Positions 1-64,000 of a stretch of 64,000 nucleotides of DNA are shown here, in pieces (the stretch's first letter is position 1; every line of letters begins with the position of its first letter). The stretch is from assembly GCF_964355755.1 (NCBI RefSeq), contig NC_092672.1:14938501-15002500 (forward strand), in the 5' to 3' direction. This DNA is from Antedon mediterranea (lineage: Eukaryota > Echinodermata > Crinoidea > Comatulida > Antedonidae). The position numbers were made by a program, and so were the translations under genes. The notes beneath the pieces were generated by a model, which worked only from the letters and a program-made list of their open reading frames with translations, did not search any database and was not told the DNA's origin.

Positions 1-301
1 TGTTATACGAGCATGTTAAAAGTGACAGGCTACGCATTAATAATTTTATATTTGGTAAATTTTAATAGTCTTGTAACCATAGAAACTGGGAGAAACCATG
101 AAATTTCACTTAAAATGAGCAAAAACAACAGTTTTGATAAATTAGATGTTATTTATTGTAGAAAAAAGCAATGGATTTGATACTGCATGGAATTTTTATC
201 TGTTATTAACCATATTAGGCAGTAAACATAAAATGAGGCGGATAACTAATAATAAAAAGAAACAGGGCTTATCCGCTTGAGGTGGATAACCAATAAGTAA
301 A

Positions 302-572
302 AGAAACACTACAATTACAAGGGCTTATCCGCTTGAGGCGGGTAACAAATAAAAAAATTAAATAAAGATTCTGACAAAATCAATAAGGTTATATGCATGA
401 TAATGTATATAACCTAATAACATTTACACGGTGCTATACTATCTTTGCTTTCAATATAATAATGGCTCTGAATCCTTTATTATCATGGATATGACCTTAT
501 TGATTTTGTCAGAATCTTTATTTATTGGTTATTCACCTCAAGCGGATAAGCCCTTGTAATTATAGTGTTTCG
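302..572. repeat. Hairpin (palindromic) MITE-like repeat
   Basis: Two arms of about 90 bp are inverted copies of each other: 302-396 (gaaacact...ttatccgcttgagg...caataagg) and 481-572. A partial extra copy of the ttatccgc/gcggataa hairpin lies just upstream (about 263-300). The same TTATCCGC/GCGGATAA hairpin word recurs near 54176-54197, so this is a dispersed family. No coding potential is seen. The family is not assigned; a foldback MITE is the simplest reading. Confidence 0.7.
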
Positions 573-583
573 TTTTGTATATA

Positions 584-680
584 TTAATCCAAAGGCAAAA
601 TACCGAAAAAATGACAATGCTGTGGGTATCAGTGGCTAGATCTCAATGGAGATACAAAAAAAGGCAAAATCAAAACGATA
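584..680 (-). repeat. Fragment of Penelope-like element terminus
   Basis: This matches the end sequence of the Penelope-like copies at 1184-1270 and 9790-9880: 'aatccaaaggcaaa', then 'gacaatgctgtgggtatc', then 'tctcaatggagatacaaaaaa'. It breaks off before the hammerhead-like core present in the other copies. The following 690-760 is repeated at 1065-1130 (words 'aaacatcacaggcaca' and 'accgcccggtgata'). The stretch therefore looks like two overlapping, truncated insertions or a local duplication. Confidence 0.6.
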
Positions 681-810
681 AAGGAAGGTTGTATGCGTAA
701 TATAAACATCACAGGCACAGAATAAATTAAACCGCCCGGTGATATACTGAAATTTAATTAATTAATTTGAAACGATAAAGTTAAGGAAATCTGTGAGAAT
801 GAGGACAATT

Positions 811-882
811 ACCCCAACCGAGATTCGAACCCGGAACATTCTGCTTGATAGGCAGATGTCCTAACCATTAGACAACTGGGGC
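811..882 (-). tRNA. tRNA-like gene, anticodon AUC (tRNA-Glu/Asp-like; possibly pseudogene)
   Basis: The reverse complement folds into a full 72-nt cloverleaf. It has a 7-bp acceptor stem (GCCCCAG/TTGGGGT, with two G-T pairs), a D arm GTCTAATGGTTAGGAC, and an anticodon stem TCTGC/GCAGA around the loop CTATCAA. The variable loop has 5 nt and the T arm is CCGGG-TTCGAAT-CTCGG with one wobble pair. The internal promoter boxes are close to consensus (B box GGTTCGAATCT). The anticodon at 847-849 reads AUC. That is not a normal eukaryotic anticodon: Asp uses GUC and Glu uses UUC or CUC. The D arm resembles tRNA-Glu, so a T-to-A change at the wobble base of a UUC tRNA is possible. No T-run terminator follows directly, which favours a pseudogene or SINE-derived copy. 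Confidence 0.6.
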
Positions 883-1298
883 TTTCATGTTATTGTTCAA
901 ACCTGATTGGATAGCGACTCTTTAACATTCTCGGCGTGGTACGGCGGAACAGCACTAGTCCCTCAATTGTACGCACGTGCACCAGAGATCAAATTGATAC
1001 GCCCTCATCTTTCAGTATTTTATTCACGAGGCAGGATCTCAGAAGACATACTTTTATATATACTGTATAAACATCACAGGCACAAAATAAATTCTAAACC
1101 GCCCGGTGATACACTGAAATTTGATTGAATAATTTATTTATTTATTTATTAATTTAATTAATATATATTATTATGTATATATAAATCCAAAGGCAAATTA
1201 CTGAAAAAAGGACAATGCTGTGGGTATCAGTGGCTGGATCTCAATATGAGATACAAAAAAAAGCTATATCAAAACGATAAAGTAAAACAGCCAGAAAA

Positions 1299-1352
1299 GT
1301 TAGCAGAGCTTTCGGGCAATATAACATTACTGTAGCCTTTCATCAGTGCAAG
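1299..1352 (-). ncRNA. Hammerhead-ribozyme-like core (Penelope terminus), degraded stem II
   Basis: On the minus strand the order is CTGATGA (1340-1346), a long variable hairpin region, GCCC, GAAA (about 1310-1313), then GCTCTGCTAAC. It is the same arrangement as the intact core at 12406-12443, but stem II is weakened (AGGC opposite GCCC) and its loop is enlarged. A stem I is not visible by eye, so activity is unproven. Confidence 0.5.
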
Positions 1353-1767
1353 TGAAGAAATTTTGATAAAGTAAAGTGCTGCATGGGTGGACAGGAATAA
1401 AAGAAATACAACCAAGGAGACAGGGTGGTGAATGGTGGATGGAGACTGAATAAGAGTAGAAAACAGAGAAGATAGCTACAATTGGTAGAGATATAAACAA
1501 TTTTGGAATGGAAATAAAAAAAGCTTAAATAGTGGTTAATATTGAAACTTAAATTTTGGTAGTAAATGGAATAATTTTACCTACAGTATCTGAGAGTATG
1601 TTCCTAATGTTAAGTCCAAAAGGTTTTGTTGTTTTAAGTTGTCAGTGGTTTTCTTTGTCTTTGCGAGTTTTGTTGCTCCATTTGACATCGTGGTCTATTG
1701 CAAAATAACTCTGAAATTTGCAATTGAGTGACCAGCTGAATTATGTTCGGCTACATGTTGACCAAGC

Positions 1768-2342
1768 TAAGCTCAGGTACAGGCATGAATTTTAAATATA
1801 ATATTTGGTTAGTTGTACATAAATCAAATATTTGTAACAGAAATCAAGACGAAAAAACATGAATTTCCCTTAATATGGCAAAATTTTATAAAAACCAGGA
1901 AGACTTTTTTCAGTAGTTAGGTAGTTAACCTAATGTAATAACATGTTTGGTGACTCCCTAGATGGTGAAAAAAGAGGGTGGATATACGGTGGATAATTTT
2001 TGCTATAGCATGAAAATAAAAATCTGAAGTTGAATAAAAATATCAGAAATGTAATATTCAAGTTATATTACCTATAGGCCTATTCATTCATCTGATAACA
2101 TTTTTTACCACACCGTTTATTTTTCATAGATTTTTAAAATGCCTCTCTATTTACAAAATGTGTGTACAAAAGAATAGATATTTTACTGTGTAATTTGAAC
2201 TATCCCCTCACTAATAAGAAAGTGCTTATTTTCAACAAGCTCCTGTAACACAAATAAAATCTAAAAAATTATGAAAGATAGGGGAAACTATAGATCGATA
2301 ATTATTGGAATGTATGATCAATAGAATGTTTTTGCCCGCACC
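1768..2342. mobile_element. About 570-bp insertion with short TIRs inside the Penelope copy
   Basis: The block interrupts sequence that is continuous in the copy at 10545-10560. Its ends are inverted: TCAGGTACAGGCA at the left, and the reverse complement of the right end reads CCAGGTGCGGGCA. That suggests a small non-autonomous DNA transposon. A clean target duplication could not be recognised, so its superfamily is left open. Confidence 0.45.
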
Positions 2343-2759
2343 TGGCCTTTAATGTTTTGATAGCTGATCTGTGTTGTGTCATTCTCATACGGAGAGTGTT
2401 TTTTGTTTCCCCGACCGGGTCCCCGACGTACTGTTTGCCACAAATATTATAGTATATGAGATAAATGATGTTTTTGGTTAGACAATTGTCTTATCCGGAA
2501 AATGCGGCCAGTTTGGTTACTCTTAGTCTTAAATTTTTCAGTAGAATCAACCAATGAACAAGTTTTGCAAGATTTGCCGCAAAACGAAATGTAATAATGG
2601 GTACGGTTCCGGAAAAACAGTCCTGAGTCGTTCTGTGGACTGTAGAAATGGGCATATGTTTCTCAATAAATTAATAGCCCGTAATGGAGGCAAACTAGGG
2701 TGATAGGTAATTGTGACCAATGGCACTCTGGTCATTGGCTGACGTGGTTTGTACGTCAG

Positions 2760-3224
2760 TGTTTGACATCTTTTGCTTTATTTTATAGCAGTTTCGATGT
2801 ATTCCTTCGAATTGCTATAGTATGCAGTGCTTCTTGCCAATAGCTGATGAAATGCCTAAGCGGAAATAGCACATGTAGCTGAATCATGAGCTAAAGCAAG
2901 TGTACATGCTATTGTATGCTTATTTGATGCTTTTTATTAATGCTATTCAAGCATTTTCAAATATAGCTAATCATTTGCTATATTATGCTATTTTTTGCTT
3001 TAACCAATCCTGCGCCTGAGTGGCCTATAGTAGGCCTATGTAGGCCTACAGTAATTCCTTTAGGCTTTGCATTAAAAATGTATAACGTTCCAATGGCTTT
3101 AAATATCGAATTTAATATCAAAACCAGCAATTTGTTTAAAGGTTTTTGTTAAGATAATAACGAAATTATAAAGTTACTGCGAACATGATTTTAAACAACA
3201 AAATGTAAAAACAATGCGTTTTAC
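2760..3224. other. No gene recognised
   Basis: AT-rich sequence with TAGGCCTA-type words (about 3020-3050). No open frame, RNA gene or clear repeat family was recognised here. Confidence 0.4.
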
Positions 3225-3640
3225 AAACTAAGCGCTTTTCGACATGTATTGAATATAGGACTATTCCATTATTTTATAGGGTGTTAGCGAATGTGTTGGG
3301 TTGGGTGTACCAGGCTTGTTGAGGCTTCTATTGTTCGCGTCATTCATTGTGCCAATTGTTTTGTATTTCACTGTGTTTGAGAAAAAAAAATGCTGCTGTA
3401 GTTAGCCTATAGCTTTTATTATGTGTCTGTTAATTATATCGTTTTTTACATTATATAACTTCTCAACAGTTTTTGAATCATGTATCCTCTACAAATAACA
3501 AGAAAAGATTCATATACATTTTTATGTTATTTAATTTATGTTTTAATTTATATAACTACATCCATGTTTTCTCAACAGTTGAATCAAATAGCCTCTACAA
3601 ATAACAAGAAAAGATCGAGAAAAAGAGACATTCTTAAAAC
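3225..3640 (+). repeat. Left arm of a long inverted-repeat pair
   Basis: The arm (aggactattccattattt... gttgggttgggtgta... aggcttctattgttcgcg... caaataacaagaaaa) is found again in inverted orientation at about 7065-7375. Similarity spans more than 300 bp with indels. The arms enclose about 3.4 kb that includes a LINE tail. They could be the termini of one composite or foldback element, or two separate insertions of one repeat. Confidence 0.6.
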
Positions 3641-3969
3641 TTTATTATAAGGCACAAGAACTTTAACATTATGTAATATAGGCTTGAGGCATGCACAAGG
3701 AACATGCATTTTTAAATTACTTTCATTCCGTGTCGAATCAACGAATATTCTGAAAATTGGTACAGGTCACGTCACGGATTTGGCTGAAATTTGTTTTAGG
3801 GTAGGCCTACCTCTATATATAATGAACACATGCAAAGTTTTAGCGCTTAACTCCAAATCTTTTTGAAAATATGGCCTATTGAAGACGGGGTACTATGATC
3901 GTCAGAATTCACATAATTTGAGTAATTGAATATTTTGCGTTTTGTAATGTGATTTATGACACTTTAAAA

Positions 3970-5080
3970 TTAAGATTTTTATTTTTATTTCTTTATTCTG
4001 ACATAAAATCATAGGATAAAACACAATAAAGTACCGATACGGCAAACTTATTTCTATTGTGGTCCTAAACAAATATTACAGAATAAACAAGAAAACCACA
4101 CTTAATTAAACATGATAAACATACATATAGCAAATTAAATTTCTCTCAATCCATAGAGATATTATGCTCTCTATGCTCAATCTAAGAATTTCACTAAAGT
4201 AGCCTTTAGATCTCTGTTTAAATAATTGTATTGAAGAGGAGCTTTGAACAAAATAGTATAGGGGAGTGAATTCCATAACTGAACCTGTTGTGAGTTCCAA
4301 TGACTGGAATTTTGATCGAAATGCTGTCTCTGGCAAATCTGGTATTGTGATTGTGTCGATGTGTCTCGTCAGGGTAATTATATCCACGTAAGTTGGAGCA
4401 CTTGTATTAATTATTTTATACATAATACATAGTTTCCTCTCTTGCACTCTTAGGTCAACTGGCAACCAATTTAGGTTGACAAACTCATGTATATATATAT
4501 GTATATGAGATCGTACGTGGTCCTAGGTTCAAAATGCACCTTATAATTTTGAGACGTCTGTAGCCTATTTTTAGTATAATTATTTGCACATGAGTACCAT
4601 ACACAGCACTTATAGTCATAATGACATTGTGTCAGAAAAGAGGCAATTAATTTAAGAGCATATTTAGTAATATATTTTTTATTTCTATTAAGAAATTTAA
4701 GTATACAATGAATTTTATTGATTACTTTCATACCTGTAGCTGTACCAGTCAGATTCTGGTCAAGATCAATTCCAAGGTATGTGATTGAAGATTTAGCAGT
4801 TATGTTTTTATTATTACAGATAATTTTCATTTCTGACTGTTTTCTACACATGATTTTTGAACCAAATAAAATTGACTCCGTCTTACCTAAATGAAGGGAT
4901 AATCTATTGTCAGTAAGCCAAAGATTCAACGCTGGCAATTCATTACTTAGTCTGTTTTCAATATAATCTAGGTCTTTATTCGTGACCAAAAGAGCTGCAT
5001 CGTCTGCATATAACAACAACTCACAACCAACGGCCGATTCCATGTCGTTGACATATAGCAAAAATATCTGTAAATTGGTA
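3970..5080 (-). mobile_element. Truncated non-LTR (LINE) reverse transcriptase tail
   Basis: Minus-strand frames give the end of a reverse transcriptase. At 4471-5080 there is FLLYVNDM followed by the catalytic YADD motif (LLLYADDAALLV) and then the thumb region (LSLHLGKTESILFGSK, YLGIDLD). At 4106-4465 there is the C-terminal tail (LPVDLRVQERKLCIMYKI, TAFRSKFQSLELT). The two parts are separated by a frame break near a (TATATG) microsatellite (4486-4505). The N-terminal endonuclease and most of the RT are missing. The 3' end lies near 3970, in T-rich sequence. This is a dead, 5'-truncated copy of jockey/CR1-like type. Confidence 0.85.
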
Positions 5081-5091
5081 TCTAATACAAA

Positions 5092-5890
5092 TCTGGCCTC
5101 AAAATAAGTGTATCTTTTCTATTACTACTGAAACCCCCAATTTATTACAATCACAAACAAATGTATTGATGAGGCACAATGGTTGCCTATCAATTAAATA
5201 TTAGACCATTTACTCTTTTCAACTGTGTCTGGCATGGCTTTAAAGTTGGTTACAAACTGAAAATTGGCAAAAAACGTTGATATTTACACTGAACTTATAG
5301 GCAACATATTCACCCACATGAAATTATTACCACTTATCTGGTGTACCTCTGGACAAAATTCTGTTATGAAGAATCATCTCCTTCATGGTGTGTGACAGCA
5401 TTTTGAAATTCTGACATTTTTGCCATTTTAATCTATAGGTCATTTCGTTGTGGCGTAACCCCTACAGTAAGCATATTGCAACTATCCCCTAGATGCCCGA
5501 GAATAAAATTTCACCAAATAATCCAAAGCTGACGCCAAAATAAGTGTATGTCATATACTTTTCTATTTAATTGATACTGAAAACCCATGAAAATGTCAAT
5601 TTATACCGAATTTTTACCAACCTAATAATTAATCTTCAGTTTTAGACCCCTTAAAGGGTAATTAATAACAATCAGAAAAGCTTTAGCCTATATTGTACAT
5701 AATTATTATGTATTGTTGTTGAGGCACTTGTGGTTGCCTAAAAGAAATAATAGACCTTTTACTTTTTTGAACTGTGTCTGACATGGCTCTAAAGTTGGTT
5801 AAAGGCAGAAAATGGTGAAAAAGCATCAACATGGCCTTTTTCTTCATAGACAATATTTACCCACCACACATTAATTAATGTGCACCACTT
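5092..5890. repeat. Diverged direct repeat of about 250-370 bp
   Basis: The block at 5092-5340 ('gcctcaaaataagtgtat', 'ttgaggca..gttgcct', 'actgtgtctggcatggct') recurs at 5522-5890 ('gccaaaataagtgtat', 'actgtgtctgacatggct'). The copies are clearly diverged and carry indels. They are non-coding and of unknown family. Confidence 0.55.
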
Positions 5891-6201
5891 GTTAACAGAG
5901 GTGTTAATCTGGAGAGATAATTATGAAGGCAGTCTTATTTCTAACATAAAAAAAGTCTACACAGATTTGCAACTACCAGAGTCAAACATCACATAATCAT
6001 TATTACAGTACAATAGCTGCACATCATAATTTTGTATTTAAAAGAAATTTATAATTTATAATATACAGTACTGTGGTTAAGTTAAACTATATATAAATCA
6101 TCAATTTATTGAACCATTGAAACAGTGCTCATATTCGGAACATGATCTTATAATCGCGTCGAGCATAGCTCATCGGCGAAAGTTCCGTATTTTTTAGTTG
6201 T

Positions 6202-6745
6202 ATGAACAATCATACTGGCATCAAATTAGAGGTAATAAGTGATACTTTTTATACTTCTCATGAAAATGACAAACTCAAATATATTTTGGGATACTCAGAT
6301 AATTTAATTGATGAAGAGTGTGAAAATATTTTGGATAGTTTTTGTAAAAGATACCTAAAACAAGCATGGAAATTTCGAAATGATTCACTGAATTCCATGA
6401 CTCAATAACTATGTTATCTACATTGCTACATTAAGTAAATTGAAAAAAAAAGTGGGGGGGGGGGAGGAGGAGGGGGGGGGGGGTTTGTAATAAGCTGTGT
6501 TTATCAGTTGATTTTATTTTATACACTTTTACTATATCTTGTTTTGTATTCATTGTGTAAAGTAATGATCTACTGTATGTATCGATGTAAATTGGGGGGG
6601 GGGAGGGGAGGATAGGGGTTGATAGTTGCTTTTGCCTTTTTTTACTTTTCTGTTAATTGTTATATTTTATATTGTGAAGGATGCACCTTTGTGCTAAGTG
6701 TGCCACCGATCTAAAGGTGTAATTCCAAATAAATAAATAAAGTAA
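6202..6745 (+). mobile_element. Possible LINE 3' end with short ORF remnant
   Basis: A 68-codon frame (6202-6408) ends with KFRNDSLNSMTQ. It is followed by G-rich tracts and then a hairpin (acctttgtgc...aaaggtg, about 6684-6718) and an AAATAAATAAATAAA tail (6728-6743). A hairpin followed by an AAATA-type tail is a common layout of CR1/L2-like LINE 3' ends. The short peptide is not recognised; it may be transposon-derived or chance. Confidence 0.35.
6450..6616 (+). repeat. Poly-G / G-quadruplex-prone tracts
   Basis: There are long G runs at about 6450-6482 (GGGGGGG broken by AGGAGGA) and 6593-6612. Each could supply four or more G tracts for quadruplexes. They lie in the presumed LINE 3' region. 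Homopolymers of this length may also carry assembly or sequencing error. Confidence 0.55.
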
Positions 6746-6848
6746 GTAACGGGAGGGATACTGAATGTCATTCAAAAGCATATTCAAAATTCGTGAATAT
6801 ATTTGTTGTCTTATTAATTATATAGAGTAGTAGGCCCTTTTATATATC

Positions 6849-6920
6849 TTGTACTGAGGAAGAGTTAGCGTGTGTTGCGTGAGACAAAGCTCTGCAATTT
6901 TATTTCTGGCTGTTTTAGTT
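6849..6920 (+). ncRNA. Diverged hammerhead-like/Penelope terminal fragment
   Basis: CTGAGGA (near 6854) is followed by a variable hairpin region and AAAGCTCTGC, then TTTCTGGCTGTTTT. The downstream words match the Penelope termini at 12430-12460. The first core box is altered (CTGATGA to CTGAGGA) and GAAA is not intact, so it is probably inactive. Confidence 0.3.
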
Positions 6921-7064
6921 TGTGTCAGTATCAGCAGGAGGGAAAACCTCACGAACAATATTGCTAACTCATTGAAATAAGTTAAACCAAACATGACACT
7001 ACTAACAAAAAATCTGGTTCGATGAAGTAAAACATGTTGGCCTACATTAAAATACGTTACACAA

Positions 7065-7375
7065 TTTTCTTGTTATTTGTAGAGGCTATATAAACTTGAT
7101 TCAGCTGTCGAGAAAAAAAAACATATAATAATATTACATAAAATGTAAAATAAAACATGATAATGTAAAATAATATAATATAATTTACAGACACATAATA
7201 AAACTACAGCAGCAGTTGTTTGTTTCTCACACACAGTGAAATACAAAACAATTGGCACAATAACGCGAACAATAGAAGCCTCAACAAGCCTGGTACAGTA
7301 CACCCAACCCAACACATTGGCTAAGACCCTATAACAAAATAATGGAATAGTCCTATATTCAATACAAAGCCTCCA
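7065..7375 (-). repeat. Right arm of the 3225-3640 inverted-repeat pair
   Basis: The reverse complement matches 3225-3640 (attgaatataggactattcc... gtgttgggttgggtgta... gaggcttctattgttcgcg). An apparent minus-strand frame at 7073-7435 lies over this arm and is not conserved in the left copy, so it is not taken as a gene. Confidence 0.6.
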
Positions 7376-7407
7376 CAACTCGTACGTACAATTTCGATAT
7401 CTCTTAA

Positions 7408-7584
7408 GCTTGGTTCCCACTAGAACGTAACGCAAGGACGTAAACGCAACGCAAGCGTTTCAACCAATGACAAGCGAAGTTATAGACAGTTAGCAATCAC
7501 AAGCGAATAAGCCATCGCTTGTGATTGGTCAATTCACTTGCGTTGCGTTACGTCCTTGTGTTGCGTCGCTAGTGGGAACCACGC
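7408..7584. mobile_element. 177-bp palindromic MITE, copy 1
   Basis: It has terminal inverted repeats GCTTGGTTCCCACTAG / CTAGTGGGAACCACGC and a near-palindromic interior rich in aacgcaaggacgt and the word caatcacaagcga. It is the inverted twin of the copy at 15656-15822; a third, diverged copy sits at 39868-40008. No target duplication is evident at this copy. Confidence 0.8.
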
Positions 7585-7589
7585 TGTAC

Positions 7590-7750
7590 TGTACGCGTTA
7601 TTATCACGTACGTACGACTTATTATCTCGTACGTACAACTTATTATCTCGTACGTACGTGTTATTTTCTCGTACGTACGTGTTTTTATCTCGTACGTACG
7701 AGATAATAACACGTACGTAACACGTACGGCACGTATAACACGTATCTTGT
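7590..7750. repeat. Palindromic CGTACGTAC minisatellite
   Basis: About six units of roughly 24 bp are built around CGTACGTAC, joined by 'acttattatct' or 'tgttatttt' spacers. Orientation flips within the array (tctcgtacgtacgagataa), so it can form cruciforms. The same units recur at 17105-17190. Open frames across it on both strands are artefacts of the repeat. Confidence 0.75.
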
Positions 7751-8087
7751 ATGTAATTGAACCATGAACCACGTGTGCGCACATTTACATGTGGCCTGCT
7801 TGTTGACAACCTGATGAGCTAGACTGGCTCTATAGTCTATAGTAGCCTACTACTCACTCTATCTATCAAATGAGATGGCCAGTCTGTGTATTCAGGAGGA
7901 TGTATATAATTTATGTGGTTGGCAAACCTGGCTTTTACCACTGTAAGCTGACAGCGAATGTGAAGTGAGAAAAGTTATAGAGATTTTAAACCAGGTGCAA
8001 GTTTGTTAAATTAATTACAACAGTTCCCGTTAAAAACAACCTAGAATGCTTCACCCTAACCATAAAGTCATCTGAGCTTGATTGTGA

Positions 8088-8457
8088 TTTAAGACTATTG
8101 CACAGGGCTCATTTGGAGAAGTGTTCAAGGGAATGTACCAATATCATGTTGCCGTAAATAAAGTGAGTTGAAGTCGAGAAAGGGAAAGCGTCCGGAGAAG
8201 CAGATTATAAGGGAGGCTCCAATACACCAACAACCCGCACACAAGAATATTGTAAAGTTCATCGGCATTTGCCTGGAGCATATTTATGTCTATCATTACT
8301 GAATTCATCTATGGGCAAAACATGAAGGAAACGAAATCTACAATACGGAGGATCAACACTTTATAGACTGGGACAGGAAAGTGGCAGTTGCAACTGGTGT
8401 TGTAGGAGAGTTGTATTTACACAAGCACAGTCCTCAGATAATCCACCATGATATACA
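8088..8457 (+). pseudogene. Protein-kinase pseudogene, N-lobe half
   Basis: Reading through frame breaks, one sees a glycine-loop motif (IAQGSFGEVFKG) and a VAV(N)K strand. These are followed by a C-helix and strand 4 region (EKQIIREA, HKNIVKFIGICLE), a hinge-like ITEFIYG in another frame, and a catalytic-loop start (LYLHKHSPQIIHHDI, with HHD in place of HRD). A stop follows the VAVNK region and at least two frameshifts occur, so it cannot encode a working kinase. The style is that of TKL/RIPK-like kinases. The other half lies at 14274-14690, beyond the inserted 5.8-kb element. There are no introns in this stretch; whether it is a processed copy or one old exon cannot be decided. Confidence 0.75.
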
Positions 8458-8829
8458 TAGACCGGCAGCCCAGAGACATTTGGTTAGATGAGCTAGGTAC
8501 CAATATCTGACTATTTGAGTGTGTTGGGGGTCACTTGAAGTGAATGAAAATGGGAGTCTGCCGGGTACCCCCTGCTGCGTCTAGACCGGGGGGACCCCGA
8601 AACGTGCTAAAAGATCGGCACAGGTTAGATGAGAGAGATACCACCTAATTTTACCACCATGGGATGCCCATTGGCATCCTTATAACAGTATCACAAACGA
8701 CAGACTTTTTCTCTGCTGCAAAAGGCCCGCCAGACCCCCCGAGGGAGGGCCTAAAATGGGGTTAGCATAGATGAGTGAGGTACCACTCAAAATCAATTCC
8801 AAACGATCAAGTTGTGTTCATACAATACT

Positions 8830-9420
8830 AAATGGATAACAACAGACTAATTGTCTGCTGCACCGCAAGTGCCAGACACCCTGAAGTTAGACTAGAGGCC
8901 CCCTTCCCCCAACTAACCCAGCTTAGATATTGTAGATACCACCAGCAACCAATGTTATATGATTTAGCACATTGTAAGCAATACCAAATGACCTATTACA
9001 GACTATCTGAACACTGCCCTGGCCCTGGCAGACCCCTCTAAAGTTAGACTAGAGACCCCTCTTTCCCCAACTAGCCCAGCTTAGATATTGTAGATACCAC
9101 CAGCAACCAATGTTATATGATTTAGCACATTGTAAGCAATCACCAAATGACCTATTACAAACTATCTGTACACTGCCTTGGCCCTGGCAGACCCCTCTAA
9201 AGTTCGACTAGAGACTCCATTCCCCCAACTGGCCTAGCTTAGATATTGTAGATACCACCAGCAACCAATGTTATAATTATGATTTAGCACATTGTAAGCA
9301 ATACCAAATGACCTATAACAGACTATCTGTACACTGCCTTGGCACTGGCAGACCCCTCTAAAGTTCCCCCATTTACCCCAAGTATATAGCCTACATGTAC
9401 CTTAGATATTGTAGATACCA
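8830..9420. repeat. About 158-bp tandem repeats in left arm
   Basis: Roughly 3.5 units contain 'cagcttagatattgtagataccaccagc', 'atgatttagcacattgtaagca' and 'gcagacccctctaaagtt'. The spacing between successive 'gactagag' words is 157-159 bp. The same array is present inverted in the right arm (13030-13600). Confidence 0.8.
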
Positions 9421-9920
9421 ATACATTTTAACTTTAATCGAACTAACACAAAACAATTGAAAATATATCACATCAATGACGATAAAATGACCATTACCAT
9501 TTTAAAGGGAAAAATAGTTTAAGAGTTTCACTTCAAACTTATATAAGCCAAATATAAACAAGTACGGATTCGAGTAAATTTAGCATTCCTGCTAGAATTG
9601 TGAGGATCTGGAATTCCTTGCCTTTGAATGTCAAAGATACATTCGTCTGTAACTCTTGCAACCTATTTTAAGAGAAAGCTTAGTAATCACCTTAATCAAA
9701 TTCAGGATTGTAGTAACTTCATCAAAAGTGATTTTATTATAGTTGGTAATTTTAAATGCTGTATATTATAATCTTAATCCTCTATATATATTTATATATA
9801 TAAATCCAAAGGCAAATAACTGAAAAAATGACAATGCTGTGGGTATCTGGCTGAATCTCAATGGAGATACAAAAAAAAAAGTGAAAAGCTAAATCAAAAG
9901 GATAAAGTAAAACAGCCAGA

Positions 9921-9966
9921 AACGTTAGCAGAGCTTTCGGGCAACACTAGCCCTTCATCATTGCAA
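9921..9966 (-). ncRNA. Hammerhead-like core at the Penelope 3' end (box 1 mutated)
   Basis: The minus strand reads ATGATGA (first C of CTGATGA lost), A, GGGC, loop TAGTGTT, GCCC, GAAA, GCTCTGCTAAC. Stem II is perfect. The altered first core base suggests this copy no longer cleaves. It lies downstream of the GIY-YIG-like region in the sense orientation. Confidence 0.6.
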
Positions 9967-10130
9967 GTGAAGGATAAGAGCTGGCAAGTGCTGCCTGGGT
10001 GGACAGGAATAAAAGAAATACAACAAACGAAGACAGGGTGGAGTCTGAAAAAGAGTAGAAAAAAAAGAAGGTAGCTTGGTAGAGATACAGTATAAACAAT
10101 TTTGGAATGAAACTAAACAAGGCCAACAGC

Positions 10131-10212
10131 CATAAGTCGCGTGCTAAAACGCATAGAGATACCGGACCGACCGACAGACCGACCGACATAGTGAACTATA
10201 GAGTCGCGCCAG
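10131..10212 (+). repeat. Dispersed CCGACCGAC / 'tagtgaactatagagtcgcg' repeat
   Basis: The sequence 'agtcgcgtgc ... gaccgaccgacatagtgaac tatagagtcgcg' is shared with 34907-34970. Short (CCGA)n runs and the flanking agtcgcg words mark a small dispersed family. It has no coding potential. Confidence 0.6.
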
Positions 10213-12400
10213 GAAAGGATAGGTACTAAAAATAACTATCTAAGTGGAAGCTGTTTTAAGGACGTACTTAACATAGATAAAGCTTTAGAATAAAACTAAA
10301 AACAGCTTAAATGGTGGTTAATATTAAAACTTAAATTTTGGTAGACAATGGAATAATTTTACCAACCTGGGAGTATGTTTCTAATGTTAAGTACAAAAGG
10401 TTTTGTGGTTTTAAGTTGTAATTCCCAGTGGTTTTCCTTGTCTTTGCGAGTTTTGTCGCTCCATTTGACACATGGAATATTGCAATAACTCTGAAATTTG
10501 TTATCGAGTGACCAGCTGAATTAAAATGTTCGGCTACAGGTTGAACAAGCTTTAATGTGTTGATAGCTGATCTGTATTGTGTCATTCTCATACGGAGAGT
10601 GTTTTTTTGTTTCTCCGACGTACTGTTTGCCACAAATATTACAGTATATGAGATAAATGACGTTTTTGGTTAGACAATTAATTGATTGTCTTATCCGAAA
10701 AATGCGGCCAGTTTAGTTACTCTTAAATTTTTCAGTAAAATCAACCAATGAACAAGTTTTGCAAGATTTGCCGCAAAGGTGACTGCCCAAATTTTGACTG
10801 TCATCATGAGAGTTAATTTCACTCTTACATTTGGATCTGACTAATATATCACGAATGTTGGGAGGTCTACGAAATGCAATAATGGGTGGTTCCGGAAAAA
10901 CAGTCCTGAGACGTTCTGTGGACTGTAGAATGGGCATATGTTTCTCAATAAATTAATAGCCCCGTAATGGAGGCAACCTAGGGTGATAGGTTTGTAATTT
11001 CTATTCCGGAGATGTCCGGTTAGTTCTTCGGTACGATTCTGAAAATCTAAATCTGAAGAACAGATACGTCTGATAGGTAATGCTTTACTGTTCGGTATGT
11101 TTTTAGTACAGTGTTGGGGATGACAACTGCTAAGGAGCAGGTACATATTTTTATCAGTGGGTTTACGGAATAAGTCAGTTTTTGAGAGTACCATTTTCTA
11201 TGGTCACTATAGTGTCCACAAAATCAACGTAACTAGTGGATTTGGTAACTGTAAATCTTAGGATCGATGGAGTGTTTTTTTTTACCATCACAGAAACAGA
11301 TTTTGCCACCTTATCCGCAATTTCCGGGGTGGGTTCCGTTGTGAGTTTACGATATATAATGAAGCTGTCTTAAGGATTCCTCTTAATAAAATTTGATGTC
11401 CATAGCAACAGTGGCAGAACCTTTATCAGCGGGTTTAATGATGATATCATTACTCTGACGCAATTTGGCAATGGCCTGCCTCTCTTGTTTTGAGATTGTC
11501 ACGTTTATCTGGACTCGGGACGTAGTTTTGTACATCCTCCTCAATAGCCTGGATAAATGTTTCTAAAGCTGGACAACGAATTTTAGGTGGATTCTAGGAA
11601 CTTTTTGGTTTAAATTTGTTAACGTTGCCTTCGTTTTGCGTGGTGCTGCTGTCTGAATCAGCAAAATATTCATGTAATCGTAATCTTCTAGAAAAAGACT
11701 CTATATCCAAAGATAGTTGTTGTGCGCCGACCTGCCTTGGTTTTGGGCAGAATTTAAGTCCTCGGGAAAGAAGTTTTTTCTCTCCTTCGGAAAGTCGACA
11801 ATTAATTTCAACAACTGAATCAGAGGTGTTGCTCTGATTCTTGTTATATGTCCCAACGAACCTTCTGCAGGGTTTCCTAAAAGCCCTGAAGTCATCCGAA
11901 GGTAGAGTCATTTGTGTTGAAATGACCAAGTCTGCAGGTAGACCAAATTTGTGATGTTCCCTTCGGGCCATTACCGTTGATTGTTTACGGCAGTCATTGG
12001 CGATAATCCTGAGTTTGTTTTGAAACTAGGATGCAGGAAGTTCTCTTTTCAACTTCTTAGTTCTAGAGTGAATTTCAACGTCAAACTCAGTGAGGATTTT
12101 GCGGCAATTGTCAATTTGGATCTCATTGAGATCTCTAATTTTGTTCAAATACCTTTTTTAATAGATACAGTACTACATATCTACATAAATAAAGTACATA
12201 AAAAAAAATTATATATATTTATAATTTTTTTTTTAAATATTTTTTTCGATCGAGATACGGTATTGTTCAGTCTATCTGAAGATCGTTTAACGTGAAACAC
12301 CGTGTAATAGACGTCCGTGTTCCATCTACTTTATAAAAATATATATTCGCTCTTGATTCCAATTGAGCACGTTTGCAGCCTCAACGCATCTATATAAGAC

Positions 12401-12446
12401 TTGCACTGATGAAGGGCTAGTGTTGCCCGAAAGCTCTGCTAACTTT
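12401..12446 (+). ncRNA. Hammerhead ribozyme core at Penelope terminus
   Basis: CTGATGA (12406-12412) is followed by A, then stem II GGGC/GCCC with loop TAGTGTT, then GAAA (12429-12432). A minimal stem III follows (A-G-C / G-C-T around TCT) with CTA as the candidate cleavage triplet (12439-12441) and then ACTTTTCTGG. All three core boxes and stems II and III fit the type I hammerhead layout known from Penelope-like elements. A matching stem I between the 5' flank (GACTTGCA) and 3' flank is not evident by eye, so activity may need a dimer, or may be lost. Confidence 0.7.
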
Positions 12447-12566
12447 TCTGGCTGTTTACTTTATCGTTTTGATTTAGCTTTTCGCTTTTTTTTTTTGTAT
12501 CTCCATTGAGATCCAGCCACTGATACCCACAGCATTGTCATTTTTTCAGTAATTTGCCTTTGGATT

Positions 12567-12602
<36 letters not shown>

Positions 12603-13029
12603 TACAGGATTAAGATTATAATATACAGCATTTAAAATTACCCACTATTAATTAATCAAATCACTTTAGATTAAGTTACTACAATCCTGAATTTGATTAG
12701 GGTGATTACTAAGCTATGTCCAAAAGTTACAGACGGATGTATCTTTTTTTTTTTCTCTTTTGTGGCGTTAACCACTGTATCTTTGACATCCAAAGGCAAG
12801 GAATGCTAAATTTACCCGAATCCATACTTGTTATATATATTTGGCTTATAATATATAAGTTTTAATTGAAACTCTTAAACTATTTTTCCCTTTAGAATGG
12901 TAATGGTCATTTTATCGTCATTGATGTGATATATTTTCAATTGTTTTGTGTTAGTTCGATTAAAGTTAAACTTTATTCAATTAAACATGTTGTTTTGGGT
13001 GTTTTTTTTTGCTGCTGGTGGTATCTACA

Positions 13030-13600
13030 ATATCTAAGGTAGGCTATATACTTGGGGTAAATGGGGGAACTTTAGAGGGGTCTGCCAGTGCCAAGGCAGT
13101 GTACAGATAGTCTGTTATAGGTCATTTGGTATTGCTTACAAATGTGCTAAATCATAATTATAACATTGGTTGCTGGTGGTATCTACAATATCTAAGCTAG
13201 GCCAGTTGGGGGAATGGAGTCTCTAGTCGAACTTTAGAGGGGTCTGCCAGGGCCAAGGCAGTGTACAGATAGTTTGTAATAGGTCATTTGGTGATTGCTT
13301 ACAATGTGCTAAATCATATAACATTGGTTGCTGGTGGTATCTACAATATCTAAGCTGGGCTAGTTGGGGAAATAGGGGTCTCTAGTCTAACTTTAGAGGG
13401 GTCTGCCAGGGCCAGGGCAGTGTTCAGATAGTCTGTAATAGGTCATTTGGTATTGCTTACAATGTGCTAAATCATATAACATTGGTTGCTGGTGGTATCT
13501 ACAATATCTAAGCTGGGTTAGTTGGGGGAAGGGGGGCCTCTAGTCTAACTTTAGGGTGTCTGGCACTGGCGGTGCAGCAGACAATTAGTCTGTTGTTATC
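13030..13600. repeat. About 158-bp tandem repeats in right arm (inverted)
   Basis: Inverted counterpart of 8830-9420, with the same unit words ('gctggtggtatctacaatatctaagct', 'gaggggtctgccag') and unit length. Unit-by-unit similarity to the other arm is high. Confidence 0.8.
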
Positions 13601-13756
13601 CATTTTGTATTGTATGAACACAACTTGTTCGTTTGGAATTGATTTTGAGTGGTACCTCACTCATCTATGCTAACCCCATTTTAGGCCCTCCCTCGGGGGG
13701 TCTGGCGGGCCTTTTGCAGCAGAGAAAAAGTCTGTCGTTTGTGATACTGTTATAAG

Positions 13757-14061
13757 GAGTGGAGCTGTGGCTTGGTGGTTATGATGCTTGGCTACCAATC
13801 TAAGGGTCCTGGGTTCAAGTCCTGTCATATGTCAGGGTTTTTTTCTCATGACAATTTACAACTCCACTCCCAAAGACTTAATAATAAGTCTTTGTCTATG
13901 TAGAGCATCTTGTGTATATGTTTGTCTTATATGTTCTAGTGCAGTATATGGAGAGCCATCTCGATAGTGCTTTGCACTCATGGCAATCCTCAGGGTGCTG
14001 CACCGCTGTGTTGTCATGTATGTTTGCCTGAAAATTAAATAAAATAAAAAATAAAATAAAT
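13757..14061 (+). mobile_element. tRNA-derived SINE inserted in the right arm
   Basis: The head resembles a tRNA: GGAGTGGAGCTGTGGCTTGG (A-box region) and GGTTCAAGTCC (B box, about 13812-13822). A body follows with a CTCCACTCC complement to the head (13861-13870), and an A-rich tail (aaataaaataaaaaataaaataaa) ends at 14061. The left arm at 8680 lacks this block and reads from 'cccattgg' straight into 'catccttataac', so the insertion is younger than the arms. Confidence 0.75.
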
Positions 14062-14273
14062 GGGCATCCCATGGTGGTAAAATTAGGTGGTATCTCTCTC
14101 ATCTAACCTGTGCCGATTTTTTAGCACGTTTCGGGGTCCCCCCGGTCTAGACGCAGCAGGGGGTACCCGGCAGACTTCCATTTTCATTCACTTCAAGTGA
14201 CCCCCAACACACTCAAATAGTCAGATGTTGGTACCTAGCTCATCTAACCAAATGTCTCTGGGCTGCCGGTCTA

Positions 14274-14690
14274 ACAGCCCGCCAACATTCTTTTAGACCA
14301 AAACTGTGTGACCTCGGTTGTGCTAGGATGAAGTCATGTGGGGCTGCGTCAACAACTATTGTGGGATCCATGTTGCTTTGTACCCCAGAATACATGTGCC
14401 TAGAAATGTCACTAAACATTGAAAAAAATACGTCATCTTCTGACATCTGGTCTCTCGGCATCACGTTCATCGAGTGGTTTTCTCAAAGAGATCATTGGAA
14501 TCACAAGAACAGGACGATGATCCTTGCCATTTATCAAGAACTGCATGAGGATAAACAAACTCCTCCAGTGTTGGGGGAACATTCACCTTTACATTCATCA
14601 CAAGCTGTTTTGAGCTATCCACAGAATCGACCACCTGCTGGACATCTTCTGAAACTTCTCCCCTTGCTCCAAAAGATGGCCCTGTAGGCT
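14274..14690 (+). pseudogene. Protein-kinase pseudogene, C-lobe half
   Basis: Continues the kinase after the 5.8-kb element. PANILLDQN (catalytic loop) is in one frame. KLCDLGCARMKS (DLG in place of DFG) follows in the next frame. Then come TTIVGSMLLCTPEYMCLEM (activation-segment end, APE-like), SSSDIWSLGITFIEWF (F-helix) and the C-terminal QNRPPAGHLLKLL region, ending at a TAG (14685-14687). From 14319 on, one frame is open, so this half is better preserved than the first. A frameshift between LLDQN and KLCDLG and the disrupted N lobe argue for a pseudogene. Confidence 0.75.
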
Positions 14691-14699
14691 AAAGAGTTT

Positions 14700-15470
14700 A
14701 TGAAGACACAGTGTTTTTGTTTTATGTTTTTTGTGTTGTTTTAAAGTTAGGTTAACCAATTAAGAAACAAGACCATATACATACAATTTCAATTTCACTC
14801 TTCCCTGATTAAAGTGATTTTAAAGTATGTAGTGAAATATACGGTAAGCTACAGTATACGGTTTAAAATAAAAGTAGACACTAAATATCTACCATCGTTT
14901 GAGGCAAAAATTAGGACATTGTAAATAATATTAAGGAGTGTCAATTTAGGATTTTTCAAATAAAACAAAATCATTATAAAACTTATTTTTGATTTACTGA
15001 ATTTTGACACTTACACATACTGATATCTTCACAACTTTGGAAATCAAAACGAATAGTGATAACATCTTTGACACTTTTTCTATTAATTAAAACCTCTGTT
15101 ATGAAATGGTGTTCTTTAATCTTTAAAGGCACAACGTATTCTGTCCAACCTTTAACATCACGGCACCAGTGGTTTAATACCTGCATACTATATCTTGATC
15201 AATGTATGCCTATTACAGTATTAAGTAATGGTAGCATTTTATTGCTACAGGTTATAAGATTATTTTGAAGTTTTTGTTTAACGTTTGATTAGAATGAGAG
15301 AAAGTAATTGTCCTATACAAAAATATCGGCATACAGATATGATTTACAGAAATTCACCGGGTTTTATGTTGTTTTGTTATTATTTTCTATTATATTATAA
15401 GTCATTCATCATCGTAATAATTGTTTTTCAAATTTTGATATTAATGTGAACCATATAATTTTGGACATTT
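14700..15470. other. No gene recognised
   Basis: AT-rich sequence after the kinase remnant. Short frames are present, but none has family motifs, splice context or repeats. Confidence 0.4.
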
Positions 15471-15477
15471 TAGAATC

Positions 15478-15986
15478 GAGATGGCGGCTATTCGGACACA
15501 TCATCAGATTGCAAAAGAAAGTCCCAGCCAATAAAGCAATAAGCTATAATTAGGCTAAGTATTATTTTGAAAACTGTAAGCAACAAAAGTATAGAGGACG
15601 ACCACGATCCACACTACCGGTTACTCTATCGAACGACGTGATCACCCTTCATAAAGCGTGGTTCCCACTAGCGACGCAACGCAAGGACGCAAGTGAATTG
15701 ACCAATCACAAGCGATGGCTTATTCGCTTGTGATTGCTAACTGTCTATAACTTCGCTTGTCATTGGTTAAAACGCTTGCGTTGCGTTTACGTCCTTGCGT
15801 TACGTTCTAGTGGGAACCAAGCATAAACAATCATCAACTGCACTAGGGCCCCCTCCTACAAAAGCATTAAAGATATAGAAACGATTCGGAGAAAAAAACA
15901 GACAGGACTGGAGGAAAGCAATCCGAGATAAAAGCAAAGTAGCCGAGGCGCGAAAGTCATCAGACTATCTGGTGGACCGGCTATAA
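15478..15986 (+). mobile_element. LINE C-terminal remnant split by a MITE
   Basis: Plus-strand frames read RLFGHIIRLQKKVPANKAI, YYFENCKQQKYRGRPRSTLP and, beyond the MITE, SDYLVDRL. This pattern (W/R-x-FGH...RGRPR-x-LP) is usual near the C terminus of LINE ORF2 proteins. Stops interrupt it and the upstream RT is absent. Confidence 0.6.
15656..15822. mobile_element. 167-bp palindromic MITE, copy 2
   Basis: TIRs are GCGTGGTTCCCACTAG / CTAGTGGGAACCAAGC. It is flanked by ATAAA at 15651-15655 and 15823-15827, a likely 5-bp target duplication, and sits inside the LINE remnant. It is the reverse complement of copy 1 (7408-7584) with very few differences. Confidence 0.85.
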
Positions 15987-15989
15987 ACT

Positions 15990-17100
15990 AAAGTTAAGTT
16001 ATAATTTTGTTGTTGTCACTATACAAAAAAAGTAGTAGTATGGTATACGGTTATTACTGCGAATCGCACCCAATCTAGTTCCGTTACAATATACATTTAG
16101 ATTTGTAAACATTATTCAAATAATACATACAAAAGATGCGAAAAACAATTAGACATAATAGATAGATATAAAATAATTTATAAATAAATCCCAAGAAGAT
16201 CTCTTTCATGATTGTGATGTTACCCCCATTTATTTCAACCACTACTCTTCTTGACAATTCAAAATCAATTATGTTTAGTTTAGCTTACATGTCAAGATGA
16301 ATACAGTCAAATGTTTTTTCACACATATAAATCAGAACCATCTTATATGTATATGCTTTTATTTTTCACTATAACTATAAAATCTTAGCTGCATTAATAT
16401 ACTGATGCCTGTCTGTAATTGTTTTAAAGTGGGGTTCACATGGAACTATGTCTAGAAGAAGTGGATTTAACAATTTTCTACTAACTGGACTAACCTTGAC
16501 AAATCCCGTTCTTTGGTACAATTATGTCTAGTTAATTCAATTTCATAAAAACCCTAGTATTGGAGATTTTAAATACTATTTTATGTATAAAATCATTTTT
16601 TTTTAAATTTATCATGTATGTTGTTTACTTTTAACTTGTGATTACTAATAATTGGTCTTTTTTTTGTATTCTACTCTATTCTTCTCTTCTATTAGCCCTC
16701 TGTCCTCATCAGATATAGTTCATTTAATTTTTAGGTCATTTTATGGGGTACACAATAAAGAAGAATAAGCATATTCTTTGCAATTTAAATGTTAAATATT
16801 AAAAGGACCATAATAATTGTCAATTGGGTTCCAAAATTCTTCAATCTCATTGGTGCAAATGAGGCTGAAGGCCACCTGCTGGGTTGTTAATTGGATTACC
16901 CTCATAAAATAACTGGCTATCCTTGGATTTACTTCTAAATCCAAGCAGCAATAATTTTCCAGAAAAATTATCCAAATTATGGCGAGATGATATAGATAAA
17001 TGATAAAGTTAATTAACTAGCCATGCATAGTTCGATGTGAACGTCACTTAAATCTTTTGGAATTGACATCATGTGGATGGATGGTCGTTTTAGAAACTTA
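15990..17100. other. No gene recognised
   Basis: AT-rich, low-complexity sequence. No coding exon, RNA or repeat family was identified. Confidence 0.4.
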
Positions 17101-17104
17101 GTTT

Positions 17105-17190
17105 GTCGTAACACGTACCTAACAATATAATAAGTCGTGCGTACGAGATAATAAGTCGTACGTACAAGTTTAAGTCGTACGTACAAGTTA
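17105..17190. repeat. CGTACGTAC minisatellite, second locus
   Basis: Three to four units of 'cgtacgtacaagtttaagt' / 'cgtgcgtacgagataataa' type match the array at 7590-7750. It lies about 400 bp upstream of the FET gene start codon. Confidence 0.65.
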
Positions 17191-17452
17191 GGCGGCAATT
17201 TTTTTAACGGATGTCCCTAATGGGGCTTTGTATTGATCCGATTGTTTTGATATTAAATTCGATAGTTAAAGCCTTTTGAATGTTTTACATTTTTAAAACA
17301 AAGGACTCAACTCCATACCCTACATTAATATAGTTGGACACAAACATGGCTTCTAATCCATTCAAACTTTCAAAGTCGCAACTCTTTTTTGGCTCTCTGC
17401 ATGCTGCAGCAAAGTGTGATAGGGCGCCCTCAAATAATAATATAATACCTAA

Positions 17453-17460
17453 TCACGTGA
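17453..17460. promoter_or_regulatory. Palindromic E-box upstream of the FET gene
   Basis: TCACGTGA lies 158 bp before the start codon. This is a consensus site for bHLH-ZIP factors such as USF/MITF. Position and sequence are seen; binding is inferred. Confidence 0.3.
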
Positions 17461-17617
17461 TGCTGCTGTTGATTTAGTGCGTGCGTCGGTCGGTTGTCCC
17501 AAATCCACCAAAGAAGATAGCGTATTTGTTGGCCGTTCAGAAATTAATTTGCGTCCTGCTAACTTATTCTTGTTATAAACTGCTGTAATTATCAGTGTAA
17601 GAAGCTGAATTGTGAAA

Positions 17618-20600
17618 ATGGCTACCGACTCTCGTAAGTTTACTATGTTTTGTAATAAAAAAAAAATTATAAATTATTATGTGTAAATGTTAATTTTATT
17701 TTGAGAAGGATATTATGCTAGCGTAGCAGCTCTAGCTGGATCCTCTAGCCTAGGCCTAGCCTAGTAGTAGTATGTCTAAGCAAAGCCATCCGTCTAAGCT
17801 ACCATAATGGCAAACCCACCAAAACTAGTCATAGTATTTCACGTAAACTTCTTCTTATGTTAATTGGTTTTTATTTTTCTGAAATATCTTAAATAATATT
17901 ATAGGATTGAAAAGATTTAAAGTGATTGTAATCTTAAATTTTCCAGTGCGACTCGCATGTTTGTTGGGCGTTTACCGCTTGGTTGGACTGTTTACCGCCA
18001 CGCCGGTGGGCCTAGGACTAGATGTTTTTTTTATTAAAGATCATCCAATTATTAGTTTTTGATAATTGTAGCTACCAAGTCAGGAATATTTTTTTATTTA
18101 TCTTTCAGTGTTCATTTCAATTTATTTCCACAATATAATAAAATACATAATAAATGCAATAAATTGATTATGTGGGGGTGGAGGGGAGAGTCATATAATT
18201 ATAAGACTTTGAGTTTGACCCACACCAAGATAACATTATATACGAAAAAGAAAAAAAAAACGTAAACTAATAAAAAATAAAAGAAAACAAAGCTACAATT
18301 TCTATTTAAAGTTAAACCATATTATCTTTTCTTAACTTGTCTTATAATAATAATATTATATATATTTAACATTCATCATATCTTAAAAGTAAATAGTTCT
18401 TGTATCCTAATTTAAATTTAGAAGTTGTAGATGCATTTTTAATATCTACATGGATTGAATTCCATAATTTAGCTCCTTGTATTTAATAGACGTTCTATCT
18501 ACGAAGCTACTTCGTAGGTAAAGTTGCAGTATTTTCTTTCTGTACTAGTGTAAATAGTATTGCCGATGACAAAACTGAGTTTTATATTCCGGCACCGGAA
18601 CTCAACTGCCCAGCGTTAGGGAATCCGACACACTATTGCGCATACCCAGAGCGAGGTAATCGGCGACTCCATACTAACAGCGATGGATCATTGCGCCACG
18701 CGGCGAACTAGCCTAGATGTCTACTACTAACAAAGAATATATATCACTCTTTGCTACTAAATAATACTAGTAAGTCTACCAGCTAGATGCGACCAGTGGG
18801 CCTATTAATTTTGTAATGAAAAAAAGTGTTTTATATAATTATGAATAAATATACAGTAATTACATGACTAGTTTTATGATTTTTCAAGTACAAAATAAAG
18901 ATTTCATATAACACATTATACTGTACATAACATGCAATCGTATACAAGTTGATTTATTTGTTGAAGACAGCAGCCGCCGCGCAGATGTGAAAAAAAAAAA
19001 AGAACTGTTTTTCAGGAAGTCGGGGTCGCAACGCTACGCTATTCCACTTTAGTACATTTCTTAAAATACGCAAACGTTATGACACTAGGGCAGGCCTGTG
19101 TTTTTCTCCGGTTCCGAACTTCATACTTTCTCTGTCTAATAAAATTACAGCATTACGATTCTTAGATAAATACTGATTCTTATAAATATCATAATAATTA
19201 TTTTAACGCGTGGCGTAGTCGTATTTTAATTATTAATTCATATATGGCCTAGGCCGCCAAGTTTTATCCATCGCTCGCTCGACGACTAACTAGGCTACAG
19301 TAAATCCCCAGTTAACACTCCGACTCTCGGTGTGGTGTGCGGTCTGTGGCACTAGTGCAGCAAGCTATAATTACTTCGCTCTGGGCATGCGCAATAGCGT
19401 GTCGGATTCCCTAACGGTGGGCAGTTGAGTTCCGGTGCCGGAATCCTAACCACGGCGTAAATTTAATTGACACCGAGCGAAATTATAGTCCCTAACTAAT
19501 CCGTCCAAATTTACGCCCGTCTAACTCATCGGCCATGGTCCGCCGTCTCTCGCTCGACTCATCTATCCAGGAAATTCCCTATTGCGAGAAGCATGATGTT
19601 GGTCTCAATAATAGTGGGCTGATTAATAGTTTAAAAACAACTTATGGCATTTTTTAAGTGAATTTTTATTCAACCTATTCTTCATTGATGAATCCCTTGC
19701 CAGTAATTAAAGTTGTGATGCGAAAAGTGTGTGTAATTTAATTCCACAGATAAAAACAATAAGCATAAGAAAACCCATCGCACAACAGGACCTTGTGGTG
19801 TGCCGAGGAGACGTTCTTCCTCAAGCGTGAGATCGTCGTAACAAAATGGGTAGAGTCCATTAAGTATGGGGGGTGTTTACTATTTACGAACCTATTCAGC
19901 ACGCGCTTCGACCACTGTGTAGGCAAAATATTTATTTTGTTAAATTCCTAAATTGATAATCGCGTATTCTGTAATCACGTGACTGAAGATGTAATCCTCA
20001 GCGACGAACAAAATACACATGCTTTAATGTGTTAGGAAAAAGCTTGCTGTTTATAATGCACATTGTTAACAACTATGCTACCACATGATTCACGGTGCTG
20101 CTATTCGTGTTTCCCGACGTAAATCGGCGGCGTGTAAATGAAACAATTGTTTTCACCAAATTGGTTCCTATTAGCCGTTGTCGACATAGCGATCGGCAGC
20201 TGGCGTAGTTAAGCTAAAAAGTATGTATTTTTTTCAAAAATTACACTAGAAAACATTTGCTAGTTTTGAAATTTTTAACTAGCAATTATCAAGAACCTAC
20301 TAGCAATACAAAATGCTAAACTAAATCTGTAATAGTTTAAGCATTGAATTATATGATTGTATTGTTATGAAACACAAAAGCAACAAGCACAAGCTATACT
20401 ATGAACGTTTGGTTTATTTTCCAATTTTTAGAGTATGGTGGTTACAATGCACAAGCCCAGCAGCAGAGGTAAGTAATGAATAATACATGTTTTTTGGGGT
20501 ATTGATAAACCCCCGCAAACCTAAACAAAAACATAGCAAAGCCTACCAAACCAACATAAAAGTAATTAAATTGTGTAGTGTATGACCCACTGGGTATATC

Positions 20601-23600
20601 CATGTAAAAAAAACATTAAATTTCTACTGTTAACTACTTACAGTACCGGACAGAATTATTGCAGATTTTGAACGCATTCAACGCATTGTTAAAGTGTTGA
20701 CAACGCGTTGAAACTGCGTTGTCCGTTGGCGTTGAAAGTGTTGAGTTCGTTGAACTGTTTATTCAACCAACACAATGTGTTGCGTTGAGTTTGCGTTGAA
20801 ATAACGAACAATCGGATTCGTATGGTATTTACAGATTGCCAGTGTGTATTAGTAGTAGTAGTAATAGTATAAAATACAGTATTACAAATATTTAAGAAAA
20901 CAAACATAATGTGTATTTTTCCGCGGAAACCTAGCTTAATATATTACACTAGGCTAGGCCTACTACTAACGAGTAGGCCCCGTGTGTATATGAGCCGCGT
21001 CTGCCATCGCAGTTAAAAGTAGTGGTCATGTCCTCAATTACTGTGTGCCTATATTAACTGGAGTATTAAATACCAAAGTTAAGGCGGCGGTGAATCTTGG
21101 AGGCTAGGTCACATCGTAATTAATTATTTCCAAACTAAAAACTTCGCAGTACTGTACTACATTTTTATTTATAAAAACAACGTAGCCTACACCCGCCGCC
21201 ATGGAAGGCAACAATACACCACCAACATAACGATCCAGCATGGTCGTCGGACGTCGTCCTTTTCACGCATGCTTTTCGTGACGTGAGGGACGAACTGATC
21301 GAAAGGTGAAGAGTTCATTCATTATGAAATATTACGCGTAATAATTAAAAGGGAAAAAATCGTTTAGTTTTATTATTATCCATAAATATATCATTATCAT
21401 GTATTATATTATAAATTAATTATTGTGGTGCCTAACGTAACCCCATGCAGAGAAAAGCGTTAAATATAATAACCAAGAAATAGGAATGACCAATTTGATG
21501 ACAATAGGCAATGTTAGGCGTTTTCTTTAAAATCAAAACCTGTGCCATACCATATTATTCACGCCAAGGTGTAACCCACAAATATTTGAATAACCAAACA
21601 ATTCAGAATAAAGAACCACTTTATTCTGATGCAAGACAATATATTATTACAGGCGCGAGGTTTAGGCGTTTTCTCTTTAACATACTATTGTTTCTTAATA
21701 TAATTATATTGGCCTCCTCCTGAAACTGTATGAATGGGATGGGAGTTGCGAGAATATGCGAGCGAACAGCCAACATTTTAATCAGTTTACAGTGTGATGC
21801 TTTTCAAAACGCGCAACGTTTTCAACGCGTTCAACGCTATGGGATTCAATTGTTTAACGTCGTCAATGAACGGTCAACGGGTTCAACACATTCAACACGC
21901 TCTATTGTTAACGTATTCAAAACGCTTGTTGTACTTAAAAATGTAATGTTGTTCGATTTATAAAGATTTAAATTGGTTCATGGATGGGTGTCGGACACGT
22001 CAAATTTTTTAGTTCTTTCAAATTACATTACAACAAACAATGGGACAATTATAAAATAAAAACCAAAATAGAGAAACAATATTTTAACTTTATCTCTTGA
22101 ATCTCGAACAGCTAAAAAATGTAGGCCTAAATAAAATTAATTACTTCGTCGTCATTAACGATCGTTAAATACGTCATAACACACGTGGTGTTTTTCTCGA
22201 GGAAACCAGGGTGGCGGCCTCGTGTGTTGATGTCAGTAATTTCCACGTTGTTTGATTTTACGACGTGAGATCGTGTTTTCCCCCGGAAGGCCTACAGTAC
22301 AGTATTAACTGTTAGACTTGGCATCGACCTTATTATTCGATGTTTTCCTTCACTAAACACTGGGAAATATCACTGTGTGTTTTATTTGGTAACTGTCCGT
22401 TCAATACTATTACTTAAAAATATATCTAAGCTTCAAATATATTTTATTTATATTAAAATATCTGGTAGTGACTGCCGATGGGTATTTTGCCTGTTGTTGT
22501 TACTGATCGTTCAGGCGTGCAATCGGCCAGTCTAGTGCTGCAGCAGCTAGCGTTGAAATAACTAATTGTTTACTTGACATGCTGATAATGACTTTCGTTG
22601 AATAAACAACTAAACGTTGAAAGCCGTTCAACGCAACGCAAACACAACGCAACGACAACGTGTTGAATGCGTTGGGATTTTTGCAATAATTCTGTCCTGT
22701 ACTGTATTTTTGGGGTAAAACATCATCAAAAACTAGTTCTGTATTAGTTAATTGAACGTTCTGATACTATATTTAGAATGAAAGCCTACCAAACCAACAT
22801 AAAAGTAATTGAATTGTGTAGTGTATGACCCACTGGGTATATCCATGTAAAAAAAACATTAAATTTCTACTGTTAACTACTTATTTTTGGGGTAAAACAT
22901 CAAAAACTAGTTCTGTATCCTTTTGAGCGACCGACTGAACGTTCTGATACTATATTTAGAATGAATTTTGTACGATCTTTTAGTCGGCATCGTTTCTGGA
23001 TTGACTGGACGTTCGCTATATTATTTTTATTAGTTGGCTTAGCTCATTGTGTTTGATCAAGTCTCTATGTTTACATCGTGGGAAATTAATATTTATATTC
23101 GCCGTTGAGTAAAACATCCACGAAGGAAACGATTATGATATTATATATTTCCTAGTAATTTACAATACTTGGTCCTCCGCCAGTCAAAATTAACGCATTA
23201 ATTTTCACACCTTGTTACTTCGCTAAGAACATTGTAGGGTTGTTTATTAAGGTTCTGAACTCCCTACGAAGTTCAGAACGTAGCTCATTGAAAGTTGTTT
23301 ATTGAGTTTATGAAGCCAAACAATGGAACCTACGAAGGGAGCCTACGTTTACGAAGCTACTTCGTAGGAAAAGTTGCAGTATTTTCTTTCTGTCAAAGTG
23401 ACGAATTCAAATCTAGTTATTTTTATTTTTGTAGTTATGGTGGTTATCCTCAACAAGGTTCTACACAATCATATGGCCAACAGCCTTCGTACCAGGTAAA
23501 TAAATCGGGTGTTTTGAACATGTTTCATTGTTGTAGATTACGAATTTGGCATTATGTTGCCTGTTCTTTTTGTTACCATTTAAACTATATCCTCGTTGAA

Positions 23601-26600
23601 GGTTCATTCATAGCCCACAAGAGTTTTGTTTAAATGTTAAATTGAATGAAATGTTTTTACAGCAGGGTTATGGTAGTCAACCAGGAGCAGCATCTAGTGG
23701 CTATGATCAACCAGGACAAGTTCCACCACCACAGCAATCTTATCAACAACCTGCAGCACAATCTAACTATTCACAATACAGCCAACAACCGGCTGCCAGC
23801 TCGGTAGGCTCATCTTATGGAACGCCAAGTTATGGAGGCTCAACTCAACCACAAAGTTATGGTCAATCTGGTAAGTTGTGTCACTTTGTAGTAGACCAAT
23901 AAAATGTCTTATCTTGTTATCCTATAGTTGATTGATGTCTAGTTCACTTTTACATTACAGGCCAACAAAGTAGTTATGGCGGTCAACCTCCAAGTTCTTA
24001 CGGCCAACAGTCCCAGCAGCAACCACCAACTGCAAGCAATACAAGTAGCAGTGGTTATGCTCAACCGTCTGGCTATAGTAGTCAGCCATCAAGTTACGGA
24101 CAAAGCTCAACTGGAGGTCAGTCAAATTATGGATCATCAAGTTATAGTGGTGGAGCACCTAATTACCCACAACCTAATCCACCCCCATCATCTGGGTCTG
24201 GCTATGTTGGATCATCTGGGGGTGGTAGTAGTGGAGCTGGAAACACTTTTGATGGTAAAGCAATTCATTCACAAACCATAAAACATAGTAAACCAATACA
24301 ATCACAATATTCTTCGTATATCTTATTAAAACAGCTTATATGCACTAATGTGACTTCTAATCTCCTCCCTTTGATTGCCTTAGGTGATGCCAAAAAAGTA
24401 TCGTCAATACCTGTACTGTGACTTTCAAATAATGGGCTTTGAAATTTAAAAAAATGTAGAATAAACTTACAAATTATGTATTATTAATGAAAAACTTCCC
24501 ACGATTTTGTCAATTTGCCTATAGTTCCAAAACAGGTTTCTTAACTGCTTTCTATTCCCACAGTATCTTTCGCTTGGTCAGTAATCATTAAAAAGGTGGA
24601 CACGTAAGGGTTTATTGGGGCCATTTTTCTTTTGCACATTGGTCGTACTAATTTATACTTATTGAGTTAGGCAAAAACAAAATATTGATGCAATTTGTAT
24701 AAAAAATTAAAAAGAATTAATGAAATTAAAATGTATTATGGGGTACCAAACTTTTAACATAAAACTGAATCTTTTTCTCTGCTTTTTCCTTTTTTTTTTT
24801 TTTCCTTTCAGTTACTTGTAGAGAAAGTTTAAATGCTGTAGTTTATTTTGTGTCCCTATTTTTGTTTTTTTAAGGTGGATCAACCAACTATGGTGGTGGT
24901 CAAGGCGGTGGTTATGGTGGAAGTAGTTATGGTAACGATGGAGGAGGTAACATTCATTTTTTCATTCAAGTACTTGTTGAAACAAACAAGGCAAAAGAAT
25001 AACATTCAAATTAATTAAGATTGCGTCCAACTTGAAAGCAAATATATAGGACAATATTTAATTTTTAGGTTATGGAAGGGGAAGAGGATCAGATCGTGGA
25101 GGCGGCCGAGGTTTTGGGTAAGTTTTTCCCTGTTTAATTGATAAATATCCAAGAAGGATTACATAACTAAAAATGCTGTCATTGATATTGTTATTTGCTA
25201 ATAAGTGTGGCCGAAAACTCCTCCTATTTTCATTCCAAGTTTTGGTAAAATTATGACTGAAATTATAGCAGATAACCAATTTTGACATACAGTGATATTG
25301 TAAAAATGTAGGCTCTCTATTTTAAAGTGGGCCTAAAAGGGTTTAAATTAGTAAAAGAGTTTACATACCAGATTGTGGTTATATTTTGTGCCTCAAATTA
25401 AAAATATTTTACATAAAAAATAATAAAGGTATGTACAAATTTTAAAATGCGTAAGGTAAGTATAGTTTTAGTAAAGGGCAAGTAAATATGGGACACTTTT
25501 TAAAAGCTGGTTAGAATATACAATTATTTAAATTATTGTTATATACATTGTAAATATATAATGGAAGTGAATGGTTGAAGTCGTGGAAACCACAATGCCT
25601 TTATTGCCAATGTTTTCTTCCCAAGTTTTTTTCTAGTCCACAGGTAGACAGAGCACAAATATAATCAAGAAATAATAGAATAATAATAATAATAAAGTAG
25701 AATAACATTTCAGTGTTTGTGCCCTTTAAACAAAATTAAAATTCAGTTTGTTGGAAATTTATCAATGAAATGCAATATTATAAATCTTCCAGTTATTTAT
25801 GAAAACAAGAGGCAGCCACTTGTCACAAAAAGATCAATAACCATAACAATTTGTCTAACTTGTAACACCCATTTTCGGTAACAAGAGATGTTAAAAATAT
25901 GGTTTTAAAATTACATTTTGCTATACCAATACATCTCCAATGCGAAATAAATGGCTACTAAAAATGTTGAAACTGCAATAATTTGTATATCTAGTGGGTT
26001 TACAACTAATCGATTTGTGGCTTGTGGCGGATTTGCCTTGTTTTTACAATGAGAGATTTTCCAAGAAGTTGGTACAGCTTGTTTTGGTTATTATAATATA
26101 TAATGTACGCAAGTACTCTGTTTTTCTACATGTGTTAACATAAGTCGAAACAGCTTTGTTCCTAGGTAATAACCAAATTAAGTATAAATTATTGTATATT
26201 GGGATTTTATCTTTTTTTAATTAGAATATTTTCTGATATATTGGCTTCATAACTGGTATAAATACTTTTATATTTTATGATTTATAAAAATTTGTGAAAA
26301 TTATATTACTTGCATTATTTTGTTAGGTTCTAAATTTAAACTATGTACAATGAATTGAACTTGATAATATTTTATTATAGTGTATAAATTTAGTAGCTTA
26401 AGTAATTTTAGATTTGTGTCATTTATGGAAAAGTTTCTTATTTTTAAAAAACAGTAGATTGTTTCAGGCAAAAATACTTTGCTAGACCGATCACAATAAT
26501 ATTGCAAACATCAAAATCATTAGGTTGTTGTGAGTAGGTTCTGGGAATATACAAATAACTCTATGCTGGATGGTAACAAGAGATTCAAGTAACATGAAAT

Positions 26601-29600
26601 GAAATTATTACATAATAACTCTATGCTGGATGGTAACAAGAGATTCAAGTAACATGAAATGAAATTATTACAATGTTATGTTTTCAATATATACTTAGTA
26701 TAAAGTACAATTACATCAGAGTAGGGAAAACATAATCGTTACTTTTAAACAAATAAACACTAATACATATCTTCCATTTCATGTTTCACATTCGACATTT
26801 TTGGGTTTCAGAAGTACAGTAACATAAATTTACCCTTAGCTTACAGAATGTTGGCTTTCAAAAGAAACCATACCAAGATTAACTTCTAGTTATCTATTTA
26901 AGAAGTTTAGTATGTTGAAAGTATATAAGTTGTGTTACATATTGTATATTGGTAGTTTAGATAGGTAAATTGTATAGATTGTACATGCCAATTTTCAGCC
27001 TCCAAGAATTTCTTCATAAACAGCGGACTGAGAAAAAAAAAAGAAAATGAGGAGCTTATTGTGTGATTGGGAATTAAGGGTGTATAGTTTGACGACCCCA
27101 AACTTTGGAGGTATCAAACTACGCTTTCTTATCCCGTCACCTAAGCATTCCTCTCTTAATTACAGTGATCGTAGCCGTGGGGGACGCGGTGGCGGCTTCA
27201 ATAGGGACGGTAAGTTAGTCAATATTTGGCAAGCGTCCGCTACTAAAAGTTTTAAAACCTTTTCTTGTCATCACTGAACAGCTAGTTTTACATTGTTTTG
27301 ACAAGCAGTTTGAGAATAATTATGATCTCGTACTGTGGTCAAAATACTCAATTCAGAGTTCATCTTATGAAATTTAGTGGGCCTTGTGTATAACAAGCTA
27401 ATAAATCTGCTCCTATAACAATTCACAAATATATCAATAAAGAGTTTTTTTAAACCTTTCATACAGATTTTAATGCAGCGTGTTACTAAAATTAAGTTTC
27501 ATGTATCAAGAGTGTACTGTTGTATACTGACAATATCCAACTCCTGGTTTTTTATTTATTTTATACAGTATAAAGTTGTTTTATTTTCATTATTTAATTA
27601 GAATATTGTGTGAATAGAATCATTTGTGATCCAACTGTATACAGGTCTGCATTAACGCTAAATAAATCTTCCGGGAAAGAATGGGTACTCTAAATGTAAA
27701 CAGTGAATCTAATCAACTACATTTTTAATGGTGACACATTTTCTGAACAAATAAAATTCATTAATATCAAATGGTCTTGGTCTAAAATATATATAATACA
27801 GTGTATATATTTCCGAAAAGGTCAAATAATTGTTTTAAAACACAAATGAGGTATTAAGTCTGGTATCAAGTTGAATGGATTAGGCTCGCTGATAATGGTT
27901 GTAAAATTAAAAAGGGTAGAAAGATGGTGCTGTTCCAATAAATGTTACAATACAAAGATAGTGTAAATATACCTATAATTTTATACTTTTTAATTCAAAT
28001 TTGTTGGGTAGTAATTAAACTACTACTGCTAAACAGGGAAATATTGTAGGTCTAATGTCACTTTGGCAATGAAGGGTTAAAGGAGGGTAATTTTTTTTTA
28101 TTATTTAAAACATAGGTGAAAAAGTTCAAGTTTGTTAATTTATGAAAATTACTTTCATAGGTGGAAGCAGCAGGGGAAGTGGACCAGGAGCCGGTACTGG
28201 TGGAGGTGGTGGAGGAAATTCAGGCCGATATGGTGGAGGTAAGTCAATGATGCTAACAATTAATAATAATAATAAGATTTATACAATGCACATATCCACT
28301 AAAGTGCTCAAGGATTACGGTAATTAATATGTTGTACAATGTCGTTATTCGTAGTATGAATTATTTGAAGTGTTTGCATTTTCTGTTACAGATACAGAAA
28401 TGATCGAGATGCATGATACAATATTTGTCAGTGGCCTTGGTACTAATGTAACAGAAGAAGCAGTTGCCGAGTTTTTTGGCAACATTGGTGTTATTAAGGT
28501 AACGGAGTGGTGTAAATGGTTTCTCTGCTTTTCTTCTATTTTGGATATTTTATGGATCATTTTTCAGTGCTTAAAATCATTGTATTAGGCACTATATAAG
28601 ACTACCATTATTCCGATTCCTTATGTTTTAGATCTAATTTAAGGTAACAAACTACATATAATGTAAAAATAAATACTGTATGGTCATATTGAGGTCCTTT
28701 TTTTTGTTAAAATGTGAATAAGACGATTCTAATAATTTTAGCGGCCCGCTATAATCCCAACATGCATTGCGCGCAGATTGATATTTTATTTTTTATTGTG
28801 TAATTTACCCACTTTTCGTTCACAAGGCCAAAACAAATCGAACATTTCAGCAAAAATACAGAGTTTCCCCCAATTTGTATAACAGAGTCTGGCAAAAACA
28901 GAAAGACAATTAATAGAGCAACTATATGTCAGGCCAAGTCTATAGCTAGCGTATGGTGTTCGTACGTTACCAGTGTTTACCAGCCAGGCCTACAAAACTA
29001 AGAATACACCACGCTAAGGTCAAATCTGCTTTCGCAAAATTTGCGAAAGGTCGCCGATTTTTTTTTTTCTCGCAAAATCGTCAATTCTTTAGCAAATTTT
29101 AAAAACCACAAAAATGACTAAATTTGTCGGTGGCTGGGGTAGCACTAACATTTCATTTTGTTTAGCCATTTGGCGAAAGTCAAAATATTTTTTTTAGTCA
29201 AATCAGTTTATCTATAGCCAAAATGGCTAAAGTCCAATTTTTTTATTTAGCCAAATGAATCGGTCATCAGCCAAAATTAAAAAAATATTTCTAGCAAACG
29301 AACACTCATATCGTTGTTGAATGTGCAGATAATAGGCCAAAGCACAGGGAAAAAGCGTTTCTTTTGGGGGAGAAATTTATACCACCCCGGCCCGATTATT
29401 TATTAACCAACAACACAAAAGTTGGCGGCCGGCCTTGCTGTTTATATAGTCCGCAAAAAAATGCACGCCTGTTAGACTTTACCATTTCCCGAATGTTATT
29501 TTGTTTACTCTACTGACGCACTGCACGCACGAGGAAACTTTATTAAGGGTAAAATATGAAACTACATTATTGGAGCCTAAAATGCATAACGCATAAATAT

Positions 29601-32600
29601 TGATTTCGATAAGATCATTCATTGAAGATACTATGTTTCTTTTGAATCTGAAAAGTACACCCCTATCGAAAAATAGACAATCCCGGTAAATAGCCGACCG
29701 ACGGGGCTGTCGTCGATCGTTTGTGCAGCGCAACATGTGATAGTTTGGGTAGACTCCATCATCCATGTGTCGTGTAATGTCTGTCTCTCTCTGTGCAGTA
29801 TACCTCAATCATATTGAAATAACAAAGAGACGCCTGGTACAACGAAACAAGTTTACGAAAATGGAGCTTGAAGTAAACAACATTATAACGAACAAAATAA
29901 ATGCTTGAAGATCGACAAATGGACCTTTTAGTTGGACTTTATGCTTTCGCCAAAATGATTATTTGTTTATCTATTTTATCATATGTCATCGCCAAAATGG
30001 CTAATGTAGCCGTTTTATTTTTCGCCAATCTGGAAACGTTTCGCCCATGGCGACTTGGCGATCGGCCAGTGCGAGCCCAGGGTAGATACATCAAATGGAT
30101 ATCAAATAAATGTGTTAGTTGTTGTCTTGTATTGTTTTTATATTTTATTCATTCAAGTTTGTGATTGAAAATACAAATAAAAACATGACCGCATGCAAAA
30201 ATGTTAGGCCTATCTACTGCAGCCTCACTGGCCTGACGCGATACCAGTCGCCACGGCCAAGTCATGTAATGTATGGTCGGCGTCAGGCCTTTATCAACAC
30301 AAACAATATGAAATAATAATAATGTTTGTGTTTTATTTGCTTCTTATTCACCCACATGTTGAATGTTTTGATTTTCTCCGTCACAAAAACATCTTAACAC
30401 ACGCCATAAACGAACATTTTCATGCAGCATGTTGCGTGATATTTACGACGCACGACGGATCAGCAGCTTAGTCGGGCGCGTGTACATTTATTTACAGATA
30501 ACACGATTTCCAACTACTCGCCTGAACAATTAAGTAGACCTCTGAACGGAAATCTTGTTTTAATTAACATACTCGAGTAACGCGGAAAAAAACGTTGTTG
30601 ATAGGCAAGTAATGCAATATCTCTACATTGCTATCGCTTATAGTTATAGGCTGGCAACGGTATCGAAGTCGTTTGAGATTTTAAAGAAAAATTATTTTCG
30701 CAAGTTTTGCAAATGATATCAATTTTTCGCAAATTGACCACTCCAATCGCCATTTGCGAAAAAAAATGGTTAGCGTGAGCATAACTAACTAGGCTAGTCC
30801 TAAATACCGTCCGTTAAGGACATTTACCGTGAGCTACTTAGGTAGTTGTTTCTTTCTGTTTATCATAATTTACCATAAAATGTACATTTAAGACAATGTT
30901 AATGTTTTTAAAGTAATATATGTGCATTATTTTTACAAATCGTTACAAACTGTACGGAATGGGTCTTTAAATAAGGGAATTTTGAAGAAACCCATTTATT
31001 AAATACTTTACTATTATTTTTAATTTAGATGGACAAACGAACTAATAAACCCAAAGTTTGGGTGTACAGAGATAAGCACAATCAGAATGTACCTAAAGGA
31101 GAAGTGACTGTAACGTATGATGACCCTCCAACAGCCAAAGCAGCCATCGATTGGTTCAATGGTAAGTCATTTTTGCAAATGTTTTTTGGTTTTTTGTTTG
31201 TTTTTGTGTTAGGAATTCTAAAAATCTGTAAATTAATCTAGAGCTTCTTAATTTGCATACAACTGTACTTCTGTTGCGTTATGCTTTTGAAGGCATGTTT
31301 GTGCTGTACTATTGTATTTGCAGGATGTTTCTTGATTTTATTAAATAATTCTTCAACCGTGCTAAATTAGGTAATATTGTCATTTCAGGTAAAGATTTCC
31401 ATGGAAACATCATGAAAGTAGAACTAGCAAAACGTCCAGCAACGTCAAACTATGGTAAGTTTGTATTCAAATACATACTGTCATGGCAATAACCAGAATG
31501 GAAATGAATTGTGTTGCCTTCTGGTTGTGATGTAAGCGATGTTAATTAGCTTTTGTATATGATGATACTCGGACACCTCTTGTATGATGTAATGAAATGA
31601 TTCTATTCACGATATATATCTGATGCAAATATGCTTTCTGAACATTAATAAAAAATAATAATTAGTTTCTCGTTAATACTAACCAGTTTTTTCTTCATAA
31701 TGTAGGTAGAGGAGGTGGTAGAGGCGGTGGTGGTGGAGGAGGAGGATTTGGACGTGGTGGAGATAGAGGAGGAAGAGGAGGTGGATTCCGTGGTGGACGA
31801 GGACGCGGTGGTGGTGGTGGAGGAGGTGGTGGTGGTGGTGGTCAAGGTGGTGGACCTTCAAGAGATGGTGATTGGACATGTCCAGAAAGGTATTCAATTC
31901 AATTTTTTTTTGTTTCGGAAATATTTCATCCCAACCAAAAACAAATGTGCAAACTGTAAGCTTATACTGTATAGAATTCTTCTCCATCTACAATACACTA
32001 TTCAACATACATTGCAAAACACAGAATCTTACTGTTTGTTTATATTTGTTTTTTTTTTTAATTATTAGCTCACTATTTCAAAAATGTATAATAGTTACAA
32101 AAAAATACGAGAGCAGGAGGATGACCCTATAAGCTCGAAAGCTTGTTTCCATAGGGGTCCTCGAAACATATTACTATAAATACAAATAAAGCATCAACAT
32201 CGAAAATACAGTAGTATGTCAAAGTTGTCGGTTTTGCCTCATGCCATCATTTGTACTATTCCATTAAACATTCATTATTTTTATATTATTATTAACAATT
32301 GGTCAGTCTTAATTGGATTTAAATTAGAATTGCAACTGTATTGAACACTAAACAATTTTCATTTCATTTTAGCACTTGCGGTAACAACAACTTTGCATGG
32401 AGGGATACCTGTAATAGGTGTAAGACAGCAAGACCAGGAGGTGGAGGTGGGGGTGGAGGAAGAGGAGATGGTAAGAATATGTAAAAACTATAACAACAAA
32501 TAAATAATTATAATAATAATTTAATTTAATAATTATGTCGTTTTAGTACTGCAAATCTATCAAGTACTTGGAAATTCAGTAATTATAGCCACGCATACAA

Positions 32601-32977
32601 ATTTGATACGGTATAATATACAAAGAATGTTTGAGTTAGATTGATGGAACTAACAGTTATAATATATATTTGTCCTGAATTGATTATTGTTTACATGTTT
32701 TTGATTTTTATTTATTTATTTTGTAGTGTGTACATAACAAATAACATATATGTAGCTGTGTTATAAAACCCAATGTAAGCTGCATACAAATAATGTTAAA
32801 AATGTTTTTCTTGTAGGAGGACGAGATTTCCGTGGTGGTGGTCGTGGTGGATTTAGTCGTGGAGGTGGACGCGGAGGTGGTCGTGGAGGATTCCGAGGGG
32901 GCCAAGGGGGTGGTGGATTCAAAATGGGTGGTGGGCGTGATGATCACAGAAGAGAGCGACGAGATCGCCCCTATTAA
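17618..32977 (+). CDS. FET-family RNA-binding protein (FUS/EWSR1/TAF15 type), 15 coding exons
   Basis: A nuclear RNA/DNA-binding protein of transcription and splicing. All exons join with GT-AG sites and matching phases into 1608 nt (535 aa plus stop), close to human FUS. Exons: 17618-17633, 20432-20468, 23435-23495, 23663-23870, 23961-24254, 24875-24946, 25069-25117, 27166-27209, 28161-28238, 28392-28498, 31029-31161, 31389-31454, 31706-31889, 32373-32470, 32817-32977. Domain order: SYGQ-rich low-complexity region (about 1-205), RGG1 (206-286), RRM (about 295-383), RGG2 (389-440), RanBP2 zinc finger (443-471), RGG3, and a C-terminal PY-NLS ending RRDRPY. An in-frame TGA at 17606 precedes the ATG. 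An invertebrate gene of this kind is probably co-orthologous to FUS, EWSR1 and TAF15. Exon boundaries are inferred by eye, without transcript data. Confidence 0.93.
18100..18490 (-). mobile_element. LINE 3' remnant in FET intron 1
   Basis: The minus strand encodes [16 protein letters not shown] followed by [17 protein letters not shown], the usual C-terminal signature of LINE reverse transcriptases (G-x-K-LWN-S...). The remainder is AT-rich 3' UTR. It is 5'-truncated and lies antisense to the host gene. Confidence 0.7.
18499..18545 (+). repeat. Helitron-like repeat fragment (tacgaagctacttcgta)
   Basis: The palindrome tacgaagctacttcgta plus 'aaagttgcagtattttctttctgt' is repeated at 23349-23395, just before exon 3, where it runs into a Helitron-like terminus. 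Here it breaks off before the terminus. Confidence 0.55.
18586..19444. mobile_element. 859-bp TIR element in FET intron 1
   Basis: Terminal inverted repeats of about 75 bp begin ATTCCGGCACCGGAACTCAA and contain GGGAATCCGACAC and ATTGCGCAT.CCCAGAGCGA. The interior has no coding frame. A target duplication is not clear, so the superfamily is open; it is a non-autonomous MITE-type element. Confidence 0.8.
20538..22963. repeat. About 180-bp tandem duplication in intron 2, first copy split by a transposon
   Basis: Copy A (20538-20640 joined to 22705-22780) and copy B (22781-22963) share 'aaagcctaccaaaccaacat ... cccactgggtatatccatg ... ttggggtaaaacatc ... ctgatactatatttagaatg'. Copy B is uninterrupted and so preserves the pre-insertion site of the element in copy A. 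Confidence 0.85.
20641..22704. mobile_element. Tc1/mariner-like non-autonomous element in FET intron 2
   Basis: The TIRs read CAGTACCGGACAGAATTATT and CAGTACAGGACAGAATTATT inward from each end. The element is flanked by TA (20639-20640 and 22705-22706). The undisturbed duplicate copy B reads acTTAtttttgg at the same point, confirming a TA target duplication. The subterminal zones carry many (C)AACGC/GTTGAA words. No transposase frame is found in the 2064 bp, so it is presumably mobilised in trans. Confidence 0.85.
23225..23416 (+). mobile_element. Helitron-like 3' terminus ending 18 bp before exon 3
   Basis: The stretch contains two hairpins (gttctgaac...gttcagaac; tacgaagctacttcgta) and ends with hairpin TTCtGTCAaagTGACGAA, then TTCAAATCTAG followed by T. 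A subterminal hairpin followed by CTRR-T is the Helitron 3' pattern. The last 10 bp match the terminus at 55372-55381. The polypyrimidine tract and AG of exon 3 (23417-23434) follow at once. The 5' end of the element is not identified. Confidence 0.5.
24875..28238 (+). other. FET gene exons 6-9: RGG1 region
   Basis: Four small exons (72, 49, 44 and 78 nt) encode a Gly/Tyr then Arg-Gly segment ([32 protein letters not shown]). Exons 6 and 9 begin and end in phase 1, and exons 7 plus 8 together total 93 nt, so skipping either exon or the pair leaves the frame open. Intron 7 (25118-27165) is 2 kb and holds no recognised element except a 60-bp duplication. Confidence 0.85.
26554..26673 (+). repeat. 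60-bp tandem duplication in FET intron 7
   Basis: Two adjacent and apparently identical 60-bp units start at 26554 and 26614 (ataactctatgctggatggt ... gaaattattac). The absence of visible differences implies a recent duplication, or an assembly artefact. Confidence 0.85.
28392..31454 (+). other. FET gene exons 10-12: RRM domain
   Basis: Exon 10 carries [20 protein letters not shown] (RNP2-like strand 1 and helix 1). Exon 11 carries [10 protein letters not shown] and then [20 protein letters not shown] (RNP1-like strand and helix 2). Exon 12 carries [17 protein letters not shown] (strand 4). The DDPP-x-AKAAIDWF segment is a FET-family hallmark. Exon 12 (66 nt) is phase 1 at both ends, so its loss would keep the frame but delete the last strand. 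Intron 10 (28499-31028) holds an inverted-repeat element. Confidence 0.92.
29010..30777. mobile_element. Inverted-repeat element in FET intron 10
   Basis: The outer words are CACGCTAA / TTAGCGTG. Subterminal palindromic words 'ttcgcaaaatttgcgaaa' (left) and 'tcgcaaattg ... atttgcgaaa' (right) are in inverted arrangement. The interior repeats 'agccaaa' and 'cgccaaaatg'. No coding frame and no clear target duplication are seen. The limits are approximate. Confidence 0.5.
31706..32977 (+). other. FET gene exons 13-15: RGG2, RanBP2 zinc finger, RGG3, PY-NLS
   Basis: Exon 13 encodes an Arg/Gly run ending with a polyglycine tract and the start of the zinc finger (GDWTCPE). Exon 14 completes it ([17 protein letters not shown]). 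The four zinc ligands are Cys447, Cys452, Cys463 and Cys466 (C-x4-C-x10-C-x2-C), with the RNA-contacting Trp445 and N-x-x-x-W spacing of the family. Exon 15 is RGG-rich and ends in a basic tract plus PY (RRERRDRPY), the transportin-type nuclear signal of FUS. Confidence 0.92.
32117..32162. repeat. Hairpin in FET intron 13, likely retroelement 3' end
   Basis: GAGGA...CCCTAT pairs with ATAGGG.TCCTC around an inner AAGCT..AGCTT hairpin. About 20 nt further come 'ataaatacaaataaag' repeats. This hairpin-plus-AAATA layout resembles CR1-like 3' ends. No microRNA claim is made. Confidence 0.35.
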
Positions 32978-33195
32978 TCTTGCGGTTACTTTTTTTGTAA
33001 AATAAGTTGTGGTACTTGATGCTATTGTTGCAAACAATTTTACTATTGTGTATGACTCGTCATAATGTGAAAAATTAGTATGTAAGCCTTTTTTAATGTT
33101 AATCTATAAAAAAAATGTCTGATCATGCCTGAACTTCTTCACATGTTCAATTGATATTTGTTGCAGTTTAGAGTTGTGATTTAAAAAAAAAGTTA

Positions 33196-33221
33196 AATAA
33201 ATCTTAGTAGATGTTAATAAA
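33196..33221 (+). other. Polyadenylation signals of the FET gene
   Basis: AATAAA occurs at 33196-33201 and again at 33216-33221, about 220-240 nt after the stop codon. These are the nearest canonical signals and are likely used. Confidence 0.6.
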
Positions 33222-33229
33222 ATTAGTTT

Positions 33230-34680
33230 GTGCTTTATCTTTGACATTGAGAGATTGAAATACCACATCCAGTATTTATAACATTGAGATTAATATTTTG
33301 AATATGAAGTATACTCTGCAAAAGGTTTATTTCATTCAACATTTGCAATATGAACATTTGGGGTTAGGTTTGATTCAGCGTGCAAGTCTGGCCCTAGTAT
33401 TACTAAGTACTGTTATTAAAAATGACATGCTGTATTAACTAAAACTTTTTCAACTATTGTAATGGTCACTCTCGCAGTATCCTGTGTTTCTTTTGTTTTA
33501 TGTAGTAGCTTCCTAATGTCATTCTGTTTCTATGTCAAATCCAAAATCATCATAATCAACAAAACAACGCTCTTTGTTTTTCCACTATAGAGCTCCAAAG
33601 GATTAAAATGTCTGTATTGACTGAAATTGTTTCATCCAATTGTAAAAGCTACAAGAATTGTTAATTCGCGTCTGCTTTCCATTATCATTCATGTCTGCCA
33701 GATCCACAATCATCAACTCTATTTTGTAATCATTTATTTGATCAAAATCAGTAAAAAAAACTAATAATTTTAAAATATTTAAAACAAGTTTAGAATGAAG
33801 TTAAAATGCCATCATCTGAACATTTGAACAAATTGGTGGAACAAAATTAAAATAATTAAGTCGGTGGCAGATTAAAAAATATTCACTAAAGATTGTGTAC
33901 GCCTAAATAAAATGTATGTAGTGAATAAATTAATATTTCAATGTTTTTAGTTTTTTCGGGGGTTATTTTCGGTTAAATATAAAAATGCACCTGTGACGTC
34001 AAATATCTAGGGTGCATTTTTTTGCAGTCCTTATAACAAAAAAAAATACACAATTTTATGTTCAAGTTCAAATTTATTCACATAATGCAAACATATACAA
34101 AATATATATTATAAACACATCAGGCAAAGTTATATATATATTCTAATAAGCCACCAGCTTTAAACAAATTTTATTTGACTATAAGGCTGTTGAACTGTTT
34201 TTTAATATTGGCGGTGATTTTGAAAGGCGCTCTCATATATGTTACCACATTAACTATTCAATGTCCTTAATGATTTACTCTCGTCACTAAATATCCAAAA
34301 TGTTATGTTTTAGCAGCCATTAAAAAAAACCGCCCTCATGCTAAAGTTGTACGGTTTCATCTCTTTTATATATTGTATTGTAATAGAACATTTGACTAAA
34401 TGTAATGTGAAATGACCGGAAGTAAGTTATTGACATTTGACCTACTGAATATAGGGTTATTATGTTTACAATTATGTTATGTCCCATGTTTATTGTTTGA
34501 AGGTTTGCATGGCAAAATCAAATGTTGATATAAAGTTTGTGGTACGCCACACGTGAGGACGATAAAGCATATTGATCGAAACGTAATACGTGCAGATTTA
34601 GACAAAAATCCCCATTTTTACCCCCCATGACTTGTTTTGAATATGCTTATCTGATGCATGTCCGTCTAACACAAAATGAA
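33230..34680. other. Intergenic, no gene recognised
   Basis: AT-rich. The one feature of note is a hairpin at about 33985-34022 (AAAATGCACC ... GGTGCATTTT, 10-bp stem). Confidence 0.4.
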
Positions 34681-34689
34681 CAGTTGAAT

Positions 34690-34985
34690 AAAACAAGGTC
34701 ATATAGATGGCTGCAGTCGCGTGCTCATTAATGTTTACCGACCGACCAACCTACCAACTGACCGAAATTACTAAACATGTTTAAAAACAGTTATATTTTT
34801 TTAATTTACACGTGCGTAGCCTGTCACTTTTGACGTGGTCGTATAACGTAATTTCGAGTTGAAAAGTAAGTCAAGAAAACAGAAATCGGGCAAAAAGAGT
34901 GCGCAATAAAATTTAACGCGCAGACAGCCAGACCGACCGACATAGTGAACTATAGAGTCGCGTCCACGCGACTAAAAAGGGAACT
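34690..34985 (+). repeat. Dispersed CCGACCGAC repeat, second locus
   Basis: It begins near 'gcagtcgcgtgc' and ends in 'ccgaccgacatagtgaacta tagagtcgcgt..acgcgact'. It shares its end with 10131-10212. The terminal agtcgcgt/acgcgact forms a hairpin. It is a short non-coding family. Confidence 0.55.
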
Positions 34986-34989
34986 TTAA

Positions 34990-36490
34990 TGTAAAGGAAC
35001 GTTGCGGCGTGCGTGTAAATAGCAGTGTCGGCCTTTTTGTAAGGTCGTGCATGCCTTTGTGGTGGATCGAGTGGGTTGGACGGTCCAGCTTTCGAAGTAG
35101 TCCTGGCTATTTCACATTAATTTCTGGTTCGTTCTCCTGATTTCGATATTTTATTCTTTAATCGTCTAATTAACTTGATGTGTGATGTCCGAAACAAGTG
35201 GGTTTAAACTTAAGCAATTTAACTATCAAAACAAAAACTTGTTGAAGCTGGTGGTCAACGAAATCAAAACAACAATGGTGACTAAGGTTGGGGATGGGAC
35301 GGGTAGCCGATGACGCAGTAAATAACCAAGGGCTGATTGGTTGAATTTCGTCTCTGCATAAATTATACAGATATTGACTGCTTAGAGGTTAAATATAAGT
35401 TTTGACATCACCGAGGGAATGATATTTTGTTCGAGGGAATATATATTTCCCGAAGCGCTTGCTGAGGGAAATATATTTCTTGAGAAATCTTATATTTTTA
35501 CCGATAAAAGGCGATATCTGTTATATTACATAGCCAACAACAAGTTGAATATCTACTGCTGGGTCGGGTGTAGGTGGTATAGGCTAGGCTAAGCCTTCTT
35601 TGTAGTAATAAGCCTGCCTAGGCCTAGTTAAAGCGTTGCATTCACCTTACCTTGCGAAGAATAATATACAGATAATTACTAATTAATGATTCTTTGGCAA
35701 TAATATATTCACTTAGACCTAGGTCGTTTAAATAAACAGAAGAATTTTCATCAATAAGCCTACATTAATAATAATAATAATATCAGGTATGCCGAATAAA
35801 TAATAATTCGTCTTCTTTAACCGAATCACTGGATGTTGAGCGCGCCGCGCGTACCAGGTTACTACCGTGAGCATTGACCAATCACCAACGGTCTCATCAC
35901 ATCTTTAGAGAGCACGAATAACAATATACGATTTACGATCATCGCAGAGTTGTCATGAGAAATGCAGTTTCAACCAATCACGTTCACGTATTTGCATAGG
36001 CTATGTAATATTAGCGGTTACGTATTATGTATATTAGTAATAAAAATAGAATAATGTTGTTTTTTATTTATTAAGGTTCAGTTTCAAGCCAGAATCCACC
36101 TGAGTGAAAGCCATTTTTTACATAAATTATGATATCGAAAATCAGTTTATGGATATTAATATAGAAATTAAAAGTGTGGGAGTTGGGCATGCTCCTTTAT
36201 ATCCGCCATTGTACACAATTTATTTATAAGTAGGCCTATATTCACTGGTTATTTAATAATAATGGTAGAAAGAATAGTGAATCATTCCTTTACTTCGCAT
36301 AAAGGGAAAACTTATCACGGTTGAAGAACGAACAAAAGAATAAGGTGTATTGTTATTTCACGATTGTAGGAACGGCAGTCTTTGTCTTGAAATAGTCGAT
36401 GTGTGGACGACGACGTGAAAAACTAAATCAAGAATTTTTCGGCTTTATAACAATAATAATTATTATTAATATTATATCACACACAAGTTT
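34990..36490. other. Intergenic region upstream of the rolling-stone-like gene
   Basis: No coding sequence is recognised. A GC-rich word (gagcgcgccgcgcgta, about 35839) stands out in AT-rich sequence. The promoter of the downstream gene should lie at the 3' end of this stretch but cannot be placed. Confidence 0.35.
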
Positions 36491-36495
36491 AGAAC

Positions 36496-38589
36496 ATGAG
36501 TTGTTGCCATGTTTCTTGCGAAGATCTGGGCTTATCTACAAAGGAGAATGACACGTTTACAAAAGGGCAGGTAATTCTATTCTAGGCCTAATGGTCGTAC
36601 TACTACTAGGCCTACCTGTTAGGCATAACTACTGTATAACAAAACTTAATCGGTATCATACGTTCGTTTAAATCCATGGAATAAATACAGTAAACCTTAG
36701 TCGGTAAAATAGGAAAAAAGAGTAGTAGAAGAACAAGAAACTCTCATCACCTGGATTCCACCCTTCTTCATCCAATAGCAAAAACTCACAGAAATCCCAT
36801 ATTTAAATCCTCCATTTTTTATTGAGGATCGAATTGTGTGAGTACAAAGAGATAACGCGAAACCAGTGGGAAGATACTCTCTCTGTGTCGGCGTACGGTG
36901 TTTTACGGAATTGTCATCAAACGCCCAAACTATTTAGGTATATGTTTTATTTCGTATACTGTACTTTCGAAATATATCGAAAGTACAGTTCTCCCTTTCC
37001 ATTCATTTGTTTTGTGATATGATTATTTATGATTATGTGAATGAAAACAAAGAAAGAAAGGTAATGTAAAATTTTAAAACAAAGAAAAAACTACAAAAGG
37101 TTAAAAAAAATCAACAAATTATATAGATGAGAATAATTGTCAAATCAATTTCCATATGTCTAACAAAGGTAAGCTTAACAATTGAACGTTGACAAACAAA
37201 ATACTAACTATAATTCAACGTTCAAAGCGTACAGAAGTATAGCCTAATCAAGGAATACTCTTCCCTGGCCTAATAGACTTGCAGTAGTACTGTACATTGC
37301 TTCGGTTTTAATCAATAATGTATTTTATTCATAGGCCGAGTAGTTTTATTTTAACTTAAAGAAATTCACTTTATTCATTATTTTATCTTTTCAGTGCCCT
37401 TTTTGTTGCAATCGATTGACATACGTCATTTATCGCATAGTTGTTGCTTTCTCTTACATTGTCTTCTTGATATTGTATCTAGTAAGATTTATGCAAGAAA
37501 TTGGCTTCCGTCTATTTATATACGTAACTAGTTGGTCGGTAATTGTATTTTCCATATACAACGTCATCGCTATGTTAAATAGTATCATTTTTACAAGATC
37601 TAACACAGAAGAGGAAGATAGTTCAAAGGAAAACGCTATGACGAGGGATAGAGCTATAAGTTCTAACGGACCAGGTACTATTGGTCGACAGGTGAATGAG
37701 AGTAAGTTGTTCATTCAATTATCTATCTATAAACCTAACAGCAGTCCAAATTTTCCAAGATCTAATAATTTTATGTTTATACAATACAATACAAAGTTTG
37801 TTTTATACTTGACATGACATATTATATTATATTAAATTGATAACAAATTCGTCTCAATATCACAACCCCAACGTATACTACTCCTCGTCAAATATAGATA
37901 GTAAACACAGTTTTGAGTTCTATTCTATAGGCATTTTTTTTATATGTATGAAAATGTAGGCCTATATTTGTTTTCCAGGAATATTCAATCAGTCAAACGC
38001 ATTTCAACGGATGGTCGTAAAACGCCGTATACAGTACAAAATGTCAACAAACAAAAAAACACAATGGCTTCTTTTTAATATTTCATGTAACACATCGTTT
38101 ATAATTTCTACAGTTTATTGGACGTCAGTGTATGTTTTGAACTTGTATGATAAACCAAATACTTCATTTGACTTTGTCGACATTATCCACATAACCGTTA
38201 TTCCATCGGTTCTTTCTTTGATCGAACTAGTACTTTTTGCAACGCCTGTGCACTTTGTACACTTTCATTACACGTGGTGGTTTGGACTTTTATACGTATT
38301 TTTCAATGTTGTTTACTGGTTGACTGGTGGAACTAATGAACATGGTGAACATTATATTTATGATCTCACAGACTATGATGAAGATTTTCTCACGGCCATT
38401 ATTTCAGTGTTATGTTTGTTAATTGCTGTTGTGATTTCTCAAGCCAGTATGTGGACTATCTATTGTTTACGAATGCTTGTTTCACACCAGAAACCGATCG
38501 TGTGCCAAGATAACACAGAATCAGTGGAAATAAACGTTCCAATTTACGAGAATTTGGGATTTGAATCACCGTATGCGACTGTTATGTAA
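36496..38589 (+). CDS. Rolling-stone-like multi-pass membrane protein
   Basis: Three exons (36496-36570, 37395-37701, 37979-38589) join with GT-AG sites and matching phases into 993 nt, 330 aa. The ATG is the first after an in-frame TAG (36490-36492). The N terminus is Cys-rich (MSCCHVSCEDL, CPFCCNR). About six hydrophobic segments follow, near residues 35-55, 66-90, 157-179, 195-215, 222-245 and 268-290. The family signature is HFVHFHYTWWFGLLYVFF, then WLTGGTNEHGEHYIYDLTDYDE (family pattern: Tyr/Trp-x-x-GGT, then H/K-YIY). Drosophila rolling stone acts in myoblast fusion at the plasma membrane; the role here is unknown. An acidic/Ser loop (RSNTEEEDSSKEN) and a YENLGF tail sequence are unremarkable. 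There are no internal stops. Confidence 0.85.
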
Positions 38590-38763
38590 TGTTAGAGGGC
38601 GAATGTAGACTTAATGTGGAAGATTTGATTACATTCAGTAAATTCAATCGAACAATAACATTTCTTTTAAATATATATATATATGCCTATACACTATTCA
38701 CTCTGACAATCAGAAGTGAAAAATTATGGTATACCATCATTTATTCAGACAAAAACTACCGAT

Positions 38764-38769
38764 AATAAA
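38764..38769 (+). other. Polyadenylation signal of the rolling-stone-like gene
   Basis: AATAAA lies 175 nt after the stop codon, the first canonical hexamer downstream. Confidence 0.55.
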
Positions 38770-39375
38770 ACTTCTAGTATTCTATATATATTGTTTTATT
38801 GTAATCGTATTTCATAACAATCGGCTGATTGTTCATAGTTTTTTCAATAAATATATTTACAGATTTTACATTCTATATTTGAGTACAATATAAATAAAAT
38901 AATTGAATACAGTATATAAAACTCACTCATTGTTTAACTAAGAGGATTGTATACAATTTAATGACAAAAAAAGAAGATGCAGTTTTCTCTATAACGCACA
39001 CACTGCAATTTAGTTAGCTCATAACATGAATCCATGCTCATATAACGAAGCAATCTAACAACATGATGCTGAGCTTCGGCAATCAACTAAGGGTTTATCT
39101 GAAGATAATTGCATTGGTCCACTTAAAACAAAAATAATGTAAGATAGGCCTGTTACAACCGCTAATGTAGAAAACGCCAGCTCAAGTCAAGTCAAGTCAA
39201 GTATCATTTATTATCATTTGTTTTAAGAAAAAAAAAATAGAAATTATGTTTGCTCTGTTGGCAGAGCAAAATATCCAACGGACACAAAACGAATTAAAAA
39301 AAAAAACATTACAAAAAAGTGTCTACATTATGTTTAAGGCTGTAATAGCTAATGTCGAAACAAACGCTAATGTAG
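38770..39375. other. No gene recognised
   Basis: Intergenic AT-rich sequence with a short (CAAGT)n run at about 39182-39202. A frame at 39246-39500 runs into 'gctaatgtag' repeats and is not a gene. Confidence 0.4.
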
Positions 39376-40217
39376 AACAATCCACCGCTAATGTAGTAAA
39401 ACCTCTAGCTAATGTAGAAACACCAACAGCTTATGTTATAGTAAATAAAAAATCAACACCAGCTAATGTAGTAACGAAAATTGCCTCCCAGCTTATGTAG
39501 TTACTATCGCCAGCTGATGTAGAAAATATTATATATTTGTCTAAATCATGTGCAAATGCATCTCTTTAATTAGCTACTATCAGTCTATTCACCTCTCGTA
39601 AGCGATCGACTATCAAAAAGGGGACATCTCGTAAGTGACCACCTCTTTTAAGGGACAACAACCTCTCTCTCTCTCCCCGATGAGAGGTGTGGTCGTTAAT
39701 AGAGGTGGTCGTTAAGAAAGGTGCTCGATTATGAGAAGCGGTCCTTTAATAGAGATGGTGGTCGTTCAATAGAGGTGGTCTCTAACGAGGGCGGTTGCTC
39801 ACGATGTATGGTCGCTTACGAGAAGGCCGCGTTTTGAAAGTCGATCGTTTATGAGATAGCTAAATTTGTTTCCCACTACGACGCACCGTAAGAACGTAAA
39901 CTTAACGCAAGCGTGTTGACCAATGACAAGCGACAGTTTATAATCCATAGCTTGTGATTGGTCAACTCACTTACGTTGCGTCGCGTTACGTCCTTGCATT
40001 GCGTCTCAAGAAAAGAGATGCATTTGCAAATGATTTAGACATAGGTACTTTGTAAAATAAAATATTTTCTACATTAGCTGGCGATAGTAACTACATAAGC
40101 TGGGAGGCAATTTTCGTTACTACAGTACATTATCTGTTGACCGTTCTATATTAGCTGGTGTTGATTTTTATTTACTACATTAGCTGGAGGTTTTACTACA
40201 TTAGCGGTGGATTGTTT
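39376..40217. mobile_element. 840-bp foldback element built of 'gctaatgtag' repeats
   Basis: Arms 39376-39560 and 40010-40217 are inverted copies (AACAATCCACCGCTAATGTA / TACATTAGCGGTGGATTGTT). Each contains several 'agctaatgtagaaac' type units. The centre has degenerate 'gaggtggtcgtt' repeats (39600-39850) and a diverged MITE copy (39868-40008). It is non-coding. Confidence 0.8.
39868..40008. mobile_element. Diverged MITE copy 3, nested in the foldback
   Basis: It has the sequence ttcccacta..gacgcac, 'aacgcaagcgt', 'accaatgacaagcga', 'gcttgtgattggtcaa' and 'acgttgcgt..cgttacgtccttg', as in copies 1 and 2, but shorter and more diverged. Confidence 0.7.
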
Positions 40218-40379
40218 ATTTCTTTATTTCCATTCACAACAAAAAAACATAAACATACATAAATAATCATTACAAAAATGAAAGAATGGAAAGAGGGAAT
40301 CCAGAAGCACAGCTAATAAGTAAAAACCCCCTGTTACAAAACAGTATATATAATATATAAATAGAAATATGAAGAAAGG

Positions 40380-40770
40380 GCACATGGGCATTCACATTTT
40401 AACATATTTATTTCACATTCATATTTTAACTTATTCATATCTTAACATTCATTTCACATTCGTATCTTAATGTATTCATATCTTAACATTCATTTCACAT
40501 TCGTATCTTAATGTATTCATATCTTAACATTCATTTCACATTCATATCTTAACATTCATTTCACATTCATATCTTAACATTCATTTCACATTCATATCTT
40601 AACGTATTCATTTCACATTCATATTTAAACATGTTCATTTCACATTCATATCTTAAAGTATTCATATCTTAACACCTTCATATTTTTAACGTATTCATAT
40701 CTTAACATATACTTTTTATATTCATATTTTAACACATTCATATCTTAACATATTTAATTAATTAATTAAT
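40380..40770. repeat. Minisatellite 'cattcatatcttaa'
   Basis: Roughly 20 imperfect units alternate 'catttcacattcatatcttaa' and 'cgtattcatatcttaaca'. Unit lengths vary between about 17 and 38 bp. It lies next to AT-rich retroelement-like 3' sequence (40218-40330). Confidence 0.7.
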
Positions 40771-41550
40771 ATTAATTTCTTAAACATATTCATTTCCTAA
40801 AAAATATAGTTTTCTCAGAGAGTAAAATGTAATTGTAAAAAAATACCTGTTTTAATCAAAGTATTGCATTTTCGTTTAAAAGTTATATGCTTGTTCTACA
40901 TTGCGGTTGTAACCAGGCTTATGCAACAAATAATGATCTTACATTGCATTTATAGTTTTAAGTATTGTTTTTGTGGACCAATACAATTTAAGAATCTTCA
41001 GAAATATAAACGATCGAGATACGTTGCCTATCTGTCTATTCAACATGATATATAGTAGGCCTACCCCCTACCCCCTAACATTTTGTCACAGAAATACAAT
41101 AATATTATGCAAACAAAATATGTTTTTTTGCTTAAAATACACCTTTTTTGCTTAAAATAATAATTGTACGATATATTGTGCTGTTCGTTATTTTATTATA
41201 TTATTTATTTATATTTAAAGGCAAAAACAAATTTGTGATTTTTCTTTTCTGCTGAAAATATTTAAATTGTTCGTGTGCATTACCAGAAAGCCTAAAATAA
41301 TGTAATATTTGTGTAACTCTACCCTGGCCGATTCTGTGTAGGCCTAATTATTGAAAAAGGGAAAAATATATATAATACTGACGTCTCAATGGATGAAAAT
41401 GATATCTTTTTTAGGAACTGAAAAAGTACCATATAATAATTTTCCTTCATTGATACATTGTTATGCTAATTAACAAATAAATTTTATATTTTAAATACTT
41501 ACCGTACCTACCCTATTTTTACGCCAACCTAACAATTTAAGGCCTATTTA

Positions 41551-42858
41551 ATCATGGATTAAAGAATAGAAGGATATGCATCGACGTGAGATCAAGGGTT
41601 CCTTGACTCTCGCCGACAGACCGCGGACCGCCCACAATGTTACAGTTTAATTAACCGCATGGTAACAACGAAACGGTCGCGTGCCTAATATATTGTTTAC
41701 TGCACATGTGCAACGACATTTAACCTTGTTGGCTACTACGCTTCTTTCGCGCGTTCTTTGGTGGCATGATGTTTGTAGATGGTCAACTATTGACTATGTT
41801 GGTTTCTGCCGCGATTGATCTACGCTAATGATTTTTTTATGATGATTAAAGTAGCATTTTATGACCTGTAGTAGCCCTACATCTGAGACAATAACTATTA
41901 GTTGTCTCATTTGTTGTAAAATTACAAAATCAGCAAGAATGCTAGCCTAGCTAGGCCCAGGCCTTGTACTAACTAGGCTAAACTGGGCTAGTAAACCCTA
42001 TGATTTGCCGACATTGATACTGCCTAGGTAGGCCTAGGCTAATCTTAAATACTCACCGTTGTCTTACTTCTTGTGTGAATAATAATAATAGGTAGGCCTA
42101 CTTCGTTTGTTCGTGATCAAGTTTGCCCTGCGTGTACTTTTCAAAACGACCGCTAGGTAACGAATCGCAACTATACATAGCCAGCCAATCCCGGATCAGG
42201 GATCGCTGTTTTCATTCAATTAGGCCCGGTGATTGGATGTGATGTGGATGACATAACCACTAGCCAATCACCAGGCACTACAGTTTAAATATAATCACAT
42301 CGATAATTAAGGAGATTTATGAAGAAACCACTGCTTAGCCATATATTAAAAAACACGATTGTTGTATGTCTGAACACCGGCCACGCTAACAACATACATG
42401 GTCAAATGCATAATTTAATATTCTATAGATTAACGCAATTTTTAATGACAGAAGATGGCAGGCAAATAATGATAATTCAAATATAAAAATGGCATATTTT
42501 ATTAATATTACCAACTACCTAAAATTACCAGTCGTAAGAAAGTGAACTTTTCGTAGTCCGATTGTGATGAAACTAAAACAGAATTATTCAGCAATATATG
42601 TTTGTTATCAATTAATCATCGACGCAGACATGTCAATAGAACATTCAGACTGCGCATACGATTTCTACATGGTTACGTTTTGGTCTCAAAAAATGTAACA
42701 GTTGATTCGCAGCGTTTTACAGAGGGCCGCGGTTAGAGACACGGAGTTCAATGAACGTGTTTGTTTGATTGGCAGCAGTGCTTTAGTATAGGCAAGCGCG
42801 TTGTAAAATCGTTTGATGTCACCGTCGATGCATATCCTTCTATTCTTTATTCCATGAT
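41551..42858. mobile_element. 1.3-kb TIR element
   Basis: The left end (ATCATGGATTAAAGAATAGA, then AGGATATGCATCGACG) is mirrored at the right end (CGTCGATGCATATCCTTCTA, ending CCATGAT). The flanks resemble TTAA-type sequence but a duplication is not certain. There is no transposase frame, so it is non-autonomous. Confidence 0.75.
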
Positions 42859-42859
42859 T

Positions 42860-43845
42860 TAATGTACCGTACGTACAGTGTACAAGGCGGAAATGCAGTC
42901 ATTTTAAAAAGAACAATAATTGTTAGGCCCTAATTTTTAAAATAATAAATGATAATCTTAATAGCCACAAAGAAAATATAACACTGGACTACATTCAAAA
43001 TTAAATCAATTGTGTGTAAATTCGGATTATTATGTTTTTATATGAGATTTGTCGATATGTTCCAGTGTTTAAACGTTTTAAACCATAGAGAGTTAAGTTC
43101 CATGTGTGCGCTTGCAATAGTGATTTGATTGACCGCACCGGGGTGATCGGTGTAGTGTAAATGGGGGAAACTCGAGTTCACAAAAACACGTGTAAGAGGC
43201 CTATAGACGTTTCAGAAAAGATGGTTATTACTTAATATACGTCTGCTTTCCTGGCCATGGACAACGATCGTATGTGTTTTGTCCGTTTTATTGACACACA
43301 TAACACTTGCGTGTTTCTTAAACAGGGTAATCTCCGTCAGAAAAACGTACTGTTAGAGGAAACTGCTGCACGGTCATAGAAGGCGCAGTGCACACCAAAC
43401 ATCATGCAGTACACACCAATCGTCAAATTGCGTACCTTTCGACAAAATCGATTATCACGTGAAGTTTATTAGACGGCTGTAAAACTAAGGCTATTCAAAC
43501 TTTATACTACAGCAACTCTAGTTTGGGTTCCAGGCGGAGCTTTGTGTTAATAGGCCCTATTAGTAAAAAGATAAATATTTTGGCACATGGCGTTTGATAC
43601 GTATACTACTTGAGTACGCAACGCCGATGGTTTATTTCAGTAACTCGCCTTTTAACCATCCGCATAATATGATCATTTTACTAAAAACTAGTTTAAACAA
43701 TATAGACATTAAAAAAAAATCGCGTTATTTGCCTCAACAATAATTATTATACACCTAACAGACATATAGAAATAAAAATAAGGTGATCGAATAATATGTT
43801 GTTAACGACATGGTTATAGGCCTATCTGCCACAGTATCGGTGATA
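42860..43845. other. No gene recognised
   Basis: No open frame, RNA gene or named repeat was identified in this AT-rich stretch. Confidence 0.4.
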
Positions 43846-43847
43846 AA

Positions 43848-44198
43848 AATGAATACGCTGGCTTTACGGGCTATAGGCCTATACATTGTAAACATTATAA
43901 ATGAATACGCTGGCTTTACGGGCTATAGGCCTACATTGTAAACATTATAAATGAATACGCTGGCTTTACGGGCTATAGGCCTACATTGTAAACATTATAA
44001 ATGAATACGCTGGCTTTACGGGCTATAGGCCTACATTGTAAACATTATAAATGAATACGCTGGCTTTACGGGCTATAGGCCTACATTGTAAACATTATAA
44101 ATGAATACGCTGGCTTTACGGGCTATAGGCCTACATTGTAAACATTATAAATGAATACGCTGGCTTTACGGGCTATAGGCCTACATTGTAAACATTAT
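43848..44198. repeat. 50-bp minisatellite, seven copies
   Basis: The unit starts aatgaatacgctggctttac and continues gggctataggcctacattgt aaacattata. Unit 1 is 52 bp (an extra 'ta'); units 2-7 are 50 bp and look identical. Each unit contains the TAGGCCTA word that is frequent elsewhere in the window. Confidence 0.95.
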
Positions 44199-44292
44199 TG
44201 TTATATTACGGATATTACATAAATTGTTCTCTTGAACGTACGTAAATCTTCTAATTGTAACCCTGTGTTATTATTCTTTGATTGTTTTTTAG

Positions 44293-44650
44293 GGTGGGTT
44301 ACTATTAAAAGGGGAGGAATGTTGCTATTAGAGTAGTAGATTACTATTACTAATCTTAAATTAGGCACCTGGAAATAGTAATCCACACCAACTTTTCCGG
44401 TCAGCAACTCATAGCAAAATAATAAAACAGTACGACCGTACGATCGAATAAACAAATTAGTTTGAACTCAATAACACTCAATCCTCCCCCACTCCCGAGA
44501 CATTATCTCCTTATTTTCAAAATACGACTGTCATAAACGACCAGTTTTTGTGACTTTAATAGTAACCCCCATGGGTTACTATTAGTTATTATTATAGATT
44601 GACTTAGGCCTATAAGGGGGGTTACTATTATAAGATTTAGGCCTACGGTA
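44293..44650. repeat. GGGTTACTATTA inverted-repeat region
   Basis: GGGTTACTATTAAA (44293) and TTTAATAGTAACCC (about 44555-44570) are perfect inverted copies about 260 bp apart. A further copy lies at 44574 and another at 44622. It may be a small MITE, or a cluster of one word. Confidence 0.4.
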
Positions 44651-45025
44651 ATTGTTTGCATAATACAAGATACAGGCGTAATGTTCTCAATATTAATTAC
44701 ACAGTACACATAAGGTTAACATATTATATGCCTAAATAATATTTAAACGTGTTTCGAAATGACATATTTGAAAGAAACATATCCTTCTCCGAGACTTTTA
44801 AGATAAAAATAAACAATTCAATTATTGATAATAAATATTTATTACCCAAATAAAAAATATCCACATAAATTAAATAATCTAGTTCCCAAAAACATAAATT
44901 TAATCCATAAAAAAACGAAGAAAATGTATATCCCGCTCGCATACATGCCGCTGAGTCCATACAAAATAGCACGACTGCAATAAAACGTGACTGATTTCAA
45001 ACGCGACCGACGCTATTCAATTCAC

Positions 45026-45125
45026 ATTTATTTACTCATCCTTAATACAGTTTTATAGCATAAATGATGGCAAGGATCCTGCATAGAGAAGTTTACACTT
45101 CTGTTTTCGCAGGACCCTTTTACAT
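45026..45125 (-). repeat. Probable LINE 3' end with stable hairpin
   Basis: AAGGaTCCTGC pairs with GCAGGAcCCTT, with an inner AGAAGT/ACTTCT stem (about 45074-45119). On the minus strand it is followed by 'gagtaaataaatg'. The hairpin plus AAATA tail resembles other retroelement ends in the window. Confidence 0.4.
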
Positions 45126-45234
45126 AAAAAACATAAAACAATAAACACAACATAGCCTAATAGATGCAAAATAAAAAAACATTTCCTATATACATTTTAG
45201 AGTTGTTCATCAGCAAAATAAGTTAACATGAATA

Positions 45235-45771
45235 TATTCAACACGTCTATGTAATGAGATTTTAATTGCGAAAAAGGCTACTTGACTGAACCCTAAAATG
45301 TTGGACGTGTCCCCAGGGCTTTGACCTCTCGTTAATCTAGTATATTGTGATTTTGTTTGCATATTTTAACCGATTTAGCGTTTAACAATAACATTAACGC
45401 TAATTAAATATTGACATTTGGCAAAATGAAGCATAGTTTTATCATATTTTGAATTTTTTTTTTTAATTTTTAATATAACATATAATAGATAATAATAATT
45501 CCAAGTTGTGTTGCCTACTGATAACTAATAAAAACTATGTTAACTTTAGCCAAATTATGTCAACATTTCATTTAGGGTTCTAAATCGGTTAAAATATATA
45601 AAAAAGGCACATACTCAATTTGGCCCAAATTTTAACAGCACAGATATTTAACGGGAGGTCAAAAAATACCCTAGGGACATTTCCAACACGCCAACAGCAA
45701 CAGGGAATCCACCAATTAGGATTCCGCCAAGTACTTTTTTCGCAATTAAAATTTCGTAGGCGTGTTGAATA
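45235..45771. mobile_element. 537-bp foldback element
   Basis: The arms mirror each other over most of the length: TATTCAACACG, 'ttttaattgcgaaaaa', 'ggacgtgtccccaggg', 'ttaacg.gaggtca' and 'aaccgattta' at the left all recur inverted at the right, ending CGTGTTGAATA. It is non-coding. Confidence 0.7.
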
Positions 45772-45847
45772 TGCCTGGTGTTAGCGTGATTTGTTGTCTA
45801 CTGCCCTCATTTTCCTTGTTCTTAATGCAGTATTTTTGTTTGATAAA

Positions 45848-45961
45848 ATGGAAGTTTCTACAACATTAATAGTTTGTTGTTTTACTTTTCTACTATCAAA
45901 CTGTGATAACATACACTTTTCGAAAAATTCATCAAGAAAGGATTGTATATCGCAAAATAAG
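45848..45961 (+). CDS. Candidate signal-peptide first exon (hypothetical)
   Basis: ATG in a good context (aaaATGG) opens 38 codons with a hydrophobic leader (MEVSTTLIVCCFTFLLSNC) typical of a secreted or membrane protein. They end at AAG followed by GTAAAC, a plausible donor in phase 0. A possible second exon at 46169-46294, after tctgacag, stays in frame for 41 more residues and contains a second hydrophobic stretch before TAA. No homology is recognised. It may be chance; the foldback element ends only 77 bp upstream. Confidence 0.25.
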
Positions 45962-46324
45962 GTAAACTAACCATTTTCAGTGTAGGCTTAAGTAGATTGA
46001 ATTATGTTGTAATTTAAAGTTCCCACTTTCAACTCTAGTACAGTATTTTAGTTAGAAACCAGGTAGATCCAGGTATGCACACCATGCACGGGAGACCTCT
46101 ACTGTCAAATTTGATAATGAGGGTCTTGGTTTCTGAATAAATGCCTGGTATTATTTCTTGTCTGACAGATTACAAGACCTCCCAATTTCTTGATAAACGA
46201 ACGTGGGAGTTTCTTGATATTTTGTGTTAACTTTATTACTTTGTTTACTTTGATACTGATCAATCATGGAGGTATAAAATTACATCCAATTTAATAGTAA
46301 TACCCCTGAGGCTCTGTCTGTCAC

Positions 46325-46500
46325 ACCAAAATCAGTCCGGGCCAAAATCGGTCCGACAGACCAGTTTTGGCTGCCAAAATCAGTCCGGGGGACCATTTAT
46401 GGCTGCCAAAACCTGTCCGGCCGGACCAATTTTGGCCGCCAAAACTCGGTCTGGGCAGTACTGTAGGACTGTTTTTGGCCGCCAAATATGGTCTGGTCTT
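46325..46500. repeat. Short 'tttggc(c/t)gccaaaa' repeat cluster
   Basis: About five units of 30-36 bp share ggc(c/t)gccaaaa and (c/g)gtccg(g/a). They lie mostly on one strand and are internally palindromic. Frames over it are repeat artefacts. Confidence 0.6.
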
Positions 46501-46509
46501 ACAAATATA

Positions 46510-48140
46510 TGGTGCGCAAAATGAGTCATAATGTATATAGCATTTTAAAAAACCATACCATATTTGTCGTGACACCTCCATGGATCAATGTTTTATTTAG
46601 GTTACTAATCAGAATGGTAAAATTGAAATATAATTTATTATCATCTCAGTTCAATTTCTCCCAATTTTTTATTTAAAAAAAAATATCCTAATTTATGATA
46701 AAACATATTTTGCAAAAAAGTAAAATTGTACATTTAGACAGTTAGGCCGCTATTTACACTTTTGATCAAGGTGTGAAGACTATCAGCCAATCAAATATTC
46801 CATTGGATCATTGTAGGCCTAGTCTACTTGTTGAGCAAAGGCGCTTTAAACATATAATACAGTCAAATCTGAACTTTGACTACTAGGCTTAGGCAATCTA
46901 ACATCAGGACGCTGAGCTCGGCCAGAGAGTTTACTTTTTTTTTCAAAACGATTAGTCTCTGCCCTTAAACGCTTGGCCACTTCCTTCCTCAAAATGTTTA
47001 GTAACAGACACCAGTGGACCAGTACCAAAATGGTACCATTTTCATAATTCGTACACTTATTGATAGCATGCTTTAATCAAAAAACCCTTCCCATTTTCAA
47101 TATAAATTAATGTTATACAATTATGTATAAAAGGCACTTTTTTAGGTAAACATTACAATAAAGTGAGTATTTAAACATCATGATTTTATGTATTTTAATG
47201 TCAACATTGTCAAAATGAAGGTTAACGGTACCTAGCAAAATTTTAATTCACAGGAAAAAGTAAAAGTTTAAAATAACTGTTCTGAAATCTGAAATATTGT
47301 GTCTACTTTGAACAAATCAATTAAAAATGTTAGATGCCTATTTAAACTTCATATTTCGTAAAACAAATCAGACACATCACTAAGTGCGACCTAATGGGGA
47401 TATGATGAATTTGTCGATATTATTCTTAAATATAGCGAAACCATGTAAAGTATCAACAGTAACATTTTATTTGTATTGACAGTGACAAAATATATTGAAA
47501 TTGAACATGATTTTCATGATTTTAAATAGATGGATTCCACATAGTTTTTAGCCCTCTAATAATGTTGCTCTTTTGGCGTTCCATAGAAATGCAAATATTG
47601 TCAAACATAAAAAAACTTCTGTAAAATCTTATTTATTTATTATTTGTTATTTTTGTATTATTCTTCATAAAAGTAATAATTCTAATGTGTGGTATTCAGG
47701 ATAAATTGATTAACACGTTTAGAGTTAAAATACAAGACAGGTGCGAAAGGGAACTATTGGCAATCTAAGTTCTTGGGGCTTAGGTTTCGTGATCTTAGCG
47801 TCCTGTTGTTAGATTGCCTTGGCCTACACAAGCCTTGCTACGGCTACGGCTAGTAGTAGGTCTATTTCGCTATACATGATCACAGCCCACACGCTGAACC
47901 TTGAATTGAGTTTGCTTAGCTAGTAAAACAAAGCCTAATTTTTAATGGTAATTTGTGTAATGGTTCTCATTGAACCCAATAATAAAGTATTGACAGACAA
48001 CTAGACTGTGTACGGTATATTTTTAAAAATTTAAATAAGCCATAGGCTTAATATATATCACTCAAAAGCTGATTGAAACTACATTTGTGATCTGATTGAC
48101 ATGCAATTTAGACTAAAATAATTAGCTTTACAATGGTATC
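46510..48140. other. No gene recognised; one dispersed repeat
   Basis: Segment 47440-47640 ('tagttttt agccctctaat', 'cttttggcgttccatagaaa') has a diverged direct copy at about 56820-57060. Nothing else was recognised. Confidence 0.4.
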
Positions 48141-48145
48141 ACTAT

Positions 48146-48598
48146 CTAAAAGTGTGCGAGTCGGAAAGTGAGACTTGCGAGTCGGAAAGTGAGAGTTGCG
48201 AGTTGGAAAGTGAGAGTTGCGAGTCGGAATGTGTGAATTGCGAGTCAGAAAATGCGAGTCGAAAAAGTGCGAGTTGCCATTTGGAAAGTGCGAGTTGCGA
48301 GTCGGAAAATGCGAGTTACGGGTTGGAAAATGCAAGTTACGGGTCGGAAAATGCGAGTTGCAAGTCGGAAAATGAGAGTTACGGGTCGCAAAGTGTGAGT
48401 TGGAAAGTGCGAGTTGCGAGTCGGAAAACGCGAGTTACGGGTTGGAAAATGCAAGTTACGGGTCGGAAAATGCGAGTTGCAAGTCGGAAAATGAGAGTTA
48501 CGGGTCGCAAAGTGTGAGTTGGAAAATGTGAGTTGCAAGTCGGAAAATCCGAGTTTTGGGTTGGAAAATGCGAGTTGCGGGTTGGAAAATGACACCAG
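48146..48598. repeat. 'gcgagtcggaaaat' minisatellite with higher-order unit
   Basis: About 30 short units of 14-16 bp are variants of gcgagt(c/t)ggaaa(a/g)t. Inside the array a block of about 119 bp starting at 48297 is repeated almost exactly from 48416, so a higher-order unit has been duplicated. Open frames on both strands reflect the lack of stops in the unit. Confidence 0.9.
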
Positions 48599-48739
48599 TC
48601 CTACCTATTAGACTACTATTTTATATTTGCTTGATCACTTGTTAGTTCCATGTTGATCACGAATGTAAATATTATGTGTGTATTTGTTATTGCTTGTGTT
48701 TTTCTGCCATTGTACTTTGTATGAATGATTAAATAAATC

Positions 48740-51440
48740 TTTCTTTCTTTCTTTCATTTATTTGGCATCTCAATACATAACATTAAAAATACATCAATAA
48801 TATAAATTATCACCTTAAATATTAAAATACATCAAAAAAGCAAATAAAAATGGCGGGATTAATGAAGTCTGACGATGCACGGGAAAACACATAAAGTCGT
48901 TTAAAGTAAAACAACTTAATTCCAATGTGGTCCCTAAAAAGATAGTAATTATAATTTTAACAAAACAAACATTATGAGACGGGGTTCATAAATATATAAG
49001 CAAAACATCTGATATAATGGCACAATAATAATTTATCTATGTTTAATTTTGAAATATTGTTTCAATTCAGTTTTAAATTTAGATGTGTTGGAAATTTGTT
49101 TAATATAGTCAGGAAGGTTATTCCATTCTCTGATTGCATTAAAATAGAATGTATTGCATTCTATGCCTTGGACTTTAGGTACAACGAAATTGAGTTTACT
49201 ACCACGAGTGAAGTGACCATGTAAGTTATTAACTCTACGAAAGTTTTCATTTAGGTATGAAGCACTTCTGCCCATAAATATCTTATGAACTTGGCTAATT
49301 TGCAAGAACTTTACTCGATATTTTACATTTAACAATCCATAATCGTCTAATTGACCTATATGTCTTCTGGGTTCAACTCCTTTTATGAGTCTAACCATTT
49401 CGTTTTGAGCAATTTGTAGTTTTCTTTGGATAGCTTTACTGGTTCCACAGAACCAAGAAGATGCAGCATAATCAAAATCACATTGGATGAGAGCAGAGCA
49501 TAATAGTTTACGATTCTTACAACTTAGTACCTTACGTTGGCGGTACATAAACTTAAGCCTATTATTTATTTTCTTAATGGTTTTACATGCATATTCAGAA
49601 CACGTTAAATTTTGATCTATTTCAATACCCAGATACTTGACACAATTACTAGTGTTGATATTGTTACCGTTTGTTGAGACATTAAAATTTTTAACATTTT
49701 TAGTTTTTCTCTTAGATTAAGAACCAAATAGTATACATTCAGTTTTATCCAGGTTAATTGTTAATTTATTGTCTACAAGCCAATCACACAAGGAGTCTAG
49801 TGTTGACCCTAGCTTCTTAGAAATAATATCTAGATTTTTGTGTGAATAAACAATTGCACTGTCATCAGCGTATAGAAGGAGTTTACAATCAGGATCAATA
49901 CAATACAAATGTTACCATGTCATTAACAAAACATAAGAACAAAAGGGGTCCAAGGATACTTCCTTGAGGAACCCCGCATGTAACAGTACACGATTGAGAG
50001 CAATGATCATCAACAGTTACTATTTGTTTTCTTATTGAAAAGTAAGATTTGAACCATTCAATAGATCCAATACCCATTAATTTAAGCTTATTACATAAAA
50101 TGTCATGATCCACAGTGTCAAAAGCCTTCTTTAAATCGACCAACACCATACCCAAGAAATTTCCCTTAGAAGTTTGGGTTTTGAGGGAATCAACCAAGTC
50201 TATCAAACATGTGTCAGTAGAGAAGGCAGCTCAAAATCCAGATTGATATTTATACAATACATTGTTTTCAGTAAGGTATTTTTCGATTTGAATAAAAACA
50301 GCCTTCTCTAAAATTGTAGACATTGTACTGAGTATACTTATAGGGCTTATAGGGTTCTACCTTTTTTATAAAGAGGTATGACCTTGGCCTTTTTCATGTC
50401 TTCTGGGACAGTACTGGTACTAATTGATAAATTAATTATGTAGGTAATGGGAACTTTTAGAATTTCACCCCCATCTTTTATGAAGCGGGGAGGTATCTTA
50501 TCAACACCCGTGCCTTTTGACGCATTAAGTTTGTTTAATTCACTATATATAAAGTCTTCGTCCACTGAGTTGAGCATAAAGTTATTGCCACTAACGGTTC
50601 TATATCTATCCTTAAGTTTGGACGACGTACAGTCATACACATTCTTAGGGGATGGAAGTTTACTGACCAAATTGGCTGCAATAGTAGTAAATATTCGTTG
50701 AAGCAAGAAGCAATTTTGGCTGGGTCGAAACATTTAGTACCTTTGGGCAGGTCAATAACCGTTTTAGCACTATCCTTAGATTTATTACTATAGCCTAATA
50801 ATTTTTTAGGGTTATTTTTATTTTCTTCAGCCTTGTTTAACAAATGATTTGATTTAGCTTTATTTATATCACGCTGTATTTTATTTCTTAGTTTGCGAAA
50901 TTGTATTAATAAGTCGGTATTATTCTTGTTTTTATTATACATATTTAATAATTTATCTCTGGTTTCAATGTCTTGTAATATTTCTCTAGTTATCCATGGT
51001 TCCGTTCTTTGTTTCATCCTAATGTTTTTAAGGGGGGCAATGGAATCAATAGCAGCCAAAAGTAATGCATTAAATTTATACAGAGCTTCATTTACATCTC
51101 CGATAGAGGTAACTACTGACCAATCGATATCTATTAGTATGTTTCTAAATTGATCAACTAAATTGATAGTTTAGTGATCTGATATATACATTTTTATGTC
51201 CATTGAACTTAAGTTTAATAGTTTTCCGTGTACAAAATGTCATTAAGTGATCGCTTAGACCTGTTGCAATTGTACCCGATTGGCTTATCTTATTCTCATT
51301 ATTACATAATATATGATCGAGGCATGAAGCAACTGTAGGGCATATCCTAGTTGGTTCAGTTAGTTTATTACTTAAACTAAACATATTTAGAATTTGAATA
51401 TGAATCAAATCTGAATCTGAATCTAAACAAAATTATGTGG
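48740..51440 (-). mobile_element. Degenerate LINE (jockey/CR1-like), endonuclease tail to 3' end
   Basis: Minus-strand segments follow ORF2 order. The endonuclease end is at 51154-51408 (CLDHILCNN, TGLSDHLM). The linker is at about 50700-51059 (APLKNIRMKQRTEPWITREI). RT begins at 50347-50733 (NASKGTGVDKIPPRFIKDGG, KKAKVIPLYKKG). At 49895-50206 are FDTVDHDIL and GVPQGSILGPLLFL, and at 49717-49908 the YADDSAIV catalytic box and LTINLDKTECILFGS. The C-terminal domain is at 49033-49548 (ALIQCDFDYAASSWF, FYFNAIREWNNLPDYI). At least five frame breaks separate them. The 3' UTR ends at a (TTTC)n run near 48740. It is 5'-truncated and dead. Confidence 0.9.
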
Positions 51441-51444
51441 GTTA

Positions 51445-52690
51445 GTATTGTGGATGTTCGAACAAAATGGTTTTTGCAAATTTCTTGAGCATGTGATATG
51501 ATGACACAATTAATCATTAAATATGATCTGCATTTTTGCTCGTATGTGCGACCAGTGCGACATGATACAACCCACCCAGGTAGGAAAGAAGAACTTGTTT
51601 GTTTAATAACGAACACGGTTAGCATGCATACCTGTACAGCGAGATAGCTGAACGTCAAACTATCAGGTTTTCAATTTTAAAGTACAGTTCGCGTCAGCGA
51701 TATGATATTTTCAAAAATTAAATACAATACTGTATTAATCAGATAATTGTGTGCTAATTATGTTTGAAATTATTTTGAATTAGAATGCAATTCTGCAAGT
51801 AGTAAAAACAAGTATATTTTGAAGGTAACATATAAATAAAAACGTTTTGTCACATGTTTTTGTGTCTTGTTGTGCTTAAGTGTAGCTTAAATTTTTCTTT
51901 CTTTCTCGTTATTTATTTATTTACTAATATTATTTTTTATTTTTTTATTTAGTTATTTATTGAATACTTTTGAAACTTTATTTTTTTCTGGTGGAACTTT
52001 AGCCTTAAAGCCCTCTGGGCTTATTTAAGTTTCTCCAGTATAAAAAGTGCATTATACTTGAACTTTTTTCTTGCTTATGAAGGTTTTTTATATAATAATG
52101 GTATGCAGTATAAACATTAAAAATAAATGAGAAACATGGTGTTCTTTTATTATTTTATAAGCATAAAATAAACATGAAATGTCTTGTATGTGCACAGCCG
52201 AAAAAAAGTGTATTTGGCGTTTTATTGATTTGTGTTATAGACACAGTTATTACTGTAATCATTGTATACTAAATTACATTGAGTTATTAACCTGGCTGTA
52301 GGGTATATCTAAGGTTAACAGACCACCAACAAATCACAGTACACAACACAACACTATCGAGTCATTTCCGGAGTACCGCAATACCAAATGTTCATTTTGT
52401 TTGAAGTGTTTTTCGATCAAAGTTTATTATTAGTTAGTCGAAAAAGATTTGTACAGTATTTAGGAAGGATTTATTTAAATTTATATTATGTAACATTTGT
52501 TATTAAATGTGATGTGATGCTCTAGCCTGTTAAACAGTATGTAAGCATCTATTTTTTCAAACATTTTCTGAGGCTCGGGAGGGGACACACAATCCCACCA
52601 CCGCTCGGTGCTACGCTTTAAACAGATTTGAACAATTACCGTGGAATCTCTCTTACATCTTGTGTTTAATTGCAATGAATGTATCAAACT
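51445..52690. other. No gene recognised; possible retroelement 3' tail
   Basis: At 51890-52050 T-rich 'ttatttatttatt' sequence precedes an 'agccttaaagccctctgggctta' hairpin-like word. On the minus strand this looks like a LINE 3' end. No coding segment is attached to it. Confidence 0.35.
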
Positions 52691-54175
52691 ACAGAGTGAT
52701 ACTGCACTGACTGAAGTCTAGGGTGGTTTCAGGAAGGGTCATACTGTAGGTGTGAAGACCATGTTTTTAGTAATCAAAAGTATAACTACTTTAAAAAAAA
52801 GGAGGAAAAAAAACACCTACATGGCTTTCCTGGACTTCCAAAAGGGATTTGATTCCATTTAGAGAGATAGGCTCCTGAAAGCCATATGGAGGAATGAGAA
52901 GGCATTTGTGGAGAATTATTGATAACATGTACAGTATGCAAATGTCAAAGGGAAAGTAACATTTGGTGATAATGTAACTGATGAATTTTCAATTGAACAA
53001 GGAGTTGGAAAAGGATGTCTGTTATCTCCTATTCTGTTTTATGAAATGATATAGGAGTACATATTAATAATATATGGCACTTAGGAGACCTTTTCTGGGC
53101 AAATGATATTGTGCTATTATCTGAAAATGAGCAACAAAATCAAATGTACTTGTTGCAGATAAGAAAATTACATTGGGTCTGTTTCTGCTGCATAACGCAA
53201 TTTAACCGGTTATTTTAAAATAGATAACAATAACCAGACCGCGTTTCTGCTCAATTTGTGCTCCGAAATAACCGGTTAAATCTATGGGTGGTCGTCCAGC
53301 AAAACGTCATCATTACCCAAAATGCAATACACTCAGACGGAAGTAGTAAGTTGGCTGTTTGTTTACATCGACGTCGTCAGTACACACATGTGTATATCGC
53401 CGAACAGCTCAAAAATGTTAAAATAATAAAATGTTGTCTCCATTTCTACAAGTTTTATTTTTTGTAAAGCTTACTTACCATCGCTAATAAAATTAATTCT
53501 CATGGCGCCTTCAATAACATGGGGAGGGTTGTGCAGCGCCCAATCGCCTAGGATAATTTGTATCTAGCCTAATTCCTCAACAAATGCGATGACATACGGC
53601 CCTTCCCATGTGAACGACTGTTGTCTTTCGCGAGCGCGGTCCTACAAAACACCAACCGGAAACAAAAACGAGACTCAGAATGTTGCAATACCTACCAAAC
53701 GAGAGTAGATAATTGTTAATTAATTATGAAAACCCAACTTTTATAGCAAAAATCCTCCGAATTTATGTTAAAAACGACGAGTTTAGCCACAAAAACTTAA
53801 ATCAAATGAGAGTATCCAAGTCATAGAATATCGCACGTACATAGTGCCTTTAATAGAATAATGAGTATTGAACATATTTCGTGAATTTATGTACTAACAT
53901 AAATAATAACACATTTCTATGCTTAATAAAATCATATTTAATATATTATCAAAGGCTCTGATAACCTTTGTTTTCGGTCGATGTGATGTTTTTCTAAAAA
54001 ATGATATTATGTAAAACGATCAAAGTAAGATTGTTCATTGTTCTCCTATTAAAGGCACTAAGGGCGGGCCATAAATACGCTCGTTTGGATTCAGTTTTTG
54101 TTGCTAAATTCATTGCTTATAACATAAATTCGGATGATTTTTGCTATCCGATTTGGGTTTTCATCATTAATTGAT

Positions 54176-55381
54176 TATCCGCACTTGGCGGATAACCCCT
54201 TGTTATTGTCAGGATCTTTTTTTTTTTTTTTTTTTCGATATTCTTCTTTCTTTCCATGAATTTTGTTGAAAGCATATCTCTAATTCTGGCTAACAAATGA
54301 TTGTATAACTTTGTCAAAAGATTGCCCTGTAGCTGTAGATGTGCAAGAAACTTTTTTTTTCAAATTTCGAGTCGCGCAGCGTAAGTTACGCGCGATTTTG
54401 TGAATTTCAATGATTGATCATAGAATAAAAACTAAAAGTCGTTTTGTATTGAAACTTGGTGAACATTTAAGTCATATAATGCGCAAATTTTCTATGGATT
54501 AAAAATGGCATGATTCACAAAAAGTTACGCGCATACGCGCATTTGAAATTTCAAAATGCGAAAAATCAATTTCTAATCAACTTTCTACGCGTTTCATATC
54601 ATTTTGAGCATTTCAAAAATTCCCACGCGTGCGCAATTTTTTTACGCGCGCATGCCCACGTAGCGCAAAAACATAATTTTTTTGCTTGATTTTTGTTTTT
54701 CCTGTCTTTTTTAGTAAATTTACCAACTTTCAAACAATTTCAACTTAAAATCACGTCATACGAGCACGTAGAATTAAACAATTTACGCGCATTTTTGATG
54801 AAAAAGTTCAAAAATTTGTCAAAATTATGCCTTTTTTTAAACAGTCATAGATTCTAAACTACGTGGTGAACTTTTTTATAATTACATATTCTGGTAGTAG
54901 ATGAGTTGCAGATGTCAAATCATGCATCAATATGGCTAACTGGACATTGTGACGTCATCGTATGGCCACTCGAATATAAAATATAGGATTTTTGTCTCTT
55001 TCCTCGTAGCTCGTCACATTTAATATAGCGTATCTCCACTTATTTGTATTCCATTTCCCCCCATTTTTTTATGTTGTCTAGGTCAATCAATTATCTTTCG
55101 CATGATTCACCATTTTAAAAATTGTTATGACGTCATCATGTTCAAAAGCGTCAATAACTTTGGTCACTTATTTTCACCTATTCTGCACTGTATGTAGTAC
55201 GTATACAGTATATAGTGTATACCGTATAATATACTTAGACGTGACACAAAATAGAGGGCACACTAACATTTTTTCAATAGCATAATCGTTTTTCTGCGGC
55301 CAATTTTATAACTTATATCGTGCGCGTGGCTTTTGCGCTGCGGATAACCTAACTCGTACGTAGTGACGAGTTCAAATCTAG
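54176..55381 (+). mobile_element. Candidate Helitron-like element with 3' hairpin and CTAG end
   Basis: The 3' end has a perfect 7-bp stem (AACTCGT 55351-55357 / ACGAGTT 55366-55372, 8-nt loop), then CAAATCTAG (CTAG at 55378-55381) and T. This is the Helitron 3' pattern, and the same end occurs at 23416. The left limit is uncertain; a TTATCCGC..GCGGATAA hairpin at about 54176 echoes 'gcggataac' before the end. No Rep/helicase is seen. Confidence 0.4.
54930..55170. repeat. Dispersed repeat, inverted copy at 59660-59890
   Basis: Shared words in inverted orientation are 'tgacgtcatcgtatggcca', 'aaaatataggatttttg' and 'atctttcgcatga'. The copy at 59660-59890 is diverged. A third, weaker unit occurs at 59470-59540. 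The family is unknown. Confidence 0.6.
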
Positions 55382-56149
55382 TTAACCATTATCTATTCTC
55401 CTTTGCCTGCCATCCTTCCCCGTACTTTCTCTTCCCCCACAACTGAATAACATAACTTGTTCGACTGTCAAAACCACGAGGAAAACACACATCGTACGCG
55501 ACGGTATCTGACCCGGGGTCACAACTGTCAATCAAATAACCATTATTTCGTGTTGCAGCTAAGAATTGCTCAACGATAACCGGTTAAACGGCGTTCTAAC
55601 ACCGATTTAAATTGGTGTTTTTAACTGGTGATTTTGCGCTGCCTTTTAACCGGTTACCATTTTTACCAAATTTGTCCTGTTTCTGCTGCCAAGAAAATTG
55701 AGTCAATTTATTCACACCAATTTTAATTTATTCACACCGGTTTTAACCGGTTATTTTTTATGCAACAGAAACAGGCCCATTGTATTGAAAGTGTATTTCA
55801 GAATAAAAAAAAGATTAAATAAATAAAATAGTTAAACACAAATTTGGAAATTAGGAGACCAGTCGATATTAACTGAGTGTGAAACATATAAATATATCTA
55901 GGTGTAATGATATCAAGAGGTGCAAATGACCAGCCATGTAGAAGATGTTATACAAAAATGTAACCAACTCGGGCTATATAAAAGCCATAATTGGTAATTA
56001 CCCTATGGCGAACAATTGCACTTCCATCAATAAATTATGGTAGTTTGGTACTTTGGGTTGGTAGCAAAAGTTATTGTGAAAGAATTGAAAGATTACAATT
56101 ACAAATGGCAAGGTTTATCCTTAAGGCCTTAAGCGAGCGAACTAGAAAC

Positions 56150-59100
56150 CTAACCCTCTAGTTAGATGTAATTGTTGTTGAATATTTGATATAAATTGTT
56201 AAGTTGTTCCATACTTTTGCAACTCCAACTTTGAACGATTATTTAATTTAATAGTCATAGTGGGGTATTATATATCTGTTATATAGAGGACATTGACAAA
56301 TTTAGATAGCCTTATATTTACAATTTACAATCCTGTGAGAAGTGACAATTTTAGAACATTGTGTATTTAAACAACAATTTATGTACACATATTTAAAAAA
56401 AATATTTAAAGAATTTAATTTTGAGTGGCGGCCATTTTGAAATCCAAGATGGCCGACAGATTATCGATTTACATAGTTAGGATTGTATAATGGGTACAGT
56501 AATACCATCAAAACGGACTTGTTCCATTCATAATTTGTATTATTGGTGATATTCTGATTTTTAATAGGGTTATTTGAATGTTGGCGGCCATCTTGAATTT
56601 GGTTCTTTAAATGTCTTTTGAAAAAATGGCAACATATTTTTTTTCATTCCTTATATTATCAAGATATGAAATAAAGTCAAAGTTTGCTTTTAACAAAAAA
56701 TATACACGATATTCATATAAACGACATACCAGCCTACACTTATAGGTCGCCCTTATGACTAGGCCTAGGGTAAGTAGTGATGCTGATTTCAAGATCTATT
56801 AATATTCTTTGAAAATAGAAAAGTATCAGCAGTAATATATTACAGCATTTTTATTAACAAAACATATTGAAATTAAACGTGCATTTCACTAATGAATGCA
56901 TTAAATATAGACGTATTCCATCGAGTTTTTAGCCATCTATTATTGTTGTTCTTTTGGCCCTCCATAGAAATGAAAATATTGAAAGTTGAGTATTCGTAAG
57001 AGTGTGCGAGAAACACGTCTGTAAAATCACCAATTTTTATTTATAAATAATACCAAGTATTTATTATTATAAAAACATGTGCCTACTATTTTCTTTTTCC
57101 GTTCTCAACCAATCATTTTAATATTTCAATAATAGGTACTTCAAACATTATATTTCATATTATTTGTGTCTTTGATTTAAAATATTGCATCAACCTACCG
57201 AAAAAACGAAGACAATTTTTGAAAGTTCATCAATTCTGTTCTAGACATCGTTGTTTGTTATTGTTGACAAGCTACCCTTGCATTTCACTTTTGAAACCAA
57301 TCTAATTGTCAATCACCTCAGGTTGTCACGGAAACTCCAATCAAAAAGCATCATACTTTTAGATGATCTCAAAAAATGGACGGTGATAAACTGCAAACCA
57401 ATCAAAGGGCGAGAATCCAAAATCGTTCAACCGTGAGACCATAGACTCTTTTCCCAGACATTTTTTTGGGTTAAGCAGCTGTAATCTATAAATTATAGTC
57501 GAGTTTCCAAAGTTGCATTCTGTCAGCCTTAGAACTACTGTATAGCTATCGCGATGAAACGTCTTCCTATTGATTATGTCCTCTAGGGAAATAGCCGGCT
57601 AGAGCCGCGGCGCGAAAACATTCATTATTGCAGAAATTTGAATTGGGAGAATATTTTATGAGTTGACCAGAGATTGACTGTCCTATTTAGAATTCAATTA
57701 TTCGGCTGCTTCTATTTTAAATCAATGTCGAAGGCTAGCCTGTGCAATTCTCAAAAATCTGAATGTGTGAACCATTTTAGAACCTTAAAATAGAACTTTT
57801 ACCCGGAACAATTAAAAATATAATTTAATTATAAATCTGATTGTAAGAATACATTGTGGTGTGTTAGAGACATTTATTTTCATACATCAGGATATTAACA
57901 GTTATGGGAATGTTACTGTATAACGCATTGTAATGCTAATTTGATGAGATTGTGCCTTCAGCTTGCTTCCTTATTGGTCATTGAATCACATTAATTTAGA
58001 TGATATAATGTGCACTGCTATGTGATTTTATTTATATTTTGTGTTTTTAGTAATGCAAATTCAATATATAGTTTAATGAAAAGTATTTTTGAATAAGCTA
58101 TTTTTAGTTTATTTGATCTAAAATGACCAGTTAAAGGATGCCTTAAATGGATATGAAAGGATTTTAAAATGTTCAAAAATGTAACATTAAACGACTATGT
58201 TAAAGATGTATTGTCCCTTAAAACACAAAAAATGAAAAAAAAAAAATTCTAAATTTAAATTGGCCATATCAAAGTAATATTAAAGTTATTCACTTTAAGT
58301 CGAAAATTTGAGGCAAAAACAACAAGTTTACGTAATTAACAGGTAAATTAATTTGATTACATTTCATCTGGAAAATCGTCAGGAGCGAAAGTAAACAAAG
58401 ATTTCAAACCACGAGTATGCATTATGCATGATGCTAATTTGGATTGTTTACAACTCGTCGCGGTTGAGAAGGTGTTTTCACACAGATCGCGAGGAAGTTT
58501 TATGATTATGCATACAGAGTAGCCAAACAAGCGCGTTGCATTATGAATATGTTTTGATTGAAAACTTTGACTGAAAGTCAAAATTTTTTTTTTTTCAACT
58601 AATTTTTGGTGAAAGTTAATCAACTATCATGATACTTCAAAATAACCCATTTGTTTGGGGAATTACTCAAAGGGACAATACATATTTAAATATAAAAATA
58701 TACTGTACCATGTATATAATATTATCTATTAGATATAATCTTAAAGGGGCAAACATAAAAATTAAAATGCAAGAACCAATTACTTAGATTCAGAAGGCAG
58801 AAAATGACCAGATTCCCACACAGGCCATTTGTAACACTAACTCAATAGACACAATTGATCATTTCTTATTTGGTAGTGAAAGTTTATCCTCAGTAAGAAC
58901 TTGTTTTAATAAGTTGAAAAGACAGACTTGTGTTCAATATTCAATATGAATACTATAAGAATATTTGTATTAATGGATCAACAGAATTGAAACATCACTT
59001 AATCACTATGATTTTTACCAAGATAAAATAATTGTTCTCAATTTTTTTTACAGTAATTGTATCATTTTTAATTAAAGCTACTGCGCATAGTAGGACAGAA

Positions 59101-60125
59101 ACATTATAAAACAATTCCACCCCTTATGACTTTATTTTTATATATTTTGTTGTTAATAAGTCCGTAGAATTTGACATATTGTAAATCCTTATTAAAGACA
59201 CTAGACCTGCGATTTTTGATAATGCATATATATAATTTTAAAAACATTAAACTAGGTCAAAATGACTTTTTTTTTAAATCTTTGATCAAACATTGAAATT
59301 CATAAAATCACTTGCAAGTCACAAATAGGAGGTGCACAAGTTCACGTAAATGTTGATATGTTGACAAAGTTAAATTACAACTCCCTGGTTAGGAACTGTT
59401 ATGTTTTAGAGAAATGCGATGCACAAAAATAAGAAAGAAGAATAATACAGATCTTCATGTGGTGAACTATGATGTAAAGATGAAAATCAGACTTTTTCAG
59501 TTTAATTGGCCATATGATGACCTCACAACATCCAATAAGCAAAAATGTTACAAGGATCCATATCTTCAATTAAACAGCTTCGATAATACATTTTAACCAG
59601 GAGGGTCACTTTTCATTTTGACAAACTATGACATATTGAAATTTACTGTAAGGATGAAAATAAATGACCCAGGTTATTCAAATTTTTAAACATGATGATG
59701 TCATCAAAATTAAATTATTTGTAACTCATGCGAAAGATAAGTGATTGAGCTAAAAGATATTAAAATCTTGAGGAAATTGAGGTACGTATAAGCGGAAATG
59801 CGCTCTATCAAATGTTATGATCTATGACGAAAGAGGCAAAAATCCTATATTTTACATTTATGTGGCCATACGATGACGTCACAACATCCGAAAGGTAAAA
59901 ATACTTGGTACATGATTTTGGTGATGAACTTTCAGGTCAGAGGTCAATGACCTTTTTTTTTTCACACAATTTTACCAATATCTTTATTTATGGCACAGTA
60001 TTTGATCAAAATGAATCTATTCTCTTTGAGTCATATTTTACAAAATATATGGGTCAAATTTCTTTTTTTTATTTAATAAATAACAAGTATTTTTTTGTAA
60101 CGTATGCTTGAATTTTTTTCAAACA
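56150..60125. other. No gene recognised; scattered repeats
   Basis: Contains inverted 'tggcggccat..tgaa' words (56425 and 56582), the diverged copy of 47440-47640 (56820-57060) and the repeat copies at 59470-59540 and 59660-59890. Small frames lack family motifs or splice context. Confidence 0.4.
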
Positions 60126-60129
60126 ACTT

Positions 60130-60540
60130 TTTAAAAAAGGCCTAACTATATGGAAGTGAATATCAAAAAGACATTTTAAATTTGCATTGCAATTAGAGCT
60201 TGTATATGTAAAATACTGATTTTACTTATTTTTGGGTAAAAATTAAAAAAAAATGTTATCTCGTAAACTACTTATAGTAGAATGATAAATCATAATGATA
60301 ATGTGTGTGTTCATTGTAATAGTAATAGTTTTTGTCATAAACCTATCATAAGTCATAAATTTAGAAAATACTGATTTTCATTTGTTTTTGGTTAAAAATT
60401 GCAACAAATGCTATCTCGTGAACTACTTGCCATAGAATGCTAAATCATACACTAAATGAAAGCCAATGATAATCTTTATATTAATTGTAATGGAGGTTTT
60501 TGTCATAAACCTACCATAAGTTATCATAACTTTAGAAAAT
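60130..60540. repeat. Two diverged tandem units of about 190 bp; third copy at 62660-62770
   Basis: The words 'atgctatctcgtgaactact', 'aatgctaaatcata' and 'gtttttgtcataaaccta' repeat. A third unit follows the LINE at 62660-62770, which indicates that the LINE inserted into this array. Confidence 0.6.
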
Positions 60541-60544
60541 AGGC

Positions 60545-62645
60545 ATGTCTGAGTGACATATCTATTTGGATGTCTCGAAATAAGTTCAAACGTAATTCTG
60601 ACAAGACCGAAATTGTAATCATCGGATCCGATATCTCTTTGTCCAAAATCAATATTCAATCCATTCGTATTGGAGATAGTGATTACAAACCTCCCGGTTA
60701 AAAATCTTGGGGTTATTTTTTATCGTAACATATCGATGAAACCTCAAGTGTCTAATATCGTAAAAATGTCAATGTTTCATCTCAAAATATAGCAAAAATC
60801 AGACCGTTTCTTACTGTCAAAGTGACGAAACATGAGGAAACTTTCCCTCTTACCAAATTTCCAACTTTTGAACCAGGTTTTGCCTGACCTTGATAGTGAC
60901 AGCCTTAATGACTTTACTCAGCATGTGACCCCATTAAATGCTAAATGGATTAAAGCATGTAAGCTATCTAGGTATTTCCTGTGAACTTTTTTACTGAACA
61001 TTAAAAAAAAGGCAGCAACCAAAACACTCAACAAAATAGAACTGAAACGAATATAAAGTAACAAAATCCAAATATTTATTCATTTATATAACAACATATT
61101 TATAATATATATATATAGGACGAAACGACTTCTCACGATCGGTATAGGCTTGGCCGGCCTTATTGCTAGGCTAAGGTCGATTGTAATTAAGTACTCAATC
61201 CATCATATCGTAGCCTACGAAAATCTAACGAAGATACATGGCAGTCCATACGTGGAACTCCTAGGCTAAATATCGGATTAACTGTAACAAAATGTGTTAA
61301 ATAAGGTTTTATTTACATACTCGAGCGAGTGACTTCCATGACATAATACCACTACTAGGCCTAGGCCCGGCCTAAAATATTCATTTTTTTTATATGAATG
61401 CTTCGCCTCATCTTGGCTTTCTTCGGCATTATTTTCAAAATACTGTACACATGTTTGATGGAAAGCCCACATCACACGTGTTTTGTCGCGACAATTGTTT
61501 TGTTTTTGTTTTTTGTACCTACGCTACAATAAAGTAGTAATGTATATACTGTAAACAAAATTAATTGTTCGATTTTATATTTTAATACATCTTAAATAAA
61601 GGCAAAGGTATTAAAAACTACATACAGTATTGTTTTTAAAGACATTTTATTATTAATATTAATACATGATAATTCAAAAACAAATCACTGTACCACGCTT
61701 GTAAAATATTCATACGCCAAGACCTCGTGTGTCGTCTCTCTGGCCGGCTCGATTTTCTCCACAGCCTGGAAATCGTGATTTTTCAACGAATTCTAACTTC
61801 GCGTAGAATTAATCAATTTTTACGATTTGAAATTGCTGATATATCACTTTTTCTTTTTATTCATGGTTAAACAAATGATATTACTATTATTTTATAGAAA
61901 AACACATTTTCAAACATTCAGTCACTTCATTTGACCATGAGAGAGTAATTTGATCGGACACATTTTCCCAGTGATTTATTGACACTTCGTAAGGTCGCGC
62001 GGCCTAGTCTTTTGATGTGTAATGCGATTAGATCGATTAGACTCAGGCAAAACCTGGTTTCAGTACCCGTCTAAAGCATCATTTGACGGGTAGAGTGGTA
62101 AGAGGGAAAGTTTCGGCATGCAGGCAGTAATATCATTGGTGTTATCGAGGCTAGATTACTGTAATGGGCTTCTTTATGGCCAGCCTGAGACTAAAAGTCT
62201 GAAAGTTACAACTGGTTCAAGATTAAGCATCACATATATAATATGCGCAGGAAGTATGACCATGTTACTCCATCAAACTGCACTGGTTACAAATAAAGAA
62301 ACGCATAGAGTACAAAATTCTCCTACTGACATATAAATGCCTTAATGGTCTGGCACCGGAGTACATTAGCGAATTGCTAAGCTACCAACACCGCAATTGT
62401 ATTTACAATCATCTAATGATAACCTAAGATTACATGTGCCTAGATCACGCCTAATACATACGGTGATCGTGCGTTTAGTGTCTGCGCTCCTTCCATATAT
62501 GGAACACTCTTCCGATTAAACATCAGGAAATCAAAATCTACAATCTTTTTTAAAAGGCATCTGAAATCATATTTATTCCAACAAATTTACAAGTGCTAGC
62601 GGTTCTGGCGTTGTGCCTTAGAACTTATCTTTTTGGAAAAAATTT
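60545..62645 (+). mobile_element. LINE fragment split by a TIR element
   Basis: Segment 60560-60820 reads WMSRNKFKRNSDKTEIVIIG, then INIQSIRIGDSDY and FHLRNIAKIRPFL-like sequence (RT thumb). The second part, 62117-62640, reads AVISLVLSRLDYCNGLLYGQPE and LNGLAPEYISELLS (C-terminal domain). Stops and shifts are frequent. The halves are joined if the element at 60837-62114 is removed. Confidence 0.75.
60837..62114. mobile_element. 1.28-kb TIR element inside the LINE
   Basis: Left GAAACTTTCCCTCTTACCA and a second block AACCAGGTTTTGCCTGA (60874-60890) recur inverted at the right (TCAGGCAAAACCTGGTT at 62044; TGGTAAGAGGGAAAGTTTC at 62096-62114). CATG lies on both sides within 2 bp and may be the target duplication. 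There is no transposase frame. Confidence 0.75.
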
Positions 62646-62785
62646 GGCGCATTATAAATACGAATTTTGGTTAAAATTTAAAACTACTTAAAAATGCCAA
62701 ATCATACATTAAATGAAAGCTAGTGACTGACAATGTTAATATTCATTGTAATGAAGGTTGTTGTCATAGAAAACATTTACTGTAG

Positions 62786-63940
62786 TCTAGTAGTAGAATA
62801 GTACTCTCATGTTTATTGTCTAGTAGTAGAATAGTACTCTCATGTTTATTGTCTAGTAGTAGAATAGTACTCTCATGTTTATTGTCTAGTAGTAGAATAG
62901 TACTCTCATGTTTATTGTCTAGTAGTAGTAGAATATTACTCTCATGTTTATTGTCTAGTAGTAGAATAGTACTCTCATGTTTATTGTCTAGTAGTAGAAT
63001 AGTACTCTCATGTTTATTGTCTAGTAGTAGAATAGTACTCTCATGTTTATTGTCTAGTAGTAGAATAGTACTCTCATGTTTATTGTCTAGTAGTAGAATA
63101 GTACTCTCATCTAGTAGTAGAATAGTACTCTCATGTTTATTGTCTATTAGTAGAATAGTACTCTCATGTTTATTGTCTAGTAGTAGAATAGTACTCTCAT
63201 GTTTATTGTCTAGTAGTAGAATAGTACTCTCATGTTTATTGTCTAGTAGTAGAATAGTACTCTCATGTTTATTGTCTAGTAGTAGAATAGTTCTCTCATG
63301 TTTATTGTCTAGTAGTAGAATAGTACTCTCGTGTTTATTGTCTAGTAGTAGAATAGTACTCTCGTGTTTATTGTCTAGTAGTAGAATAGTACTCTCGTGT
63401 TTATTGTCTAGTAGTAGAATAGTACTCTCATGTTTATTGTCTAGTAGTAGAATAGTACTCTCATGTTTATTGTCTAGTAGTAGAATAGTACTCTCATGTT
63501 TATTGTCTAGTAGTAGAATAGTACTCTCATGTTTATTGTCTAGTAGTAGAATAGTACTCTCATGTTTATTGTCTAGTAGTAGAATAGTTCTCTCATGTTT
63601 ATTGTCTAGTAGTAGAATAGTACTCTCATGTTTATTGTCTAGTAGTAGAATAGTACTCTCATGTTTATTGTCTAGTAGTAGAATAGTACTCTCATGTTTA
63701 TTGTCTAGTAGTAGAATAGTTCTCTCATGTTTATTGTCTAGTAGTAGAATAGTACTCTCATGTTTATTGTCTAGTAGTAGAATAGTTCTCTCATGTTTAT
63801 TGTCTAGTAGTAGAATAGTACTCTCATGTTTATTGTCTAGTAGTAGAATAGTACTCTCATGTTTATTGTCTAGTAGTAGAATAGTACTCTCATGTTTATT
63901 ACTGTAGTCTAGTAGTAGAAAAGTACTCTCATGTTTATTT
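62786..63940. repeat. 33-bp minisatellite, about 35 copies
   Basis: The unit is tctagtagtagaatagtact ctcatgtttattg. Variants include three consecutive CTCGTG units (about 63325-63400), scattered TAGTTCTC units, one unit with an extra TAG (62927) and one lacking 9 bp (63108). The length is a multiple of three and stop-free in two frames, giving 11-residue peptide repeats (NKHESTILLLD on minus; SSSRIVLSCLL on plus). These are not taken as genes. It follows the third unit of the 60130 array. Confidence 0.95.
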
Positions 63941-64000
63941 CTTATACAAATCGTACATTGTTTTCCATCTTCACTGTGATGTTTTCTAATTAGATGCATT

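Follow-up and report, generated by a model that had tools for sequence, protein, structure and literature searches.

Minimal type I hammerhead ribozymes have reportedly been described in Penelope-like elements (PLEs) by Cervera and De la Pena in 2014 and by Lunse et al. in 2017, and this published minimal PLE hammerhead is said to cleave as a dimer. In the case of the PAc hammerhead (Poseidon, Anolis carolinensis), excerpts of one report state that cleavage takes place only with the PLE protein added, that hammerhead mutants leave insertion in vitro unaffected, and that self-cleavage of a PLE hammerhead had been observed earlier at 3–25 mM Mg2+ (PMC11167929). According to an excerpt of a second report, for dimers the stem III loop must be palindromic and the motifs arranged in tandem (PMC6466107). 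Inverted 5' pLTRs and 5' truncation of PLEs are described in part of a third (PMC3846280), and the cited portion of a fourth describes the role of PLE hammerheads as unknown (PMC7761336).

The motif described here starts at position 12401 of the window, by which we mean the whole 64,000-nucleotide stretch of Antedon mediterranea DNA that was analysed; it belongs to this known kind, and its locus is an ordinary one. We give a probability of about 0.82 to the reading that it is a copy of the published minimal PLE type I hammerhead, cut after 12436 and of the dimer type, which is carried as a passenger and is most probably inactive. The original prediction started from CTGATGA, a 4-bp stem II and GAAA, all of which were confirmed in the window letters (Table 1), where the CTA triplet is also present (12439-12441). 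The motif combines core boxes of the form CUGANGA and GAAA with a stem II and a palindromic stem III, and has an extra A at 12413 that is absent from the canonical hammerhead core. It lies in a repeat, referred to below as family 1, of which three copies had been proposed (1299, 9921 and 12401); these exist, together with a fourth, partial one. Their arrangement had to be revised: 12401 and 9921 lie in opposite orientations and occupy the inner ends of a long element with inverted repeats, and the 9921 and 1299 copies are both on the minus strand. No second family-1 copy was found on the plus strand within the 64-kb window. The statement that no copy but 12401 has the two core boxes together with a perfect stem II was right as a conjunction: the 1299 copy keeps both boxes with an imperfect stem II, and the 9921 copy has lost C3, replaced by A at 9961 (ATGATGA), as is likewise found in four other loci of the genome (L142, L144, L145 and L146).

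Table 1. Features of the 12401 motif and of its surroundings in the window
Feature	Position	Strand	Remarks
Partial family-1 copy without hammerhead part	578..686	-	
Further family-1 copy	1161..1353	-	Both core boxes kept; stem II imperfect, loop enlarged
Long-TIR element, ends TAGACCGGCAGCC	8458..14273	.	158-nt tandem repeats in arms, PLE at centre, ACA flanks on both sides
Family-1 terminal repeat, downstream of PLE ORF, sense	9783..9968	-	93.7% identity to 12399 copy
Decayed PLE ORF remnant (RT + GIY-YIG region)	10370..11990	-	Stops and frame breaks; DNA homologous to L143
Family-1 PLE terminal repeat (pLTR end) with hammerhead motif	12399..12590	+	Antisense to PLE ORF at the locus
Stem I 5' strand UUGCA	12401..12405	+	Partner strand 12437-12439 and 12441-12442 (3 contiguous bp; 5 if a 1-nt bulge is allowed)
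Core box CUGAUGA (C3-A9)	12406..12412	+	Direct reading
Additional A, unpaired, after A9 and before stem II	12413	+	Usually U in the genome's second motif family
Stem II GGGC/GCCC, 7-nt loop UAGUGUU	12414..12428	+	Direct reading; GGGC 12414-12417, GCCC 12425-12428; 4 G-C pairs
Core box GAA + A15.1	12429..12432	+	Direct reading
Palindromic AGCU, putative stem III between two copies	12432..12435	+	AGCT in 63/70 distinct copies, mostly found via the motif and hence a biased set
H17 = C12436, proposed cut between 12436 and 12437, stem I 3' strand UGC(U)AA	12436..12442	+	

Family 1 is the terminal repeat of an endonuclease-type PLE (RT + GIY-YIG). The ORF fragments of the window alone reach a GIY-YIG score of 13.6, below the Pfam cut-off, and as they are too weak to name the element, the name was taken from a homologous locus (L143), in which two open frames (one of 681 residues, the other of 196) exceed the Pfam cut-offs for both RVT_1 (37.3 bits, cut-off 29.6) and GIY-YIG (23.1 bits, cut-off 22.6). 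A phmmer comparison of the L143 frame with solved structures found nothing. Among the five ORF loci (L139-L143, stretches of 5-6 kb), one has the pLTR flanking the ORF on both sides and on the same strand: in L139 one repeat precedes the ORF (1724) and another, oriented alike, follows it (5194), giving a pLTR-ORF-pLTR arrangement with motifs at 1731+ and 5201+, the downstream one having one stem II mismatch. L143 has a full sense motif downstream of the ORF and an upstream repeat without the motif, L140 is an inverted head-to-head copy, and L141 and L142 have long inverted arms. The pLTR-ORF-pLTR layout of L139, together with AT-rich insertion and variable 5' truncation, is that of a PLE; with this layout and the L143 domains over their cut-offs, the proposal of a hammerhead-type core in a PLE terminal repeat is borne out. 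As L139 and L143 show, the motif can lie in the pLTR on the ORF strand. In a tandem pLTR-ORF-pLTR transcript, the two motifs would then have to pair through AGCU, and each core would cut after C17, that is, between 12436 and 12437 in the window copy, with UUGCA/UGC(U)AA as stem I.

At the present locus, the 12401 copy is found inside a 5.8-kb inverted-repeat element, antisense to the decayed PLE ORF. The PLE is placed at the AT-rich centre of this long-TIR element, in the window (8458-14273) as in L141, L142, L144, L145 and L146, and the arms occur at 20 distinct places among the loci examined (refetched places counted once). The 3-bp flanks match in three of the four copies with both ends (ACA in the window, TAA in L141, ATT in L144), L145 being ambiguous. 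These 20 composites are a selected, non-random set, retrieved through their likeness to the window copy or to its ORF. The antisense motif is broken or missing in 18 of them: stem II is broken (GCGC) in 15, the motif is absent from 3 (L146, L141 and L142), and the remaining 2, the window and L029, have it unbroken. In the sense motif, C3 is replaced by A in each of the five composites in which that motif is legible (window, L142, L144, L145 and L146). Two further loci, both of which have GCCC and share the 5' flank, were left out of the composites, L035 having no arms in the examined stretch and L043 being too short to show whether it has them. The inverted placement, the single plus-strand copy and the sense copy devoid of C3 lead us to regard the 12401 copy as a passenger with no nearby partner for a cis-dimer; cleavage of a cis-dimer at the locus, which the original prediction had left as an option, is therefore unsupported. 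The motif has most likely multiplied as such a passenger and would have been amplified along with the long-TIR element holding the dead PLE, as the shared arms, flanks and 3-bp duplications suggest; its anatomy indicates that it is most probably inactive here.

Further repeats surround the composite. A second, outer pair of inverted repeats (7404-7543 and 15687-15826, 99% over 140 nt) flanks it, and repeats spaced 21 nt occupy 7570-7737. A tRNA-Asp-like gene is found at 810-882 on the minus strand of the window (Rfam 58.9 bits, ARAGORN anticodon atc), and tRNA-like letters resembling it flank family-1 copies in L007 and L024; the tRNA-like sequences by family-1 copies are perhaps a tRNA-derived SINE.

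Family 1 is abundant in the genome. The motif pattern CTGATGANGGN{5,25}CCNGAAANNTCTGC has 966 matches in the 354-Mb source genome and 0 when read backwards; dropping the 3' part gives a looser pattern with 1308, of which 189 continue GAAAC, and most of the 100 listed among these 189 belong to the second motif family. An internal anchor of the terminal repeat, TTTTCTGGCTGTTTN{0,1}ACTTTATCG, which lies downstream of the motif, has 1002 matches (reversed control 0), and the sample analysed below consists of 60 of these 1002 copies (the first 60 of the 100 matches listed), all on contig C1. Core, stem II and GCA/TGC are all kept in 27 of the 60. Once the 15 anchor copies that could not be aligned had been dropped from the stem II tally, GGGC/GCCC was found to be kept in 24 of 31 distinct alignable copies, with one further compensatory case, the GGAC/GTCC of L091, L112 and L129, which is one haplotype with shared flanks. 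Complete copies, defined as those with at least 4 of the 5 letters of TTGCA, number 35 of the 60 (23 distinct), and they replace an earlier core tally (14/341) that had counted 5'-truncated copies as core mismatches. In the 23 distinct complete copies, changes affect 1 of 253 core sites, as against 19 of the 713 other sites of the motif (P 0.036). It is stem II that produces this contrast (9/184, P 0.002), with CpG decay there as a likely cause, and core and loop II alone show no difference (P 0.56); core conservation is thus marginal. Most family-1 copies examined are dispersed. In 13 of 30 aligned loci, copies with unrelated flanks end in TTTGGATTTATA, followed by AT-rich sequence, and the insertions show TA-rich junctions with scattered 5' starts. 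Two of the 60 anchor copies (L131 and L082) stand head to tail behind the 3' end of another copy; this arrangement, seen in L130-L131 (C1:13719632 and 13719814) and L082, is the one that a dimeric hammerhead would need in a short transcript.

The starts of the insertions bear on the use of the cut. The pLTR start is reached by 27 of the 60 anchor copies, and the proposed cut shows no accumulation of 5' ends, 1 of the 60 copies starting there (L092). As for the other starts near the cut, those of L124, L080 and L134 are internal deletions as seen by an ungapped measure, that of L138 is a truncation within TAAC, and AGCTC, five letters before the cut, is the start of L126, L088 and L115, the last two of which share flanks. 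That the insertions carry no footprint of a cleaved RNA speaks for the reading that the motif is kept for some reason other than cleavage, for example as an RNA element that binds the PLE protein or as part of a pLTR promoter, the hammerhead likeness being ancestral. The excerpts on PAc, whose mutants leave insertion in vitro unaffected and whose cleavage needs the PLE protein (PMC11167929), point the same way. We nevertheless hold such a role to be unlikely, in view of the few core changes in complete copies (1/253, a marginal result), the one compensatory stem II haplotype, and the earlier self-cleavage of a PLE hammerhead at 3–25 mM Mg2+ mentioned in the same excerpts (PMC11167929). In the family, the preserved core, the single start in 60 at the cut and the spread of a composite with a broken motif suggest that the job of the ribozyme may not be the trimming of a template for reverse transcription. 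We advance this only tentatively, as a rather unlikely possibility; the job might then be, for instance, the release of the ORF mRNA from tandem transcripts, or that of a protein-assisted RNA switch. Since one genome contains canonical hammerheads and two other motif families, one of them a PLE family of about a thousand copies, sequence alone makes it possible to ask whether the cleaved RNA is the insertion template; in the present small sample there is no sign that it is.

The position of the cut was approached by comparing stem I pairing at the nine UH sites that lie no more than 25 nt from GAAA. Best of the nine is the CTC that ends at 12436, with 3 contiguous stem I pairs, or 5 with a bulged U; the site at 12446 follows (1 contiguous pair, 4 with a bulge or mismatch), and for the CTA that ends at 12441 stem I has no base pair at all. 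With the CTC cut, the spacer from GAAA to the cut is GCUC alone, so that stem III would be the palindrome AGCU, unable to close in a monomer. Taken alone, the family-1 stem I is weak evidence for the register: its score against shuffled flanks has a P of 0.13, and the fraction of trials in which shuffled flanks attain it ranges, with the criterion used, from 0.11 to 0.53. The corresponding P is 0.07 to 0.26 in the second motif family, and the two canonical hammerheads of the genome (family 3 and L031) have values of 0.005 and 0.004. Given these values, we derive the register from the comparison of sites and from the published PLE motif, and not from the family-1 stem I by itself; a cut after 12436 probably fits better than one after 12441.

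The unconstrained MFE of the 12401 motif contains stem II and the GCA/UGC of the CTC register, that is, the three inner pairs of stem I, and also one pair within the core; the centroid is unpaired, the stability of the fold shows no excess over shuffles (z 0.52), and when two copies were cofolded, the minimum was not the double hammerhead. The original prediction had instead placed the cut after CTA (12441), in a type I hammerhead with a 3-bp stem III (AGC/GCU, loop UCU) and a stem I supplied perhaps by a tandem dimer. AGC can indeed pair with GCU, and CTA qualifies as an NUH triplet, but the 0-bp stem I means that this cut and its 3-bp stem III were not confirmed, and a tandem dimer of the same repeat adds no different stem I strand. 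In addition, the AGC/GCU stem is absent from the MFE and none of the 60 anchor copies starts at the cut after 12441. This register was rejected, and we regard it as very improbable.

Covariance searches, which had been suggested as a check, gave no hammerhead match at the locus, either at the Rfam gathering threshold or at E up to 10. Across the genome, RF00163 found nothing over the cut-off among the 73 of 33128 candidates scored, and two weak matches, L031 (a canonical hammerhead in tandem) and L032 (21.9 bits). The test is a weak one for PLE-type motifs. In a control, canonical hammerheads of the same genome reached E 2e-5 with RF02275 (L072) and E 2e-4 with RF00163 (L031), both below gathering, and L061 (of the second family) and L083 (family 1) had no Rfam hammerhead match; the lack of a match in Rfam is therefore compatible with a PLE-type motif. 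A mere chance likeness of the repeat to a hammerhead, in keeping with the missing Rfam match and a stem I that alone is within chance, was rejected and is the least probable reading of all, since core and perfect 4-bp stem II together match once in the 64-kb window vs 0 of 60 Markov-1 random 64-kb sequences, the repeat is part of a PLE, a group known for such motifs, and a second motif family of the genome has the same layout.

This layout (GAAA, palindrome, UH, cut, stem I) also fits three other hammerhead types of the genome. The second dispersed family, CTGATGATGGGCTATGCCCGAAACATGTC, occurs in L021, L059-L064 and L066-L071, with an ATG overlapping the core and the palindrome ACAUGU in 11 of 13 loci (L021 and L063 differ). 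Family 3 (L072-L077, L025 and L055) is canonical type I, with CTGACGA, a strong stem I and a 10-nt palindromic stem III, ACAGUACUGU, and is perhaps retrozyme-like; such a canonical hammerhead stands near a family-1 copy in L025, L055 and L075. In L031 (1501-1663), two canonical hammerheads, whose palindrome is ACGGUACCGU, follow each other in tandem, 117 bp apart, with 29.4 and 27.5 bits, below the Rfam cut-off. Family 3 and L031 together account for 101 genome pattern matches, two of them in L031. These canonical hammerheads resemble family 1 in the core, the UH, the UGCA round the base of stem I and the palindromic stem III, and differ from it in having 5-6 contiguous stem I pairs and no extra nucleotide.

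All in all, family 1 comes closest to the minimal type I hammerheads of PLEs. It is like them in its pLTR location, its same-strand copies round the ORF (L139), its core boxes and stem II, the lack of a monomer stem III and the palindrome at stem III; its particulars are the palindrome AGCU and the unpaired A after A9, the published kind having been compared by description. Non-LTR animal retrozymes are short tandem repeats with canonical type I hammerheads; the family-1 motif is non-canonical, with no monomer stem III, and its copies are mostly dispersed, two of the 60 anchor copies being head to tail with another copy. The newt and axolotl type I hammerheads, as presented in an excerpt of PMC7229834, share with it a very short stem III, a palindromic loop and better activity as dimers, and differ in their 330-350-bp tandem retrozyme repeats and in keeping the contacts between loops 1 and 2. 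PAc, in the excerpts of PMC11167929, is likewise part of an RT + GIY-YIG PLE, with a pLTR hammerhead that has stems I and II and with AT-rich insertion sites; there stem II is where the ORF begins, and cleavage falls 26 bp within the ORF. Unlike in PAc, the ATG within CTGATGA of the window meets a stop after three codons (ATG AAG GGC TAG), and it is the second motif family, with its ATG overlapping the core, that resembles PAc in this respect.
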